Shown here piece after piece: positions 1 through 64,000 of a stretch of 64,000 nt of DNA. Origin of the DNA: Thermocatellispora tengchongensis (lineage in GTDB: Bacteria; Actinomycetota; Actinomycetes; Streptosporangiales; Streptosporangiaceae); contig NZ_JACHGN010000006.1 in NCBI RefSeq assembly GCF_014202315.1, forward strand, positions 1 through 64,000. The letters are read 5' to 3'. Made by a program: the position numbers and the translations under genes. Position 1 is the first letter of the stretch; each line of letters opens with the position of its first letter. The notes beneath the pieces are model-generated. The model was given only the letters and a program-made list of their open reading frames with translations, did not search any database and was not told where the DNA came from.

Positions 1-440
1 ATCCTCTCGGCCAGCTCGGCGACCGTGGGGGCGCGGTGGAGCTTCTGGTGCAGCTCGCCGGTGAGCTGGTTGAGCTGGGAGCGGCGCTCCTGGTGCACCC
101 GGGGGACCCGGATCGCCCAGGTGCGGTCGCGGAAGTGCCGCTTGATCTCGCCGCTGATCGTGATCATGGCGTAGCCGCGGAAGTCGTGGCCGAGGTCGGG
201 GTCGAAGCCGTTGATGGCCTTCATCAGCCCCACGTACGCCGCCTGCAGCAGGTCCTCGTACGGCTCGCCCCGGTAGCGGTAGCGGCGGGCGATCTCGCGT
301 ACCAGGGGCTGGTGCATCTCCACCACCCGCTCCCAGCAGCGTTCGGCGTACAGGCGGTTGCAACCGGGGGCGGCAGCCGCGATCAGCAGCTCCTCGGCCG
401 TCATCTGCTCAAGGGTGCGGAGGTCGTCAAGGACGGTCAT
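1..440 (-). CDS. SigB/SigF-type RNA polymerase sigma factor (partial)
   Basis: The N-terminal 146 codons of a group 3 sigma-70 factor are visible; the gene runs off the left edge. Region 2 spans about residues 40-106, with the core-binding helix at residues 61-81 (EDLLQAAYVGLMKAINGF) followed by the HDFRGYAMITISGEIKRHFRD stretch typical of SigB/SigF/SigG. Region 3 begins near residue 108 (WAIRVPRVHQE). The ATG at 440 is preceded by AGGGAG nine bases upstream. Factors of this family direct stress or developmental transcription and are usually held by an anti-sigma factor, but no such gene is visible here. The regulon cannot be told from the fragment. Confidence 0.93.
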   Translation of the reverse strand, partial: MTVLDDLRTLEQMTAEELLIAAAAPGCNRLYAERCWERVVEMHQPLVREIARRYRYRGEPYEDLLQAAYVGLMKAINGFDPDLGHDFRGYAMITISGEIKRHFRDRTWAIRVPRVHQERRSQLNQLTGELHQKLHRAPTVAELAER

Positions 441-669
441 CGAATGGCTCCCTGAGAGGTTCAAGGCGAACGCGCCGCGCGGGAACAGACGGAACAGCGC
501 GGGGGATGGCGCGTTCGGCGTACTCAACCAGACGCAGGCCGTTGCTTGACCTTGGCCCGGGTTATGCCCTCTCAGAACGAAGCTATTCCTCGATTTCGGG
601 CCGGCCTGACATTCAGTGCGGCCGACGGGTCACGACGGCGGACTGTCGTGACGGCCGGCCCGGCGAGGA

Positions 670-2070
670 CTAGCGGTCGGCCCACCTGATCTCGTACGGC
701 TGGAGCGTCACCTTCTCGCCGTCCACGGTGGCGGTGACCGCCGTGGCGGCGGTGTTGACCATCACGAGCCGGCGCGGCTGCGCCAGCACGCGCACCCGCT
801 GGTCGGAGGAGGTGATTTCGTCCAGCTCGGCCCCGGCGGGGAACCAGCGGGTGAAGTTGGTCACCAGGTCTCCGGTGGGCAGCAGCGCGCCGGTGGTGGG
901 GGCCCACAGGCAGCCGGGGCAGGCGCCCTCCTTGGCCTGCGGGTTCCAGTACAGGGCGGTGGCGGCGCCGCTGCGGGCGAACTCCATCATCGACACGGCC
1001 TGCACCGCCAGGCGCTTCGGCTCGGGCCAGGTGGTGGAGCCGTCCTCCGGCACGAAGTACCACTCCGACCACCAGACCGGCATGTCGCCCGTCCGCTCGC
1101 GGAGCCAGGAGGTGACCGCGCTGAACTTGCCCAGCGCGCCGAACTCGTCGGGCAGCAGGTCGTGGGTCTCGGTGGGCGAGGCGCCGTCCACCACGATGAA
1201 GTCGGCGCCCTTCTTGTTCTTGTACCAGTACTCGAAGGCGTCCAGCGCGTTCTGGTTGACCACGCCCCACGGGCCGCGCAGCTCGGAGGAGCCGGTGTTG
1301 TCGCTGTCGAAACCGAGGTACGGTCCGCCGATCTTGGCGTCGGGACGGGCGGCCTTGACCGCGTCGTAGACCTTGTTGTACATGTCGGTGTAGCCCTTGT
1401 AGTCCGCGGGCTTGGAGTGGTCCTTCCAGAAGCCCTTGAACTCATTCCAGACCATGAAGTACCGGACATCGGTGTACCGGCTCGCCACGGCCGCCGACAG
1501 CTTGGCGAAGTCGTCGAAGTACTCGGGGTAGGGGGCGTCCTCCAGGTGCTCGGCCCAGGCCGACTCCTCGGTGGGGCCCTCGGGGCCGCCCTTCATCCAG
1601 TCGGGCGCGCAGCACAGCGTGATGACCGGGGTGGCGCCCGACTGCTTCATCAGGTTCAGCCGGCTGTCGAGGTCTTCCCAGTAGTACTGGCCCGGGTAGG
1701 GCTCGGGGTTGAGCGCGCCGAAGCCCATGATGTGCTGGTTCTGCACCATCGGGGTGGTGGCGAGCGTGCCGGCCACCTTCTGCTCCAGCTCCGGCGAGAC
1801 GTTGTTGGCGCTGACCCCGGTGTGGGTGAAACCCCAGCGCGGCCACGCGGGGTCCACCCGCGGTGGCGTCCCGGCGTCCGCGGTGTCGGCCGCCGGGGAG
1901 GAGGCGGGCGTCGCGGTGGACGCGGGAGGCTGCGCGACGGAATCCGCCGGGCCCGCGGCGCCGCCCGAGGAACAACCCGCCGCGGCCAGCGCCGTCGCGA
2001 CGGCCGCCACGGCTCGGGCGAGCCCCCATCCGGCACGCCGCTGCCCTGCTGTTAACACCTGATGTTCCAT
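670..2070 (-). CDS. Secreted lipoprotein glycoside hydrolase, GH39-like
   Basis: The protein has 466 residues. It opens with a lipoprotein signal: a hydrophobic stretch and an LAAAGC lipobox with Cys33, then a Ser/Pro/Ala/Thr-rich linker to about residue 75. The rest is a TIM-barrel glycosidase domain with VWNE (Glu210, the likely acid/base at the end of strand 4) and WWSEW (Glu336, the likely nucleophile). This fits clan GH-A, closest to the GH39 group that includes beta-xylosidases and the exopolysaccharide hydrolase PslG. The enzyme should sit on the outer face of the membrane. An in-frame TTG at 2151 would put 27 residues ahead of the signal peptide, so ATG at 2070 is preferred although its SD is weak. 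The substrate is unknown. Confidence 0.8.
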   Translation of the reverse strand: MEHQVLTAGQRRAGWGLARAVAAVATALAAAGCSSGGAAGPADSVAQPPASTATPASSPAADTADAGTPPRVDPAWPRWGFTHTGVSANNVSPELEQKVAGTLATTPMVQNQHIMGFGALNPEPYPGQYYWEDLDSRLNLMKQSGATPVITLCCAPDWMKGGPEGPTEESAWAEHLEDAPYPEYFDDFAKLSAAVASRYTDVRYFMVWNEFKGFWKDHSKPADYKGYTDMYNKVYDAVKAARPDAKIGGPYLGFDSDNTGSSELRGPWGVVNQNALDAFEYWYKNKKGADFIVVDGASPTETHDLLPDEFGALGKFSAVTSWLRERTGDMPVWWSEWYFVPEDGSTTWPEPKRLAVQAVSMMEFARSGAATALYWNPQAKEGACPGCLWAPTTGALLPTGDLVTNFTRWFPAGAELDEITSSDQRVRVLAQPRRLVMVNTAATAVTATVDGEKVTLQPYEIRWADR

Positions 2071-2246
2071 CCGATCTATGCCGTATGCCTGGCTTGTAGC
2101 GTTCCACGGGGACGATAGGGCCGTGACCTCGGCAGGGGCGTTCACAGCCAATCGTTATGCCTGGAGGAGGCCGCGCCGGGGCGGCCGGGCTCGGCGCGGG
2201 CGCGGGGCCGCCCCGGTAACGAGAACTCGCTTCTAGCGCTGCGGGT

Positions 2247-2309
2247 CATGCTGAATTCGCTGCTCAGGGCGGCTGAGTATTGACAGCAGTGAACTTCGAT
2301 TTCAGCATG
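2247..2309. promoter_or_regulatory. 13-bp inverted repeat enclosing the Rieske gene promoter
   Basis: CATGCTGAATTCG at 2247-2259 is repeated in inverted form as CGATTTCAGCATG at 2297-2309 (12 of 13 match). Between and over the right arm lies a promoter-like TTGACA at 2280-2285 and CAGCAT at 2303-2308, spaced by 17 bases and pointing to the Rieske gene. The octamer CTGAATTC of the left arm recurs at 2865-2872, just before the TetR gene at 2905. That shared element suggests, but does not prove, that the TetR protein binds both places. Confidence 0.5.
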
Positions 2310-2355
2310 TCCGTGCGGAGCTGTCGCGCAGATCGTCCGGGCCCGCGCTCGTGCA

Positions 2356-2409
2356 CGGCAGGGGAACGGCAGGGGAACGGCAGGGGAACGGCAGGGGAAC
2401 GGCAGGGAG
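2356..2409 (+). repeat. 11-bp tandem repeat containing SD sequences
   Basis: Four perfect copies of CGGCAGGGGAA (2356-2399) are followed by a partial fifth, CGGCAGGGAG (2400-2409). The last copy supplies AGGGAG six bases before the ATG of the Rieske gene at 2416. Each full copy also holds AGGGGA, so the array is a row of SD-like sites leading to one start codon. Copy-number change would alter the mRNA leader and not a reading frame. Confidence 0.9.
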
Positions 2410-2415
2410 TCGGCC

Positions 2416-2763
2416 ATGAGTCTTGCCGCCCAGGCGCCCGGCGGCGGCTGGGTGCGCACGGTGCCCGTGGCCGACGTGCCGGCCGGCGGCGCCCTCGCGG
2501 TAGACCTGGACGAGGGCGGCGTCCTGCTCATCCGGACCAGGAGGGGGCGGGTGCTCGCCTACGACATCGCCTGCCCGCACCTCGGCGCGAGGCTCGACGC
2601 CGCGCGCGTGGGCCGATGGCACCTGACCTGCCCGGTGCACGCCTACCGGTTCCGCGTCTCCGACGGGATGTGCGTACGGCCCCGCGGGAGGCGCCCCCTG
2701 CGGGCGTGCGAGGTCCGCGTCCTCGACGGCGTCATCTACGTGTCGGCGTCCGAGAAGGACTGA
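2416..2763 (+). CDS. Rieske [2Fe-2S] domain protein
   Basis: This 115-residue protein is a stand-alone Rieske domain. The cluster ligands are Cys53 and His55 (CPH) and Cys72 and His75 (CPVH), with the expected 16 residues between the pairs. It has no signal peptide and no catalytic domain, so it resembles the small ferredoxin components of dioxygenases or NirD-like proteins. It is expected to carry electrons in the cytoplasm. No oxygenase or reductase partner is adjacent; the next gene encodes a TetR regulator. The start is set by the strong SD in the repeat directly upstream. Confidence 0.88.
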   Translation: MSLAAQAPGGGWVRTVPVADVPAGGALAVDLDEGGVLLIRTRRGRVLAYDIACPHLGARLDAARVGRWHLTCPVHAYRFRVSDGMCVRPRGRRPLRACEVRVLDGVIYVSASEKD

Positions 2764-2904
2764 TCGTCGCTTCCGAGCGGGGAACAGAACTCCCGTTCAC
2801 AGTCCCGGAACCCGCATACCTGCCCGTGACGGTGAAGATCGGAACCGCCTGCTGGAGCTGTATTCTGAATTCACCACCAGTGAGCAGGCGGGGGAGGGCG
2901 CCCG

Positions 2905-3516
2905 TTGACCACCGGCGTCTCGGGGCCGGTCGATCCGGCGCTTCTCCGCCGCGACCAGAGGGAGCGGCGGAGCCGCATCGTGCGCGCGGCGCTGCGCAGC
3001 CTGGCGAACAGCGACTACGAGCGCGTCAAGGTCTCCGACGTCGCCCGCGACGCCGGTGTGGCCCTCGGCACGCTCTACCGGTACTTCACCTCCAAGGAGC
3101 ACCTGTTCGCCGCGGTGTTCCTGGAATGGCAGGAGGGCCTGAAGCGCAAGCTCGCCAAGCCGGCCCCCGCCGGCGACTCCGAGCGCGAGCGGGTGCGCGA
3201 CGTGCTGCACCGCACACTGCGCGCCTTCCAGCTCCAGCCGCAGTTCTACCGGGTGCTGGTCGTGCTGCAGACGACCGGCGACCCCTACGCCGCCGAGATC
3301 TTCCAGTCCCTGGACAAGATCTTCGCCGAGATCGTGTCCCCGGCGTTCGAGGGCCCCTTCGACGAGGACCGCAAGGCCGTCTTCCACGTGCTCCAGGCGG
3401 TGCTCGACCAGGGCCTGCGAAGCTGGATCATGGGCCGCCTGGCCATCGGCGACGTGTACGCCCGGGTCGATGAGGCTATCCGGCTGATCTACGACCACCC
3501 TCCGCGTGTCTCATGA
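2905..3516 (+). CDS. TetR family transcriptional regulator
   Basis: A 203-residue repressor-type protein. Residues about 20-66 form the TetR helix-turn-helix, ending in the diagnostic TLYRYFTSKEHLF motif. The remainder is the helical ligand and dimer domain, broadly of the kind found in KstR-like regulators. The start is a TTG preceded by GGGGGAGGG. A palindromic TGAATTCA at 2866-2873 lies 32 bases upstream and could be an autoregulatory site; the same CTGAATTC octamer sits upstream of the Rieske gene. The ligand is unknown. Confidence 0.88.
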   Translation: MTTGVSGPVDPALLRRDQRERRSRIVRAALRSLANSDYERVKVSDVARDAGVALGTLYRYFTSKEHLFAAVFLEWQEGLKRKLAKPAPAGDSERERVRDVLHRTLRAFQLQPQFYRVLVVLQTTGDPYAAEIFQSLDKIFAEIVSPAFEGPFDEDRKAVFHVLQAVLDQGLRSWIMGRLAIGDVYARVDEAIRLIYDHPPRVS

Positions 3517-3600
3517 TGCGGACGGAAATGTCCTGATATCCGAGACCACTGCTAGGGTCGTCACCCGCCGGCCGAGACAGGAGATCGGAGGGGGCGGCAC

Positions 3601-3957
3601 ATGCCGAAGACGGTCGTCCACGTGTTCCACGGCGACGACGACTCGATCGTCACCGGGACCCGGGTAGCCCAGCGCGTGCACGAGGTCGCGGCCGAGCGCG
3701 GCGCGGAGGTGGAGGTCTTCTGCTTCGGCCCGGCCCAGCGCCGCCTCACCGACGGCGGCTCCTCACCGGCGAGCGCCGCCTACAACCGCCAGATCGACGA
3801 ACTGATCGCCGCCGGCGTCGTCGTCGGAGCGTGCGTCAACGCGGCCCGCGCCGACGGAACCGAGGCCGAACTGGCCCGGCGCGGGCTCAACCTGCGGGTG
3901 GCCCGGGACGAGTTCCTCCGCTTCACCCTGGAACAGGCCACCGTCATCGGCTTCTAG
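3601..3957 (+). CDS. DsrE/DsrF-like family protein
   Basis: A 118-residue protein with the alpha/beta fold expected of DsrE-like proteins: an N-terminal strand (KTVVHVF), a nucleotide-pocket-like loop, a central segment with VVVGACVNAARADG and a C-terminal helix. Family members act in sulfur relay or are uncharacterised. One cysteine lies in the position often conserved in the family (GACVNAA). It is preceded by a GGAGGGGG ribosome-binding site. It is monocistronic as far as can be seen, between a TetR gene and an MFS gene, and a sulfur-relay role is not shown by the neighbours. Confidence 0.65.
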   Translation: MPKTVVHVFHGDDDSIVTGTRVAQRVHEVAAERGAEVEVFCFGPAQRRLTDGGSSPASAAYNRQIDELIAAGVVVGACVNAARADGTEAELARRGLNLRVARDEFLRFTLEQATVIGF

Positions 3958-4138
3958 TTCCAGCCCTCCGGCGCCACGCACCCCATTCCCGCGGTCCCGC
4001 ACTGGGCCGGAAGGCCGTCACGCGCGCCACCGCCACGCACGGCGGCGCGGGGGGCCGGGATGAGCGCACGCCCGAGAGGCAAGATCGCCTAGGGGGCGCG
4101 CGGTTATGATCGGCGTACCCCCGGCGATTCGAGGTGGC

Positions 4139-5311
4139 ATGGGCACCTGGACCCTCCTGCGGTTCCCCTACGTCCTGCGTCTGCTGCTCGGCACGCTCGT
4201 CGGCCGCCTGCCCACCGGGATGGCCGCGCTGGCGATCTCGCTGGTGCTGCGCGAGGCCGGGGCGGCGTACGGGTTCGTCGGGTTCGCCGCCGGCACGTAC
4301 GCCGTCGCCTCCGCGGCCGGAGGCCCCGTGCTCGGCCGGCTGGTGGACCGGCTCGGCCAGACGCGGGTGCTGCTGCCGTCCGCCGTGCTGGCGGGGGCGG
4401 GGTTCGCCGCCATCGCCGCCGCGCCCGGCCGGCCCGCCGTGGTGATCGCCGGGGCGGTCGCGGCCGGGGCCGCCACGCCGCCGCTGGAGCCGTGCCTGCG
4501 CGCGCTGTGGCCGCGGATCGTGCCGCCGGAACGGCTGGAGTCGGCCTTCGCCCTGGACTCCGGCGCCCAGGAGCTGATCTTCGTGACCGGCCCGCTGCTG
4601 GTGGCGGCCTGCGCCGGCGCGCAGTCACCGTCGGCGGCGTTGTGGCTGGCCGCATTCCTCGGCCTGGCCGGCACCCTGGTCGTGGCCGCCGCGCCGCCCT
4701 CGCGCGCCTGGACGCCGCCGGTCGGATCCGCCGGGTGGCTCGGCCCCCTGCGCAGCGGCCCGCTCGTCATGCTGCTGATCAGTCTCGTCGGCGCGGGCGC
4801 CGCCGTGGGCGGGCTCACCATCATGGTGGTGTCGTACGCGGAGCGGAACCCGGTGCCCGGCGGCGCGGGCGCGCTGCTGGCCCTGAACGCGGGCGGTGCG
4901 CTGGTGGGAGCGCTGGTCTACGGCGGCGTACGCTGGCAGGCCCCGCCCCGGCGGCGGGCGGTGCTGCTCGCGGCCGGGCTGGCCACGGCGTACTGGCTGC
5001 TGTGCCTGCCCGTCCCGCCCGTTGCGATGGCCGCGCTGATGGCCGTCACCGGCCTGTTCCTGGCCCCGCTCCTCGCGGTCGCCTTCCTGCTGGTGGACGG
5101 CCTCGCCCCGCCCGGCACCACCACCGAGGCGTTCGCCTGGCTGGTCACCCTGTTCGCCGTCGGCATGGCCCTGGGCACCGCCATCGGCGGCGTCCTGCTG
5201 CAGCACAGCGGCCAGACCGCCGCGGCGGCGGCCGGCGCCGCGGGCGCCACCGGCTGCGCGCTCGTCCTGCTCGCGGCCCGCCGCGGGCTGCGCCTCCAGC
5301 CCGCGACCTGA
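4139..5311 (+). CDS. MFS transporter
   Basis: A 390-residue inner-membrane carrier with about 12 predicted helices and the MFS motif-A-like loop GRLVDRLGQTRVL after helix 2. The central loop is short, as in drug or metabolite exporters of the DHA1 type. ATG at 4139 is chosen because GAGGTGG lies just upstream. An in-frame ATG at 4106 would add 11 residues, but that ATG sits in a -10-like TATGAT. The substrate is unknown. It converges on the XRE-family gene. Confidence 0.85.
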   Translation: MGTWTLLRFPYVLRLLLGTLVGRLPTGMAALAISLVLREAGAAYGFVGFAAGTYAVASAAGGPVLGRLVDRLGQTRVLLPSAVLAGAGFAAIAAAPGRPAVVIAGAVAAGAATPPLEPCLRALWPRIVPPERLESAFALDSGAQELIFVTGPLLVAACAGAQSPSAALWLAAFLGLAGTLVVAAAPPSRAWTPPVGSAGWLGPLRSGPLVMLLISLVGAGAAVGGLTIMVVSYAERNPVPGGAGALLALNAGGALVGALVYGGVRWQAPPRRRAVLLAAGLATAYWLLCLPVPPVAMAALMAVTGLFLAPLLAVAFLLVDGLAPPGTTTEAFAWLVTLFAVGMALGTAIGGVLLQHSGQTAAAAAGAAGATGCALVLLAARRGLRLQPAT

Positions 5312-5318
5312 CCCCGGC

Positions 5319-5337
5319 CGCCCCGGGGCCCGGGGCG
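5319..5337. terminator. Hairpin between convergent genes
   Basis: CGCCCCGG at 5319-5326 pairs with CCGGGGCG at 5330-5337 around a 3-base loop, a few bases after the MFS stop codon. There is no U tract, as is usual in actinomycete intrinsic terminators. It may serve both convergent genes. Confidence 0.45.
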
Positions 5338-5366
5338 CCGGGGCGGGCGCCTTTTCCGGGCTGCGG

Positions 5367-6242
5367 TCAGGCGGCCGGGTGGCCGGCCCGGCCGGTCCGG
5401 CCGGCCTGCGAGGCCGGGGTGCGGGTGGCGGCCAGGGTGCCGAGGAGGCGCAGGGCCTGCTCGGAGAGGCTGCCCGGTTCGGCCAGCAGGGTGATGAGCT
5501 GGAGGCCGGGGGAGCTGGCGACGGTGAACATCTCGCAGGTCAGGGTGAGGTCGCCGACCTCCGGGTGGCGCATGCGCTTGGTGTCGCCGGCGTTGCTGGA
5601 GACGTCGTGGCGGGCCCACAGGCGGCGGAAGTCGGCGCTCTTGACCGACAGCTCCCCCACCAGCGCGGTCACCGCCGGGTCGTCGAGGTCGGCTCCGGCC
5701 ACGGCGCGCAGGTGGGCCACCTTGGCGCGGGCGGACTTCTCCCATTCGGGGTAGAACTCGCGCGCGACCGGCTCCAGGAAGATCATGCGCAGCAGGTTGT
5801 CGCGGTGCCGGAAGCCGTCGTACAGGGCGGTGGCCAGGGGGTTGGCGGCCAGGATGGTGGTCAGCCGGTCGCACAGCAGGGCGGGGGTGTCGGGCCAGGC
5901 GTCGATGAGCCGGCGCAGTTGCCGGGTGACCCGGGGCCGGGGCGCGCGCCGGTGGGGGCGGAGCATGGGGTGGGCCAGCTCGTACAGGTGCCTGGTCGCC
6001 TCGGGGCCGAGGTCCAGGACGCGGGCGAGGGCGTTCAGCACGCGTTCGGACGGGTTGCGTTCCCTGCCCTGCTCCAGGCGGATGTAGTAGTCGGTGCTGA
6101 CGCCCGCCAGCATGGCGACCTCTTCGCGCCGCAGGCCGGGAGTCCGGCGGTGCCCCGCGTCCAGGAGGCCGGCCTGCTCCGGGGTCATGGCCTCGCGCCG
6201 CGCGCGGAGGAACGCCCCCAGTTGCTTACCATCTTCGCCCAT
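5367..6242 (-). CDS. XRE-family regulator with MmyB-like ligand domain
   Basis: The protein has 291 residues. The N-terminal Cro/XRE helix-turn-helix (LRREEVAMLAGVSTDYYIRLEQGRER, about residues 36-61) is followed by a MmyB-type PAS-like binding domain that fills the rest, with the family's FRRLWARHDV segment. Proteins of this type regulate neighbouring, often divergent, genes in response to small or fatty-acid-like ligands. The ATG at 6242 has no SD, but CCGGATATATC lies 10-20 bases upstream on this strand, so the mRNA may be leaderless or nearly so. It diverges from the histidine kinase at 6416, and a long dyad lies between them. Confidence 0.88.
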   Translation of the reverse strand: MGEDGKQLGAFLRARREAMTPEQAGLLDAGHRRTPGLRREEVAMLAGVSTDYYIRLEQGRERNPSERVLNALARVLDLGPEATRHLYELAHPMLRPHRRAPRPRVTRQLRRLIDAWPDTPALLCDRLTTILAANPLATALYDGFRHRDNLLRMIFLEPVAREFYPEWEKSARAKVAHLRAVAGADLDDPAVTALVGELSVKSADFRRLWARHDVSSNAGDTKRMRHPEVGDLTLTCEMFTVASSPGLQLITLLAEPGSLSEQALRLLGTLAATRTPASQAGRTGRAGHPAA

Positions 6243-6344
6243 TTTGTCACGATATATCCGGTTTCGGGGGGTTTGAAGGGGAGTGTGCGTCCTGGGAGTG
6301 ACAGGACTACCTTCACCGCAAAATCCGGACATAGGGTGACAAAA
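6242..6344. promoter_or_regulatory. 20-bp inverted repeat in the XRE/kinase divergent promoter
   Basis: The left arm at 6242-6261 (TTTTGTCAC...TATCCGG) and the right arm at 6325-6344 (CCGGACATA...GACAAAA) match at 17 of 20 positions in inverted orientation. The left arm touches the XRE start codon and covers its -10-like TATATC. The right arm lies about 70 bases before the kinase start. The arrangement suggests two operator copies through which the XRE protein could control both genes. Confidence 0.6.
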
Positions 6345-6415
6345 GTCCACATATCGCCTCTCGTGATCTCCCTCCGGGAGGCGCGGCACGACATGACCCT
6401 GCCGGAAGGGGAATC

Positions 6416-7795
6416 GTGACGATCATGCCCTACCCCCGATCGATCCGAGGGCGGTCCGCCATGGCCGCGTCGCTGCTGGCCCTGATGGTGCTGCTCGTCC
6501 TGTGCGCGACGGCCTCCGCGGCGATCCACTACGGCGTCCAGGACCGCGGGCTGGACCGGGCGCAGCAGGTGGCGGGCCAGTGGAGCGCGGCGGCGCGCGG
6601 GTTCGCGCTGCCCCGGGTGCTCCCCGCGTCGGGTGAGATCGACCTGGTCCAGGAGGTGGACGCCCGCGGCGTGGTCCTGGCCGCCAGCCGCGCGGCGTGG
6701 GGGCGGCCCCCGCTGAGCGCCGTGCGCCCGGCCGCCGACGACCGGATCAAGAGGCTGACCGACGGCCGGTACCTGGTCGCGGCGATCCGCATCACCCCCG
6801 CCCCCGACGCCCCCGTCATCTACGCGGGGCGCGAGGTGCCCTTCCTGCTCCGCGGGCACCGCCTGGAGTACCTGCTCGGCGAGGTGGCCATCGGCCTGGT
6901 CGCCGTGGTCGGCTGGACGGCCTGGACCGCGGTGGGCCAGACGCTGCGGCCGGTCGAGGCGATCCGCGCCCGCATGGAGGAGATCACCGTGACCGACCTG
7001 AGCCTGCGCGTGCCGGTGCCGCCGGGCGGCGACGAGATCGCCCAGCTCGTCCGCACCGCCAACCAGACCCTGGAGCGGCTGGACGAGGCGGTCGCCCAGC
7101 AGCGCCGCTTCGCCTCCACCACCTCGCACGAGCTGCGGACCCCGATCGCCGCCCTGCGCGTCCAGCTCGAGGACGCCCTGGACGACCCCGGCGCGGACCC
7201 GCGGCAGGCGCTGCGCGGGGCACTGGTGGCGACCGAGCGCCTGGAGGCCATCGTCGAGGACCTGCTGGTGCTGGCCCGGCTGCGGGCCGACGACCCCGCG
7301 CCGCACGAGCTGATCGATCTGGGCGAGCTGGCGCGGCACGAGGCGGGCGGGCCCGGCGCCGTCCCGGTCACCGTGCGGGCCGAGCCCGGCGTCTGGGTCT
7401 CCGGCTCGCGCATCCAGCTCATCCGGATCCTGGCCAACCTGGTGGGCAACGCCCGCCGCCACGCCGAGTCGGCGGTGGAGATCCGCGTCACCTCCGAGGA
7501 CGGCCGGGCCGTGCTGGCGGTGACCGACGACGGGCCCGGCATCGCCCCGCGCGACCGCGAGCGGGTCTTCGAGCGCTTCACCCGCCTGGAGGACGGCCGC
7601 CGCCTCGATCCCGGCGGCAGCGGGCTCGGCCTGGCCATCTCCCGCGACATCGCGCACGGCCACCAGGGGACCCTGACCGTCGAGGACTCGCCGCGCGGCG
7701 CCAGGTTCGTCCTGCGGCTCCCGCGCCTGGACCCCGCCCCGGACGCCGCGCCCGCCGCGGACGAGCGGCGCGCCCTGCGCCCGGCGTGCGGCTAG
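6416..7795 (+). CDS. Orphan sensor histidine kinase
   Basis: A 459-residue membrane kinase. TM1 is at about 17-37 and TM2 at about 154-175, enclosing an extracytoplasmic sensor loop of some 115 residues. A HAMP domain follows, then the H-box SHELRTP with phosphorylated His238, the N-box NLVGN (341-345), DDGPGI (371-376) and GSGLGLAI (401-408). All catalytic motifs are present. No response regulator gene adjoins, so its partner lies elsewhere. The start is GTG with GGAAGGGGAA upstream. The stop overlaps that of the convergent DUF1206 gene by four bases (CTAG). Confidence 0.9.
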   Translation: MTIMPYPRSIRGRSAMAASLLALMVLLVLCATASAAIHYGVQDRGLDRAQQVAGQWSAAARGFALPRVLPASGEIDLVQEVDARGVVLAASRAAWGRPPLSAVRPAADDRIKRLTDGRYLVAAIRITPAPDAPVIYAGREVPFLLRGHRLEYLLGEVAIGLVAVVGWTAWTAVGQTLRPVEAIRARMEEITVTDLSLRVPVPPGGDEIAQLVRTANQTLERLDEAVAQQRRFASTTSHELRTPIAALRVQLEDALDDPGADPRQALRGALVATERLEAIVEDLLVLARLRADDPAPHELIDLGELARHEAGGPGAVPVTVRAEPGVWVSGSRIQLIRILANLVGNARRHAESAVEIRVTSEDGRAVLAVTDDGPGIAPRDRERVFERFTRLEDGRRLDPGGSGLGLAISRDIAHGHQGTLTVEDSPRGARFVLRLPRLDPAPDAAPAADERRALRPACG

Positions 7796-8607
7796 ACGCG
7801 CCGCCAGCGCGACTCGCCGAAGCAGTAGCCGGCGTACAGGACCAGCCCGGCGGCGACCAGCGTGAGCAGCCACGGCCCGGCCGGGGTGCGGGCGAAGGCG
7901 CGCAGCGTCGCGTCGATGCCGCCCGCCCGGCCGGGATCGTAGGCGAGCGCCGCCTGCACCACGAAGACGCCTGCCCCGACGGCCACGGCCCCGCGCGCGG
8001 CGTACCCGGCCAGGCCGAGGCGGTCCATCACGGTCCTGGCCCGCGGGGGCATGCCCGAGGTGTCCAGCTCCCGGTGGAACCTCCTGGTCACGCCCTGGTA
8101 CACCCAGTACGCCCCCAGCGCCGCGAGGCCCAGACCGATCGCGGCGACGAGCACCTGCCCGAACGGCAGTCCGAGCAGCGCGCGGGTGGCGTCCCGGGAC
8201 TTCTGGTCCTCCGAGGAGGTGTGGTGGGTCAGCAGCATGCCGAGCAACGACCCGACGATCATGACGTACACCGCGACGCGCAGCACCGACTCGATCCGCT
8301 CGTGCGCGGGGCCCTGGGACAGTGCCTCGGACGCCTGCCACACCGTCAGCGCGGCGAACCCGGCCACCATCACCCACAGCACCACCGCGCCGAACGGCAG
8401 CGCCGCGACGGTCGCGATGGCGCCGCCCTTGTCGGCTTCCTTGCCGCCGTCGCCGAAGGCGATCTGCAGGGCCAGCACGCCGATGAGGGTGTACAACACG
8501 CCGCGGCACGCCAGCCCGACCCGGGCCAGGCGATCCATGGCCGTGCTGTCCGCCGCCCTGCGCGCGGCGGCGCGTGCCTGCCGTCCCGCCGACTCCACCG
8601 TCCCCAT
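7792..8607 (-). CDS. DUF1206 membrane protein
   Basis: A 271-residue integral membrane protein with about six helices arranged as three repeated pairs. Each pair carries the DUF1206 signature (R-V-G-L-A-C-R-G-V-L-Y, then a related AARGAVA motif). The family is widespread in actinobacteria and cyanobacteria and its function is not known. The start ATG is preceded by GGAGGG. The stop shares CTAG with the convergent kinase gene. Confidence 0.85.
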   Translation of the reverse strand: MGTVESAGRQARAAARRAADSTAMDRLARVGLACRGVLYTLIGVLALQIAFGDGGKEADKGGAIATVAALPFGAVVLWVMVAGFAALTVWQASEALSQGPAHERIESVLRVAVYVMIVGSLLGMLLTHHTSSEDQKSRDATRALLGLPFGQVLVAAIGLGLAALGAYWVYQGVTRRFHRELDTSGMPPRARTVMDRLGLAGYAARGAVAVGAGVFVVQAALAYDPGRAGGIDATLRAFARTPAGPWLLTLVAAGLVLYAGYCFGESRWRRV

Positions 8608-8633
8608 GGACCCCTCCCTGCCGTCGTTCGCCG

Positions 8634-9149
8634 TTACTCGCCGGAGGCGGCTCCTTTACCCGGATCGGACGCCCTCACGCCCGCGGCCGCCGCGTAGCGG
8701 CCCGGCGTGCAGCCGTACTCGCGGGTGAAGGCGGTGATGAACGCGGAGGGGGCGGCGTAGCCGACGCGCCGCGCGACCTCGGCCACGGGGCGGGTCTCCA
8801 GCAGCACCCGGGACGCGTTCAGCCGCAACCGGGAGCGCCAGCGCGAGTACGGCATGCCGAACTCGCGGACGAAGTCGCGCTGCAGCGTCTTGACGCTGAC
8901 GTGCAGGCGCTCGGCCCACTCCTCCAGGCGGCCGGGGTCGGCCGGGTCGCGGCACAGGCTCCTGGCGATCGTCAGGGCGAAGCCGGTGCCGGCCGCGCGG
9001 GGCGCCGGGCCGTCGCTCTCGGGGGCGCCGAGGCCGGCCATGATGCGGGCGCGGGCGGCCAGGGCCCGCTCCTCGTCCTGGCCGGGGCGGGCGATGGCGC
9101 GTACGAGGCGGGCCGCCTCGCCGTCGATCGGCACCGCGGCGGCGCGCAC
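8634..9149 (-). pseudogene. AraC-family regulator, 5'-truncated
   Basis: Only the DNA-binding half of an AraC protein is present: two helix-turn-helix motifs (LEEWAERLHVSVKTLQRDF and VAEVARRVGYAAPSAFITAF) and a short inter-domain segment. The N-terminal cupin or ligand domain of about 150 residues is missing. The reading frame can be followed only to about 9150 (GVRAAAVPIDG), and beyond that the DNA belongs to a divergent permease fragment. A GTG at 9149 is available but has no SD. Regulators of this sort commonly control siderophore uptake, which fits the broken transporter next to it. It is probably a remnant. Confidence 0.7.
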
Positions 9150-9209
9150 CCCGGCCGGCGACGGGGGACCTCGCGCAGGCAGACGCGGTACACCGTCTGG
9201 CGGGGCGCT

Positions 9210-9921
9210 GTGAAGGCGCTCACCCTGCGCGCCGCCGCGTACTCGGCCCGCGTCGAGCGGCGCACGCTCACCGCCTCGGCCGCGCTCGTCGCGGCGGCGC
9301 CGGCCCTGGGCGTGACCGGGCTGTGCCAGGGGGCCGTGTGGGCGACACCGGTGGAGGTCGTCCGGGCGCTGGCGGGGCAGGGCGACGCCGTGGTGGTGAT
9401 CACCGAGTGGCGGCTGCCCCGGGTGGCGGCGGCGCTGGTGTTCGGCGCGTCGCTGGGGCTGGCCGGGGCCGTCTTCCAGAACCTCACCCGCAACCCGCTG
9501 GGCAGCCCGGACGTGATCGGCCTGGACGCGGGGGCGTACACGGGCACCCTGGTCGCGATCACCCTGCTGGGCGGGACCGCGGCGCAGCTCGCGGCGTGCT
9601 CGGTGGCGGGCGGGCTGCTGGCCGCCGCCGCGATCTACACCCTGTCGCGCGGCGCCGGGCTCGCCGGGCTGCGGCTGGTGGTGATCGGGATCGCGGTGAA
9701 CGCGATCCTCACCGCGGTGAACTCCTGGATCGTGCTGCGCGCCGAGCTGGACGTCGCCATCGCGGCCACGGGCTGGAGCGCGGGCTCGCTGAACGGCGTC
9801 GGCTGGCAGGACGTCCGGCTGCCGTTCGCGGTCATCGGCCTGCTGATGATCGCCCTGCTCGCGCTGGCCCACGCGATGCAGCAGGCGGCGCTGGGCGACG
9901 ACGTCGCGGTCACCACCGGCG
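9210..9921 (+). pseudogene. FecCD-type siderophore permease, 3'-truncated
   Basis: From a GTG at 9210 the frame encodes the first ~235 residues of a FepG/FecD-like permease, with the family landmarks RLPRVAAALVFGASLGLAGA and FQNLTRNPLGSPDVIGLDAG. The homology stops after VAVTTGV near 9921, where about 110 more residues (the last helices and the ATPase-contact region) should follow. The frame then continues, without a stop, into the second half of an ABC ATPase. A functional permease cannot be made. The solute-binding protein and first permease genes expected upstream are also absent. Confidence 0.85.
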
Positions 9922-10501
9922 TCGGCGGCTACCGGCCCAAGGCGGTGGCCCGGGAGGTCGGCTTCCTCCCGCAGGGCCTGGTGGCGCCGGAGAACATCGT
10001 GACCAGGCGGCTGGTGGCCCGGGGCCGCTATCCGCACCAGTCGCCGCTGTCCACGTGGTCGCCCCAGGACGAGCGGGCCGTGGAGGAGGCCATGGCGGCG
10101 GCCGGGGTCGCGGACCTGGCCGACCGGCCGGTGGCCGAGCTGTCGGGCGGGCAGCGGCAGCGGGTCTGGATGGCGATGGTGCTCGCCCAGGAGACCCGCC
10201 ACCTGCTGCTGGACGAGCCGACGACGTTCCTGGACATCGCCCACCAGTACCAGTTGCCGGCCCTGCTCGCCCGCCTGCGCGAGCAGGGCCGTACGATCGT
10301 GGCGGTCCTGCACGACATCAACCAGGCGTGCCGCTACGCCGACCACATCGTGGCCATGCGCGACGGCCGGATCGCGGCCCAGGGGCCCCGGCCGCCGTCG
10401 TGGACGCGGCGCTGGTCGAGGAGGTCTTCGGCCTGCCGTGCGTGGTCGTGCCCGACCCCGTCACCGGCACGCCGATGGTGGTGCCTCACTTGGCCAGGTA
10501 G
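9922..10501 (+). pseudogene. Siderophore ABC transporter ATPase, 5'-truncated and frameshifted
   Basis: The fragment begins at GGYRPKAVARE, just before the Q-loop (GFLPQ). It retains the signature LSGGQRQRVW, Walker B LLLDEPT and the H-loop VLHD. The first ~75 residues with Walker A are missing. Near 10382-10385 the frame breaks: CAGGGGCCCC has four G where five would keep the frame, and the normal C-terminus (PAAVVDAALVEEVFGLP...) continues in another frame to the TAG at 10501. Two independent lesions mark it as dead, unless the single-base loss is a sequencing error. The deletion would still remove nucleotide binding. Confidence 0.85.
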
Positions 10502-10977
10502 AGGGTCTTCCAGGTGCCCTGGTAGAGGCAGGCGAACGAGGGCTTGGACGCCTTGGGCTCGGCGCAGATCTTGAACTCGACCTGGTAGACGTCCTTGCCG
10601 GTGAAGGAGAAGCCGGCCCAGTTCTTGGGGTCGCAGTTGCGGAAGGCGTGCTGGCGCAGCTTCACCGTGGCCGGGTCCTTGAGGTAGGAGACCCGGAACA
10701 CCGCCCACCCGCAGGTGTTGACGCGCCGGCTGGTGAGGTCGTACAGCTTGCCGGACACCTTGACCTTGTCGGCGCTGGGGATGTCGGCGTCGTCCTCGCC
10801 GTGCACGCTGAGCGTGCCGCCCGCCTTGGCGTACTTCCCGGCCGAGTAGTACGGCCCCCAGGAGAGGTCCGCGAAGCCGCCCGGCCCGGAGGCGGTGGCG
10901 GCCATGGCGGCGGCGGGGGCGAGCGTGACGAAGGCGGCGGCCAGGGCGAGCCCGGTGAGGATTCGAGAGGTCTTCAT
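10486..10977 (-). CDS. Secreted protein of unknown function
   Basis: A 163-residue protein with a clear Sec signal peptide (MKTSRILTGLALAAAF...AMAA, cleavage near residue 27). The mature domain of about 135 residues is rich in beta-prone segments and has four cysteines (TCGWA, NCDPK, ICAEP, ACLYQ) that could form two disulfides. I do not recognise the family. AAAGGA precedes the ATG at 10977. Its last codons overlap the tail of the frameshifted ATPase remnant on the other strand, consistent with that remnant being dispensable. Confidence 0.8.
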   Translation of the reverse strand: MKTSRILTGLALAAAFVTLAPAAAMAATASGPGGFADLSWGPYYSAGKYAKAGGTLSVHGEDDADIPSADKVKVSGKLYDLTSRRVNTCGWAVFRVSYLKDPATVKLRQHAFRNCDPKNWAGFSFTGKDVYQVEFKICAEPKASKPSFACLYQGTWKTLYLAK

Positions 10978-11055
10978 GAGGGGGGTCCTTTTCGTCGTCG
11001 TGAGCACTGCGAGTGTGTGCGGTTCCGCTTTCACGGCACTTGACCCGCCGCTTTC

Positions 11056-11073
11056 ATCGCGCTTACTCGCGAT
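11056..11073. promoter_or_regulatory. Perfect dyad in divergent promoter region
   Basis: ATCGCG at 11056-11061 and CGCGAT at 11068-11073 form a perfect inverted repeat with a 6-base spacer. It sits between the two divergent secreted-protein genes (starts at 10977 and 11116) and just before a -10-like TAACAT. It is a candidate operator; the protein that binds it is unknown. Confidence 0.4.
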
Positions 11074-11115
11074 CGGTAACATGTACGCCACGTTGTGTCA
11101 CGACCAGGGGGTGGA

Positions 11116-11760
11116 ATGACGGCGTTCGCGCGGATCGCGATGATCGCGGCGACCGGCCTCGGCCTGTCGCTCGGCCTGCCGCTCAGTCCGGCCGGCGCGG
11201 CGAGGGCCGAGCCGCCCAACCGGCCCGGCCCGCCCTCCTACCTTCACCGTCTGGTCGGCGCCGACCTGGGCACGCTGGTCCACACGCTCCCGCACGTCCT
11301 GTGCGGCAACCGCCTGATCAGCTACCGGTCGCCCTCGCCCAACTCCCCCGTCAAGTGCGTCAACGGGGCCGAGAACAGCGGCAACTCCGTTGACAGCGGC
11401 AACTATCACAACGTCGGCGACCCGGTGAACAGCGGGAACTTCTCCAACGCCAACGGGTCCACCGCCACCGCCAACTCCGTCGACAGCGGCAACGCCTCCA
11501 ACGGCCCGCAGTCGATCTCCGTGCCCACGCCGCGCATGGCCCTCCCCATCGCCGCGCGTCCCTGCCACCCCGGCCACCGCAGGTGCCGGGGCAAGGGCAA
11601 CTCCTGGAACAGCGGCAACTACCGCGCCAAGGGCCGCCAGATCAGCAGCGGCAACTTCGGCAACGCCAACGGGTCGATCGACAGCAACAACACCTACGGC
11701 GGAGGCAACAACGCCAACGGCCCGCTGTGCGTCAAGTGCCGCTGGTACGGGCCCTCCTAG
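11116..11760 (+). CDS. Secreted Asn/Ser/Gly-rich repeat protein
   Basis: A 214-residue protein with a Sec signal peptide (cleavage near AARA, about residue 32). The mature part alternates short cysteine pairs with blocks built from NSGN, DSGN and NANGS motifs. Blocks lie at about residues 84-136 and 165-200. The six cysteines are spaced as C-x16-C, C-x6-C and C-x2-C, one pair before or after each block. The repeats resemble low-complexity cell-surface proteins, but I know no family for it. The ATG at 11116 has GGGGTGGA directly upstream. Its function is unknown. Confidence 0.75.
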   Translation: MTAFARIAMIAATGLGLSLGLPLSPAGAARAEPPNRPGPPSYLHRLVGADLGTLVHTLPHVLCGNRLISYRSPSPNSPVKCVNGAENSGNSVDSGNYHNVGDPVNSGNFSNANGSTATANSVDSGNASNGPQSISVPTPRMALPIAARPCHPGHRRCRGKGNSWNSGNYRAKGRQISSGNFGNANGSIDSNNTYGGGNNANGPLCVKCRWYGPS

Positions 11761-12138
11761 ACCCCGCCGAGCAGTCGAGCGCCGTCCACCAGGCCGGCGG
11801 GATCGAGGGCGGCGGCCGGGGGCGCGTCCACTGCGGCGTCCAGGGGCACCAGTGCCAGGTGGGGCGCCGCGGCCCGCTGCCGGCGTCTCGTCGAGCGCCC
11901 GTCGCGGCCTCCACCGGCAGCCGGTCGGCGTTGCGGGTCGCGGCCACGGCCGTGCCCGAAGTCTTCGGCGTCTCCGTCGCGTCCGGCGTCTCCGGCGTCT
12001 CCGGTGTCTCCGTCGCGTCCGGATCCACGAGCGGCGGCGGATCGGCCGTCCGGCCGTTCTCGGCTGGCGGCGGCTTCTGTGCCGCCCCTCGGTTAGCGGC
12101 GACGGGGAGCCCTCCCGATCGCGTGTCGTGCGGTGACG
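11757..12138 (-). pseudogene. Possible frameshifted gene remnant
   Basis: This 378-base stretch has no intact gene. On the minus strand one frame reads protein-like from the end of the GntR gene: a Pro/Thr/Glu repeat (DATETPETPETPDATETP) followed by RLPVEAATGARRDA near 11890. A neighbouring frame then gives LALVPLDAAVDAPPAA...LLGGV and a TAG that overlaps the stop of the gene at 11116. Both pieces show G/C-rich third positions. Together they look like the end of one secreted or linker-containing protein with a frameshift and no start. The product is not recognised. Confidence 0.3.
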
Positions 12139-12891
12139 CTAGTAGGTGATGCTGCGTCGCAGGTTGGTGCGGTAGGAGTAGTGCTCGGGCAGGAAGTGGC
12201 TGATCGCCAGTTCGACCGGACGGCCCGCGGTGTCGAGGTAGAGGCGGTCGATGCGCAGCAGCGGGTGACCGGCGGCGCAGCCGAGGCCCTGAGCGGTGGG
12301 CGGGTCGGCGAGCGCGACCGTGATGCTCTGGTCGGCCTCGGCGATCGGGGCGTCGAGCCGGATGTCCAGCAGGCCGATGATGGTCACCTCGCTGGTGGCG
12401 CCCTCGGTGGCGAGTTCCGGCACCGAGGCGAGGGCGGCGCCGGCGTGGGGCGGCAGGAAGACCGTGGTCAGGCAGAAGGGCGTGGCGTCGTGGAGGCGGC
12501 GGAACGCCAGGTGGTAGACCACGTCGCTGGACAGGCGGAGTCTGCCGGCGGCGGTGACGTCCACGCGGCGGTGCAGTGGCACGGTGATGTCCATCCGGGT
12601 GTCCATCGACAGGCCCATCAGGTCGTCGATGGAGCCGAACTGGCGGATGTAGGCGCCGTCCTTGGGCCGGGCGAACGTGCCCCGCCCGGGGACCCGGTGC
12701 ACCAGGCCCTCGGCGACGAGGTCCTGGAAGGCGCGGCGGACCGTCTGCCGGCTGACGCCGTGGCGGCGGGCCAGCTCGGCCTCGGTCGGCAGGCGGCGGC
12801 CGTCGGCGTAGCGGCCTTGCAGGATCTCGTTGCGGATGGTGCGGGCGAGCGCGGCGTACCCGCTCTCGCGGCGGCCGGTGCCGGGGGCCAT
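12139..12891 (-). CDS. GntR/HutC-family regulator (UTRA domain)
   Basis: A 250-residue regulator. The winged helix at about residues 15-75 contains LPTEAELARRHGVSRQTVRRAF and GRGTF. The UTRA effector domain fills residues 90-245. HutC-type proteins bind small carboxylates or sugar phosphates and repress adjacent catabolic genes. The ATG at 12891 is chosen for its GGGAGG SD; a GTG six bases upstream is also possible. It lies directly downstream of the MaoC hydratase gene on the same strand (13-base gap), so the two are probably cotranscribed. The operator-like repeat at 13969-14051 is its likely target. Confidence 0.9.
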   Translation of the reverse strand: MAPGTGRRESGYAALARTIRNEILQGRYADGRRLPTEAELARRHGVSRQTVRRAFQDLVAEGLVHRVPGRGTFARPKDGAYIRQFGSIDDLMGLSMDTRMDITVPLHRRVDVTAAGRLRLSSDVVYHLAFRRLHDATPFCLTTVFLPPHAGAALASVPELATEGATSEVTIIGLLDIRLDAPIAEADQSITVALADPPTAQGLGCAAGHPLLRIDRLYLDTAGRPVELAISHFLPEHYSYRTNLRRSITY

Positions 12892-12904
12892 GGTCACCTC
12901 CCGC

Positions 12905-13945
12905 TCAGGCCAGCACGGCGACGAAGCGCCAGTCCAGCACGTCGGCGGGCTCGGCGCCGGGCCGGATCGCCCGGACCCGGGACCGCAGGTGGGCCAGCCC
13001 GCCCTGGGGCAGCGGGTCGAGCCGTTCGATCTCGACGCTGCTGCGCAGGGTGTCGTTCTCGCGGACCGGGCCGAGGTGGTCGCAGCCGTGCCAGCCCGCG
13101 ACGGTGACGATGCCCGGCAGCGCGCGTACGGCCTGGTGCAGCGCGATGCCGATGGTGTGCCCGCCGTAGACCAGGCGTTCCCCGCCCGCCGCGGCGTCGT
13201 GGTGCACCTTGGCGATGTTCAGCGTCAGCCGGGCCAGCTCGGGCGCGGAGGAGACGACGTCGCCGCCCGCGACGTCCAGGACGGTCCCGGGGGACAGGGC
13301 GGCGAAGTGGGGGCCGGGGAGGGCCGACCGGTACGCCGCCAGGTCCCACCCGGCCGTCACCGCGGCCAGGTCGTCGTGCCCGGGACCGGCGCCTACGGCC
13401 GGCGATTCTGTGGCCGGCGATCCGATGGCCGACATGTCGTCGGAGTGCCCGGTGTCCAGGTCGCCGTCTCGCAGCGGCAGCATGGCGCAGCGCCAGAAGT
13501 CCAGCACCGGGCGGCCGTGCTGGTCCACGGTGCTGACGCGCAGCGCGGCCAGGCCGGTGGGGGCCCGGCCGGGGCGGCGGGTGTTCTGCCGCAGCCCCGC
13601 CACCTCGGTGACGGTGCGCAGCGTGTCGCCGAGCCGGGGCGCGCGGCGGAACACCACGCCCCGGTAGAAGAGGTTGGCCACCACCGTGTGGGTGGCCAGG
13701 GTGGACTGGCCGATCGCGATGTCCCACACCAGGGCGGGCGCGGCGAGCGGGCCCGGCCCGCCGAGCACCCGCCGCGCCAGCTCGTGGTCCAGGCACAGCG
13801 GCAGCCGGCAGCCGGTGATGGCCTGGTGGGCGGCCGCCAGGCCCTCGGTGAGCGTGACGGCGGGGGCGGCGTCGAAGCGTGCCCCGGTGCGCAGATCCTC
13901 GAAGTAGGGGCCGTCCACCTGCGACCGCGCCGGGTTCTCGGGCAT
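12905..13945 (-). CDS. meh: Double-hotdog MaoC dehydratase, likely mesaconyl-C4-CoA hydratase
   Basis: A 346-residue protein with two hotdog modules, the second (about 240-340) carrying the MaoC landmarks YGGHTIGIALH and VAGWHGCDHLGPV. Size and layout match the Meh/itaconyl-CoA hydratase branch of MaoC proteins, which hydrates mesaconyl-C4-CoA to citramalyl-CoA. The divergent neighbour looks like 2-methylfumaryl-CoA isomerase, which makes exactly that substrate, and the two genes are paired in the 3-hydroxypropionate bicycle. Another unsaturated acyl-CoA (for instance itaconyl-CoA) remains possible. AGGAGG precedes the ATG. A Gly/Ser/Ala-rich linker near residues 172-190 separates the modules. 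Confidence 0.72.
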   Translation of the reverse strand: MPENPARSQVDGPYFEDLRTGARFDAAPAVTLTEGLAAAHQAITGCRLPLCLDHELARRVLGGPGPLAAPALVWDIAIGQSTLATHTVVANLFYRGVVFRRAPRLGDTLRTVTEVAGLRQNTRRPGRAPTGLAALRVSTVDQHGRPVLDFWRCAMLPLRDGDLDTGHSDDMSAIGSPATESPAVGAGPGHDDLAAVTAGWDLAAYRSALPGPHFAALSPGTVLDVAGGDVVSSAPELARLTLNIAKVHHDAAAGGERLVYGGHTIGIALHQAVRALPGIVTVAGWHGCDHLGPVRENDTLRSSVEIERLDPLPQGGLAHLRSRVRAIRPGAEPADVLDWRFVAVLA

Positions 13946-13968
13946 CCGGAGGGCACCTCCTCGAAATA

Positions 13969-14051
13969 TACGGCCAAAGTCTCCCCGGTTCGCTCCCGGC
14001 TGTCAAAGGACACCGTTGACAGCGGGGCAGGTGGTGGAGAATATGGCCGTA
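13969..14051. promoter_or_regulatory. Divergent promoter with TACGGCCA inverted operator halves
   Basis: TACGGCCA at 13969-13976 is mirrored by TGGCCGTA at 14044-14051. For the rightward gene, TTGACA at 14016-14021 and GAATAT at 14039-14044 are 17 bases apart, and the right half-site covers the end of the -10 and the likely start of transcription. For the leftward gene a TTGACA is read at 14006-14001 with GAGACT at 13983-13978. The GntR protein encoded nearby is the probable binder. Confidence 0.6.
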
Positions 14052-14071
14052 CAAATCGAGGAGAGGGCATC

Positions 14072-15328
14072 ATGACGCTCGCACCGCCCCCGGGCCGGCC
14101 GCTGGCCGGCATGCGGATCGTGGAGGTGTCGGCGTTCGTCGCCGCCCCGCTCGGCGGCATGACGCTGGCGCAGCTCGGCGCCGAGGTGGTGCGGGTCGAT
14201 CCGATCGGCGGGGCCGCCGACCGCTCCCGATGGCCGCTGGCCCCATCGGGGGCGAGCATGTACTGGGCGGGGCTGAACAAGGCCAAGCGCTCGCTGTGCG
14301 TGGACCTGCGCTCGCCGGAGGGGCAGGAGCTGGTCACCCGCCTGGTCGCCGAATCGGGGCCCGACGGCGGCATCGTGCTGACCAACGCGGTCGGCCGGCC
14401 CTGGCTGGGCCACCACGCCCTGACCCGGCATCGCCCCGACCTGATCCACGTGGCGATCGAGGGCCACCACGACGGCACGCCCGCGGTCGACTACACCGTC
14501 AACGCCGCCGTCGGCTTCCCCATGGTCACCGGGCCCGAGGGGCACGCCGGCCCGGTCAACCACGTGCTGCCCGCCTGGGACATCGCCTGCGGCCTGTACG
14601 CGGCCATCGCCATCCTGGCCGCCGAGCGCCGCAGGCGCGCAACGGGGCAGGGCCAGGCACTGCGCGTCGCCCTGCACGACGTGGCGCTGGCCATGGCGGG
14701 CAACCTCGGCTTCCTGGCCGAGGCCCAGATCGGCGGGGTCCCCCGGCCGCGCGTCGGCAACCACCTGTACGGCGGCTTCGGCCGCGACTTCGCCACCCGC
14801 GACGGGCGGCGGGTGATGGTGGTGGCGCTGACGGCCCGCCACTGGCGTGACCTGGTGGAGGTGACCGGCCTGAAGGCGGCCGTGACCGCGCTCGAAGGCG
14901 CCCTCGGCGCCGACTTCTCCACCGAGGGCGACCGCTACCGGCACCGGGAGGTCCTGGCCGGGCTGCTGGCCGGATGGTTCGCCGGGCACGACCTGGCCCA
15001 GGTGGAGGACCGCCTGCGGCGGACCTCGGCGCTGTGGTCGGTCTACCGCACGTTCGCCGAGCTGGTGGGCGAGCGGGCCGGCGAGCTGCGCGCCAACCCG
15101 ATGATGGCCCTGCTGGACCAGCCCGGCATCGGCGAGCACCTGGCCCCGGGCTGTCCGATCGACCCCGGCGACGCGGCGCGGCCCGAGGTGGTCCGGGCCC
15201 CGGAGCTGGGCGAGCACACCGCCGAGATCCTGCGCGGCCTCGGCCTGACCGCCGCCGAGATCGAGGACCTGCGCGCACGCGGAGTCGTCGCGGGCCCCGC
15301 CGGCGCCGGACCCGTGGGCGACGCCTAG
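14072..15328 (+). CDS. mct: Class III CoA-transferase fold enzyme, likely 2-methylfumaryl-CoA isomerase
   Basis: A 418-residue CaiB/BaiF-fold protein. Characteristic stretches are SAFVAAPLGGMTLAQLGAEV (20-39), YWAGLNKAKRS (64-74), VDYTVN (139-144) and VNHVLPAWD (162-170), with Asp170 the catalytic aspartate. These are, from memory of the family, very close to Chloroflexus Mct, which moves CoA within mesaconyl-CoA from C1 to C4, and less like formyl-CoA or carnitine transferases. The hydratase encoded divergently would use the product. GAGGAGAG precedes the ATG and the leader is about 20 bases. No lyase gene (Mcl/CitE type) is present in the window. Confidence 0.8.
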   Translation: MTLAPPPGRPLAGMRIVEVSAFVAAPLGGMTLAQLGAEVVRVDPIGGAADRSRWPLAPSGASMYWAGLNKAKRSLCVDLRSPEGQELVTRLVAESGPDGGIVLTNAVGRPWLGHHALTRHRPDLIHVAIEGHHDGTPAVDYTVNAAVGFPMVTGPEGHAGPVNHVLPAWDIACGLYAAIAILAAERRRRATGQGQALRVALHDVALAMAGNLGFLAEAQIGGVPRPRVGNHLYGGFGRDFATRDGRRVMVVALTARHWRDLVEVTGLKAAVTALEGALGADFSTEGDRYRHREVLAGLLAGWFAGHDLAQVEDRLRRTSALWSVYRTFAELVGERAGELRANPMMALLDQPGIGEHLAPGCPIDPGDAARPEVVRAPELGEHTAEILRGLGLTAAEIEDLRARGVVAGPAGAGPVGDA

Positions 15329-15355
15329 AACCGAGCCCTCGTCCGGGAGGCCGGG

Positions 15356-16036
15356 TCAGGGGCGGGACTCCAGGTGGAGCTGGATGGCCTCCATGACCGC
15401 CCGCGGGGAGGCCGAGCGGGTGAAGGCGGCGACCACCACCTGCTCCTCGCCCTCGCGGTGCGGCTGCTCCAGGTGGCGGAAGGTCGCGATCACGTACTGG
15501 AGGGCGTGGTCGAGCGGGCCGAAGGGGTCGTAGGTGCCGCCCGCGCGCAGCCACCCGCGCAGGACCTGGTTGTGGGCCGCCACGACCGAGGCGGCCATGA
15601 GCTCGGCCCGCAGGCCGGCGTCGGGGGAGTCGCCCAGCCACTCGCCGATGAACTCGCGGAACAGCCGCTGGTAGCGGGCCACGCTGGCGATCTCGCGGGC
15701 GCGCAGCGCGGGCACCCGGCCGACCAGGCGGTAGCGGCGCAGCGACACCTCGGCGTCCTCGACGTAGTGCGCCAGCACGATGCGGACCGCGTCGGTCACC
15801 GCGACGATCGCGGTGCCGGCGGTCGAGGCGCGCAGCCGGGCGTCCACCCTGGCGAGCAGGGTGTCGTGGTCGGGGAAGATCGCGTCTTCCTTGGAGCGGT
15901 AGTAGCGGAAGAACGTGCTGCGGCTCACCCCCGCCCGCGCCGCGATGTCGTCGACCGTGGTCTCGTCGTAGCCGTTCTCGTCGAAGAGCGCGACGGCGGC
16001 TTCGGCGAGGCGGCGGCTGATGGGCGGTGTGGACAC
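15356..16036 (-). CDS. TetR-family repressor of the pcc operon
   Basis: A 226-residue TetR protein: helix-turn-helix at about 12-58 (TTVDDIAARAGVSRSTFFRYYRSKEDAIF) and a helical C-terminal domain. The GTG at 16036 is chosen because GGGGAG lies nine bases upstream; an upstream GTC/ATG-rich extension lacks support. The gene is divergent from propionyl-CoA carboxylase, with an ACTCAGT dyad between them. A TetR regulator, PccD, is known to repress pccBC in Saccharopolyspora erythraea in a comparable setting, so the same role is inferred. The effector is probably an acyl-CoA or related metabolite. Confidence 0.85.
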   Translation of the reverse strand: MSTPPISRRLAEAAVALFDENGYDETTVDDIAARAGVSRSTFFRYYRSKEDAIFPDHDTLLARVDARLRASTAGTAIVAVTDAVRIVLAHYVEDAEVSLRRYRLVGRVPALRAREIASVARYQRLFREFIGEWLGDSPDAGLRAELMAASVVAAHNQVLRGWLRAGGTYDPFGPLDHALQYVIATFRHLEQPHREGEEQVVVAAFTRSASPRAVMEAIQLHLESRP

Positions 16037-16078
16037 GTGGACATTCTCCCCGGACCAGGACTTGTTCCAGCCTACGGC

Positions 16079-16106
16079 ACTCAGTACCGTAATCATGAAA
16101 CTGAGT
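16079..16106. promoter_or_regulatory. ACTCAGT-N14-ACTGAGT operator
   Basis: ACTCAGT at 16079-16085 and ACTGAGT at 16100-16106 form a perfect 7-bp dyad with a 14-base spacer, extended on each side by a matching G/C. It lies 23 bases before the pccB start, between it and the TetR gene, the usual place for a TetR operator. Confidence 0.65.
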
Positions 16107-16128
16107 CCTACAGCGGATGTGGTGGTCG

Positions 16129-17679
16129 ATGGCATCGCACGGCACCGCGGGCACCCTCGCCCGCCTGAAGGAACGGGTGGACGAGGCGGTCCACGCGGGG
16201 GAGGCCCGCGCGGCGGCCAGGCAGCACCCCAAGGGCAGGCTCACCGCCCGCGAGCGGATCGGCCGCCTGCTCGACCCCGGCTCGTTCACCGAACTGGACG
16301 CCCTGGCCCGGCGCCGCACCGAGGGCGAGCGCGTCTACGGCGACGGCGTGGTCACCGGCCACGGGACGATCGGCGGCCGTCCGGTCTGCGTCTTCTCCCA
16401 GGACTTCAGCGTGTTCGGCGGCAGCCTCGGCGAGGTGTACGGCGAGAAGATCTGCAAGGTCATGGACCTCGCGGTGCGCAACGGGGTGCCGATCATCGGC
16501 ATCAACGAGGGGGCGGGCGCGCGCATCCAGGAGGGCGTGGTCTCCCTCGGCCTGTACGGCGAGATCTTCCGCCGCAACATCCGGGCCTCGGGCGTGATCC
16601 CGCAGATCTCGCTGATCATGGGCGCGTGCGCGGGCGGCCACGTCTACTCCCCGGCCCTGACCGACTTCACCATCATGGTGGACGAGTCCTCGCACATGTT
16701 CGTGACCGGCCCGGACGTGATCAAGACCGTCACCGGCGAGGACGTCACCTTCGAGGAGCTGGGCGGCGCGCGGGTGCACAACGGCCGCAGCGGCACCGCC
16801 CACTACCTCGCCGGCGACGAGAACGACGCGCTCGACTACGCGCGGGCGCTGCTGTCGTACCTGCCGCAGAACAACCTCGACGAGCCGCCGCACGCCGAGT
16901 TCGAGGCCGACCTGGAGCTCTCGGCGGAGGACCTGGCGCTGGACGCGCTGGTGCCCGACTCCCCGAACCAGCCCTACGACATGCACACCGTCATCGCCGC
17001 CCTGCTCGACGACGGCGAGTTCCTGGAGGTGCAGGCGCTGTTCGCGCCCAACATCCTGGTCGGCTTCGGCCGGATCGAGGGCCGCCCGGTCGGCGTGGTC
17101 GCCAACCAGCCGATGCGGCTGGCCGGCACGCTGGACATCGACGCCTCCGAGAAGGCCGCCCGGTTCGTCCGCACCTGCGATGCCTTCAACATCCCCGTGC
17201 TCACGCTCGTGGACGTGCCCGGTTTCCTCCCGGGCACCGAGCAGGAGTGGAACGGCATCATCCGCCGCGGCGCCAAGCTGCTGTACGCCTACGGCGAGGC
17301 CACCGTGCCGCTGGTCACGGTGATCACCCGCAAGGCGTACGGCGGGGCCTACGACGTGATGGGCTCCAAGCACCTGGGCGCGGACGTCAACCTGGCCTGG
17401 TCCACCGCCCAGATCGCGGTGATGGGCGCCCAGGGCGCGGTCAACATCCTGCACCGCAGGCGGCTGGCCGCGGCCGAGCGCCCCGACGAGCTGCGGGCCG
17501 AGCTGGTGCGTGAGTACGAGGACACCCTCGCCACGCCATACCTGGCGGCCGAGCGCGGCTACGTGGACGCCGTGATCGCCCCGAGCGAGACCAGGCGCGA
17601 GGTCGTCCGCGCGCTGCGGTTGCTGCGGGGCAAACGCGACGCCCTGCCGCCCAAGAAGCACGGGAACATCCCGCTGTGA
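16129..17679 (+). CDS. pccB: Propionyl-CoA carboxylase, carboxyltransferase (beta) subunit
   Basis: A 516-residue biotin-dependent carboxyltransferase. Both crotonase-like halves are present, with [18 protein letters not shown] near residue 130 and [13 protein letters not shown] near 365. Residue 409 ([11 protein letters not shown]) is the aspartate that corresponds to Asp422 of S. coelicolor PccB, which favours propionyl-CoA. The C-terminus KKHGNIPL is typical. The enzyme carboxylates propionyl-CoA to methylmalonyl-CoA with the biotin subunit encoded downstream. ATG at 16129 follows GGTGG; an ATG at 16117 would add four residues. Confidence 0.94.
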
Positions 17680-17696
17680 ACACCTGGAGGAGTCCT

Positions 17697-19478
17697 GTGA
17701 GCACGTCCCCGCGGAAAGTGCTGGTCGCCAACCGCGGCGAGATCGCCGTCCGCGTCATCCGCGCCTGCCGGGACGCCGGCATCGCCGCCGTGGCGGTGTA
17801 CGCCGACCAGGACCGCGACGCCCTGTTCGCCCGCATGGCGGACGAGGCGTACGCGCTGGGCGGCGCCACCCCCGGCGAGACCTACCTCGACATCGGCAAG
17901 ATCATCGAGGTGGCGGCGCGGTCGGGCGCGGATTCGGTCCACCCCGGCTACGGCTTCCTGGCCGAGAACGCCGCGTTCGCACAGGCCGTCATCGACGCCG
18001 GGCTGACCTGGATCGGCCCGCCGCCCGCGGCGATCACCGCGCTCGGTGACAAGGTCCAGGCCCGGCACATCGCGCAGCGCGTCGGCGCGCCCCTGGTCGC
18101 GGGCACCGCCGATCCCGTCGCCGGCGTGGACGAGGTGCTCGCCTTCGCCGAGCGGCACGGCCTGCCCATCGCGATCAAGGCGGCCTTCGGCGGCGGCGGG
18201 CGCGGCCTGAAGGTGGCCAGGACCCTGGAGGAGATCCCCGACCTGTACGACAGCGCCGTACGCGAGGCGGTGACCGCCTTCGGCCGCGGCGAGTGCTTCG
18301 TGGAGCGCTACCTGGACCGGCCCCGGCACGTGGAGACCCAGTGCCTGGCCGACACGCACGGCAACGTGGTCGTGGTCTCCACCCGCGACTGCTCGCTCCA
18401 GCGCCGGCACCAGAAGCTGGTGGAGGAGGCCCCGGCGCCGTTCCTGACCGCCGAGCAGGAGGCGCTGCTGCGCGAGAGCTCCAAGGCGATCCTGCGCGAG
18501 GCCGGCTACGTCGGCGCCGGAACCTGCGAGTTCCTGGTCGGCCAGGACGGCACGATCTCCTTCCTGGAGGTCAACACCCGCCTCCAGGTCGAGCATCCGG
18601 TCACCGAGGAGGTCACCGGCATCGACCTGGTCCGCGAGATGTTCCGCATCGCCGCCGGCGAGGAGCTGGGCTACGACGACCCCGAGCCCCGCGGCCACTC
18701 CATCGAGTTCCGGATCAACGCCGAGGACGCCGGACGCGGCTTCCTGCCCGCCCCCGGCACCATCACCCGCTGGCGGGCCCCCTCCGGCCCCGGCATCCGC
18801 CTGGACGCCGGCTACGAACAGGGCGAGACCGTGCCGGGCGCGTTCGACTCGCTGATCGCCAAGCTCGTCGTCACCGGGGCCAGCCGCGCCCAGGCGCTCG
18901 ACCGCGCCCGCCGGGCCCTGGCCGAGTTCGAGATCGACGGCATGCCGACCGTGCTCCCGTTCCACCGCGCCGTGGTGGCCGAGCCCGCCTTCACGGCCGA
19001 GCCCTTCGCCGTCCACACCCGCTGGATCGAGACCGAGTTCGACAACACCATCGCCCCCTACGAGGCCCAGCCCGCCGCCGAGGCCGCCGAAGCCGCCGGC
19101 GAGCGCGAGCGGATCACGGTGGAGGTCGGCGGCAAGCGGCTGGAGGTCGTGCTCCCCGCCGGCTTCGGCGCCCCGCGCGGCGGCGGCGCGAGCCGCACCC
19201 CGTCCGCGAGCCCCCGCAGGCGCGGCGGCGGGGGCGCCGCCAAGGCGGCGGCCGGCGGTGACTCCCTGGTCAGCCCGATGCAGGGCACCATCGTCAAGGT
19301 GCTGGTGTCCGACGGTGACGAGGTGGCCGCCGGCGACACCATCGTGGTCCTGGAGGCCATGAAGATGGAACAGCCGCTCACCGCGCACAAGGCGGGCACC
19401 GTGGTCGGCATGTCCGCCCAGGTGGGCGCGACCGTGGCCGCCGGCGCCGCCATCTGCGAGATCAAGGACCGCACCTGA
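17697..19478 (+). CDS. pccA: Acyl-CoA (propionyl-CoA) carboxylase alpha subunit, BC-BCCP
   Basis: A 593-residue two-domain protein. Biotin carboxylase occupies residues 5-450, with ATP-grasp signatures ([32 protein letters not shown]). A charged, low-complexity linker near 500-520 leads to the biotinyl domain with LEAMKMEQ, where Lys556 carries biotin. It starts at GTG 17697, 17 bases after pccB, with GGAGGAG as SD, so the two are one operon. The protein feeds carboxybiotin to PccB and may also serve other carboxyltransferases, as in many actinomycetes. A strong hairpin follows. Confidence 0.94.
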
Positions 19479-19489
19479 CCTGAGCTCCC

Positions 19490-19524
19490 GTGCCGTTCCC
19501 CCGGCGCCCCCGGGGGAACGGCAC
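19490..19524 (+). terminator. Terminator hairpin after the pcc operon
   Basis: A perfect 15-bp stem (GTGCCGTTCCCCCGG at 19490-19504 with its complement at 19510-19524) closes a 5-base loop 12 bases after the pccA stop. No U tract follows. It lies before the convergent DinB-like gene and may work in both directions. Confidence 0.75.
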
Positions 19525-19553
19525 GGCCCGGCCCCGAACGTCACGTACGCGGG

Positions 19554-20096
19554 TCAGCCGGTACCGGCGTGCTGCCGTGCTCCGCGCAGCACCCGCAGCA
19601 GGCCGATCTCGGCGACGTTCTTGGTGAGCTCGACGTTCAGCCACCCGGCCACCGCGCCCAGGGTCTGCCCCTCGCCCCACGGGAGCCCCGCGGTCCGCTC
19701 GGTGGAGTCCAGGTCGCGGTCACCCAGCCCGGCCAGGGCCGCACGCCAGTCGTCGTGCAGCCCGCGCAGCCAGGCGACCGCGCCCGCCGCGCCGCCCGGC
19801 CAGGTGATCTCCTCGCGCGGCGGGGCGCCGGTGCCGAAGCAGTGGCCGAGGGTGGTCGTCCACCAGTACCCCATGTGCCAGGTCACCCAGCCGATGGACA
19901 CCGCGGGCACCGGGTCGGGCTCGGGCACCTCCCAGTCGGCCACCCAGCGGCCCGCGGCGCCGGGCCGTACGCTCCAGCAGTACGCCGCGGGCTCCCACAG
20001 GCAGGCGGCGTCGTCCAGGTCCCCCGCGTGGTACTCGAACAGGGCCCACGCGATGTCGAGCTGCCGGAGCAGCAGATCCACTCGTCCTACGGTCAC
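19554..20096 (-). CDS. DinB-superfamily protein
   Basis: A 180-residue four-helix-bundle protein of the DinB/YfiT type. It has the helix-1 pattern LLLRQLDIAWALFEYH, the central WVTWHMGYWWTTTLGH segment with candidate metal-ligand histidines, and a terminal VAGWLNVELTKNVAEIGLLR helix. Members are metal-dependent proteins, some being mycothiol- or bacillithiol-dependent enzymes; most are uncharacterised. The start is GTG with a weak SD. It stands alone between the pcc operon and the rhamnosidase. Confidence 0.8.
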   Translation of the reverse strand: MTVGRVDLLLRQLDIAWALFEYHAGDLDDAACLWEPAAYCWSVRPGAAGRWVADWEVPEPDPVPAVSIGWVTWHMGYWWTTTLGHCFGTGAPPREEITWPGGAAGAVAWLRGLHDDWRAALAGLGDRDLDSTERTAGLPWGEGQTLGAVAGWLNVELTKNVAEIGLLRVLRGARQHAGTG

Positions 20097-20139
20097 CGCG
20101 GGAGTCTGGCAGGCGGCGCGAGGCCGCCGCCAGCGGTTT

Positions 20140-22710
20140 TCACCCCGTGGCCGTGGCGGTGAAGGTGTGCGTGCCCGCGCCCACCTCCTGGACGGCCGCC
20201 CCGGGCAGGTCCACCTCGGCGGTGGCGCCCGGCGGCACGGTGGCGGTGACGGTGAGCGTGTCGCCGTCCCTGGCCCAGGAGACCGACGCGGGCCCGTACG
20301 GCGTGTCCAGGCGGGCCGAGGCGTGCGTCAGGTCCCCGCCCGGCCGGGGCGCGATCCGCAGGCGGCGGTAGCCGCGGGCCGCGGGCGCGAGCCCGGCCAC
20401 CGTCCGGTGCAGGAAGTCGGCCACCGCGCCCAGGGCGTAGTGGTTGAAGGAGGTCATCTCGCCGGGGTTGATCGAGCCGTCGGGCAGCATGCTGTCCCAG
20501 CGCTCCCAGATCGTGGTGGCGCCCATGGTCACGGGATACAGCCAGGACGGGAGGTTGCGCTGGGTGAGCAGCTTGTACGCCGTCTCGTACGCGCCCACCG
20601 AGGCCAGCGCGTCGCAGATCAGCGGCGTCCCGACGAAGCCGGTGGCGATGCGGTGGTCGTCGGCCGCGACCAGCTCGACCAGGCGGCGGCCCGCCCGCTC
20701 GCGCTGGGCCGGCGTCTCCAGCAGGTCCAGGGTCAGGGCCAGGGCGTAGGCGGTCTGGGTGTCGCAGGCCAGCCGCCCCGACGGCGTGACGAACTCGCGC
20801 CGGAACGCCGCGCGCACCTCGCCGGCCAGCGCCGCGTACCGCTCGGCGTCGGCGTCGTGGCCGAGCAGGGCCGCGGTCTCGGCCAGGACCCGGGCGCTCC
20901 AGGCGTGGTAGGCGGTGGCGACCAGCACGTGGTCGGTGCGCGCCTTGCCGGGCTCGTCCGGGGGAGCGGCCGGGTCGAGCCAGTCGCCGAACTGGAAGCC
21001 CTCGTCCCACAGGTGGTCCTCGCCCGCGATGGAGGCGACCTGGTCCACCCACGCCTTCATGCTCGGGTACTGCGCGCGCAGCAGGCCGAGGTCGCCGAAG
21101 CGCTGGTAGAGCGTCCAGGGCACCAGCACCGCGGCGTCGCCCCAGGCGGCGGTGGGGGAGACCCCGAACACCAGCGGCACCCAGGGCACGTAGTGCGGCA
21201 CGGTGCCGTGTTCGGCCTGCTCGGCGGCGAGGTCGGCGAGCCAGGACGCCAGCGGGCCCGCGCAGTCGTACAGGAAGGCCGCGGCCGGGGCGAAGACCTG
21301 GATGTCGCCGGTCCAGCCCAGGCGCTCGTCACGCTGCGGGCAGTCGGTGGGCAGGTCCACGAAGTTGCCGCGCATGCTCCACACCACGTTGTCGTGCAGC
21401 TTGGTCAGCAGCGGGTCGGAGCAGGTGAACTCGCCGGTGCGGCGCATGTCGGTGTGGCAGACCACGGCCCGGACGTCGGCCGGGTCCAGCTCGCCGGGCC
21501 AGCCGTCGATCTGGGCGTAGCGGAAGCCGTGCGTGGTGAAGCGCGGCTCCCACTCCTCCGGTTCGCCGTCGCCGCGCAGGGTGTACCGGTCCAGCGCGGC
21601 GGCCTGGCGCAGCGGGCGCAGGGCCAGGGCGCCGTCCTCCAGGACCTCGGCGTGGCGCAGGGTGACGGTGTGCCCGGCGGGGCCCTGCACCCGGATGCGC
21701 AGGCGGCCGGCGATGTTCTGGCCGAAGTCGAGGATCGTCTCCCCGGACGGGCCGGTCAGCACCTCGGCGGGGGCGATCGTCTCGACGCGGCGCACCGGCG
21801 GGCCGGTCGGCGCGACGAGCACGGCCGGGTCGTGCGGCAGGTCGTCGGCGGGCAGCCAGGACGCGTCGTCGAAGCCGGGCCGCGACCACCCGGCCGGCAG
21901 CAGGCGGGCGTCGTGCTTCTCGCCGTCGTACAGGCTCGCCGCCGTGACCGGGCCGGGGGCGCAGCGCCAGCTCCCGTCGGTGACGACCAGGTCGGTCGTG
22001 CCGTCGGCGTAGGTGATCTCCAGTTGCGCGATCAGCGCGGTGCGGTCGCCGTAGAGGTTCGTCTTGCCGGACAGGAAGCCGATGCGGCCCCGGTACCAGC
22101 CGTCGGCCAGCGTGGCGCCGATGGCGTTGCCGCCCTCGCGCAGCAGGGCGGTGACGTCGTGGGTGCGGTAGCGCAGCCGGTGGTGGTAGCTGGTCCAGCC
22201 GGGGGCGAGCACGTCGTCGCCGACGACCTGGCCGTTGATCTCGGTCTCGTGCAGGCCGTGGGCGGTGACGTACAGGCGGGCGCTCGCCACCGGGCCGCGT
22301 ACGGTGAACTCCCGGCGCAGCAGCGGCGCGGGACCGTCGGGCACGCCCAGCAGCTCCAGCGGCGGCGCCGCCGCGCCCGCCCGCCAGTCGGCCGGGTCCA
22401 GCAGGCCCGCCTCGGCCCAGGACCAGGGGCTCCAGTCGCTGGCCGAGCCGTCGTGGCCGTGGACCCGCACCCGCGCGCCGCGCCGCTCGCGCGAGCGCAG
22501 CTCCGCCCCGGGCCAGGGCACGAGCACCGAGCGGTCCGACTCGACGGGACCGGTCGCGGTCCCGTCACTCAGCTCGATCTCGTACGCCCGCTGCGTCCAG
22601 CCGGGTATGTCGGTGACGACCGTCCAGGACAGGCGGGGCGCGCGCTCGCCGATGCCGATCGGATCGCGGTGGTGCTCGAAGACGGGGGTTTCGACGCGCA
22701 GGTTGGTCAC
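20140..22710 (-). CDS. Alpha-L-rhamnosidase, GH78
   Basis: An 856-residue protein without a signal peptide, so probably cytosolic. It shows the GH78 order: N-terminal Ig-like domains to about residue 330, a concanavalin-like beta domain (TILDFGQNIAGRLRI), and the (alpha/alpha)6 catalytic barrel with TDCPQRDERLGWTGD and WDEGFQFGDW, the acidic catalytic segments. A terminal beta domain closes it. It removes terminal alpha-L-rhamnose from glycosides. It is the last gene of an operon with a sugar-binding protein and two permeases, 19 bases after the second permease, so imported rhamnosides are the likely substrate. The start is GTG with GAGGAGC upstream. Confidence 0.93.
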   Translation of the reverse strand: MTNLRVETPVFEHHRDPIGIGERAPRLSWTVVTDIPGWTQRAYEIELSDGTATGPVESDRSVLVPWPGAELRSRERRGARVRVHGHDGSASDWSPWSWAEAGLLDPADWRAGAAAPPLELLGVPDGPAPLLRREFTVRGPVASARLYVTAHGLHETEINGQVVGDDVLAPGWTSYHHRLRYRTHDVTALLREGGNAIGATLADGWYRGRIGFLSGKTNLYGDRTALIAQLEITYADGTTDLVVTDGSWRCAPGPVTAASLYDGEKHDARLLPAGWSRPGFDDASWLPADDLPHDPAVLVAPTGPPVRRVETIAPAEVLTGPSGETILDFGQNIAGRLRIRVQGPAGHTVTLRHAEVLEDGALALRPLRQAAALDRYTLRGDGEPEEWEPRFTTHGFRYAQIDGWPGELDPADVRAVVCHTDMRRTGEFTCSDPLLTKLHDNVVWSMRGNFVDLPTDCPQRDERLGWTGDIQVFAPAAAFLYDCAGPLASWLADLAAEQAEHGTVPHYVPWVPLVFGVSPTAAWGDAAVLVPWTLYQRFGDLGLLRAQYPSMKAWVDQVASIAGEDHLWDEGFQFGDWLDPAAPPDEPGKARTDHVLVATAYHAWSARVLAETAALLGHDADAERYAALAGEVRAAFRREFVTPSGRLACDTQTAYALALTLDLLETPAQRERAGRRLVELVAADDHRIATGFVGTPLICDALASVGAYETAYKLLTQRNLPSWLYPVTMGATTIWERWDSMLPDGSINPGEMTSFNHYALGAVADFLHRTVAGLAPAARGYRRLRIAPRPGGDLTHASARLDTPYGPASVSWARDGDTLTVTATVPPGATAEVDLPGAAVQEVGAGTHTFTATATG

Positions 22711-22729
22711 GGGCGCGATGCTCCTCGGG

Positions 22730-23557
22730 TCAGCCCTTGATGGCGCCGGCGGTCATGCCGGCGACGATCTTGCGGTTGAAGAAGACGAACAGCAGCAGCG
22801 GCGGGATCGTGATCAGCACGATGTCCATGAACAGCAGGTTCCACTGCGTGTTGTACTGGCTCTGGAAGTTGTACAGGGTGACCTGCACCGTGGCGTTGTC
22901 GTCGCCGGGCAGGAAGTACAGCGGGTTGACGAAGTCGTTGAAGATGGCCACCGCGCTGGTCAGGATCACGGTGATCGTCACCGGGCGCAGCAGCGGGAAG
23001 ATCACCCGGAAGAACAGGCGCATGCCGCCGCAGCCGTCGATCATCGCCGCCTCGTCCAGCTCGCGCGGGATCGCCGCGATGAACGCGCGGAACAGCAGCA
23101 CGGCGTACGACAGGCCGAAGGCGACCTCGACCAGGATCAGGCCGGGCATCGTCTTGAACAGGCCGAGCGCCTGGAGCAGCCAGATGGTGGGCACGATCGC
23201 GGGCGGGATGATCAGCCCGGACAGCACCAGGAAGTTGGCCACCGAGCCGATCCTCCCGGCGCGGCGCTGCAGCACGAACGCGGCCATCGCCGCGAAGACG
23301 ACGATCAGCGCGACCGACACGACGGTGAGGATCGTGCTGTTGAGGTAGGCGCGCAGCAGCACGAAGTCGCGCGCCTCGATCACCTCGGTGAAGTTCTGCA
23401 CGATCCGCCACTCGGTGGGCCAGGAGAAGTCCAGGTCGGTGGCCTGCTTCTCGTTCTTCACCGCGGTGAGCAGCATGAACGCGAACGGGACCAGGAAGAT
23501 CACCGTGGCCGCGGCCAGTGCGACCGCCTCCGCGCCGAACCTTCTCACTGCCCTCAT
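22730..23557 (-). CDS. Carbohydrate ABC permease, MalG type
   Basis: A 275-residue permease with six helices and the EAA loop ELDEAAMIDGCGGMRLFFRVIFPLLRP reduced to its conserved core (EAAMIDG...PLLRP) that docks on the ATPase. The final residues NRKIVAGMTAGAIKG are typical of MalG/UgpE proteins. The ATG overlaps the stop of the upstream permease gene (ATGA), so the two are translationally coupled. No ATPase gene is in the operon. Confidence 0.93.
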   Translation of the reverse strand: MRAVRRFGAEAVALAAATVIFLVPFAFMLLTAVKNEKQATDLDFSWPTEWRIVQNFTEVIEARDFVLLRAYLNSTILTVVSVALIVVFAAMAAFVLQRRAGRIGSVANFLVLSGLIIPPAIVPTIWLLQALGLFKTMPGLILVEVAFGLSYAVLLFRAFIAAIPRELDEAAMIDGCGGMRLFFRVIFPLLRPVTITVILTSAVAIFNDFVNPLYFLPGDDNATVQVTLYNFQSQYNTQWNLLFMDIVLITIPPLLLFVFFNRKIVAGMTAGAIKG

Positions 23558-24495
23558 AGCGCGGCCTGCCTTTTGCCGAGGAAGTAGTTGAGCGGCACCA
23601 CGATCGCGGTGACGACGAGGAACAGCAGCACGTTGCCCGCGGTGGACAGGCCGTAGAAGCCGGCCTGGTACTGCTTGTAGATGATCGAGGCGATGGTGTC
23701 GCTGGTGAAGCCGGGGCCGCCGCGGGTCATCGTCCAGATCAGGTCGAAGGTGCGCAGGCCGCCGATGAACGACAGGATGATCACCGAGTAGGTGGCCGGC
23801 CAGCTCAGCGGCAGCGTGACGTGGCGGAAGCGGTGCCAGGCGTTGCCGCCGTCCACCGCGACCGCCTGGTAGTAGTCCTGCGGGATCGACAGGATGCCGG
23901 CGATGTAGATCACGGTGGCGATGCCCACGCCCTTCCACACGTCCACCAGCGCCACCGACAGCAGCGCGGTGGTGGCGTCGCCGAGCCAGTCGCGCCCGTC
24001 GATGCCGACCAGGCCCAGCGCCTGGTTGACCAGGCCGGTGTCCGGCTTGAGCAGCACGCTGAAGGTGATGCCGACCGCGACCGTGGAGACCAGCACCGGG
24101 AAGAACACCACCGAGCGCAGGAAGCCGCGCAGCCGCAGCTTCGAGGTCAGCAGCACGCCGAGCAGCAGCCCGAGCACGACCTTCAGGCCGCTGGTGACGA
24201 CCGCGTAGACCAGTGTGTTCTGGAAGCCGATGCGCAGGTTCTGCTCGGCCAGGAAGTCGCGGAAGTTCTGCAGCCCGACGAAGGTGCTGTCGAACAGGGT
24301 CCAGCGGGTCAGGGCGAAGTAGAACGCCATCACCGTCGGCACCAGGAAGATCACCAGGTAGACGACCGCGGCCGGCAGGTACAGCGCGTACGGGTAGGCG
24401 GAACGCGGCCTGCCGTCGGCGCGGGCGCGCGCGTGCCGCTTGCCGGGGACGACGCCGGGCCCGGTGCGGGGCCCAGCGTGCTGCTTGGTCACCAC
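23554..24495 (-). CDS. Carbohydrate ABC permease, MalF type
   Basis: A 313-residue permease with a basic N-terminus, six or seven helices and the EAA motif QAVAVDGGNAWHRFRHVTLP. It pairs with the MalG-type permease encoded next. The start lies in GTGGTGA at the end of the binding-protein gene: GTG at 24495, or GTG at 24492, which would give an exact 4-base overlap with the stop. It is part of the LacI-controlled rhamnoside operon. Confidence 0.92.
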   Translation of the reverse strand: MVTKQHAGPRTGPGVVPGKRHARARADGRPRSAYPYALYLPAAVVYLVIFLVPTVMAFYFALTRWTLFDSTFVGLQNFRDFLAEQNLRIGFQNTLVYAVVTSGLKVVLGLLLGVLLTSKLRLRGFLRSVVFFPVLVSTVAVGITFSVLLKPDTGLVNQALGLVGIDGRDWLGDATTALLSVALVDVWKGVGIATVIYIAGILSIPQDYYQAVAVDGGNAWHRFRHVTLPLSWPATYSVIILSFIGGLRTFDLIWTMTRGGPGFTSDTIASIIYKQYQAGFYGLSTAGNVLLFLVVTAIVVPLNYFLGKRQAAL

Positions 24496-25793
24496 CCCGC
24501 GAGCCCCAGTTGCTTGGCCTGCTTCTCCACGTCCTTGTCGTACTGGGCGGCGCCCTCGGCGGGCGGCGTGAGCCCCGAGCCGACCGCGACGGTGATCTGC
24601 TCCAGCGACGGGCCCTTGACCGGCGACAGGAACTCCAGCGCGGGCGCGGTGGCGCCCTTGTCGATGTACGCCTGCAGGTCCTTGGCCACCTGGATGGCGT
24701 CGTCGGGCAGCTCGGCGCCCTCGATCCGGTACGGCCCGGCCGGCGCGACCACCTTGTTCACCGCGTCGGCCGCCTCGGGCGAGGCGACGAAGGCCAGGAA
24801 CTTCTTGGCCGCGTCCAGGTGCTCGGTGGTCTTGGCGATGTAGATGCCCGCCGGCTCCCAGATGGTGGCCCCGTTCTTGGCCGGGTCGGTGCCGGGGATG
24901 CCGAAGAAGCCGATGTCGGTGGCCGCCTGCGGGTACTCCGCCAGCAGCGGCGGGAGCTGGAAGCTGAGCATCGGGTAGTGCGCGCCCTTGCCCTCGACCA
25001 GCATCTTCATGCCCTGGTCGTTGGTGGCCGAGCCGAAGCCCTCGTTCAGGTAGCCCTTGGCGTGCACGTCGGCCAGGTGCTGGAAGCCGGCCACCGCGGC
25101 CGGGGTGGTGGCGAACTTGGCCTTGCCCGCGGTGTAGTCCTGGGCGAAGGTCGGGTTGGCGGCCTGGACGTTGTAGAAGTCGCCCAGGACGAACAACTGC
25201 GAGGTCCAGGTGTCCTTGAAGGTGGAGATCACCGGGGTGATCCCGTCCGCCTTGATCTTCTCGTTGTTGGCCATGAACTCGTCCCAGGTCTTGGGCACCT
25301 CCAGGCCGAGCTTTTCGTAGACCTTGCGGTTGTACAGGATGCCGCCGCCGCCCGCGGTGCCGGTGGGGACGCCGTAGACCTTGCCGGCCTGGGTGACCAC
25401 GGGCAGGAAGTCCTTCTGCACCTTCGCCAGGACCGGATCGTTCGTCAGGTCCACCATGGTCTGCGCCGGGTTGAGCGCCTGGAGCAGCGAGCCGGAGTTG
25501 TACCAGAACACATCGGACATGTCGCCGGTCGAGAGCCGGGTCTTGACGATGTTGTCGCCCTCGGTGCCGCCCGGCCGCGACTCGGTCTCGATCTTGATGG
25601 TGGGGTTGGCCTTCATGAAGGCGTCGGCCATCGCCTTGGCCGTGTCCAGGGTCGCCTGGCTGTTGTCCACCAGGAAGGACAGGGTGACCGTGCCGTCGCC
25701 GGCCGCGGGCTCAGAGCCCGAGCCGCAGGAGGTCGAAGCCGCCAGCGCGAGGGCGGCCAGTGCCGCGCCCAGCGTGCGGTGAGAGGTCTTCAC
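24489..25793 (-). CDS. Sugar-binding lipoprotein of an ABC importer
   Basis: A 434-residue cluster B solute-binding protein. The signal peptide ends in a lipobox (AASTSC, Cys23), so the protein is membrane-anchored outside. The body matches family 1 sugar-binding proteins (LSFLVDNSQATLDTAKAMADAF near the N-terminus, GVPTGTAGGGGILYNRKVYEKLGL in the hinge region). It begins the operon that ends in the alpha-L-rhamnosidase, so rhamnosides or rhamno-oligosaccharides are the likely ligand. Two LacI-type operators and a promoter lie upstream. Confidence 0.93.
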   Translation of the reverse strand: MKTSHRTLGAALAALALAASTSCGSGSEPAAGDGTVTLSFLVDNSQATLDTAKAMADAFMKANPTIKIETESRPGGTEGDNIVKTRLSTGDMSDVFWYNSGSLLQALNPAQTMVDLTNDPVLAKVQKDFLPVVTQAGKVYGVPTGTAGGGGILYNRKVYEKLGLEVPKTWDEFMANNEKIKADGITPVISTFKDTWTSQLFVLGDFYNVQAANPTFAQDYTAGKAKFATTPAAVAGFQHLADVHAKGYLNEGFGSATNDQGMKMLVEGKGAHYPMLSFQLPPLLAEYPQAATDIGFFGIPGTDPAKNGATIWEPAGIYIAKTTEHLDAAKKFLAFVASPEAADAVNKVVAPAGPYRIEGAELPDDAIQVAKDLQAYIDKGATAPALEFLSPVKGPSLEQITVAVGSGLTPPAEGAAQYDKDVEKQAKQLGLAGW

Positions 25794-25811
25794 AACGCCC
25801 CTCCGGGTCCA

Positions 25812-25825
25812 TTGAATCGTTTTAA
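25812..25825 (-). promoter_or_regulatory. LacI-type operator near the binding-protein start
   Basis: TTGAATCGTTTTAA is an imperfect palindrome around a central CG (10 of 14 positions symmetric), the classic form of a LacI-family site. It lies about 19 bases before the binding-protein start codon, downstream of the promoter. Confidence 0.5.
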
Positions 25826-25843
25826 GGGCCCCCGATGCGAGTT

Positions 25844-25872
25844 AACGTAAGCGTTACGTGAGGGACCGTCAA
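25844..25872 (-). promoter_or_regulatory. Rhamnoside operon promoter overlapped by a palindrome
   Basis: Read on the minus strand, TTGACG (25872-25867) and TACGTT (25849-25844) form a promoter with a 17-base spacer. ACGTAA at 25845-25850 and TTACGT at 25854-25859 make a perfect palindrome with a GCG centre that covers the -10 and part of the spacer. Binding there would block the polymerase, so it is the probable LacI operator. Confidence 0.6.
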
Positions 25873-25947
25873 GGGGCTTTTTGGGGAACGGTCCCCAATC
25901 GTGACCCACGTCGGCGAGCTTGCCGATCGGGCTATCTGTCAAGGTGT

Positions 25948-25961
25948 GGGTATCGTTACCC
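25948..25961. promoter_or_regulatory. Palindrome upstream of the LacI gene
   Basis: GGGTA at 25948-25952 and TACCC at 25957-25961 enclose TCGT. The core GTATCGTTAC resembles the GTAAGCGTTAC palindrome of the divergent operon, so the LacI protein may regulate its own gene. A -10-like TACAAT follows at 25984-25989. Confidence 0.45.
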
Positions 25962-26019
25962 ATGGCCGCCACGCCGGTCCTCGTACAATCGAGTGGCGTC
26001 GCGCTGGGGAAAGGGGCAC

Positions 26020-27063
26020 ATGGTCACGGAGAATCGGCGACGGCGGGTGACGATCACCGACGTGGCGAACCACGCCCAGGTCTCCACCACCGCCGTGTCG
26101 AAGGTGCTGCGCAACGCCTACGGGGTGAGCGAGGCGATGCGCGCCAAGGTACAGGCGGCCATCGACGAGCTCGGCTACCGGCCGCACGCCGCCGCGCGCG
26201 CGATGCGCGGGCGCACCTTCACCATCGGCGTGCTGCTGCCGCACATCAGGAACCCGTTCTTCGCCGACATCCTCGACGGGCTCACCGAGCAGATCGGCCC
26301 GGCCGGCTACCAGGCCATCATGGTGCAGGCGGGCGGCACCGACCCCAAGGAGGAGCGCCGCGCCGTGGACGCCCTGGTGGACCGGCAGGTGGACGGCATC
26401 CTCACCATCGCCCCGGCCCTGGCCAAGGCGGAGCTCGAGGAGATCGGCGGCGGCACCCCCACCGTGGTGCTCGGCCGGCACGACCGCTCGGCGGTCTACG
26501 ACTCGGTGCTCGACGACGACGAGGTGGGGGCCGAGCTGGTCGTCGAACACCTCATCGCGCTCGGCCACCGCCGCATCGCGCACATCACCCAGGCCGACGA
26601 CGGCCGGGGCCGGGCCACGGCCCTGCTGCAGACCATCCGGGCCAGGACCTACGAGCGGGTGATGACCGAGCACGGGCTGGCCGACCACATCGCCCTCGCC
26701 GTCACCTCCTACACCGAGGAGGGCGGCTACGAGGGCGCCAAGCGGCTCCTGGCCCGCACGCCCCGCCCGACCGCCATCTTCGCCGGCGCCGACCAGGCCG
26801 CCTACGGCACCCTCGCCGCCGTCCACGAGGCCGGGCTCACCGTGCCCGGCGACATCTCCGTGGCCGGCTACGACAACGCGCGCATCAGCCGCCTGGCGCA
26901 CATCTCGCTGACCAGCGTCGACCAGGACGGCGCCATCATGGGCCGGACCGCCGGGCGGCTGCTGCTCGAACGCATCGAGGGCCGCACGTCGGCGGTGCGC
27001 TTCTCCGTCACCCCCACCCTGGTGACCCGCCGCTCCACCGCCCCGCCCGCCGGCGCGTCCTGA
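26020..27063 (+). CDS. LacI-family transcriptional regulator
   Basis: A 347-residue regulator. The N-terminal helix-turn-helix (TITDVANHAQVSTTAVSKVLRN, about residues 10-31) and hinge helix (AAARAMRG) precede a periplasmic-binding-protein-like effector domain ending in TLVTRRS. It is divergent from the sugar importer and rhamnosidase operon, which it should repress until a sugar, perhaps rhamnose or a rhamnoside, binds. The ATG at 26020 follows GGGGAAAGGGG. The frame is open 54 codons further upstream, but that part covers the promoter region. Confidence 0.92.
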   Translation: MVTENRRRRVTITDVANHAQVSTTAVSKVLRNAYGVSEAMRAKVQAAIDELGYRPHAAARAMRGRTFTIGVLLPHIRNPFFADILDGLTEQIGPAGYQAIMVQAGGTDPKEERRAVDALVDRQVDGILTIAPALAKAELEEIGGGTPTVVLGRHDRSAVYDSVLDDDEVGAELVVEHLIALGHRRIAHITQADDGRGRATALLQTIRARTYERVMTEHGLADHIALAVTSYTEEGGYEGAKRLLARTPRPTAIFAGADQAAYGTLAAVHEAGLTVPGDISVAGYDNARISRLAHISLTSVDQDGAIMGRTAGRLLLERIEGRTSAVRFSVTPTLVTRRSTAPPAGAS

Positions 27064-27064
27064 C

Positions 27065-27087
27065 GGCGGGGCGCCCTCAGCCCCGCC
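27065..27087. terminator. Bidirectional hairpin between LacI and AraC genes
   Basis: GGCGGGGC at 27065-27072 pairs with GCCCCGCC at 27080-27087. The stem begins two bases after the LacI stop, and its loop and right arm contain the end of the convergent AraC gene (stop at 27077-27079). Confidence 0.5.
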
Positions 27088-28006
27088 CATCGCCGTCCGC
27101 CCTCGGCGCGCGCCGGGCCCGCTGCAGCGCCCCGAACCGCGCCCGGTACGTCGAGGCGGTCAGGCCGTAGTGGGCCTTGAACCGGCGGGCGAAGTTGTTG
27201 GCGTCGGCCCAGCCGACCGCCTCGCCGATCTGGGTGATCGACTGGTCGGTGTGCCGCAGCAGGGCCGCGGCCAGCTCCACCCGGAAGCGCGACAGGTACG
27301 CCATCGGCGGCAGCCCGGTGGCGGCCTTGAACCGCCGCACCAGGTGGCCGCGCGTCAGGTGCAGCTCCGCGGCCAGCTCGGCGAGCGTCCACTGCCGGTC
27401 GGGCGCCTCCTCCATCAGCCGGATCGCCCGCGCCACCGCCAGGTGGCCCGGCCCCGCGGCCTGCTCCGGAACGTCGTCGGCGTCGCGGGCCGCCGCCCGC
27501 GCCAGGCAGCCGAGCACCAGCAGCAGCCGGCCGATGATGTCGCCGCGGTGCCGCGGCCGGTCGCGCAGGCGGTCCAGCGCGTCGAGGTGCTCGGCGCACT
27601 CGATCAGGGCCGCCGGCGGCAGCCGCGTGGTCAGCATGCCATGCCGCTGCAGCGGGTACGGCCCCGTCCACAGCAGGTGGCCGAGCAGCGGGTCCTCGCG
27701 CACCCAGGCCAGCTCCCGGTGCAGCAGCTCGGCGGAGAAACAGCAGTTGTACAGGTCGAGCCGGCGGCACTCCTCGTAGCCGTGCCACACGCCGGGCCGA
27801 AGCAGCACGACGTCGCCGACGGCCAGCCGCTGCCGCCCGGCCGGCGAGACGTGCACGCCCTCCCCGCCGGTCACCACGGCGATCTCCAGGAAGTCGTGGG
27901 TGTGCACCGGATGGCTGTGTTCGTGCAGGTAGTGGCCTGCGTACGCGATCGTGCCCGGTGTGAAGTGCAGCAGCAAGCCGGATCGGTCGACGGGGGGATC
28001 GGCCAT
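27077..28006 (-). CDS. AraC-family regulator with cupin sensor
   Basis: A 309-residue regulator. The N-terminal cupin (HTHDFLEIAVVTGGEG, VGDVVLLRPGVWHGYE) should bind a sugar. The C-terminal third has the two AraC helices (TLAELAAELHLTRGHLVRRFK; ITQIGEAVGWADANNFARRFK). ATG at 28006 is taken as the start; an in-frame start at 28039 would add 11 residues. The gene is divergent from the secreted GH3 enzyme, its likely target, and adjoins the rhamnoside operon, as RhaS-like regulators do. Confidence 0.88.
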   Translation of the reverse strand: MADPPVDRSGLLLHFTPGTIAYAGHYLHEHSHPVHTHDFLEIAVVTGGEGVHVSPAGRQRLAVGDVVLLRPGVWHGYEECRRLDLYNCCFSAELLHRELAWVREDPLLGHLLWTGPYPLQRHGMLTTRLPPAALIECAEHLDALDRLRDRPRHRGDIIGRLLLVLGCLARAAARDADDVPEQAAGPGHLAVARAIRLMEEAPDRQWTLAELAAELHLTRGHLVRRFKAATGLPPMAYLSRFRVELAAALLRHTDQSITQIGEAVGWADANNFARRFKAHYGLTASTYRARFGALQRARRAPRADGDGRG

Positions 28007-28160
28007 GGCGGGACTGTACTGCCGCGCCGCCGGGCGCATCGGCAGCAGGTGAATTTCGTGCTACCTCTGGCGCACTTCGGCCTAGCTGCGTTAACCGCGG
28101 CGACACAGGATTCAGGCATGGCGGAAACACCGTCGCCACCGGCGGGAAGCACCGTCGCCG

Positions 28161-28179
28161 CCGGCGGGAAACCCGCCGG
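28161..28179. other. Hairpin and 22-bp imperfect direct repeat in AraC/GH3 intergenic region
   Basis: Two imperfect 22-base copies (ACACCGTCGCCACCGGCGGGAA, then GCACCGTCGCCGCCGGCGGGAA, one after the other to 28170) end in a stem of CCGGCGGG at 28161-28168 with CCCGCCGG at 28172-28179. The region lies between the divergent AraC and GH3 starts. It may be an AraC binding region, since AraC sites are commonly direct repeats, but this is a guess. Confidence 0.35.
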
Positions 28180-28305
28180 TCGCCCGGCGCGTCACCCTCG
28201 CCCCCGACCGCCGCGCCCGGTGACGGCAGCCGTCCGCGGCACGGCCTGACGGGCGTGACGCACGCCGTCCGCCGCAATGTGTTCCTCTGACACGGGAGGC
28301 ATCCT

Positions 28306-30597
28306 GTGGATCTACGTCATGGCGCTCGCCTTCCCCGGCGCCGCGTCGCGTTGCTCGCCGTCGCGCTGGCGATGCTGGCGCCCGGCCTGCAACCGGCCGG
28401 CGCGAGCGCGGCGGCCGGCGCGGCCGACTGCGCGGGCGTGCCGTGGATGGACACGTCCAAGTCGCCCGACCAGCGCGCGCGGGCCCTGCTCGCGGCGTCG
28501 TCGCTGGACCAGAAGCTGCGCTGGCTCGACGAGCAGTCGGCCAACGACCCCACGCGCACGACGTTCACGACCTCCGCCCCCCGGGAGCTGCCCCCCGGCG
28601 AGTTCGAGCCCGTCACGTTCACGATGCCGCCGCAGGTGCCGTGCACGCCGACCATCCAGTACACCGACGCGCCGTCCGCCATCGCGGGCGCGGGCGCCGG
28701 CGTGACGGCCTACCCGGCCAACGTCTCCCTGTCGTCCTCCTGGGACCGGTCATTGGCGTTCGAGAAGGGCGCCGCGATCGGCCACGAGGCGTGGCGCAAG
28801 CAGCGCAACGTCCTGCTGGGCCCCGGCCTGGCCGGCGGGCGCGACCCGCGCAGCGGCCGCACCTCGGAGTACCTGGGCGAGGACCCGGTGCTGGCGGGCC
28901 TGCTGGCGGGCGCGTACAGCAAGGGCGTCGGAGCCGACGACGCCGAGCCGGTGCAGGCGCAGCTCAAGCACTTCGTCGCCAACGAGCAGGAGATCGACCG
29001 CAACAACAGCTCCTCCAACGTGGACGGGCGCACGCTGCGCGAGATCTACACCCTCCCGTTCGAGATCGCGATCGACCGCGGCGACGTCGGCTCGGTCATG
29101 TGCTCCTTCAACCAGGTCAACCACGACTGGGCCTGCGGCAGCGACGAGCTGCTGAACCGGATCCTGCGCGAGGAGATCGGGTTCCGCGGCTGGGTGGTCA
29201 CCGACTTCGGCGCGCGGCACTACCTGACCGAGGACCCGCCGTCGCTCAAGGCGGGCCTGGACCAGGAGCTGAACGCCTGGCGGTACTGGACGCCCATGGC
29301 CATCAAGGAGCAGATCGCGCGGGGACGGCTGAGCGAGGCGGACGTGGACCGGGCGGCGTTCCGGATCGTGCGCGCGCACATCGCCTCCGGCCTGTTCGAC
29401 GTCCCGCGCCTGAGCGCCCCCGACGCCGACGTCTCCACCCCGCAGAGCGAGGCGCTGGCCCGCAAGCTGGCCGAACGCGGCGCGGTGCTGCTGAAGAACG
29501 ACGGCGTCCTGCCGCTGACCGGGTCGGCCAAGAAGATCGCGGTCATCGGGCCGACGGCGGCCAACACCCCGGCGGCCGGCGACATCGACGCCTCCAGCGT
29601 CTGCCTGCACACCGCCCCGAACATCCCGTGCACCGCCAGCGCGCCGCTGGACGCCATCACCGCCCGCGCCCAGGCCGGCGGCGCCACGGTGACGTACGCG
29701 GACGGCGCCGACCTGGAGACCGCCAAGGCCACCGCCGCCGCGGCCGACGTGGCCGTGGTGTTCGGCTACTACCGCGAGGGCGAGTTCGCCGACCGGCCGA
29801 ACATATCCCTGGACGGCGGCGGCGACGCCCTCATCGGCACGGTGGCCTCGGCCAACCCCAACACCGTCGTCGTGCTGCAGACCGGCGGCCCGGTGCTCAT
29901 GCCGTGGCTCGACTCGGTCAAGGGCGTCCTGGAGGTCTGGTACGCCGGCGAGCAGATGGGCCCGGCCATCGCCTCGCTGCTGTGGGGCGACACGGCGCCG
30001 AGCGGCAAGCTCACGCACTCCTTCCCCAGGTCGGAGGCCGATCTGCCGACCGCCGGCGACCCCCGGCGCTACCCCGGCACGTTCTCCGACGGCTCCGTCG
30101 TCCGCGCGCCCGGCAACACCGAGCCGCGGCAGGTGGACTACACCGAGGGCCTCAAGGTCGGCTACCGCTGGTACGAGGCCCAGGGCATCGAGCCGCTGTT
30201 CCCGTTCGGCCACGGCCTGACCTACACCACCTTCCGCTACGACAAACTGCGCGTCACGCCGGGCGTGACGAACGGGGCCAGGGAGATCCGCATCGGCTTC
30301 CGCCTCACCAACACCGGTCGGCGCACCGGCACCGAGACCGCGCAGGCGTACGTGGAACTGCCGGCCTCGGCGAACGAGCCGTCCAAGCGGCTGCTCGGCT
30401 GGAAGCGGGTCACGCTGGCCCCCGGCGAGTCGCGGAACGTGCAGATCACCATCAGCGCGGCCGACCTCGCCGACCTGCACCTCCTGGAGTACTGGAACCC
30501 GGCCACCGGCAAGTGGACCACGGCCAGGGGAAGCTACGAGATCAGCGTCGGAACCTCCTTCGACACCGCGCTGAAGGACCGATTCACCATCCGCTGA
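28306..30597 (+). CDS. Secreted GH3 beta-glycosidase
   Basis: A 763-residue exported enzyme. A twin-basic Sec signal peptide ends near residue 36 (AGASAAAG). The GH3 TIM barrel carries WVVTDFGA with nucleophile Asp300. The second alpha/beta domain contains [14 protein letters not shown] and [22 protein letters not shown] fibronectin-III-like domain ends the protein ([12 protein letters not shown] onward). It should hydrolyse beta-glucosides or related beta-linked sugars outside the cell. It starts at GTG 28306 after GGAGGC. It probably works with the neighbouring rhamnosidase system on plant glycosides. A terminator hairpin follows. Confidence 0.92.
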
Positions 30598-30603
30598 CCG
30601 GAA

Positions 30604-30630
30604 GGGGGGCGGCCACCACGGCCGCCCCCC
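30604..30630 (+). terminator. Terminator hairpin after GH3 gene
   Basis: GGGGGGCGGCC at 30604-30614 pairs perfectly with GGCCGCCCCCC at 30620-30630 around a 5-base loop, six bases after the GH3 stop. Confidence 0.75.
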
Positions 30631-30700
30631 GCCCCCGCGCACAAAGCTTCAAGACCGCTGCCCCGCCCCGGCGCTACAACAGGTGCCCGGAGGTGACGGC

Positions 30701-31603
30701 GTGGACGTGGGATTTCTCGGACTGGGCGTGATGGGCCGGCCCATGGCCCTCAACCTGGTGCGCGCCGGCACGCCCCTGGTGGTGTGGAACCGCACCCCCG
30801 CCCGTTGCGAGCCGCTGGCGGCGGCCGGGGCGCACGTGGCCCCCGGCCCCGCCGAGGTGTTCCGGCGGGCGGAGGTCGTGCTGGCCATGATGGCCGACGA
30901 GGCCGCGCTCGATGCCGTGCTGGCCCGCGGCACCGCCGCGTTCGGCCCGCGCGTCCGGGGGCGCACGCTGGTGCACCTGGGCACCGTCTCGGCCGCCTAC
31001 TCCCGCGCCCTGGAGGCCGACATCGAGGCCGCCGGAGGCGCCTACGTCGAGGCGCCGGTGTCCGGTTCGCGGGAGCCCGCGGAGGCGGGCGAACTGGTGG
31101 CGATGCTCCCCGGCCGCGACCCCGCCGTGGCCCGCGTACGCCCGCTGCTCGCCCCGATGTGCCGTGAGAGCTTCGTGTGCGGGCCGGTGCCCGGCGCGCT
31201 GCTGATGAAGCTCGCGGTCAACGTCTTCCTCATCACGATGGTCACCGGGCTGGCCGAGGCGTTCGCCTTCGCCGCGCACCACGGCCTGGATCCCCGGCTC
31301 CTGGCCGAGGTGCTGGACGCCGGGCCGATGGCCTCGGCCGTCTCCCGGGCCAAGGCCGCCAAGCTCGTGACCGGTGACTTCACCGTCGCGGCGGCCATCG
31401 CCGACGTGCTGAAGAACACCCGCCTCATCGCCGAGGCGGCCCGCGACGCCGGCGCGGCGTCGCCGCTGATCGACGTCTGCCGCGCCCTGTACGGTGAGAG
31501 CGTCGCGCTCGGGCACGGCGGAGCCGACATGGCCGCGGTCGTCGCGGCGCTCCGGGCCCGCGGGCGCCGCGGTCCCACCACATCCGAGCGGAGGTCACCA
31601 TAA
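30701..31603 (+). CDS. 3-hydroxyisobutyrate dehydrogenase-like NAD(P) oxidoreductase
   Basis: A 300-residue beta-hydroxyacid dehydrogenase. The Rossmann motif [13 protein letters not shown] is at the N-terminus, the substrate-binding [17 protein letters not shown] near residue 115, and the catalytic lysine in LLMKLAVN near residue 170. Family members oxidise 3-hydroxyisobutyrate, tartronate semialdehyde or similar compounds. GTG at 30701 follows GGAGGTG. Its TAA stop overlaps the ATA that seems to begin the next gene, so the two form an operon with an SDR enzyme. The substrate is not known. Confidence 0.87.
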
Positions 31604-32367
31604 GCACGCACGCCCAGCAGACCGGACGGCCGGTCGCGATCGTCACCGGAGGCTCGCGCGGCATCGGCCGCAGCACGGTCCGGCGGCTGTGCGCCGACGG
31701 GTACGCCGTCCTGTTCACCCACTCCAGCTCGCCCGGCGAGGCGGCCGAGGTGGAGCGCGAGGCCCGCGAGCACGGCCACGCCGTACGCGCCCTGCGCCTC
31801 GACGTGACCGACGGCGACGCGCCCGGACGCCTGTTCGACGGGGCCGAGTCGCTCGGCGAGGTGACCGGCCTGGTGAACAACGCCGGGATCACCGGCAGGA
31901 TCGGGCCCTTCGCCGACCTGACGGACGAGGACCTGCGCCGGGTCGTCGAGGTGAACCTGGTCGCGCCGATCCGGCTGTGCCGGGAGGCCGCCCGCCGCTG
32001 GTCGGAGCGGCGGCCCGCCACCGGGCGCGCGATCGTCAACATCTCCTCGGTCGCCGCGCGCACCGGGGCGCCGCACGAGTACATCGCCTACGCCGCCGCC
32101 AAGGCCGGCCTGGAGACGCTGACCGCCGGCCTGGCCAAGGAGCTGGGGGCCCACGGCGTACGGGTCAACACCGTCTCGCCCGGGACGACCGACACCACCA
32201 TCCACGCCCGCGCCGGGGAGCCCGGACGCGCGCAGCGCGTGGCGGCGCGCATCCCCCTGGGCAGGCCCGGCGAACCGGACGAGATCGCCGCCGCCGTCGC
32301 CTGGCTGCTGTCGCCGGAGTCGTCCTACGTCACCGGGACCGTGCTGGACGTCAGCGGCGGGCTGTGA
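31600..32367 (+). CDS. SDR-family oxidoreductase with apparent ATA start
   Basis: A complete 255-residue SDR enzyme: cofactor motif TGGSRGIG (16-23), NNAG, the catalytic serine region NISSVAAR and YAAAK, and the C-terminal [15 protein letters not shown]. The frame holds no ATG, GTG or TTG between the preceding stop and 31750, which is inside the protein beyond the cofactor site. ATA at 31600 sits four bases after GAGGT and overlaps the upstream TAA as ATAA, the exact analogue of the common ATGA coupling. So either ATA is used, or the ATG has mutated, or this is a base-call error. SDRs reduce or oxidise hydroxyl groups; the substrate is unknown. Confidence 0.8.
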
Positions 32368-33208
32368 CCCGGTCCGCGGCGGCGAGCGCCGCGGCCCAGG
32401 CCGCCGGGGTGAGCCCGTACGCGCGCTTGAACATGCGCGTCAGATGGCTCTGGTCGGCGAACCCCGCCGCGGCCGCCACCTCGCCGAGGGCGTGCCCGGC
32501 CCGGATCAGCGCGCGGGCCCGGTCGAGCCGCCGCATGGTGCGAAAGCGCGTCGGGCTGGTGCCGAACGCGGCCCGGAACTGCCGCGCCAGCGTCCAGCGG
32601 TCCAGCCCGGAGACCCGCTCGAAGTCCTCGGCCCGGTGCCTGGTCAGCGGGTCGGCGACCAGCAGCTCGCGCACGCGGCCGAGGGCGGGCAGGTCCAGCC
32701 GGGCAGGGCCGGCGGCGCGGCCCCCGGCGTGCGCGCGCAGGGTGTCGGCGACGGCCACCGTGACCTCCGCGGCCTCGGCGTCGTCGAGCGGGTCGTCGAT
32801 GTCGCGCAGGCAGGCGGCCAGGGCCGGGTCCACCCGCCCGGCGCGGATCACCGGGTCGGCCACGAACGGCAGCGGCCCGCCGCCCAGCGAATCCCGCACC
32901 AGAGCCGGGTCGAGGTAGACGATCCGGTAGCCGAACCCGTCGTCGGTGCCCGCCGCGCCGTCGTGCACCTCGTCCGGGTGCAGCACATGCCACTCGCCCG
33001 GCAGGCAGTGGCGCGGCTCCCCCCGGTACCGGAAGGTCTGCACCCCGGCCAGCGTCACGCCGACGGCGTAGGTGTCGTGCCGGTGCGGCGCGAACGCCAC
33101 GCCGACCAGCGCGGCCTCCAGCCGTTCGATCCCGGCCGCGCCCCCGCCGAAGCGCATCCTGTGCCCGTGGGTGCGGGAACGCCGCACCACCTCGATCGTC
33201 TCCTCCAT
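32351..33208 (-). CDS. AraC-family regulator
   Basis: A 285-residue regulator with an N-terminal cupin-like sensor (FAPHRHDTYAVGVTLAGVQTF, GEWHVLHPDEVHDG) and a C-terminal double helix-turn-helix (ALGEVAAAAGFADQSHLTRMFKRA is the second). It converges with the SDR gene and overlaps it by 17 bases. It is therefore not obviously linked to the dehydrogenase pair. The target is unknown. Confidence 0.88.
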   Translation of the reverse strand: MEETIEVVRRSRTHGHRMRFGGGAAGIERLEAALVGVAFAPHRHDTYAVGVTLAGVQTFRYRGEPRHCLPGEWHVLHPDEVHDGAAGTDDGFGYRIVYLDPALVRDSLGGGPLPFVADPVIRAGRVDPALAACLRDIDDPLDDAEAAEVTVAVADTLRAHAGGRAAGPARLDLPALGRVRELLVADPLTRHRAEDFERVSGLDRWTLARQFRAAFGTSPTRFRTMRRLDRARALIRAGHALGEVAAAAGFADQSHLTRMFKRAYGLTPAAWAAALAAADRVTARR

Positions 33209-33254
33209 ACGCTCAGGCCCGGAGCCTACTACCGGTGCCGGCCGGGGGCCGCGC

Positions 33255-35537
33255 CTACAGCACCGCTCCCGTGCCCTCGCGGGTGCGGCGGCGCGGCGCC
33301 GCGGGCTCGGGCGGCGGCTGCCTGCTGAACCGTTCGAACTCGATCGCCAGCGGCCCGGCCACGAACGACGAGGACGCCGTGCCGGCCACGATGCCGATGA
33401 TGAGCGCGATGGCGAAGTCGCGCAGGCTGTCGCCGCCGAAGACGGCCAGCGCGGCCAGGATGAACAGGGCGCCGAGCCCGGTGTTCACCGTGCGCGGGAC
33501 GGTCTGCAGGATGGCGGCGTTGACGACGTCGGCGAAGCGGGCCTGCCGCCGCGTCTGCCACAGTTCGCGTACCCGGTCGAAGACCACCACCTTGTCGTTG
33601 ATCGAGTAGCCGATGACGGTGAGCATGGCGGCCAGGAAGACGCCGTCCACCGGTTTGCCCAGCCAGGCGAAGACGCCCACGACGGCGGCCACGTCCACGA
33701 CGAGGGCGAGGACCGCGGCGGCGCCGAACGTCCACCGGAACCTGATCGCCAGGTAGAGCAACTGGGCCGCCAGCGCCACGGCGAGCGCGATGAGCGCGTT
33801 GCGGCGCAGCTCCTCGCCCAGGCTGGGGCCGATCAGCTCGTCGCGCTGCTTGCTCACCTCGCCGACGCGGCCGTCCAGCGCCTGCTCGATGCCGGCCACG
33901 TCGTCGGCGCTGATCTGGCCCGCGCGTATGGACACGGTGCTGCCCGAGGTGTGCACGACCGCCCCGGGGTGCCCGGCCTCGGCCACGGCCCGCCGCGCCG
34001 CCTCGGCGCTCACCGGCTCGGCGGCGGCGAACTCGACGATCCGGCCGCCGGTGAACTCGACGCCGAAGTTCAGGCCGTGGAGCACCAGCCCGGCGACCGC
34101 CGCCGCCACGACGGCGACGGCCACGGCGAGCCAGCGCCTGCCGCGCGCCATCAGGCGCGGCTCGCGCCGGGCCAGCCAGGTCCGGACCCGGCCCTGCGCG
34201 GCCAGCCCGGACAGCCGGGTCAGCCGGGACGGCCCGGGACCCGCCCTGCCGATGACCAGGTGGGTCAGGACGCGGGTGATGAGCATCGCCGAGACCAGCG
34301 AGGCGAGCACGCCGATGGCCAGGGTGACGCCGAAGCCGCGCACCGGCCCCGAGGCCAGCCAGAACAGCAGCCCGGCCGCCAGCAGGGTGGTGATGTTGGA
34401 GTCGGCGATGGCGCTCCACGCCTGCGCGAACCCCCGGTCCAGAGCCGAGCGCAGGGGCCGCCCCGGGGCGCGGGCGTACTCCTCGCGGGCCCGTTCGAAC
34501 ACCAGCACGTTGGCGTCCACCGCCATGCCGATGGCCAGCACGAAACCGGCCAGGCCGGGCAGCGTGAGCGTCGCGCCGAGCGCCAGCAGCGCGGCGTAGG
34601 AGATGAGCCCGTACGCCGCGAGCGCGATGGTGGCGAGCAGCCCCGTCAGCCGGTACATCACGACGATGAACAGCCCCGTGAGCAGGACGCCGGCGACGCC
34701 CGCCTTGGCGCTGGCCTCGATGGCCTGCGCGCCCAGGGTGGGGCCGACCGTGCGCTGCTCGATCAGGGCGAGCGGGACGGGCAGCGCCCCGCCCTTGATG
34801 AGCACGGCCAGGTCCTGCGCCTGCTGCGGGGTGAAGGAGCCGGTGATCCGGGTGGACCCGCCCGGCATCCCGGCGCGGCAGGCCACGGCCGGATCGACCT
34901 GGGGCGAGGAGATGATCTCGTTGTCCAGCACGATCGCGACCCGGCGCCGGGGATCGCCCGGCTCGTGGCACGCCGCCGCCCCGGTCAGCCGTCGCCAGGC
35001 GTCGGCGTCGCGGAAGTCGACGGTGACGAACCAGGCCGGCCCCTGCTGCGGGTCGTTGCGGGCGCCGGCGTCGGTGACCCCGTCGCCGGTGATCGCGGCG
35101 GTCCCGAGCCGCAGCCGCTGCCCGGACTCGTCCGGCAGCACAGGACCGGCCTGCCCATCAGGCCCGGGCTGACCGGCGGCCCCGTCCAGGCCGAGCACCG
35201 GGTGGAAGGTGAGTTGTGCGGTCTTGCCGATGACCTGCGCCGCCTGGCGCGGGTCGAGCACGCCGGGGAGTTCGACGATGATGCGCCGCTCTCCGGAGCG
35301 GACCAGGGTCGGGTCCACCACGCCGAGCGCGTCGGCGCGGCGGCGCAGCACGTCCAGGGCGCGGTCCGTGGCCTCGGCGTCGGCCTCGGCCGTGGGGGAG
35401 TCGCGGGTCTCGAAGACCAGTTGGGTGCCGCCGCGCAGGTCCAGGCCCAGGCGTGGCGACATGGTGACGGTGAGTAGCAATGCGGTGACGACGACGGCAC
35501 ACGCCGCCACCGCGCGCCACAGGGGCGCACGTGACAT
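33255..35537 (-). CDS. secDF: Fused SecDF-type protein-export membrane protein
   Basis: A 760-residue RND-fold protein with SecD (about 1-440) and SecF (about 460-760) in one chain, each with six helices. SecD marks are LGLDLRGGTQLVFE and AIGMAVDANVLVFER; SecF marks are NFGVEFTGGRIVE and TVIGYSINDKVVVFDR. SecDF uses the proton gradient to complete Sec export. Actinobacteria usually carry separate secD and secF beside yajC and ruvB, so this fused copy away from those genes is likely a second, specialised one. A small secreted protein gene precedes it by 36 bases on the same strand. Confidence 0.9.
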   Translation of the reverse strand: MSRAPLWRAVAACAVVVTALLLTVTMSPRLGLDLRGGTQLVFETRDSPTAEADAEATDRALDVLRRRADALGVVDPTLVRSGERRIIVELPGVLDPRQAAQVIGKTAQLTFHPVLGLDGAAGQPGPDGQAGPVLPDESGQRLRLGTAAITGDGVTDAGARNDPQQGPAWFVTVDFRDADAWRRLTGAAACHEPGDPRRRVAIVLDNEIISSPQVDPAVACRAGMPGGSTRITGSFTPQQAQDLAVLIKGGALPVPLALIEQRTVGPTLGAQAIEASAKAGVAGVLLTGLFIVVMYRLTGLLATIALAAYGLISYAALLALGATLTLPGLAGFVLAIGMAVDANVLVFERAREEYARAPGRPLRSALDRGFAQAWSAIADSNITTLLAAGLLFWLASGPVRGFGVTLAIGVLASLVSAMLITRVLTHLVIGRAGPGPSRLTRLSGLAAQGRVRTWLARREPRLMARGRRWLAVAVAVVAAAVAGLVLHGLNFGVEFTGGRIVEFAAAEPVSAEAARRAVAEAGHPGAVVHTSGSTVSIRAGQISADDVAGIEQALDGRVGEVSKQRDELIGPSLGEELRRNALIALAVALAAQLLYLAIRFRWTFGAAAVLALVVDVAAVVGVFAWLGKPVDGVFLAAMLTVIGYSINDKVVVFDRVRELWQTRRQARFADVVNAAILQTVPRTVNTGLGALFILAALAVFGGDSLRDFAIALIIGIVAGTASSSFVAGPLAIEFERFSRQPPPEPAAPRRRTREGTGAVL

Positions 35538-35573
35538 GGGAAGCCTCCACGGGCTGTCGGAAGAAAGGGGACG

Positions 35574-35906
35574 TCAGCGCGTCGTGGAGGGTGGCGCCCG
35601 AGCCGGGTCGCCGCACCGGCCGCGTTGCGGCGATGCCGGAGGGCGGCCGGTCGCGGCGGTGACCGGCCGGGTGGTCTGGCCCGGCTCCCAGGCGGGAGGC
35701 AGGACGGCCGGCCACATCGGGAAGACCGGCGCGCCGCAGGCGGGCAGCACGCGTGCCGCGCCGTCCGCCTCGCTGTGCGGGGGCGCGGGCGCGCTCCACC
35801 ACGCCACCGCCGCCGCCGTGGCGGGCTGGGCGAGGTGGGCGGGGGCCCCGCTGAGCACGAACGCCGACAGCAGGAGGAGCACGACGGCGGGCAGTCTGCT
35901 GCGCAC
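35574..35906 (-). CDS. Small secreted protein upstream of SecDF
   Basis: A 110-residue protein. It begins with a basic residue pair and a long hydrophobic stretch (LPAVVLLLLSAFVL) ending near an alanine-rich site, consistent with a signal peptide or membrane anchor. The mature part is short, Pro/Ala-rich and without recognised domains, with cysteines at ACGAPV and GRCGD. GTG at 35906 has an excellent SD (AGGAGGAG). The gene is the likely first cistron of a SecDF operon. Its function is unknown. Confidence 0.62.
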   Translation of the reverse strand: MRSRLPAVVLLLLSAFVLSGAPAHLAQPATAAAVAWWSAPAPPHSEADGAARVLPACGAPVFPMWPAVLPPAWEPGQTTRPVTAATGRPPASPQRGRCGDPARAPPSTTR

Positions 35907-36036
35907 GTCTCCTCCTGGCCGGGTGTCATGGGGTGTTGGCCGCCACCGTACCCCGGTGCCGCTCCCGGCGCACCGGGGCGCGCGCGGAAACGGGCCGGAC
36001 ATGTCTTTTCCCGCGGTCTGGGCTATGGTCGGCCGT

Positions 36037-36414
36037 ATGGCGGGACCGTGGAGAGCACCACGAGGGTCCATCGCGCTCGTCGGCGTGATGGGCCTCGTCC
36101 TGCTGTCCCTGCTGCTGGCCGGCACCTCTGGCGCCTGGAACGGCGCCGGTCCGGCCCGCCTGTCCGGGTTGTCGTCCGGCCTGGCGTGGACCCTGGGCGC
36201 CTCCGACGCCGAGCTGTCCAGCCTGCCGCCACAGGCCGCCGGTGCCGCCCGCGAGCACCACGTGCTGTCGCTGTGGCCGCCGCTGCGCGGCGACCGGCAC
36301 GGCCGGGCCGCCCATCTGACCCTGCTGCCGCCGCCCGACCCGGCCGGCGCCATCCGCGACCCCCAGCAGCTCGCGCACCGCACCGCGGGATCGCGCAGCC
36401 CGCCACTGATCTAG
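36037..36414 (+). CDS. Small membrane-anchored or secreted protein
   Basis: A 125-residue hypothetical protein, divergent from the small SecDF-linked gene. It has one hydrophobic segment (SIALVGVMGLVLLSLLLAG, about residues 11-29) and a Pro/Leu-rich, otherwise featureless remainder. In-frame ATGs at 36001 and 36025 are alternatives, and none has a good SD. TATGGT at 36024-36029 could be a -10, which would make the transcript leaderless from 36037. No family is recognised. Confidence 0.5.
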   Translation: MAGPWRAPRGSIALVGVMGLVLLSLLLAGTSGAWNGAGPARLSGLSSGLAWTLGASDAELSSLPPQAAGAAREHHVLSLWPPLRGDRHGRAAHLTLLPPPDPAGAIRDPQQLAHRTAGSRSPPLI

Positions 36415-36871
36415 CCGACGCCGCTCATCCATCCGCCGTCTCCGGCCGTGTCCGCGCCGCGGGGCTCCGTGCCCGCGTCGCGTCTTGCCGGAGACGTCGC
36501 CGTGGCCATCCCGCCGGCCGGGACGGGCCGTCTCGCGCCATGCCGGACGGCGTCATCGGCGTGACGGGCCCGGCCGCCCGGCCGTCTTCGCGCGGGCGGC
36601 CTGACGGTCACCGGCGGCGCCCGGCATGAGCGACCGTCGCACCGGCCGCACGCCGTACAGAGCCTGCCGGCCGGCGGAGTGCCTGTACCACGCCTGCCGG
36701 CCGGCGGAGCGCCCGAACCGCGTCTGCCGGGCCGGTGTGGCGTCCGAGCCGCGGCACGCCGCCGTCCATGGCCTGGGCCGCCTGCCCTGCGGCCGGCCGC
36801 CGCGCCCGCCTCGCCGCGCACGCGGGCCGCCCGCCGCCGGCCTCCACTTCGTTTCGAAAGGAATCCGCACC
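36415..36871. other. Gene-free stretch with 30-bp repeats
   Basis: I see no gene in these 457 bases. They hold a direct repeat: GCCTGCCGGCCGGCGGAG begins unit 1 (36662-36691) and unit 2 (36692-36721), and a degenerate third unit follows (36722-36751). The DksA-like frame is open leftward to 36626 across the repeats, giving a Cys-rich pseudo-peptide without a credible start. AAAGGAA before the DksA start lies at the right end. Confidence 0.6.
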
Positions 36872-37213
36872 ATGACCGACACCCGTGGCACGCCGCACCT
36901 CAGCACCGTGCAGCTCCAGACCCTGCGTCAGGACCTGCAAGAGCAGCTTGACCGGCGCACCCGCCACCTGCTCGGCCTGCAGGCCGAGGCGCAGGGCAGC
37001 AGCGGGGCCGACGACACCTGGCAGGAGCTGCTGGTCTCCCTCACCGCCGCCGACCGCGCCATCGCCGAGCTCACCCAGGCCCTGGACCGGCTCACCGCCG
37101 GCACCTACGGCCGCTGCGCCAACTGCGACGCGGGCATCCCCTTCGAACGGCTCAAGATCAGGCCGCTGGCCCGCTACTGCATCACCTGCCAGCGCCGAAA
37201 CGAAGCCGCCTAG
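36872..37213 (+). CDS. DksA/TraR-type zinc-finger protein
   Basis: A 113-residue protein. Residues about 10-75 form a helical hairpin (LRQDLQEQLDRRTRHLLGL...LTAADRAIAELTQALDRL) and the C-terminus has a C4 zinc finger, CANC-x17-CITC. DksA/TraR proteins insert into the RNA polymerase secondary channel or act as related regulators. Short actinobacterial members of this kind are common and mostly uncharacterised. The ATG at 36872 follows AAAGGAA. A 14-bp terminator hairpin follows directly. Confidence 0.87.
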   Translation: MTDTRGTPHLSTVQLQTLRQDLQEQLDRRTRHLLGLQAEAQGSSGADDTWQELLVSLTAADRAIAELTQALDRLTAGTYGRCANCDAGIPFERLKIRPLARYCITCQRRNEAA

Positions 37214-37219
37214 CGGATC

Positions 37220-37252
37220 GCCCGGCCCCCGGGGACGTCCCGGGGGCCGGGC
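37220..37252 (+). terminator. Terminator hairpin after the DksA-like gene
   Basis: A 14-bp perfect stem, 37220-37233 (GCCCGGCCCCCGGG) with 37239-37252, around a GACGT loop, six bases after the stop. It separates the gene from the PucR gene. Confidence 0.75.
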
Positions 37253-37276
37253 CACCGGCGGCGAGAGGGAGGACTC

Positions 37277-38938
37277 GTGATCACATTGGATCGCCTGGTC
37301 AACGTGCTGGGCGGATACGGCGTGCGGCTGCGCGGGCGGCCCGCGACGCGCTCGGCGCTGCTGCGCAGCGTGGCGGTGGCGGACCCCACCGACGCCCGGG
37401 TCGCGGGTGACGTGCTCCTGGCCGTGGGGGCCGCGTCGGTGACCGAGGCGGTGCGGTGGGCGGTCTCGGCGCGGGCCTCGGTGGTCCTGGTACGCGCCGA
37501 GCCCGACGCCGAGCCCGAACCCGACGCTGAGGCCGCCGCCCAGGCCGAGCCCGCCGCCGACTCCGAGCCCGCCGCCGCCCAGGCCGCCGCCGTGACCGGG
37601 CGCGAGGCCGCCCCTGGCCGTGGCAGCGGCGATGGCGGTGGCAGCGGCGATGGCGACGACGGCGATGACCATGGCGTGGCCGTGATGCTGGCCGATCCCG
37701 AGGTCTCCTGGAGCCAGCTCGCGGGCGTGGTCTACGGGCTGGTGCTGGAGGGACGGGAGACCGAATCGGGGCGCGGCCCCACCGACCTGTTCTCCCTGGC
37801 CGACAACCTGGCCGATGTGGTCGGCGGCGCGGTGACCATCGAGGACCGGCACTCGCGGGTGCTGGCGTACTCCCGCTCGCAGCAGGCGGGCGATCCGGCC
37901 AGGCTGGAGACGATCCTGGTGCGGCGGGTTCCCGACCGGCTGCGCGAGGTCTTCCAGGAGCAGGGCGTGTTCGCCCGCCTGGCCGCGACGGACGAGCCGG
38001 TGTTCGTCGGGCCGGACCACCGTCACGGTCTCACCGGGCGGATGGCGGTGGCGGTGCGCGCCGGCCGGGAACTGCTCGGGTCGGTGTGGGTGACCTGCGA
38101 CAGCCCGCTGACCGGGGCGCGGCGCGACGCGCTGGCCGACGGCGCGCGCACGGTGGCGCTGCATCTGCTGCGCTCCCGGGCGAGCGCGGACCTGGAACGC
38201 CAGGTGGAGTCCGACCTGGTCATCCGGCTGCTGGAGGGCGCCGCCGACGCCGCGACGGTGGTCAGCCGGCTCGGCCTGGCCCCGCAGCCGATGCGGGTCA
38301 TCGCGGTGCGCGCGCACACCCACGAGGAGCGGAACGCCGCGCTCCTGCTGGCCTTCGAGTGGGCCACCACCGGTTTCGGCTGGTCGCGGCCGGGGCGCAG
38401 CACCCTGCTCGGCGACACGCTCTACACGATCCTGCCCGGCGAGCAGACCGCGCCGGCGCGGCAGTGGGTGGCGGGGCTGCGCGCCGCGCTGCCGCCGCAC
38501 GTACGGATCGCGGCCGGGATCGGCGCGGCGGCCCGCCCGGAGGAGCTGCCGGCCGGCCGGCAGGAGGCCGAGGAGTGCCTGGCGCTCCACGAGGCCGGCG
38601 CCCCGGACGCCGAGCCGCCCGCCTACGACGAGTCCTGGGACGACATTCTGCTGCAGCGGTTGCGCGCCGCCGCCCGCGCCGGCCGGACCCCGGCACGGGG
38701 ACCGGTCGGCGCCCTACGGCGGCACGACGCCCTCCACGGCACCCGGTTCGTGGCGACGCTGCGGGCGTGGCTGGAGGCCCAGGGCGACCTGGCCGCCGCC
38801 GCCGAGCGGCTGGGCGTGCACCCCAACACCGTACGGAACCGGCTGCGCAAGATGAGCGGGATCACGCCGCTGGACCTGGACGACGCGCGCAAGCGGCTCG
38901 CCCTGATCATCGGCCTGGCCGCCACGGGCGACGAGTAG
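37277..38938 (+). CDS. PucR-family transcriptional regulator
   Basis: A 553-residue regulator. The N-terminal PucR-type domain is interrupted at about residues 75-135 by a low-complexity insert (Ala/Glu/Pro, then Gly/Ser/Asp). The insert is encoded by repeated DNA (GGCAGCGGCGATGGC twice around 37621-37660). A GAF/CdaR-like middle domain and a C-terminal HTH_30 follow (AAAERLGVHPNTVRNRLRKM, about 515-534). PucR proteins control purine, proline or amino-acid catabolism. GTG start with GGGAGGACTC upstream. It probably regulates the FAD oxidoreductase gene downstream through the dyad at 38941. Confidence 0.9.
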   Translation: MITLDRLVNVLGGYGVRLRGRPATRSALLRSVAVADPTDARVAGDVLLAVGAASVTEAVRWAVSARASVVLVRAEPDAEPEPDAEAAAQAEPAADSEPAAAQAAAVTGREAAPGRGSGDGGGSGDGDDGDDHGVAVMLADPEVSWSQLAGVVYGLVLEGRETESGRGPTDLFSLADNLADVVGGAVTIEDRHSRVLAYSRSQQAGDPARLETILVRRVPDRLREVFQEQGVFARLAATDEPVFVGPDHRHGLTGRMAVAVRAGRELLGSVWVTCDSPLTGARRDALADGARTVALHLLRSRASADLERQVESDLVIRLLEGAADAATVVSRLGLAPQPMRVIAVRAHTHEERNAALLLAFEWATTGFGWSRPGRSTLLGDTLYTILPGEQTAPARQWVAGLRAALPPHVRIAAGIGAAARPEELPAGRQEAEECLALHEAGAPDAEPPAYDESWDDILLQRLRAAARAGRTPARGPVGALRRHDALHGTRFVATLRAWLEAQGDLAAAAERLGVHPNTVRNRLRKMSGITPLDLDDARKRLALIIGLAATGDE

Positions 38939-38940
38939 CG

Positions 38941-38957
38941 TTGTAGCGGATCTACAA
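38941..38957. promoter_or_regulatory. TTGTAG-N5-CTACAA operator
   Basis: TTGTAG at 38941-38946 and CTACAA at 38952-38957 form a perfect 6-bp dyad three bases after the PucR stop, upstream of the FAD oxidoreductase gene. It is a good candidate for the PucR binding site. Confidence 0.55.
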
Positions 38958-39026
38958 GATCAGCGTCCTGATTGTGCGCCGCGTACAGCGCCCGGCGGCT
39001 CCGCGCGGGCGATGCTGGCCCCGGTG

Positions 39027-39062
39027 ACAGCACCGGTCCACAGCACCGGTGACAGCACCGGT
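39027..39062 (+). repeat. Three direct copies of ACAGCACCGGT
   Basis: The 11-mer ACAGCACCGGT occurs at 39027-39037, 39040-39050 and 39052-39062, at 12-13-base spacing, in the region 30-65 bases before the FAD oxidoreductase start. The spacing places the copies near one face of the helix. They may be activator sites or a simple duplication. Confidence 0.7.
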
Positions 39063-39092
39063 AATGGCATTCGTCCTGGTATGGAGGTCGGC

Positions 39093-40352
39093 ATGGTCGG
39101 CGCCGAGGGCATCGGCAACTGGCCGCGATCGGCGATCGTGGTGGGCGCGGGCATCGTGGGCCTTTCGACCGCGTGGTTCCTGCAAGAACGCGGGGTGACG
39201 GTCACCGTGGTCGATCGCCGCGGCGTGGCGGCCGGCGCGTCCTGGGGCAACGCCGGATGGATCGCGCCGGGCCTGGCCATCCCGCTCAACGAGCCCTCGG
39301 TGCTGCGGTACGGCCTGCGCTCGCTGCTGAACCCGGCCGCGCCGCTGCACATCCCCGCGACCCTCGACCCCGGGCTGTGGGCGTTCCTGACCCGGTTCGC
39401 GGCCAACTGCCGCTGGTCGTCGTGGACCCGGGCGGTGCGCGCCAACCTGCCGCTCAACGAGGAGTGCGTGGAGGCGTACGAGGTGCTCGCCGGCAACGGC
39501 GTGGAAGCGCCGGTCGTCGAGGCCCCGATCACCGCCGGGTTCCGCACGCCCCGCCAGGCCGTGGCGCTGCTGCGGGAGCTGCGCAGGCTGGCCGAGGCCG
39601 GGCAGCGGGTCGAGCACACCGCGCTGGACGCCCGCGCTCTGGCCGAGCGGGTCCCGCTCGCCTCGGGTGAGCTGCGGGCGGGGGTGCGGATCGACGGGCA
39701 GCGCTACGTCGATCCCGGCCGCTTCGTGCACGCCCTGGGGGAGGCCGTCGTGGAGCGCGGCGCCACCGTGTCCACCTTCGAGGTCGCCGGCGTGCGCACC
39801 GGAGGCGGGAAGGTCGTGGTGCGCTCCGGCGACGGCGACGTCCTGTCCGCCGACGCGGTGGTGCTGGCCACCGGGGCCTGGCTGCCCCGGCTGGCCTCCC
39901 GCTGGGGCGTCCGCGTCCCGGTGCGGGCCGGGCGCGGTTACTCCTTCACCGTGCCGGTGGACCATCCCGTGCCCGGACCGATCTACCTGCCGGACGTACG
40001 GGTCGCGTGCACGCCCTACCAGGGCGCGCTGCGCGTGGCGGGCACGATGGAGTTCCGCGACCCCGACGCCCCGCGCGTCCCGGCCCGGCTGGAGGCGATC
40101 ATCGCCTCCGCCCGCCCCCTGCTGCGCGGGGTGCGCTGGGAGGAGCGCACCGACGTCTGGGTCGGTCCCCGCCCGGTCACCCCCGACGGCCGTCCGCTGG
40201 TCGGCGCGACGGCCGCCCCCGGGATCTACGTGGCCGGCGGGCACGGCATGTGGGGCCTGGCCCACGGCCCGGCCACCGGACGCCTGCTGGCCGAGCAGAT
40301 CACCACCGGCAAGCAGCCCGCCGCCCTGCGCGAGTTCGACCCGCTGCGCTGA
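39093..40352 (+). CDS. FAD-dependent D-amino-acid dehydrogenase/oxidase-like protein
   Basis: A 419-residue DAO-family flavoprotein. The dinucleotide motif VVGAGIVGLSTAW lies at residues 16-28, and ASWGNAGWIAPG follows, as in DadA proteins. The C-terminal GIYVAGGHGMWGLAHGPATGRLLAEQI closes the FAD site. Such enzymes deaminate D-amino acids or glycine-like amines. ATG at 39093 is chosen because GGAGG lies six bases before it; ATG at 39081 would cover that SD. The PucR gene upstream is the likely regulator, consistent with use of an amino compound as nitrogen source. Confidence 0.88.
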   Translation: MVGAEGIGNWPRSAIVVGAGIVGLSTAWFLQERGVTVTVVDRRGVAAGASWGNAGWIAPGLAIPLNEPSVLRYGLRSLLNPAAPLHIPATLDPGLWAFLTRFAANCRWSSWTRAVRANLPLNEECVEAYEVLAGNGVEAPVVEAPITAGFRTPRQAVALLRELRRLAEAGQRVEHTALDARALAERVPLASGELRAGVRIDGQRYVDPGRFVHALGEAVVERGATVSTFEVAGVRTGGGKVVVRSGDGDVLSADAVVLATGAWLPRLASRWGVRVPVRAGRGYSFTVPVDHPVPGPIYLPDVRVACTPYQGALRVAGTMEFRDPDAPRVPARLEAIIASARPLLRGVRWEERTDVWVGPRPVTPDGRPLVGATAAPGIYVAGGHGMWGLAHGPATGRLLAEQITTGKQPAALREFDPLR

Positions 40353-40362
40353 ACGGCGCCGG

Positions 40363-40923
40363 TCACGCCCTCAGGGTGCGCAGGGCGCCGGCCCAGGCGA
40401 GCACCTGGTCCAGGACGAGGCCCAGCCGCTCCTCGTGGGCGGCGGCCGGCCGGAACGCGGACATGTTCTCGAAGTCGGTGTGGATCGACAGCGCCACCTG
40501 GGCGGTCACGGTGGCCACGCCGGCGGTGGCGAGGATGTGCCGCAGGTGCTCGACCGCCCGCACCGCGCCGTCCCCTCCGTAGCCGACGAAACCGGCCACC
40601 TTGTTGTTCCACTCGGTGTACAGGAAGTCGATGGCGTCCTTGAGCACGCCGGGGATGGAGTGGTTGTACTCGGGGGTCACGAACACGAACGCGTCGAGCG
40701 AGGAGATCTTCTCCGACCACCTCCTGGTGTGCTCGTGCCGGTAGCCGCCCAGCGCCGGGATGTTCGGCTCGTCCAGGTGGGGCAGGGCGTAGTCCCGCAG
40801 GTCGATCAGCTCGTACTCGGCGTCGCCGCGCTTGGCCGCCAGATCGCGCACCCACCGGGCCACCGCCTCGCCGTTCCGGTTCGGGCGGGTCGTGCCGAGG
40901 ATGATGCCGGCCTTGATGGTCAT
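40363..40923 (-). CDS. NADPH-dependent FMN reductase-family protein
   Basis: A 186-residue flavodoxin-fold reductase. The phosphate-binding loop GTTRPNRNG and the FMN-contact motif TPEYNHSIPGVLKDAIDFL define the family (ArsH/ChrR/MdaB-like azo- or quinone reductases). It is divergent from an AraC gene, and a GATGAC dyad lies between them, so it is probably induced by a quinone or similar electrophile. AGGAC-like bases precede the ATG. Confidence 0.9.
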   Translation of the reverse strand: MTIKAGIILGTTRPNRNGEAVARWVRDLAAKRGDAEYELIDLRDYALPHLDEPNIPALGGYRHEHTRRWSEKISSLDAFVFVTPEYNHSIPGVLKDAIDFLYTEWNNKVAGFVGYGGDGAVRAVEHLRHILATAGVATVTAQVALSIHTDFENMSAFRPAAAHEERLGLVLDQVLAWAGALRTLRA

Positions 40924-40994
40924 GCCAGAGGTCCTTCCGGGGATAGGCCATACGGGTGATGCGCGCGCGATCCCACGCTAGAGGCCGCCCCTGC

Positions 40995-41012
40995 GATGAC
41001 CAATGCGTCATC
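40995..41012. promoter_or_regulatory. GATGAC-N6-GTCATC dyad
   Basis: GATGAC at 40995-41000 and GTCATC at 41007-41012 form a perfect 6-bp dyad between the divergent FMN reductase and AraC genes. It is probably a regulator site for one or both. Confidence 0.55.
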
Positions 41013-41020
41013 CACGCCAG

Positions 41021-41050
41021 TTCATACGTGATCGTCTCCCTGCCTAGACT
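41021..41050 (+). promoter_or_regulatory. Leaderless promoter of the AraC gene
   Basis: TTCATA at 41021-41026 and TAGACT at 41045-41050 are 18 bases apart, and the -10 ends six bases before the ATG at 41057. No SD is present. Transcription would therefore begin at the start codon, a common actinomycete arrangement. Confidence 0.5.
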
Positions 41051-41056
41051 GGCCCA

Positions 41057-42016
41057 ATGGATGTCCTGAGCGACGTCGTCGCTCTCATGCGCACCGGCAG
41101 GCCCGTATCGGCCCGGATCTCGTGGCGGGCGCCCTGGGCGCAGGCGTTCCCGCCCGCGCCCGGGTCGGCGGCCTTCCAGGTGGTCCTGCGGGGATCGTGC
41201 TGGCTCATCCCGCCCGGCGGCGGCGAACCGGTGCCGCTGAGCGTGGGCGACGTCGTGTTCCTTCCCCACGGCGACGGGTACGCCCTGGCCGACCACCCCG
41301 CCACCCCCGTGCCGCCCCCGGCGTGCGCCCCCGCGGAGGACCGCGAGCTGTTCGCGTCGGCCGCGTTCGAGGGCGACGGGGCCGAGACCGTCATGCTCTG
41401 CGGCGGATACCAGCTCGACCGCGGCCGGGCCCACCCGCTCCTGACCGGGCTGCCCGGCGTGATCCACCTGCCGGCGACGCTGGGCCGCGACGCCGAGCTG
41501 CGCGCCGCCGTGGAGCTGCTGGCGAGCGAGATCGGCCGCCCCCGGCTGGGCGCCGACACCGTCGTGACGTCCCTGCTCGACATGCTCCAGCTCTACATCC
41601 TGCGGGCCTGGTTCGACGCGCAGGGCGAGGCGTGCGCGCAGACGGGCTGGGCCGCCGCCCTCGCCGACCCGGCCGTCAGCAGGGCGCTGGACGCCATCCA
41701 CCGCGACCCCGCCCACCGCTGGACGGTCGAGTCGCTCGGCGCCCGCGCGGGCCTGTCGCGCGCCGGGTTCGCCCGCCGCTTCACCGGCCTCGTCGGCCTG
41801 CCGCCGCTGGCCTATCTGACCTGGTGGCGGCTGGCCACGGCGGCCCGGGCGCTGCGCGAGTCGGACGCCTCGGTGGCGGAGGTGGCGGCGCGGGTCGGCT
41901 ACGGCTCGGAGTTCGCCTTCAGCGCCGCGTTCAAGCGGGAGTACGGCCTGCCCCCGGGCCGGTACCGCCGCCAGGTCTGCGCCCCGGCCCCCGGGCAGGC
42001 CGCGGGCGGGTTCTAG
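41057..42016 (+). CDS. AraC-family regulator (cupin_6 type)
   Basis: A 319-residue regulator. The N-terminal cupin_6-type domain (VVLRGSCWLIP, LSVGDVVFLPHGDGYAL) is followed by the double AraC helix-turn-helix (VESLGARAGLSRAGFARRF; VAEVAARVGYGSEFAFSAAFK). This architecture is typical of regulators paired with an oxidoreductase, and the gene is divergent from the FMN reductase. The start is ATG, apparently leaderless. Confidence 0.9.
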   Translation: MDVLSDVVALMRTGRPVSARISWRAPWAQAFPPAPGSAAFQVVLRGSCWLIPPGGGEPVPLSVGDVVFLPHGDGYALADHPATPVPPPACAPAEDRELFASAAFEGDGAETVMLCGGYQLDRGRAHPLLTGLPGVIHLPATLGRDAELRAAVELLASEIGRPRLGADTVVTSLLDMLQLYILRAWFDAQGEACAQTGWAAALADPAVSRALDAIHRDPAHRWTVESLGARAGLSRAGFARRFTGLVGLPPLAYLTWWRLATAARALRESDASVAEVAARVGYGSEFAFSAAFKREYGLPPGRYRRQVCAPAPGQAAGGF

Positions 42017-42149
42017 GCGTGCTCGCGGGGTGGGGCGCGCGGCACCGGACCCCGGCCGAGGTAACGGCCCTGCCACGATGATGGAGATATTGGGTTTTAA
42101 TCCCATTTGACGTGCAGGCTGGAGCCGACGCGGATACGGGGGAGGCGGG

Positions 42150-44198
42150 ATGGCGTGGGCAGCCCGGACGGCCGCCGGGATCATGGCCGTGGTGTCGCCG
42201 GCGCTCGCGGTCGCCGCGACGCTGATCTTCGCCGGGCTTCCCGCGGAGTGGCGTCCCGAGGTGACCGCGACCCCGCAGACGGCGGCGGGGCTGACCTTCC
42301 CCGCGGTCGGCGCGTTCCTGATCGTCCACCGCCCCCGGCTCAAGCTGGCCTGGCTGATGTGCGTGGGCGGGCTCGGCGGGGCCGCGAGCGACTTCTTCCA
42401 GGCCACGATGTTGTCGGCCGCCGCCGAAGGGGACCTCGCGACGGCGGGATACCTGAGGCTCGCGGCGCAGGTCGGCTGGGCGGTGTGCGGGCTGGGGCTC
42501 GCCATGCTGCTGCCGCTGTACTCGCCCGACGGCAGGCTGCCCTCGCCGCGCTGGCGGCTCGCCGTGCTGCTGGGCGCCCTGTCCATCGGGACGGAGGCGG
42601 CGCGCCAGTTCGTCCGCCCCGACCCCTCTCCCGTGCACTACCCCTACCCCAGCGTCATCCCGAACCCCCTGCAGATCCCGGCGCTGACGCCGTACAACTC
42701 GGCGATTCTGACGGCGGCCTGGACGGGCATCTTCGTGACGCTGGCGCTGGCGGCGCTGTCGCTGCTGGTGCGCATGCGCCGGGCCGACCCGATCGGCAGG
42801 CGGCAGATCGGCTGGCCGCTGCTGGCGTTCACCGGGTACATCGTGTTCCTGCTCGGGGGCATGCTCGTGCCGGAGCTGAACTGGGTCGCGATCGCCTGGG
42901 CGGCGCTCGTGCCGGTCACGGTGGCGATCTCGGCCATGCGCTACCGGCTGTACGGCATCGACACGGTGGTCAGCCGGACCTTCGTCGCCGCCGGGCTGCT
43001 GGCCGTGGTCAGCGCGGTCTACTTCGGCGCGGGCGCGCTGTCCAGCCTGCTGGTCTCCGGCTACGACCAGGTCGCCGGGCTCGTCTCCGCCCTGCTCGCG
43101 GGCGCGTTCTTCCAGCCGCTGCGCCGGGCGCTGCAACGCGCCGTGGACCGCCTGCTCTACGGCAGGGTGGGCGACCCCCGGATGCTCGCCGACAGGCTGG
43201 TCCAGGCGGTACGCCGCGGCGATCCCGCCGAGGCGCTTGCGGCGGTGGTCGGCGTGCTGCGCGAGGGCCTGGCGGTGGAGGGCGTCGCGGTGGAGGTGGC
43301 CGACGGCGAGCCCGCCTACGTGGACAGCGGGCACGTCGGCGCGTCCCCGCGGGAGGTGCCGCTGGTCTGGCACGGCGAGCGGGTGGGACGCCTGCTGGTC
43401 GGCCCGCCCAGCCCGCGCCGCTTCCCCGCCGCGCACAACGAGCGGGTGCTCGCCACGCTGATCCCGTACGCGGCCGACGTGGCGCATGCCGTACGGATGG
43501 CGGCCGACCTGCAGCGCTCCAGGGAGCGCATCCTGGCCGCCCGCGAGGAGGAGCGCCGGCGGCTGCGCCGCGACCTGCACGACGGCCTGGGCCAGAGCCT
43601 GAGCGCGATGGCCATGACGCTCAACATGGCCCGCCTCAACCTCAAGGACTCGCCCGAGGCGGCCGATGAGCTGCTGCGCGACCTGCACGCCGGCATGGAC
43701 TCCGTCGCCGGAGACATCCGGCAGCTCGTGTACGGCCTGCGCCCGCCCGCGCTGGACGACCTCGGCCTGGCCGGCGCCGTACGGGCGCTGGCCGAGAGGG
43801 CCGGCGGGCCCGCCGCGGAGGTGACCGTCGAGGGCGATCTGGACGACCTGCCGGCCGCGGTCGAGGTGGCCGTGTACCGGATCGCGCAGGAGGCGCTGAC
43901 CAACGTCCGGCGGCACGCGCGGGCGAGCCGGGCCGAGGTCGTGCTGCGCCGCGAGCCGGCCGCGCTGCGCCTGCTGGTCGCCGACGACGGCGCGGGCCTG
44001 CCGCCGGACCGCCGCGCGGGCGTCGGCCTGTCCTCCATGCGCGAGCGCACCGCCGAGCTCGGCGGCATCTGCCTCATCACCGGCGAGCCCGGGGCGGGCA
44101 CCACCGTGGAGGTCATGCTCCCCGTCCCCGCGTCCGCCGCCACCTCGCCGCCACGGCATTACCAGACGGCTCCAACCGGCACGCAAGCGGGCCCCTGA
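42150..44198 (+). CDS. Orphan NarL-type sensor histidine kinase
   Basis: A 682-residue kinase. About eight transmembrane helices lie in residues 1-310, followed by a GAF-like segment. The HisKA_3 motif REEERRRLRRDLHDGLGQ has His477, and the HATPase domain carries NVRRHA and DDGAGL. The C-terminal 25 residues are an uncommon low-complexity tail. Kinases of this class work with LuxR-type response regulators, but none is adjacent. The start follows GGGGGAGGCGGG. The 133-base leader includes an AT-rich ATTGGGTTTTAATCCCATT near 42090 that may belong to a promoter or operator. Confidence 0.9.
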   Translation: MAWAARTAAGIMAVVSPALAVAATLIFAGLPAEWRPEVTATPQTAAGLTFPAVGAFLIVHRPRLKLAWLMCVGGLGGAASDFFQATMLSAAAEGDLATAGYLRLAAQVGWAVCGLGLAMLLPLYSPDGRLPSPRWRLAVLLGALSIGTEAARQFVRPDPSPVHYPYPSVIPNPLQIPALTPYNSAILTAAWTGIFVTLALAALSLLVRMRRADPIGRRQIGWPLLAFTGYIVFLLGGMLVPELNWVAIAWAALVPVTVAISAMRYRLYGIDTVVSRTFVAAGLLAVVSAVYFGAGALSSLLVSGYDQVAGLVSALLAGAFFQPLRRALQRAVDRLLYGRVGDPRMLADRLVQAVRRGDPAEALAAVVGVLREGLAVEGVAVEVADGEPAYVDSGHVGASPREVPLVWHGERVGRLLVGPPSPRRFPAAHNERVLATLIPYAADVAHAVRMAADLQRSRERILAAREEERRRLRRDLHDGLGQSLSAMAMTLNMARLNLKDSPEAADELLRDLHAGMDSVAGDIRQLVYGLRPPALDDLGLAGAVRALAERAGGPAAEVTVEGDLDDLPAAVEVAVYRIAQEALTNVRRHARASRAEVVLRREPAALRLLVADDGAGLPPDRRAGVGLSSMRERTAELGGICLITGEPGAGTTVEVMLPVPASAATSPPRHYQTAPTGTQAGP

Positions 44199-44210
44199 AT
44201 CCTTGCGATC

Positions 44211-44795
44211 ATGAAGATCGCGAGAATGTCCCTTGTGGCGCTCATGGCGGGCGCCCTCACGGGATGCACCTTTTCCACGTCCACCGACGACGACCTGGCC
44301 GCCATCGTGGAGGACGCGAACCCGGCACCTCCCTCCGCGACGCAGGGGACGAAGACCCCCGGCACGTTCGGCGAGCCGTTCGCGCCCCAGATCCGCACCA
44401 TGGATTTGGAGTCGGCCACCCCGGCCGTCGAGGCGCTGAAGATCCCGGACGGAACGCACCACACCTTCAGCGGCGACCAGCTCACCGTGACCTACAAGAA
44501 CGACTCCCTCCTGCAGACGTTGTCGGCCACCGGGGGCCAGGCGCAGGTGAGCGACATCAAGGGCGCCCTGGACTCGCTCACGGCACAGGCCCCGCCGGTG
44601 GAGAACGCGACGACGGAGTGGGTCTACGTGAGCTCCGGCCCGGCCCCCGCCGCGGCGGCCTGCCAGAACTACGAGGGCGGCACCCACTGCTACTGGGTGG
44701 ACACCGACACCGTGGGCTACCTGAACGCGACCTCGGGGACCGGCGTGTCCATCGGCGAGGTCAGGACCGCGCTGGAGGGCGTGGAGGGGAGCTGA
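44211..44795 (+). CDS. Putative lipoprotein of unknown function
   Basis: A 194-residue exported protein. The signal ends in a lipobox (LTGC, Cys19). The mature part has an acidic, Pro-rich linker and a domain with two cysteines (ACQNYEGGTHCYW) that could pair. I do not recognise the family. It starts 12 bases after the histidine kinase and may be cotranscribed with it, which would make it a candidate sensor accessory. The SD is weak. Confidence 0.72.
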   Translation: MKIARMSLVALMAGALTGCTFSTSTDDDLAAIVEDANPAPPSATQGTKTPGTFGEPFAPQIRTMDLESATPAVEALKIPDGTHHTFSGDQLTVTYKNDSLLQTLSATGGQAQVSDIKGALDSLTAQAPPVENATTEWVYVSSGPAPAAAACQNYEGGTHCYWVDTDTVGYLNATSGTGVSIGEVRTALEGVEGS

Positions 44796-44883
44796 CGCAC
44801 CCGCCCGCCGCCCGTCCCGGTCATCGGGGCGGGGGCGCCGGAGGGGACGACCGATCCGCTCCGCCCCTGGCTACGCTGGGCGG

Positions 44884-45792
44884 ATGGACGTCCAGCAGCT
44901 CCGGTACTTCGTGGCGGTGGCCGAGGAACTCCACTTCGGCCGGGCCGCCGAGCGGCTGCACGTGACGTCCTCCCCGCTCAGCCGGCGCATCCGCGAGCTG
45001 GAGCGGGAGCTCGGCCGCGAGCTGTTCGACCGCCGCCACCACCGGGTCGAGCTGACCCCCTTCGGGCGCACCTTCCTCGAACCCGCCCGCGACGTCCTGG
45101 CCCGCTTCGACGCCCTGCCGCGGCTCGCCGCCCCCGCGCCCCAGGCGCCGCCCGCGCCGCCGGTCGTGCGGGTGGGGGCCACGCCGCTGGCCCCCACCGA
45201 CGTCCTGGACCTGGTCCTGGAGACCTTCGAGAAGGTGAGCCCGGGGGCCGGGCTGCCGCTGACCCTGGAGCCGTCGGCCGGGCTGCTCGCCCTGATGGCC
45301 GCGCGCAAGCTGGACATCGCCGTCGTGCACCTGCCGGTGCGCGACCCCGGTCTCCGCGCTCTCGCGCTCGCCGAGTACCGCTTCGCCGTCGCCATGCGCC
45401 CCGGCGACCCCCTCGCGGGCCGCGCGGAGCTGACCGTCGGCGACCTCGCCGGCCGCGAGATGCTGCTGCCCTCGCCCAAGGTGCACCCGCTGGTGATGAA
45501 CGGGCTGCGCGAGCACCTGCGCAGGGGCGGCGTCACCCGCCTCCGCGAACTGCCGCACAACGACGTGGTCCAGATCGCCGCGCACGTCGCCCACTCCCGC
45601 GCCCTGGCGCTGGCCACCCCCGGCACGCTGCGCGGGCGCGTCCTCGTCGAGTCGGGCCTGGTCCTGGTGCCGCTGGACGACCCGGATCTGCGCTTCCGGC
45701 TCGGCGTCGTCTGGCCCGAGGGCGCGGAGGCGCACGGCGGCCCGCTGGCCGAGGCCATCGCGGTTCTCCGCGACCGCGCCCTCGCCCCCTGA
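44884..45792 (+). CDS. LysR-family transcriptional regulator
   Basis: A 302-residue LysR protein. The N-terminal winged helix (LRYFVAVAEELHFGRAAERLHVTSSPLSRRI) is canonical and residues 90-300 form the periplasmic-binding-protein-like effector domain. No divergent partner gene is present, so the target is unknown. A 32-bp tandem repeat begins exactly at its stop codon. Confidence 0.92.
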   Translation: MDVQQLRYFVAVAEELHFGRAAERLHVTSSPLSRRIRELERELGRELFDRRHHRVELTPFGRTFLEPARDVLARFDALPRLAAPAPQAPPAPPVVRVGATPLAPTDVLDLVLETFEKVSPGAGLPLTLEPSAGLLALMAARKLDIAVVHLPVRDPGLRALALAEYRFAVAMRPGDPLAGRAELTVGDLAGREMLLPSPKVHPLVMNGLREHLRRGGVTRLRELPHNDVVQIAAHVAHSRALALATPGTLRGRVLVESGLVLVPLDDPDLRFRLGVVWPEGAEAHGGPLAEAIAVLRDRALAP

Positions 45793-45877
45793 CGCACCTC
45801 CTGCGGCCGGGCCAGGCACTGTGACGCACGCCCTGCGGCCGGCCTCGGCACTCTGACGCACGCCCTGCGGCCGGGCC
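45790..45877 (+). repeat. 32-bp tandem repeat starting at the LysR stop codon
   Basis: Units at 45790-45821 and 45822-45853 and a partial at 45854-45877 each begin TGACGCAC and continue CTGCGGCCGG. The first TGA is the LysR stop. The repeats sit in the 301-base gene-free stretch 45793-46093; the rest of that gap holds only the likely promoter of the next gene, with an AGGAG SD at 46081. Confidence 0.85.
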
Positions 45878-46093
45878 CGCTCGCGGCGCTCGGGCCAGGC
45901 CCGCGACCGGTGTGCGGACGTGTCGCACAGCCCCGTCCGGCTTCTCCGCCGGACCGTGGATTTATGCGCGGTGCCGGGCCACGGCCCCCGGTTACGTTTC
46001 GCGGCGTGCGCGGGCCGGCCGCACTTCGAGCCGGACGCGCGCCCGCGCCGTCGGCGCGGGGAATCGCGATCACCACGTACAGGAGACTCACGC

Positions 46094-46594
46094 ATGCACA
46101 TGTTCACATCCGCGGCGCTCGGGATGGCGCGCCGTACCTGGGTGCGCGTCGCGGCGGCCGTCGCCGTGGCGCTGGGGGCCGGGCTGCTGGTGGCGGGCAA
46201 CGCCGCCCCGGCGCAGGCCGCGCCCCCAGAGGTGATCAGCCGGTGGAACAACCACCGCGTCCACACCGGCTCGCTACTGAACCTGAACAACTTCACCGGG
46301 TTCTCCGGCAAGTACACGATCACCGCCAAGACGCACGCCCACAACACCGGGAACAGCACGATCAACTACACCTGCACTCTCAGCGCGGAAGGCGGTGCCG
46401 ACACCGACTTCACCGAGGTGACCCTCGGCCCCGGCGCGAAGGAGAGCATCGTGGTCCACGTCGTGCACGACTTCACCGGCACCGGGATGCTCGCGTTCGG
46501 CTGCACCAAGCCGGCCGGCACCGCCACGGTGAACCTCAACCAGATCAAGCTCACCGCGATCAAGGTCAACACCCTGGACAACCAGCCGTTCTGA
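46094..46594 (+). CDS. Secreted protein of unknown function
   Basis: A 166-residue protein with a signal peptide (MHMFTSAALGMARRTW then a hydrophobic stretch, cleavage near AQAA, residue 42). The mature ~124 residues are rich in Thr, Asn and Val and probably form a beta-sandwich, with two cysteines (YTCTLS, FGCTKP) that could form a disulfide. I recognise no specific family. ATG at 46094 lies eight bases after AGGAG. It is monocistronic. Confidence 0.78.
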   Translation: MHMFTSAALGMARRTWVRVAAAVAVALGAGLLVAGNAAPAQAAPPEVISRWNNHRVHTGSLLNLNNFTGFSGKYTITAKTHAHNTGNSTINYTCTLSAEGGADTDFTEVTLGPGAKESIVVHVVHDFTGTGMLAFGCTKPAGTATVNLNQIKLTAIKVNTLDNQPF

Positions 46595-46938
46595 CGGCGG
46601 CGGCGAGCCGCGGCGGCCCGTCCCCCCTCCCGCGGGGCGCGGGCCGCCGTGCCGTCGGCCGGGCGCGGGCGGGGGAAGAGGCACGGGGGACACGCGACGG
46701 GATCGGACGCCGCCTGCCGGCGGAGCCGGGCCCGCTGTCGCACCGCTTCCACACCAGCGGCCGGCTCCTCCTGGAACCACCCGCTGACACCCGTCCGGGG
46801 CGTGCGGGGACCGGGCCGGCGGCCCCATGGCGCGGGAACCCGACCGGAAGGACTCGGCAAAGCATCGGCGCGCGTCCGATACCCGCGACGGGCCCGGGGC
46901 AGACGGACACCACGCATCCGGAAGTGGGGGTGGTCGCC
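46595..46938. other. Gene-free stretch before the small membrane protein
   Basis: These 344 bases contain no convincing gene. All open frames here lack domain-like sequence and start signals. The GC-rich start (46596-46625) could form a terminator, but no clean stem stands out. Confidence 0.5.
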
Positions 46939-47187
46939 ATGGCCGCGACATCGGCCGCCGCGGCAGTCACAGCGGGCGGGCGCAGGGAGGTGCGGCTGCC
47001 GCTGATCGGTTCCGTCACCGTGCCGCCGCCGGACCGCCTGGTCTTCTACGCGGCCCTGGGCGCGCTCGCCGCACTGGAGATCATCGACTGGCCCGTCGCG
47101 CTGGTCGTGGGCGCGGGCCACTTCCTGGCCGAGCAGCACCGCTCCCAGATCCTGCGCGAACTCGGGGAGGCCGCCGAGGCCGTGTGA
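46939..47187 (+). CDS. Conserved small membrane protein
   Basis: An 82-residue protein. After a short Ala/basic head, LPLIGSVTVPPPDRLVFYAALGALAALEIIDWPVALVVGAGHFL forms one or two membrane helices, and an amphipathic tail follows (HRSQILRELGEAAEAV). Small proteins with the P-L-I-G, P-P-P and E-W-P-V-A pattern recur in actinobacteria, but their function is unknown to me. ATG at 46939 is preceded by GGGGGTGG; a GTG upstream is possible. Confidence 0.68.
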   Translation: MAATSAAAAVTAGGRREVRLPLIGSVTVPPPDRLVFYAALGALAALEIIDWPVALVVGAGHFLAEQHRSQILRELGEAAEAV

Positions 47188-47239
47188 CGTCACCCGGCCC
47201 GTCCGGTACGGGGGCCGCCTGCGAGCGCGGCGGCCCGGT

Positions 47240-47761
47240 CTACCGCTCCGCCCGAACCGGCCCCGCGTCCGGCCGCACGGCTCCCTCGCCGGGCGGCGGT
47301 TCCGCCTCGTGCCGGATCGTGAAGCCCTCGCGGCCGTCGAAGGTCACGGTATGGACCGCGTCGAAGCCGTCCGAGGGCCGGGGACGGCGCAGGCGCTTGA
47401 AGGTGGCGCGCACGCCGACCTCGGGCACCCGGGCGCGGCCGGTCCGCAGGGCGTTGCGCGCCAGCGAGGCGGCCAGGTCGGGCGGGAACCAGTAGGCGAT
47501 CACCCGGGCGCCGTGCTCCCGGGCGGCCACGATGAGCGGGCTCCACTCCTCGGGGGAGGGGTTGGTGTTGTCCACCGCCACGTCCCGCCCCGCCTCCAGG
47601 GCCTCGGCGATCATCCTGAGCTGGCGCCGCTGGGGGCGGCGGGCGTTGGGGAAGGCGTCCTTGCTCACGTGGATGTGCGTCGCCGCCAGGCAGCGGTGGT
47701 AGAAGGCGGACTTGCCCGACGCCTGCAACCCGACCAGGACGGCCACCTCCGGAGCCCTCAT
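47240..47761 (-). CDS. P-loop ATPase/kinase, polynucleotide-kinase-like
   Basis: A 173-residue AAA_33-type protein. The Walker A loop GLQASGKS is at residues 11-18, a lid-like arginine-rich segment follows (ARRPQRRQL), and VAVDNTNPSPEEW is the motif of the T4 polynucleotide kinase-like family. Members phosphorylate nucleic acid ends or small molecules, and some accompany RNA-repair genes. No ligase or phosphatase adjoins, so a role cannot be assigned. Confidence 0.82.
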   Translation of the reverse strand: MRAPEVAVLVGLQASGKSAFYHRCLAATHIHVSKDAFPNARRPQRRQLRMIAEALEAGRDVAVDNTNPSPEEWSPLIVAAREHGARVIAYWFPPDLAASLARNALRTGRARVPEVGVRATFKRLRRPRPSDGFDAVHTVTFDGREGFTIRHEAEPPPGEGAVRPDAGPVRAER

Positions 47762-47874
47762 GCCGACCGCCTCCCCACACCGGACAGCCTATGGCGGAAC
47801 CGGAGGCCCGCCCTTCCTGTCACGGTTTGACGGCGGTCAGCCTGGAGTGCGGCATCCAGTCGTTATGGTGTCCT

Positions 47875-47889
47875 TTGAAATGATTATCG
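47875..47889. promoter_or_regulatory. Zur/Fur-like box
   Basis: TTGAAATGATTATCG matches the actinobacterial Zur consensus TGAAAATGATTTTCA at 11 of 15 positions, including the central ATGATT. It lies 20 bases upstream of the methyltransferase start, over the likely promoter, and is AT-rich in a 75% GC background. Confidence 0.5.
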
Positions 47890-47908
47890 CTTTCGTAAGG
47901 ACGGTGCC

Positions 47909-48637
47909 ATGACCGAGGAGTACCGCCACTCCGCCGAGTTCATCGACATCATGATCGCCCCGCACTGGCAGGCGTACGGCCCGGTGCTCACCGAGGCGCT
48001 GCGCGGGGCCCCGGCCGGGCCCGTGGTGGACCTCGGCGCGGGCGGCGGGCACGGCACCCGGGTGATCGCCCAGGCCCTGCCCGAGGCCGAGATCCTGGCC
48101 GTCGAGCCCACCCCCGGGCTGCGCGCGGTGCTGCTGGCCCGGGTGAACGAGGACGCGGGGCTGCGCGAGCGGGTGACCGTGCTGCCGGAGGGCTTCCCGC
48201 AGGCGCGGCTCCCCGGCCGGTTGGGCGCGCTGGTCGCGATGAGCGTCATCGGCCACTTCGACCCCGCGGATCGGGGCGGCATGTGGGACCTCCTCGCCGA
48301 ACGGCTCGCCCCGGGCGGCCGCGCGGTGCTGAACCTGCAGCCCCCGGCCGAGGCCGTGGCGGTGCCGGAGGCGCAGATGGCCGACGTACGCGTCGGGCGG
48401 CGGGCGTACCGGGGCTGGGGCCGGGCAGAGCCGGCCGGTGCCGGCAAGGTGGTCTGGCACATGACCTACCGCGTCTACCAGGACGAGGAGCTGGTGCAGG
48501 AGGTCCAGGTGGACTACGACTGGTGGGTGCTCGGCGAGGAGCGGCTGAAGGAGGAACTGGCCCTGCGCGATCTCACCGCGTCCCCGGCCGGCCCGGCCGA
48601 GCTCGGCGTGTACGTCGTCACCCGCTCCCGCCTCTGA
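47909..48637 (+). CDS. Class I SAM-dependent methyltransferase
   Basis: A 242-residue methyltransferase. The SAM-binding motif I is VVDLGAGGGHGTR (residues 39-51), the acidic residue of motif II is in ILAVEPTPGLRA, and GHFDPADRGGMWDLLAERLAPGGR covers motifs IV-V. The C-terminal part is specific and contains DYDWWVLGEERL. The substrate is unknown. The ATG follows AAGGACG. A Zur/Fur-like box directly upstream suggests control by zinc or iron. Confidence 0.88.
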   Translation: MTEEYRHSAEFIDIMIAPHWQAYGPVLTEALRGAPAGPVVDLGAGGGHGTRVIAQALPEAEILAVEPTPGLRAVLLARVNEDAGLRERVTVLPEGFPQARLPGRLGALVAMSVIGHFDPADRGGMWDLLAERLAPGGRAVLNLQPPAEAVAVPEAQMADVRVGRRAYRGWGRAEPAGAGKVVWHMTYRVYQDEELVQEVQVDYDWWVLGEERLKEELALRDLTASPAGPAELGVYVVTRSRL

Positions 48638-48681
48638 GCGTCGCCCTCGGCCCGCCGGGGCTTCCCGGACGTCCGGCCCCG

Positions 48682-49995
48682 CTACCTGACCCCGCGGATC
48701 GGCGCGATCAGGACGGCCCCGAGGAGGCCGGTGATCGCGCCGAAGGTGAACAGGGCGGCGAAGTTCTGCGGGGCCGCCGCCGTGGCGCCGATCGCGAGGA
48801 TCGCCGGGGCCACGGCCGGCACGATCGAGCTGGGCAGGGTGCTGGCGATGTTCATCAGGCCGAGGTCCTTGGCCGGGTTCGCCGGGTCGGGCAGGATCTG
48901 GGTCACGAGCGCGATGTCCACCGCGAAGTAGACGCCCTGGCCGAGCCCGACGACGCCGATCGCGAACAGGAAGAACGGGAAGGAGGTCGCGAAGGCGGCG
49001 AGCAGCAGCCCCACCGCGAAGATCAGCGCGGCGGCGATGACGAAGGGCTTGCGCCGTCCGACCCGGTCGGAGACCCGGCCCGCGATGGGCGCGAAGACGA
49101 GCGCGGCGGCCGTGAGCACCAGCGTCGAGAGGAAGACGGCCTCGGCGACCCGCTCGGGCGGGAAGCGCAGCACGATCATCAGGTAGAACGCCTGGTACGC
49201 CTGGATCGCCGCCACCCCGGAGAACAGCAGCAGGCGGCTCAGCCAGGCCCAGGCGAAGGCCGGGCTGCGGCGCGGGTTCACCCAGAAGGTGCCGAGGAGG
49301 TCCGTCCAGCCGAAGGGGGGACGCCTGTCCGCGGGCAGCCGCGGGTCGCGCAGCGTGAGCGAGAACAGCAGGCACCCCGCCACGCCGATGCCCGCGGGGA
49401 GCAGGATCATCGCCGGCAGGTTCGGCGAGACCAGTTGCGCGACGAACAGCCCGGCGACCGCGCCGAGCGGGAGGCTCAGCCCGACGATCGCCGAGGCGGG
49501 CCCGCGCCGGTCGGGCGCGAGCTGGTCCGGGATGACCGCCGTGAGCGCGACCGTGGCCGAGCTGAACCCGATCGCGGTGACCACGCCCGCGGCCGTCAGC
49601 GTCGCCGTGCCGGTGGCCGTGAGCATGCCCGCCGCGCCGGCCGCGAACAGCACGGCGCCCAGCAGGAGGAAGGGGCGGCGCCGGCCGAGCCGCCCGGTGG
49701 CGCGGTCGCTGAGCCTGCCGAACACCGGGAAGGCGATCAGCGAGCACAGGGCCCCGACGCTGGCCACGATGGAGACCACGGTGGTGGCGCCGCGCGGATC
49801 GATCTCCGTCGCCTTGATCGACAGCGTCAGCACGAGCGGGACGAGGTTCGCCATCGCGGTGCCGATGGCGGCGAAGCCCAGGCCGAACAGGAACCCGCTG
49901 CGCGGGCCCGGCCCGCCGCCGGGAGGGGCGGTGTCGTCCAGGGTGGACACTGCGGGGTCCGGCCGGCTCTCGCCGTGGTGGAAGGACGTGGTCAT
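48682..49995 (-). CDS. MFS transporter, sugar/glycoside type
   Basis: A 437-residue carrier with 12 helices. The conserved loops GRLSDRATGRLGRRRPFLL (after helix 2) and GRVSDRVGRRKPFVI (after helix 8) are those of the GPH-like/SLC45-like sugar carriers. It is divergent from a cytosolic GH3 glycosidase, so it probably imports a glycoside for that enzyme. A long inverted repeat lies between the two genes. AAAGGTG precedes the ATG. Confidence 0.88.
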   Translation of the reverse strand: MTTSFHHGESRPDPAVSTLDDTAPPGGGPGPRSGFLFGLGFAAIGTAMANLVPLVLTLSIKATEIDPRGATTVVSIVASVGALCSLIAFPVFGRLSDRATGRLGRRRPFLLLGAVLFAAGAAGMLTATGTATLTAAGVVTAIGFSSATVALTAVIPDQLAPDRRGPASAIVGLSLPLGAVAGLFVAQLVSPNLPAMILLPAGIGVAGCLLFSLTLRDPRLPADRRPPFGWTDLLGTFWVNPRRSPAFAWAWLSRLLLFSGVAAIQAYQAFYLMIVLRFPPERVAEAVFLSTLVLTAAALVFAPIAGRVSDRVGRRKPFVIAAALIFAVGLLLAAFATSFPFFLFAIGVVGLGQGVYFAVDIALVTQILPDPANPAKDLGLMNIASTLPSSIVPAVAPAILAIGATAAAPQNFAALFTFGAITGLLGAVLIAPIRGVR

Positions 49996-50102
49996 CGGGG
50001 GGCACCTTTCGCCTCGCGGTCAGTCACCGGCGGGCGCTGGACGCCGCGCCGGCGGACTTGCCGGGGAGAATGACAGCGGGCCGCCGGCAGGTTAAGGGGC
50101 GA

Positions 50103-50175
50103 TGCCAATCAATGGAACGCCGATCCGCCGGTGGGCGGGGTGCGGCCGGCCGGATCGGCGTGCCATTGGTTGGCA
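50103..50175. promoter_or_regulatory. Long inverted repeat between MFS and GH3 genes
   Basis: The left arm 50103-50131 begins TGCCAATCAATGG and the right arm 50146-50175 ends CCATTGGTTGGCA. The arms pair over about 27 of 29-30 positions, with two mismatches and one extra base, around a 14-base loop. It may be a pair of operator sites for both divergent genes, or a stem in the GH3 leader 44 bases before its start codon. Confidence 0.7.
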
Positions 50176-50218
50176 CGGCGCTGGGTGACCGGGGCGGCCC
50201 GGGGCCATGCTCGTGCCC

Positions 50219-52066
50219 ATGTCACGCCCTGATCTCTTGTCTCACGACGGCGTCGCCTTCCGCGATCTGGACGGCGACGGCGTGATGGCCCCGTATGAGG
50301 ACCCCCGCCGCCCGGTCCCGGAACGGGTCGGCGACCTGCTCGCCCGGATGACCCTGGCCGAGAAGGCCGGACTGATGTGCCACGCCCCGGTCGCGGTGGC
50401 GCCCGACGGCGGCCTGGTGGAGGAGCCGTCCGGGCTCCTGCCCGCCGCGCCGACCACCCGCGCCGTGCGCGACCTGCACCTGCGCTGCCTGGCCCTGATG
50501 GCACCGGTCGCCGCCGGGCCGCTGGCCCGCTGGCACAACCGGCTGCAGGACCTGGCCGCGCGCAGCCGGCTGGGCATCCCGGTGCTGGTCTCGTCCGACC
50601 CGCGGCACTCGGCCAACGACAACCCGCTGACGTCGGTGCCCTCGGGCGGCTGCTCGCGCTGGCCGGAACCGCTCGGCTTCGGCGCCCTCCGCGATGAGGA
50701 CGCGGTGCGCGAGTTCGCCCGCGCGATCCGCGCGGAGTACACGGCGGTGGGCATCCGCATGGCGATCCACCCCATGGCCGACCTGGCCAGCGAGCCGCGC
50801 TGGTGCCGCACCGCGGGCACGTTCGGCGCCGACCCGGAGGTGGTGGGCCGCCTGGCCGGGGCGTACGTCGAGGAGCTGCAGGGCCCGCGGCTCGGCCCCG
50901 GCTCGGTGGCGAGCATGGTCAAGCACTGGCCGGGGGCGGGCCCGCAGGCCGGCGGCGAGGACGCCCACTTCGCCCACGGCAGCGACCAGGTCTACCCGGC
51001 CGGGCTGTTCGAGCTGCACCGCGACCAGTTCCGCCCGTCGCTGCGCGCCGGGGCCGCCGCGGTGATGCCGTACTACGGGCGGCCGGTGGGCGTGCCCGGC
51101 CTCGCCGGGGTGGGCTTCGCCTTCGACCGCGAGGTGGTGGCCGGGCTGCTGCGCCGCGACGAGGGCTACGACGGCATCGTGTGCACCGACTTCGGCCTGC
51201 TCACCGACGCCGTGCTCGCCGACGGGAGCGTGTGGCCGGCGCGGGCGTGGGGGGTGGAGCACCTGGGCCGGGCCGAGCGGGCGCTGCTGCTCCTCGACGC
51301 CGGGGTGGACCAGCTCGGCGGCGAGTGGTGCCCCGAGGTGATCACCGGGCTGGTCGCCGCCGGCCGGGTGAGCGAGGCCCGCATCGACGAGTCGGCGGGA
51401 CGCGTGCTGAGCGTGCTGTTCCGGCTCGGCCTGTTCGAGAACCCGTACGTGGACGAGGAGCGCGCGGTGGCGACCGTGGGCCGCGCGGACTTCGCCGCGG
51501 CCGGGGCGGCGGCGCAGCGGCGCTCGATGACGCTGCTGCGCGACGACGCCGGCATCCTGCCGCTCGCCTCCGGGATCCGCCTCTACGTCGAGGGCGTCGA
51601 TCCCCAGGTGGCGGCCCGGTACGCGACCGTGGCCGCCCGCCCGCAGGACGCCGATGCCGCGCTGGTGCGCATCGCCGCGCCGTACGAGCCGAGGGAGCGG
51701 CTGCCGGAGGCGCTGTTCCACCAGGGGCGGCTGGACCTGCCCGAGCCGGAGCGCGAGCACCTGTGCGCCCTGGCCGCCGCCCTGCCGACCGTGATCGACG
51801 TCTTCGTGGAGCGCCCGCCCGTGATCCCGGAGCTCGCCGAGAGCGGCGCGGCCCTGTTGGCCGACTTCGGCGCGGACGACGCGGCCGTGCTGGACGTGGT
51901 GTTCGGGCACGCCCGGCCGGAAGGCCGCCTGCCCGTCGAGCTGCCGCGCTCCATGGCCGCCGTCGAGGCCCACCCGGAGGATCTGCCGGGCGGCACCCCC
52001 GACCCGGTGTTCCCGCTCGGCCACGCCGCCGAGGCGCGGGACTGGCGCCCGCGCCCCGCCCGCTAG
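50219..52066 (+). CDS. GH3 glycoside hydrolase (cytosolic)
   Basis: A 615-residue GH3 enzyme without a signal peptide. The barrel carries GIVCTDFGLL with nucleophile Asp324, and KHWPGAGPQAGGEDAHF is the substrate loop. The alpha/beta domain includes RRSMTLLRDDAGILPL. The C-terminal fibronectin domain of longer GH3 enzymes is absent. It should cleave beta-glucosides or related glycosides brought in by the divergent MFS carrier. ATG at 50219 is preferred; a start at 50207 would add four residues. Its TAG overlaps the convergent monooxygenase stop as CTAG. Confidence 0.9.
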   Translation: MSRPDLLSHDGVAFRDLDGDGVMAPYEDPRRPVPERVGDLLARMTLAEKAGLMCHAPVAVAPDGGLVEEPSGLLPAAPTTRAVRDLHLRCLALMAPVAAGPLARWHNRLQDLAARSRLGIPVLVSSDPRHSANDNPLTSVPSGGCSRWPEPLGFGALRDEDAVREFARAIRAEYTAVGIRMAIHPMADLASEPRWCRTAGTFGADPEVVGRLAGAYVEELQGPRLGPGSVASMVKHWPGAGPQAGGEDAHFAHGSDQVYPAGLFELHRDQFRPSLRAGAAAVMPYYGRPVGVPGLAGVGFAFDREVVAGLLRRDEGYDGIVCTDFGLLTDAVLADGSVWPARAWGVEHLGRAERALLLLDAGVDQLGGEWCPEVITGLVAAGRVSEARIDESAGRVLSVLFRLGLFENPYVDEERAVATVGRADFAAAGAAAQRRSMTLLRDDAGILPLASGIRLYVEGVDPQVAARYATVAARPQDADAALVRIAAPYEPRERLPEALFHQGRLDLPEPEREHLCALAAALPTVIDVFVERPPVIPELAESGAALLADFGADDAAVLDVVFGHARPEGRLPVELPRSMAAVEAHPEDLPGGTPDPVFPLGHAAEARDWRPRPAR

Positions 52067-53712
52067 CCCCCGCCCGCTAGCTCCCGGCCCGTCGCCCGCA
52101 CCCCGGCGGCGGGCCGCGGCGCGCCGCCGAGGACCCGGGCCAGCAGGGCGTCCGGGGCGGCGGGATGCCCGCCGCGCCAGGCGATGTGCTGGTCGGGGCG
52201 GACCAGCACCAGGTCCTCGCCGTAGCGCCCGCGCAGGTGCGCGACCCCGCTCAGGTCGAGCAGCCGCATTGGGACCGACAGCCGGGCGGCGGCGTCCAGC
52301 AGCGGGGCCGGGTCGGCCCCGGCGGCCAGGCGGAGCAGGGTGAACCCCTCGCCGAGGGCGTCGTAGAGCGAACGGCCGTCCGGCAGCCAGGCGTGCGGCA
52401 GCCGGGCGCCCGGGTGGGCCGAGGGGGTGAAGGTCGCCAGCTCCGGCTCGGGCGCGGGCAGGCCGTCGGGGACCACCACGGGGGAGTCGCGGTAGTCGTA
52501 GCCGAGCACCAGCCCGAGGCTGTGGAACTCGGTGTCCTTGACGAGCAGGCGGCGGGCGAGCTCCTCGCGCAGCGCCCTGCCCGCGGTCTCGTCGCCGAGC
52601 TCCCCCGCGGCGAAGGACGGAGCCAGGAACGCCTCCTGCGCGCCCGCGGCGGCGATGGTGCGGGCGGCCACCGGGCGGCGTTCCGGCTCGTAGCTGTCCA
52701 GCAGCGACTCCGGCGCCCAGCCCTGCAAGACGGCGGCGAGCTTCCAGCCGATGTTGACCGCGTCGCCGACGCAGGTGTTGAAGCCGTGCCCGCCCCACGG
52801 CGGGTTGAGGTGGGCGGCGTCGCCGACCAGGAACACCCGCCTGCCCCGGTACCGGTCGGCGAGCAGCATGCGGGCCGACCAGGGGTCGGTGGCCAGCACC
52901 TCCACGTCGATGTCCGCGCCCGCCAGGGCCCGCACCAGATCGGCCGGGTCGTCGCCCGCGGCGTCCGGGCCGACGCCCTGGATGATCGCCCACCAGGTCC
53001 CGCCCAGGTCCAGCCGCCCCATCAGCCCGCCGCGCTCGGCGCCGATCACCCAGTAGTGCACGCCGTCCGCGCACAGCGGGCGCTCCTCCAGCGCCCGGCT
53101 GCGGAAGGTGACGCTCAGGTTGGGCATCGCTCCCGAGGAGCCCTCGTAGCGGGCGCCGATCGCCTGGCGGCTGACCCCGCCGCCGCCGTCGCAGCCCAGC
53201 AGGTAGCGCGCCGTCACCTCGCGGGTGCCCCCGCCGGGCTCCGCGACCGTCGCGCGCACCCCGTCCTCGCCGTCGGCGACGGCGGTGACCCGCCCGCCGA
53301 GCAGCAGCCGCACCGCGGGCAGCTCGGCGGCGGCCTCGCGCAGGACCCGCTCCACCAGCGGCTGCGGCGCCTGCTGGCCCGCCTCGGCGTACTCCTCGCG
53401 GCGGGTGACCGTCAGCCCGAACGCCTCCCGGAAGCGGGTGATCTCGTGCCCGAACAGGCCGGTGCAGAAGACCACGTCCTGGGCGTGCGCCACCGGCAGC
53501 GGCGCGGCGGCGCGCAGCCGCTCGGCCAGGCCCCAGCGGCGCAGGTGCTCCATGGTGCGGACGCTGGTCGTCTTGGCCCGCGGGCGCAACTGGTCCAGCG
53601 TGACCCGCGGCTCCACCACCAGCACGTCCACGCCGCGCCGGCCCAGCTCGATCGCGGCGGCCAGGCCGCTCGGCCCGCCCCCCGCGATCAGGACCGGAAC
53701 CTCCTCGGTCAC
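52063..53712 (-). CDS. FAD-dependent aromatic monooxygenase
   Basis: A 549-residue group A flavin hydroxylase. Motifs are GGGPSGLAAAIELGRRG (FAD, residues 11-27), GCDGGGGVSRQAIG (the DG motif) and VFLVGDAAHLNPPWGGHGFNT (the GD motif). The C-terminal thioredoxin-like domain resembles that of phenol or resorcinol hydroxylases. It should hydroxylate a phenolic ring with NAD(P)H and O2. The GTG start overlaps the TGA of a 30-codon ORF upstream. It ends an operon with a cupin dioxygenase-like protein and an esterase. Confidence 0.92.
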   Translation of the reverse strand: MTEEVPVLIAGGGPSGLAAAIELGRRGVDVLVVEPRVTLDQLRPRAKTTSVRTMEHLRRWGLAERLRAAAPLPVAHAQDVVFCTGLFGHEITRFREAFGLTVTRREEYAEAGQQAPQPLVERVLREAAAELPAVRLLLGGRVTAVADGEDGVRATVAEPGGGTREVTARYLLGCDGGGGVSRQAIGARYEGSSGAMPNLSVTFRSRALEERPLCADGVHYWVIGAERGGLMGRLDLGGTWWAIIQGVGPDAAGDDPADLVRALAGADIDVEVLATDPWSARMLLADRYRGRRVFLVGDAAHLNPPWGGHGFNTCVGDAVNIGWKLAAVLQGWAPESLLDSYEPERRPVAARTIAAAGAQEAFLAPSFAAGELGDETAGRALREELARRLLVKDTEFHSLGLVLGYDYRDSPVVVPDGLPAPEPELATFTPSAHPGARLPHAWLPDGRSLYDALGEGFTLLRLAAGADPAPLLDAAARLSVPMRLLDLSGVAHLRGRYGEDLVLVRPDQHIAWRGGHPAAPDALLARVLGGAPRPAAGVRATGRELAGGG

Positions 53713-53801
53713 GGCCGCTCCCCGGGCCCGGCGAGGTCGCTCCCGGCCGGCAGGTCGTCCAGAGGGTCGTCTTCGTGGTGGACGGGGTCCACTGCGGTCA
53801 T
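53709..53801 (-). CDS. Acidic 30-residue small ORF
   Basis: This frame encodes MTAVDPVHHEDDPLDDLPAG and ten more residues. The ATG has GGAGA seven bases upstream, and the TGA overlaps the GTG of the monooxygenase (GTGA), the same coupling as in the other genes of this operon. It lies 25 bases after the esterase stop. The peptide is acidic with a His-His-Glu-Asp-Asp segment. It may be a real small protein or only a coupling leader for the hydroxylase. Confidence 0.5.
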   Translation of the reverse strand: MTAVDPVHHEDDPLDDLPAGSDLAGPGERP

Positions 53802-53826
53802 CGGTTCTCCAGTCGTGGTCGGATGG

Positions 53827-54747
53827 TCAGGCGCCGAGCCGTTCCCGCAGGAAGGCGATCGTGCGCTCCAGCGCGTCGTACGCCGCGTCCGGCGCGCCGT
53901 GCCACATGTGGTCCGCGCCGTCGTAGACGTGCAGCCGGACGTCGGCGCCGGCGTCCCGCAGGGCGTCGCGCAGCCGCTCGCTCTGCGCGCAGGCGATGGC
54001 GCGGTCGTCCCGGCCGTGCAGCAGCAGGAAGGGCGGGGCGGCGGGGGACACGTGGGTGATCGGGCTGGCCTGGGCCGCCGCCTCGGGCGCGGCGGGCACC
54101 GGGGTGCCGAGCAGCCCGGCCTCGCGGCTGCCCGGGTCCATCGGGCCGGCGCCGGTCTCGGCCGCGACGGTACGCAGGTCGCAGGGGGCGTACCAGGCGG
54201 CGACGGCGCGTACGGCGCTGGAGGGCCCCGTCACGCCGACGGCGCCCTCCAGGGCGGGATCGTCCGGCGTGAGGCCCAGAACGGCGGCGAGGTGCCCGCC
54301 GGCCGACTCCCCCCACGCGGCGATCCGCTCCGGGTCCAGGCCCAGCTCCGGGGCGCGGGCGCGCAGCCAGCGCACGGCCGCCTTGACGTCGTGCGCCTGC
54401 GCCGGCCACACCGCCTCGCCGGAGAGCCGGTAGTCCGCGCTGGCCACGGCGATCCCGGCCTGCGCCACCCGCTCGAACGGCGTGGGGTCGGCGCCGGCGT
54501 ACGCCGGGCCGGGGGAGTGGCGGCTGCCCGTGCGCCACCCGCCGCCGTGCAGGAACACGACGACGGGCGCCGGCCCGCCGCCCTCGGGCGGCAGCACCAG
54601 GTCGAGTTCGAGGGGCCGGACGCCGGGGATCGCGGCGTAGGGGACGCCGGCCAGGACCCGGGTGCCGCCCGCTCCGGGACGGGCGGGCGGCGGCGGCGCC
54701 TCGTGCGCGGGCGGCGGCAGGGGCAGCGGCGCGCCGGGCACCGTCAC
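53827..54747 (-). CDS. Alpha/beta-hydrolase esterase (BD-FAE-like)
   Basis: A 306-residue esterase. The oxyanion motif HGGGW is at 67-71 and the nucleophile Ser148 is in GESAGG. The acid and histidine are in LLLHGRDD and DGADHMWHG. A Pro-rich segment of 25 residues precedes the fold. Family members include carbohydrate- and feruloyl-type esterases. The GTG overlaps the stop of the cupin gene (GTGA). The context suggests it cleaves an ester of a phenolic or sugar acid, which is inference. Confidence 0.88.
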   Translation of the reverse strand: MTVPGAPLPLPPPAHEAPPPPARPGAGGTRVLAGVPYAAIPGVRPLELDLVLPPEGGGPAPVVVFLHGGGWRTGSRHSPGPAYAGADPTPFERVAQAGIAVASADYRLSGEAVWPAQAHDVKAAVRWLRARAPELGLDPERIAAWGESAGGHLAAVLGLTPDDPALEGAVGVTGPSSAVRAVAAWYAPCDLRTVAAETGAGPMDPGSREAGLLGTPVPAAPEAAAQASPITHVSPAAPPFLLLHGRDDRAIACAQSERLRDALRDAGADVRLHVYDGADHMWHGAPDAAYDALERTIAFLRERLGA

Positions 54748-55304
54748 GCCTCCGCGTCCGGCCAGGCCAGGTCCGGCAGGAACTCCATGTTGTGCTCGCG
54801 CGCCGCGGCCTGCATGCGGGGGAGGTCCGGGACGAACGGCGGCTGGTCGGCGGTCGCGTGGTCGGTGGGCCGGCCCATGTGCTGGAAGAACCGCTCGAAG
54901 CCCCCGGTGGCGACGCCGAGCATCCGGGCCCGCTCCTCCACCTGGTAGGCGTGCGCCAGCCCGGCCGGGACGAACCCGAAGTCGCCCGGCTCCAGCAGCC
55001 GCGACCGCTTCGTCCCGTCGCGGTCGCGGACGTGCACCCGCACCTTGCCCTCCATGACGTAGAAGGTCTCGTGCGTGTCGCGGTGGACGTGCGCCGGGAT
55101 GAGCTTGCCCGCGGGCGCCTCACTGGTGAACACGCCGAACTGACCCTCGGTCTCGTCGCCGCTGAGCAGCACGGTGAACAGGTCGGTGAACAGCATCGCG
55201 TGCTCGCCCTCACCGCGCTTGAGGAAGTACGCCTCCGGTGCGCCCGGCAGGATGCCCCGCCACTGGGGGCCGCCTTCGGGGTCGATCAGGTACTCCAGGC
55301 TCAT
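54744..55304 (-). CDS. Quercetin 2,3-dioxygenase-like cupin
   Basis: A 186-residue cupin. The metal motif HVHRDTHETFYVMEG gives His-x-His-x4-Glu and the second motif supplies the last histidine (VPAGLAHAYQ), the ligand pattern of quercetinases. The C-terminal part is about one domain long, so it is a short, monocupin-type member, and some of these are not true quercetinases. ATG at 55304 follows GGGAGGCGCG; the frame extends 24 codons further without a good SD. It is first in an operon with an esterase and an aromatic hydroxylase. Confidence 0.78.
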   Translation of the reverse strand: MSLEYLIDPEGGPQWRGILPGAPEAYFLKRGEGEHAMLFTDLFTVLLSGDETEGQFGVFTSEAPAGKLIPAHVHRDTHETFYVMEGKVRVHVRDRDGTKRSRLLEPGDFGFVPAGLAHAYQVEERARMLGVATGGFERFFQHMGRPTDHATADQPPFVPDLPRMQAAAREHNMEFLPDLAWPDAEA

Positions 55305-55400
55305 CGCGCCTCCCGCTTCGTCGCCGACCCGGACATGATTCGCGACCAGCATCACGCGGGGCCAGGGGCCTGCCATTGAACGGCACGCGGTCTTGGCGGA

Positions 55401-56189
55401 TCAGTGGGCGCCGAGCATCCGGGAGATCGAGCGGGCGGCGGTGCGCACGGCCGGGCCGAGCTGCCGGGGCTCGGCGCCGCCGCGCGGCACCACGACCGAC
55501 AGCGCCGCCACCACGCGGTGCTCGGCGCCGAAGATGGGCGCGGCCACGGTCACCAGCGGTGCGGGGGAGGCACGGCGTACCGTCGCCATGCCCTGCCGGC
55601 GCACCTCCGCCAGCGTGCGGCGCAGCGCGTCGGGAGCGACCGGGACCTTCTCCGGCTCGTGCACCAGTGGCCGGGCGAGCACCTCGTCCTGGAAGGCGGG
55701 ATCGGCGAAGGCGAGCAGCACCAGCCCGACACCGGTGGAGTGCAGGGGCAGCCGCCCGCCCACGCGGTACAGCACCGGCATCGCGTGATGGGAGGACAGC
55801 CGCTCGACCAGCACCGCCTCGTCGCCCTCACGCACGGCCAGCAGCACGTGCTGGCGGGTGACCTCGGCCAGGTCCCCCATGAACGGCATCGCGACCTGCC
55901 GCAGCCCCTGCCCCCGCGGGGCCAGCGAGGCCACCTCCCACAGCCGCAGCCCGACCGAGAACCGGCCGTCGTCCCCCCGCTCCAGCGCGCCCCAGGCCGT
56001 CAGCCTGTTCGCCAGCCGAAGCGCCGAGCTCGGCGGGATGCCGCTGCGCCGGCTCAGCTCGCCCAGCGTCAGCGACCGGTGCCCGGCGTCGAACGCCGCC
56101 AGCAACGACAGCGCCCGGTCCACCACCGGCTCCCCCTGCGGCGGACGCCGCCCCCGCACCCGGTGCGCCGGCGCGCTCGCCCCGCTCAC
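55401..56189 (-). CDS. IclR-family transcriptional regulator
   Basis: A 262-residue IclR protein. The winged helix is at about residues 15-75 (LTLGELSRRSGIPPSSALRLANRL) and the effector domain follows (HHAMPVLYRVGGRLPLHSTGVG, then the usual GMATVRR). GTG at 56189 is the best start. The frame stays open on the same strand for 280 further codons, but only across the repeat array. IclR proteins control aromatic and glyoxylate catabolism, so the operon downstream on the same strand is its likely target. Confidence 0.9.
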   Translation of the reverse strand: MSGASAPAHRVRGRRPPQGEPVVDRALSLLAAFDAGHRSLTLGELSRRSGIPPSSALRLANRLTAWGALERGDDGRFSVGLRLWEVASLAPRGQGLRQVAMPFMGDLAEVTRQHVLLAVREGDEAVLVERLSSHHAMPVLYRVGGRLPLHSTGVGLVLLAFADPAFQDEVLARPLVHEPEKVPVAPDALRRTLAEVRRQGMATVRRASPAPLVTVAAPIFGAEHRVVAALSVVVPRGGAEPRQLGPAVRTAARSISRMLGAH

Positions 56190-56436
56190 GACCCGCCCGC
56201 CCTCGGCACCCGGGGGAACGCCCCCACCGGCCGGGACCGGCCGCACAACACTTTCGTCATCGAACGGCAATGTACCTGACACGCGTCCGACACGGCAGAC
56301 CTCGCTTCCGGCGCCCCGCCCCCCTGCCGGCCTCACAAGATCACGGCGCGGAGCTCCCCGCCCTTCGTGGCGCCGCCGTTCCCCGCCCATGGTGGCGCGC
56401 CCGCTTCCCGCCGTTCCCGGCCGTGCCGCCCCCTCG

Positions 56437-56717
56437 CCCGCGACCGCTTGCTCGCGACCGCTTGCTCGCGACCGCTTGCTCGCGACCGCTTGCTCGCGAC
56501 CGCTTGCTCGCGGCCTCTTGCTCGCGGCCTCTTGCTCGCGGCCTCTTGCTCGCGGCCTCTTGCTCGCGGCCTCTTGCCCGCGGTCTCTTGCCCGCGGTCT
56601 CTTGCCTGTGATCCCGTGCCTGTGGCCTGGGGCGAGCTGGTCGGGGGGCTCGTGGCTGGAGCCTGTGACCTGTTGCCTGTGACCTCTCGCCCGCGACCGC
56701 TTGCCCGCGCCCCCGCT
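56437..56717. repeat. 14-bp tandem repeat array (about 20 units)
   Basis: The array is built on a 14-base period. Five units are CTCGCGACCGCTTG (56437-56506, the first with CCCG), five are CTCGCGGCCTCTTG (56507-56576) and two are CCCGCGGTCTCTTG (56577-56604). Two degenerate units follow to 56632, then about two unrecognisable units and four more (56662-56717). The total of 281 bases equals 20 periods plus one. There are no spacers, so it is not a CRISPR array. Blocks of identical units show recent local duplication of different variants. Confidence 0.95.
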
Positions 56718-57345
56718 CCCGAGGCCCTGACAGGCACTCGGCAGGACCTCGCCATCCGCATCCGCCGCGCCGTGGACGCCCTTCCCGGCGGCCTCTCCTT
56801 GACCGCCACCCCCCGCGAGCATCCGCCCGCGTACCCGGCTCCCCGCGCATGTGCGCGGGCGCGTGGCCGGCCTGAAGCTCTTCGCTCCGTGCTCACGCGC
56901 TTCCTCACGGCCTGACCGCCGCTTGATCCGCGCCCCGGAGCCGGTGGGAGCGGTGGGGAGACGCCGCCGTCCCCGTGCTGGGAGGTTCGGGGGGACGGGA
57001 CCGATCTGGCGTGGTTCGCCCCGTATCAATGGGAGGCCGCGGTTTTGTGCTGGTAAATCCCGGGGGTGAGCGGTGCGGCCCTATCGGTATTCGGGTGCGG
57101 ATGCCCGCGCTGTGCGCGGGTCCCGGCCGGGGCGGGAAATATCGGTGCCGTGCGGAAAGAAACGGCAAACGTCGTCGCGGGAAACTTTGCCTCACCTGCG
57201 GATATTCGCCCTCGCCCGGTTACCGGGGCAGACGGCTTCCGGTGGGTATTATCGGCAGTCGCCGGATGGCTTGTTTTGTTTTTTCGGAGCACGTCTCTGC
57301 TTGTTGAGAAAAGTCCGCACAAGTATCGGGGATATCAGGCCCTGC

Positions 57346-57374
57346 GTGTCAGTGAGGGGCGCGGAGCGAATAAT
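57346..57374 (+). promoter_or_regulatory. Candidate promoter of the exopolysaccharide operon
   Basis: GTGTCA at 57346-57351 and AATAAT at 57369-57374 are 17 bases apart. Transcription would begin about 22 bases before the ATG at 57404. The match to consensus is partial. Confidence 0.35.
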
Positions 57375-57403
57375 GACGGAAGTCTCTGATGCTGGAGAAC
57401 GCG

Positions 57404-58831
57404 ATGGCCGCGCCCGTCACCGGTGAGCGGTCATCCCCGGTCGCACCGGTACGGCGCGGTGCGTCGTGGCGGCGGGGCGGAGCGGGGCGTGCGCCGCGGA
57501 AGCCGGCCGGGAGGCTGCGCGGGGTCGCGGTGCCGCTCGGGCTGATGGGCGTGGACGTGCTGGCACTCGCCCTCGGGCTGGTCTGCGCGGCGCCGGCCGG
57601 CACGGCCCCGGGCGCGCGGGAGTGGACCGTCCTGATGATGGCGCTGGTCGTGCCGCTCAACGCGGCGGGCGGCCTGTACCGCGTCCGCCTGTTCTCCGGG
57701 CCCCTGCACGGTGTGGCGCGCCTGGCCGGCAGCGGCCTGCTCACGGCGGCGGTGGCGCTGGCCCCGGGCTGGGGGGTGTCCGACCCGCGATGGGCCTGGG
57801 AGGTGCTCGTGGCCGGCGGCGTCTTCACGGGGGCGGCGGTGTGCGGGCGGTGGGTCTTCCACCGCGTGTCTCGGCCGGGCGAGGGCCGGGCGACGCTCGT
57901 CGTGGGCGGGGGGCGGCATGCCGGCCGGCTGGTGGCGACCCTGCTGGCCCATCCCGAGTACCGGCTGCGGCCGGTCGGCGTCGTCAGCGAGCGGCGCGCC
58001 GGGGTTCCCGGCGTGCCGGTGCTCGGACGGCCCGCGGGGCTCGCCGACATCCTGCGCCTGCACCCCGTCCACACCGTGATCGTCGCCGGGGTGGGACGCG
58101 CGGCGCGCGAGTCGGCCCGGGTGGCCAGGGCCTCGGGGTGCGAGGTGCTGTTCGCCCCGGAACCGGGGGACGCGCTGACCCAGATCGTGCCCCTCGGCGA
58201 GCACGTGCGGAGCTTCCCCCTGGTACGCATGCGCCCGCTCCCGCAGGCCCGGCCGACCTGGCCGCTGAAGCGGGCCCTGGACTGCGTGGTGGCCGTGACG
58301 GGCCTGGTGCTCGGCCTCCCCGTGCTGATCGTGTGCGCGCTCGCCCTGCGCCGCGAGGTGGGGCCCCGCGTGCTGTTCCGGCAGGAGCGGGTCGGTCTGG
58401 ACGGCCGCCCGGTGCAGGTGCTGAAGCTGCGCACGTACGAGCCGGAGGACGCCCGGGAGGCCGCCGTGCGCTGGAGCATCGCCGGCGACAGCCGGATCGG
58501 CCCGGCCGGACGCCTGATGCGCCGGCTGTCCCTGGACGAGCTGCCCCAGTTCTGGAACGTGCTGCGCGGGGAGATGAGCGTCGTGGGCCCGCGGCCCGAG
58601 CGACCCTACTTCGTGGAGCGGTTCTCGGCGATGGTGCCGGGCTACGACCTGCGACACCGGGTCCCGGCGGGGATCACCGGCTGGGCCCAGGTGCACGGCC
58701 TGCGCGGCGACACCTCCATCGAGGACCGGGTGCGGTTCGACAACCACTACATCGACGACTGGTCGCTGCGCGGCGACCTGAAGATCATGGCCCGGACGGT
58801 GTGGTGCATGCTGCGTTCGGGCGGCGCCTAG
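57404..58831 (+). CDS. Polyprenyl glycosylphosphotransferase (exopolysaccharide priming enzyme)
   Basis: A 475-residue WbaP/CpsE-type protein. Four N-terminal helices and a CoA-binding-like domain (LVVGGGRHAGRLVATLL) lead to a further helix at about 285. The sugar-transferase domain follows, with FRQERVG, KLRT and the catalytic region DELPQFWNVLRGEMSVVGPRP. It transfers a sugar-1-phosphate to undecaprenyl phosphate, the first step of a repeat unit. ATG at 57404 has GGAG seven bases upstream; ATG at 57389 would add five residues and include that SD. It opens the operon. Confidence 0.92.
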   Translation: MAAPVTGERSSPVAPVRRGASWRRGGAGRAPRKPAGRLRGVAVPLGLMGVDVLALALGLVCAAPAGTAPGAREWTVLMMALVVPLNAAGGLYRVRLFSGPLHGVARLAGSGLLTAAVALAPGWGVSDPRWAWEVLVAGGVFTGAAVCGRWVFHRVSRPGEGRATLVVGGGRHAGRLVATLLAHPEYRLRPVGVVSERRAGVPGVPVLGRPAGLADILRLHPVHTVIVAGVGRAARESARVARASGCEVLFAPEPGDALTQIVPLGEHVRSFPLVRMRPLPQARPTWPLKRALDCVVAVTGLVLGLPVLIVCALALRREVGPRVLFRQERVGLDGRPVQVLKLRTYEPEDAREAAVRWSIAGDSRIGPAGRLMRRLSLDELPQFWNVLRGEMSVVGPRPERPYFVERFSAMVPGYDLRHRVPAGITGWAQVHGLRGDTSIEDRVRFDNHYIDDWSLRGDLKIMARTVWCMLRSGGA

Positions 58832-58833
58832 CC

Positions 58834-60150
58834 ATGGGCGGGTCCCGCGGGGCGTGGGCGGTGGTGCTCGTGGTGGTCCTGGCCTGCGTGCCGGGCGGGT
58901 GGGAGGTTTCCGGCGGCGCGGTCACCGTCACCCCCGCCGACGTGGCGTCGGCCGTGCTCGTCGCGGTGGCCCTCGCCCGCCTGGCGGCCGGGGGCCGGCG
59001 GCTGCCGCGGGCGGCCCTGCTGCTCCTGCCGCTCGTGGCCGCCGCCACCGCGGCCACCTGGGCCGCGCCCGACCCGCTCGCGGCCCTGCCCGGCCTGCTG
59101 CGCTTCACGCAGGTGTTCGTGCTGGTGCCGCTCGCCGTGGTCGTACTGCTGCCGGAGCGGCGCGACGTACGGCCGGTGGCGGGGGCCGTCGTGGCGGCGG
59201 CGCTGGTCCAGGGGGCGATCGGCTGCGTGCAGGCGGCCTCGGGAAGCGGCGCCTCCTACGCCGGCGAGCATGTGCGGGCCGTGGGCACCTTCGGCGCCGG
59301 AGACGTCATGGCCATGGCCACGCTGGTCAGCTACGGCCTGGTCATCGCGCTGGCCGTGGGGCTGACCGCCCGCGGCCTCGCACGCGCCGCGGCCCTGGTC
59401 ACGGCGGCCGTACTGGCCGTCCCGCTGGCGCTGTCGCTGAGCCGCGGGGCGTGGCTGGCCATGCTGTGCGCGGCGGCGGCCATGCTCGCCGGGCGGGCCG
59501 CCATCAGCCGACGGCGCGGCGCGGCACCGGCCGTCGCGTCGCTGCTGGCGGGCGCGTGCGGGCTGGTGGTCCTCACCGGCGCCTCCGGAGCGGCGGCCCG
59601 GCCGGCCGAGCCGGAGGCGGACGTGATCGCGGCGCGGCTGTCCTCGATCACCTCCTCGTTCTCCCAGCCCGACAGGTCCGTCGGCGACCGCTACAGCCTG
59701 TGGCAGACCGCCCTGAACATGTGGCGGGACCGGCCGCTGCTGGGCGCCGGCCCCAAGGGCTTCGCCGCCGGCCGCGACGCGTACGCGCCGCTGGATCTGT
59801 CCTCGGGCAGCGACACCGACGACCCCGTCAGCGGCTACCGCCGTCAGCCGCTGCTGTCGCCGCACAACATGTACCTGCTGGTCCTCAGCGAGCAGGGAGT
59901 GCTCGGCCTCGCCGCGTTCGCCCTGCTGCTCGCCGGCCTGGCGGTGTGGTCGCTGCGCCGCCTGGCCCGCGCCCGCCGCCCATCGGGCCGCGCCGCCGGC
60001 CTGGCCGCCGTGGGCGTGCTGGCCTGGCAGATCGCCGACTTCGCCTACGCCGACGTCGGCGGAGCGGTGTCCCTGGTCATGTCCGTGATGCTGGGCCTGA
60101 CGCTGTGGTGGGCCACCGGCGCGGCGGCGGAACGGGGGCCGGGGCGATGA
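58834..60150 (+). CDS. O-antigen ligase/Wzy-type polymerase
   Basis: A 438-residue membrane protein with about 11-12 helices and the large extracytoplasmic loop characteristic of WaaL/Wzy proteins (from SSFSQPDRSVGDRYSLWQ to LLSPHNMYLLVLSEQG). In it, GDRYSLWQTALNMW and HNMYL are the conserved patches. It should polymerise lipid-linked repeat units outside the membrane. It starts two bases after the preceding stop, and its own stop overlaps the flippase start (ATGA). Confidence 0.85.
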   Translation: MGGSRGAWAVVLVVVLACVPGGWEVSGGAVTVTPADVASAVLVAVALARLAAGGRRLPRAALLLLPLVAAATAATWAAPDPLAALPGLLRFTQVFVLVPLAVVVLLPERRDVRPVAGAVVAAALVQGAIGCVQAASGSGASYAGEHVRAVGTFGAGDVMAMATLVSYGLVIALAVGLTARGLARAAALVTAAVLAVPLALSLSRGAWLAMLCAAAAMLAGRAAISRRRGAAPAVASLLAGACGLVVLTGASGAAARPAEPEADVIAARLSSITSSFSQPDRSVGDRYSLWQTALNMWRDRPLLGAGPKGFAAGRDAYAPLDLSSGSDTDDPVSGYRRQPLLSPHNMYLLVLSEQGVLGLAAFALLLAGLAVWSLRRLARARRPSGRAAGLAAVGVLAWQIADFAYADVGGAVSLVMSVMLGLTLWWATGAAAERGPGR

Positions 60151-61667
60151 CGTCCGCGACGCCCCGCGCCGGGCACTACGCCCGCGCCGCGGCCCTGACC
60201 GGCGCGCTGACCGTGCTCGGCTCCCTGCTGGGGTTCGGCCGCGACCTGCTGCTCGCCGCGACGTTCGGCGCCGACACCCGCACCGACGCCTTCCTCGTCG
60301 CCTGGATGGTCCCCGAGACGGCCGCGCCGCTGCTCATCGAGGGGGCGATGGCCTTCGTGCTGATCCCCCTGTTCACCCGCTCGGCCGCGAACGGGCAGGA
60401 CCTGCGCCCGGCCGTGACCGCGACCCTGCCCCCGATCGCCCTGCTGCTGGCGGGCGCCGCCGCGCTCACCGCCCTGGCCGCGCCCTGGCTGGTGCACCTG
60501 CTCGCGCCGGGGATCGCCGACCCGGACCTCGCGGCGCGGTGCATGCGGCTCACCGCGCCCACCATCCTGGCCTTCGGGCTGGCCGGCTACGCCAGCGCCG
60601 CCCTGCGCTCGCGCGAGCGGTTCGCCGCCCCGGCCGCCATCTACGCCGTCTACAACATCGGCATCATCGCCTGCACCCTGACCGGGCACGACCGGCTCGG
60701 CGTGCTCGCGGCGGCGCTGGGGGTGATGATCGGCGGGCTGGCGATGGTGGCGGCGCAGGCGCCCGCGTTCGCGCGGCACGTCGGCCTCCCGGGCGGCGTG
60801 CGCCCGGTGGCCGTGGCGCTGCCCCTGGCCGCGTTCGCGCCCGTGGCCGTGTACACCCTGCTGCGCCAGGGCCAGGTGGTCATCGAGCGGCTGTTCGGCT
60901 CGACGCTGGGGGAGGGGGCCATCTCCCACCTCAACTACGCGCAGAAAATCGCGCAGTTGCCGATGGTGCTCTCGCTGGCCCTGGCCACCGTGACGTTCCC
61001 GCGCCTGGCCCGGCACATCGCCGCGCGCGACGCGCCGGCGGCGGCGCGGCGGCTGGCCGGCGACCTGACCGCGGCGGCGGTGATCGTGCTGCCCGCGACC
61101 GCGGCGCTGGTGGTCTTCGCGCCCGAGATCGTCGCCGTGCTGCTCCAGCACGGCGCCTTCACCGGCGCCGACACGGCCGCCACCGCGCACGTCATGCGCC
61201 TGTACAGCCTCGGCCTGCTCGGGCAGGCCGTCGTCGGCGTCGCCTGCCGGGCCTACTTCTGCGGGACCCGGCCGAGCCGGTTCCCCATCACGGCCATGGC
61301 CGCCGGCCTGGCCGCCACCGCGGTCCTGGCGGCCCTCGCCGTACGCCCGTGGGGGGCGGGCGGCATCGCGCTGGCCAACGCGGCCGGGATCACCCTGACC
61401 GCGGTGATCCTGCTGCGCGGCCTGCGCGCCGGGCGGGCGGCCGGCGTCGCCGCCCCGGCCGTGGGGCCGCTGGCCGCGCGCTTCCTCGCCGCCGCGGTGG
61501 CGGCAGCGGCGGCCGGGTGGCTGGCCCGAACCGTTTGCAACGGACTGAGCCCCGCCGCCGTCCTGGTGGTGGGCCTGCCCGCGGCGGCGCTCGCGTTCGC
61601 CGCGGTGATGATCACACGATACGAGGAGCTGATCCGGATGATCGATCCGCGCGAGGGCGGGCGATGA
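60147..61667 (+). CDS. MurJ/MVF-family lipid-linked oligosaccharide flippase
   Basis: A 506-residue MOP-superfamily protein with about 14 helices. The N-terminal TVLGSLLGFGRDLLLAATFGA and the FVLIPLFTR and NYAQKIAQLP segments are those of MurJ. Location within an exopolysaccharide operon suggests it flips the polysaccharide repeat unit and is not the essential lipid II flippase, which actinobacteria usually encode near the chromosome origin. The start and stop both overlap neighbouring genes by four bases. Confidence 0.88.
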   Translation: MTSATPRAGHYARAAALTGALTVLGSLLGFGRDLLLAATFGADTRTDAFLVAWMVPETAAPLLIEGAMAFVLIPLFTRSAANGQDLRPAVTATLPPIALLLAGAAALTALAAPWLVHLLAPGIADPDLAARCMRLTAPTILAFGLAGYASAALRSRERFAAPAAIYAVYNIGIIACTLTGHDRLGVLAAALGVMIGGLAMVAAQAPAFARHVGLPGGVRPVAVALPLAAFAPVAVYTLLRQGQVVIERLFGSTLGEGAISHLNYAQKIAQLPMVLSLALATVTFPRLARHIAARDAPAAARRLAGDLTAAAVIVLPATAALVVFAPEIVAVLLQHGAFTGADTAATAHVMRLYSLGLLGQAVVGVACRAYFCGTRPSRFPITAMAAGLAATAVLAALAVRPWGAGGIALANAAGITLTAVILLRGLRAGRAAGVAAPAVGPLAARFLAAAVAAAAAGWLARTVCNGLSPAAVLVVGLPAAALAFAAVMITRYEELIRMIDPREGGR

Positions 61668-62377
61668 GGCCGGCCACCGCGCCGTTGGTGCTGATGTACC
61701 ACTCGGTCGACTCCTGCGCCGCCGACCCGCTGCGCGTCACCGTCTCGCCGCGCCGGTTCGCCCGCCAGATGCGCTGGCTGGCGGCCCAGGGGTGGCGCGG
61801 GGTGTCCGTCCGCGAGCTGCACGCCGCCCACGCGGCCGGCGAGGCGCGCGGCCTGGTGGGCCTCACCTTCGACGACGGCTACGCCGACTTCGTCTCCCGG
61901 GCGCTGCCCGTGCTGCTCGCCCACGGGTTCACCGCCACCGTCTACGTGGTGGCCGGGCGGCTGGGCGGCCACAACGCCTGGGACCCTGGCGGGCCGCGCA
62001 AGGCCCTGCTCGACGCCCGGCAGGTGCGGCAGGTCGCCGCGGCCGGCATGGAGATCGGCTCGCACACGCTGGGCCACGTCTCGCTGCCCGGCCTCGACGC
62101 CGCCGCGCTCGGCCACGAGCTGACCCGCAGCCGCGAGGTCCTGGGCGAGCTGATCGGCACGCAGGTCACCGGGTTCGCCTACCCCTACGGCCACGCGGGC
62201 CCCCGCGAGGTGGCGGCGGTGCGGGCCGCGGGATACTCCCACGCCTGCGCGATCCGGCCGTCCGCGCCCGGCGGCTGGCACGCCCTGCCGCGCACCTACG
62301 TCGGCGAGCGCGACGGGCCGGCGCGGCTGCTGGCCAAGCACGTCCGGCACCGGCTGCGGTGGAGGGGGCCGTGGTGA
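61664..62377 (+). CDS. Polysaccharide deacetylase (NodB domain)
   Basis: A 237-residue NodB-type enzyme. Motif 1 LTFDDGYAD has the catalytic base and metal aspartates, motif 2 GSHTLGH has the metal histidines, and AYPYGH is motif 3. There is no signal peptide, so it may act in the cytoplasm or at the membrane on sugar intermediates such as N-acetylated residues of the repeat unit. It overlaps the flippase gene by four bases. Confidence 0.9.
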   Translation: MRPATAPLVLMYHSVDSCAADPLRVTVSPRRFARQMRWLAAQGWRGVSVRELHAAHAAGEARGLVGLTFDDGYADFVSRALPVLLAHGFTATVYVVAGRLGGHNAWDPGGPRKALLDARQVRQVAAAGMEIGSHTLGHVSLPGLDAAALGHELTRSREVLGELIGTQVTGFAYPYGHAGPREVAAVRAAGYSHACAIRPSAPGGWHALPRTYVGERDGPARLLAKHVRHRLRWRGPW

Positions 62378-63501
62378 GAGTCCTGCACGTGATCACCGGG
62401 CTGGCCGCGGGCGGCGCCGAGCAGCAGTTGCGCACCCTGCTGCCGCACCTGGGCGCGCGCTGCGAGGTCGCCACGCTGACCAACCCCGGCCTGATGGCCG
62501 AGGCGCTGGCGGCCGGCGGGGTCGCCGTCCACCACCTCGGCATGCGCGGCAACCGCGACCTGCGCGCCCTGGGGCGGCTGGCCGCGCTGATGCGGCGCGG
62601 CCGGTACGACGTGGTGCACACCCACCTGTACCGCGCCTGCCTGTACGGCCGGCTCGCGGCGCGCCTCGCGGGCGTGCCGGCCATCGTCGCCACCGAGCAC
62701 TCCATCGGTGACGACCGCCTCGAAGGGCGGGCGATCACCGCCCTGGTGCGGCGGGCCTACCTCGCCGGCGAGGCGCTCGGCCAGATGACCGTCGCCGTGT
62801 CGCCGGCCGTGGCCGAGCGGCTGGCCCGGTGGGGCGTGCCGCGCCACCGCGTCGAGGTGATCCCCAACGGCATCGACGCCGGCGCCTTCGCCTACGACCC
62901 CGAGCTGCGCTGGCGGGCGCGCACCCGCCTCGGCCTGCCGGTCGACGCGCCCGTCGTGGGCGGGGTCGGCCGGCTGGAGCCGGGCAAGCGCTTCGACGTC
63001 CTGATCGACGCCATGCGGCACCTGGAGGGGGCGTACCTGCTACTGGCGGGCGCGGGCGGGCAGCGCGCGGCGCTGGCGCGCCAGGCCGCCGAATGCGGCG
63101 TCGCCCGCCGGGTGATCTTCACGGGCGAGGCCGCGGACGTGCGCCCCCTGCTGTGCGCGATGGACGTCCTGGCCGCGCCCTCGCGGGAGGAGACCTTCGG
63201 CCTGGCCGTGCTGGAGGCGCTGGCGGCCGGGCTGCCCGTCCTGTACGGCGCGTGCCCCGCACTCGACGATCTCCCCGCCGATGCGGCCCCGGGGGCGACG
63301 CGGCTGCCCGGCACGCCCGGCGACATGACGCAGGCGCTGCGGATGCTCCTGGCGCACGGCCCGCCGCCCCGGCTCGCGCCGCCGCCCGCCGTACTGCACT
63401 ACGACGTACGCCGCCAGGCCGAGCTGGTCGATGCCCTCTACGAGCGCCTGCTGCGCCGCCACGGCGGCACGAGGAAGGAGACGCGATGCGCGCACGCCTG
63501 A
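62374..63501 (+). CDS. GT4-family glycosyltransferase
   Basis: A 375-residue GT-B retaining glycosyltransferase. The N-terminal ITGLAAGGAEQQLRTLLPHL is the acceptor-side glycine loop. The C-terminal half has IPNGID, GRLEPGKRFD and the donor-binding E-x7-E motif in PSREETFGLAVLEALAAG. It adds a sugar to the lipid-linked repeat unit. GTG at 62374 overlaps the deacetylase stop (GTGA) and is preceded by GGAGGGGG; a GTG three bases earlier is possible. Confidence 0.92.
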   Translation: MRVLHVITGLAAGGAEQQLRTLLPHLGARCEVATLTNPGLMAEALAAGGVAVHHLGMRGNRDLRALGRLAALMRRGRYDVVHTHLYRACLYGRLAARLAGVPAIVATEHSIGDDRLEGRAITALVRRAYLAGEALGQMTVAVSPAVAERLARWGVPRHRVEVIPNGIDAGAFAYDPELRWRARTRLGLPVDAPVVGGVGRLEPGKRFDVLIDAMRHLEGAYLLLAGAGGQRAALARQAAECGVARRVIFTGEAADVRPLLCAMDVLAAPSREETFGLAVLEALAAGLPVLYGACPALDDLPADAAPGATRLPGTPGDMTQALRMLLAHGPPPRLAPPPAVLHYDVRRQAELVDALYERLLRRHGGTRKETRCAHA

Positions 63502-64000
63502 CCGACCGGAGGCTCTGGGCCGCCGCCGCCCTGGTTCTCGGCGCCGCGGCCGGAGCGGTGTTCTGGCTGCTCGCCCCGCCCGGATACACGAGCGAGGCGT
63601 ACGTCGCCGTGGTGGCCGAGGGCGGCGACGACGGCGCCCGCGCGGTGCACTTCGCCCAGGCGTACGCGCGGATCGCCGCCAAACCCGCCATCGTGGCCGC
63701 CGGCGGCGACCCCTTCCTCGCCAATGAGGACCTGCTCCGCCGCACGGTGCAGGCGTCGGCGTCGCCGGACGCGCCCCTGGTGCGCATCGGCGCCTCCGCC
63801 GGCGACGCGGCGCTGGCGGCCCGGCGGGCCAACCTGGTCGCCGACGCGCTCGTCGCGTACGCCAACCGGCGGTCCGCCGACACCCGCATCCGGCTGTCGG
63901 TCTTCGCCCGCGCCCTCCCGCCCCGCTCACCCGCGTCGCCGAGCCCGCTCCCGCACGCCGGGATCGGGGCCGCCGCCGCGCTGCTGATCTGTGGGATCGT
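63486..64000 (+). CDS. Wzz/YveK-like chain-length protein (partial)
   Basis: The first 171 codons are visible before the right edge. A basic head precedes TM1 (LWAAAALVLGAAAGAVFWLL), and an extracytoplasmic domain with PPGYTSEAYVAVVAE follows, then a second helix (GIGAAAALLICGI) at the edge. This is the layout of the Wzz/YveK chain-length and kinase-adaptor proteins. A tyrosine-kinase domain may follow outside the window. The ATG at 63486 overlaps the preceding gene by 16 bases and has AAGGAG upstream. Confidence 0.82.
   Translation, partial: MRARLTDRRLWAAAALVLGAAAGAVFWLLAPPGYTSEAYVAVVAEGGDDGARAVHFAQAYARIAAKPAIVAAGGDPFLANEDLLRRTVQASASPDAPLVRIGASAGDAALAARRANLVADALVAYANRRSADTRIRLSVFARALPPRSPASPSPLPHAGIGAAAALLICGI

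Follow-up and report, generated by a model that had tools for sequence, protein, structure and literature searches.

A block-structured 14-bp minisatellite between an IclR-family regulator gene and a polysaccharide gene cluster in Thermocatellispora tengchongensis

The locus and the anatomy of the array

The stretch of DNA analysed here (the window, 64,000 nucleotides of the Thermocatellispora tengchongensis genome) contains a long spacer between two divergent genes. On the minus strand lies the gene of an IclR-family regulator (55401-56189; Pfam IclR_C 7e-30, HTH_IclR 5.6e-13), for which we use the GTG start at 56189, since several orthologues align from residue 1; a codon-based gene caller prefers 56126. 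On the plus strand, a sugar transferase gene (57389-58831; Pfam Bac_transf 4.2e-58, CoA_binding_3) opens a polysaccharide gene cluster that continues downstream with Wzy_C, MurJ, Polysacc_deac_1 and glycosyltransferase domains; the codon-based caller places its start further in than 57389, at 57530. Beyond the regulator gene are a cupin gene (54744-55376, by Pfam) and an FAD monooxygenase gene (52063-53712). No gene was called between the IclR and sugar transferase genes, in agreement with the gene-free position assigned to the array in a preliminary description of the locus. Measured to the starts at 56189 and 57389, the distance from the array is 243 bp on the IclR side and 675 bp on the side of the sugar transferase gene.

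Read unit by unit, the array consists of about 20 tandem copies of a 14-base unit and occupies 56433-56713, slightly to the left of the span 56437-56717 first assigned to it; the copy number comes from a draft assembly (62 contigs) and may be off. TRF detected it at 56439-56605 (period 14, 11.9 copies, 97% matches) with a score of 236, the highest in the window. Simulating the window 60 times with an order-2 Markov model gave a largest TRF score of 130 and a median of the maxima of 65, and the minisatellite originally described is therefore real. The 14-base period is exact over its first 196 bases (56433-56628, plus strand), which contain 14 units: one CTCGCCCGCGACCG, four CTTGCTCGCGACCG, five CTTGCTCGCGGCCT, two CTTGCCCGCGGTCT and two diverged units. 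When only the 11-base core is considered, the blocks of five, five and two identical copies that had been reported are correct, with GCGACCGCTTG five times in succession, GCGGCCTCTTG five times and GCGGTCTCTTG twice. Beyond this regular part the exact period fails: 29 poorly matching bases (56629-56657), equal to two unit lengths plus one base, shift the phase by 1 bp, and are followed on the same strand by four diverged units (56658-56713). The unit at 56686 is nonetheless identical to that at 56433. A faint 7-bp sub-period in 56601-56713 (0.47 identity at lag 7) suggests that an older heptamer may lie beneath the 14-bp unit. The array is adjoined by a second, weaker tandem repeat (56353-56416, plus strand; TRF 25 bp x 2.6, 74% matches, score 79), and far from it, at 2355-2407, the window has a perfect 11-bp tandem repeat of 4.8 copies, ACGGCAGGGGA (TRF).

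The order of the units is informative about the history of the array. Its 18 clear units form 17 neighbouring pairs, one of them spanning the interruption at 56629-56657. Eight of these pairs consist of identical units, a number reached in none of 20000 permutations of unit order. In the first 14 units mean identity is 0.92 between neighbours (lag 1) and declines steadily with distance, to 0.73 at lag 7. Block order and identity decay together form the pattern expected of repeated local copying and support the recent slippage or unequal exchange first proposed, either of which could be the cause. The array thus has the properties by which minisatellites are recognized, namely head-to-tail units of about 10-60 bp repeated above chance, with neighbours more similar to each other than distant units are. 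It is not a CRISPR array, in which repeats are separated by unique spacers, since here the units directly abut.

The flanking genes are not side by side in the relatives compared. In 120 genomes of relatives searched, the top ten matches to the IclR protein show 57-76% identity. In the ten loci of 9-20 kb that contain them, a match to the FAD monooxygenase is encoded in six and one to the cupin in two; no sugar transferase match reaches E 1e-10 in any of the ten. In all seven relatives with matches to both proteins (each at E 1e-60 or better; 120 genomes searched for IclR and 150 for the sugar transferase, with the IclR match only about 50% identical, and possibly a paralogue, in two of the seven) the two genes are not neighbours, being on different contigs in six and 2.7 Mb apart in one. 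The array would therefore sit at a join between two unrelated gene blocks that seems peculiar to this genome. A search of genome contigs with the sugar transferase returned only distant matches among the best 80 loci, the top one with 40% identity over most of the length.

Distribution of the unit and frequency of comparable arrays

As an array, the 14-bp unit was found nowhere else, whether in the genome it belongs to or in 341 genomes of the family. A two-unit pattern with up to 3 mismatches had 14 matches in the own genome (11.65 Mb, 62 contigs), 13 of them in the array, and the remaining one (L022, contig 11) lies next to a weak repeat of the same period but with a different unit (14 bp, 2.7 copies, score 53). 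When the same genome was searched for similarity to the array, the array itself (E = 3e-146) was followed by a match of only 31 bases (E = 0.003), at a locus where TRF found no tandem repeats. The genome-wide search for other arrays of this unit, suggested in the preliminary description, thus returned none besides that of the window in 11.65 Mb, and a dispersed repeat family of the MIRU-like type is discarded because the unit is not found at several places in the genome. In the family, the two-unit pattern was present in 39 of the 341 genomes, the source genome included, with at most 3 matches in each of the others; this is not above the approximately 47 of 341 (a hand count of the table) obtained with a reversed control pattern, which argues against an array conserved across the family. 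TRF, run on nine of the loci recovered by the unit and array searches, found short 14-bp repeats partly resembling the unit in three relatives: G002 (L137, the same place as L002; 3.9 copies), G097 (L138; 2.3 copies) and G025 (L006; 2.6 copies). Since pairs of this kind are what the pattern search favours, we read these repeats and the one at L022 as convergence.

Arrays of this class are, by contrast with this particular unit, common in the family as far as our samples reach. With the TRF criteria set at a period of 7-60, 4 or more copies, 80% or more matches and a score of 120 or more, we found 18 arrays (16.9 per Mb), with unlike unit sequences among those listed, in a 1.064-Mb sample of the genome composed of the window and 400 kb of contigs 6 and 2 (464 kb in all) and 600 kb spread over many contigs; the spread 600 kb alone contained 9 (15 per Mb). 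By a simple codon-based gene caller that ignores genes cut at stretch ends, 14 of the 18 were called intergenic, although 81% of the sample was called coding, and so were all eight arrays with a period not divisible by three; two of the 14 calls (L218:1059 and L266:1378, the latter among the eight) are less certain, as no gene was called on one side. Examples called intergenic are a 14-bp unit x 10.4 on contig 6 at 200541-200684 (L187:16541-16684), a 20-bp unit x 12.2 (L266:1378-1621), a 21-bp unit x 9 (L191:14438-14623), and arrays of period 22 (L272:3925-4066) and 19 (L216:5129-5244). The first three of these resemble the window array in size, intergenic call, copy number and score range, but their unit sequences differ from it and they are not among the matches listed by the array similarity search. 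Five relatives had 12 arrays in 1.2 Mb (4 in 400 kb, and 1, 0, 4 and 3 in 200 kb each); the density in our genome is nominally above that of the pooled relatives (10 per Mb), with p = 0.20 for the difference. The idea that this genome is exceptionally rich in repeats, which had seemed plausible from an early comparison (18 arrays in our 1.064 Mb and 5 in 0.8 Mb of relatives), was weakened when two more relatives were included and was abandoned. The ten IclR orthologue loci (186 kb, 1 array) were omitted from the density comparison, as they were chosen and not spread.

Candidate control sites and alternative readings of the array

The preliminary description considered that the array could be a variable regulatory spacer. 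In that case its length would alter the distance to, or the upstream activation of, the polysaccharide cluster or the IclR gene, and colonies or strains would differ in expression. Upstream tandem repeats have been found to go with expression changes in another actinobacterium, M. tuberculosis (PMC2734929, PMC12817950): the length of the repeat upstream of fpg1 is variable and goes with expression, in what PMC2734929 presents as the first bacterial case of its kind, and promoter repeats vary within cultures according to PMC12817950. Given this precedent, and with divergent genes starting on either side of our array, an effect on their expression is conceivable, and it would also fit the recent block-wise copying and the presence of shorter repeats upstream of IclR in three relatives (L203, 18 bp x 3.6; L202, 18 bp x 2.1; L204, 13 bp x 3.0). 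The array and the M. tuberculosis repeats (fpg1, dop, lpdA, cysG) are alike in being tandem, upstream of genes and in a GC-rich actinobacterium (PMC2734929, PMC12817950). However, those repeats are in or close to promoters, only 12 bp upstream of the gene in the case of lpdA (PMC12817950), they have units of 57 and 58 bp for dop and lpdA, and an expression effect is reported for fpg1 and lpdA (PMC2734929, PMC12817950), whereas the array described here is separated from the starts by 243 and 675 bp and would lie beyond the likely control sites on both sides.

On the IclR side, the candidate control site is an operator-like motif, YCATTGAAYGGMA, that we read by eye from the regions upstream of the IclR orthologues. 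A looser pattern of this motif is present at 7 of the 10 IclR loci, in each case no more than about 200 bp ahead of the IclR start, and absent from L201, L209 and L210; the count is not independent, as the motif was derived from these same loci. With up to 2 mismatches, YCATTGAAYGGMA has 10 matches at 8 places in the window, where 1.5 matches are expected, and none in the array (56433-56713). One of them, TCATCGAACGGCA (56257-56269, plus strand, one mismatch), is located between the IclR start and the array, 163 bases from the latter; CCATTGAACGGCA (55373-55385, plus strand), an exact match to the motif at a place where the matches span 55371-55385, is beside the cupin start; two further places (50103-50117 and 50163-50175) precede a glycoside hydrolase family 3 gene, and the others are at 55876, inside the IclR gene, and far away at 437, 3119 and 39448. 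The motif is thus found before the glycoside hydrolase family 3, cupin and IclR genes as well as, in its looser form, upstream of IclR orthologues, and the three motif-bearing genes likely constitute an IclR regulon.

On the other side, the 300 bases before the sugar transferase gene (57089-57388, plus strand) are AT-richer, with a G+C content of about 0.56-0.67 per 100 bp, and dips in G+C also precede the sugar transferase match in the plus-strand loci of three relatives (L303, L305 and L307). The only sigma-70-like match in 56100-57450 is at 57346-57374. The promoter of the polysaccharide cluster is probably contained in this AT-richer stretch, 375 bp or more from the array, and the likely control sites would then be nearer to the genes than the array is on either side. 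Among the ten IclR loci of relatives a single array reaches the size criteria (L205:14856-14971), about 4 kb from the IclR gene, and none does so among the six best TRF results of each of the nine sugar transferase loci. Similar arrays with other units are, moreover, numerous elsewhere in the genome. Two relatives of one genus have 18-bp repeats of similar units directly before the IclR start (L203:10622-10685 and L202:9668-9705), and by their position these are better candidates for promoter repeats than the array of the window. With operator-like sites outside the array and hundreds of base pairs between it and either start, we consider an influence of array length on the neighbouring genes improbable, and we give distinctly less credit to its stricter form, a length-variable control element by which colonies would switch or grade polysaccharide output through unit-by-unit slippage of the 14-bp repeat.

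A protein-binding array, also proposed at the outset, could serve the neighbouring IclR regulator or a chromosome-organizing protein. About 20 evenly spaced copies would suit such a role, and the first-block units, CTTGCTCGCGACCG, contain the palindrome TCGCGA. This palindrome is not maintained, however: the corresponding sequence is TCGCGG, which is no palindrome, in the second block and CCGCGG in the third. The unit is not dispersed in the genome, and the operator-like motif of the IclR cluster differs from it, with all its matches outside the array, which speaks against an operator array of the adjacent regulator insofar as the motif is indeed the operator. We therefore regard a binding role as slightly less probable still than the switching of polysaccharide output, and highly unlikely in itself.

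The possibility that the array encodes a repeat within a short protein, on either strand, had been dismissed in the preliminary description on the grounds that 14 is not a multiple of the codon length. The conclusion is right but the argument is not, because three units make 42 bp and hence a 14-residue repeat in every frame. Nor are all frames open, as had been stated: stops interrupt two plus-strand frames, one at 56680 and the other at 56609 and 56666, which leaves one plus-strand frame (56367-56915) and all three minus-strand frames open. The open frames, and a 90-base patch at 56730 that is weakly coding-like in the open plus-strand frame (0.10 per codon), would favour a coding repeat, but a stop-free unit leaves any frame open by itself, and the codon usage of the array is non-coding. 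In a codon model built on 182299 codons from the same genome, the score through the array is -0.40 per codon in the open plus-strand frame and -0.44, -0.65 and -0.39 in the minus-strand frames, compared with +0.25 per codon in each of the flanking IclR and sugar transferase genes; in 90-base steps from 56370 to 56729 all six frames are negative. The 182-residue plus-strand frame has no Pfam match. Codon usage and Pfam together reject a coding repeat, which we consider barely credible. The weakly coding-like patch, 3' of the array (56730-56819), is perhaps a gene remnant. A structured RNA is likewise dismissed, as no Rfam family matched 55000-58000 up to E = 1 and folding of the array as single-strand DNA is weak (z = -1.41; 14 of 200 shuffled sequences folded as well or better); no terminator was found in 56100-57450.

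Origin and significance of the array

The array is, very probably, an ordinary, locus-specific intergenic minisatellite produced by copying slippage or unequal exchange. Its starting point could have been a near-repeat that arose by chance in the GC-rich spacer of 1.2 kb, a region under weak constraint; replication slippage or unequal exchange would then have multiplied this near-repeat, one or a few units per event. Such copying would generate blocks of identical neighbouring units, as in the regular part, and the 3' end would be an older, decayed portion of the same array. Copy number probably drifts, presumably with little effect on either flanking gene.

Minisatellites are a standard class of variable segment in bacteria, as described in PMC2884548, where the authors' own search took units of at least 20 bp. 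Our array resembles the bacterial minisatellites or VNTR loci treated there in its short head-to-tail units, its near-identical neighbours and its restriction to a single locus; VNTR loci are, however, characterized by copy-number variation between strains, whereas this array is known from one genome. Searches of the literature listed no title on this locus.

As it stands, the array carries little weight beyond being a plausible candidate typing marker, as first suggested, for strains of one species and a further example of the arrays found in long GC-rich spacers. Were its copy number shown to vary, and polysaccharide expression with it, promoter-repeat variation of the M. tuberculosis type would be known from another kind of GC-rich bacterium as well.
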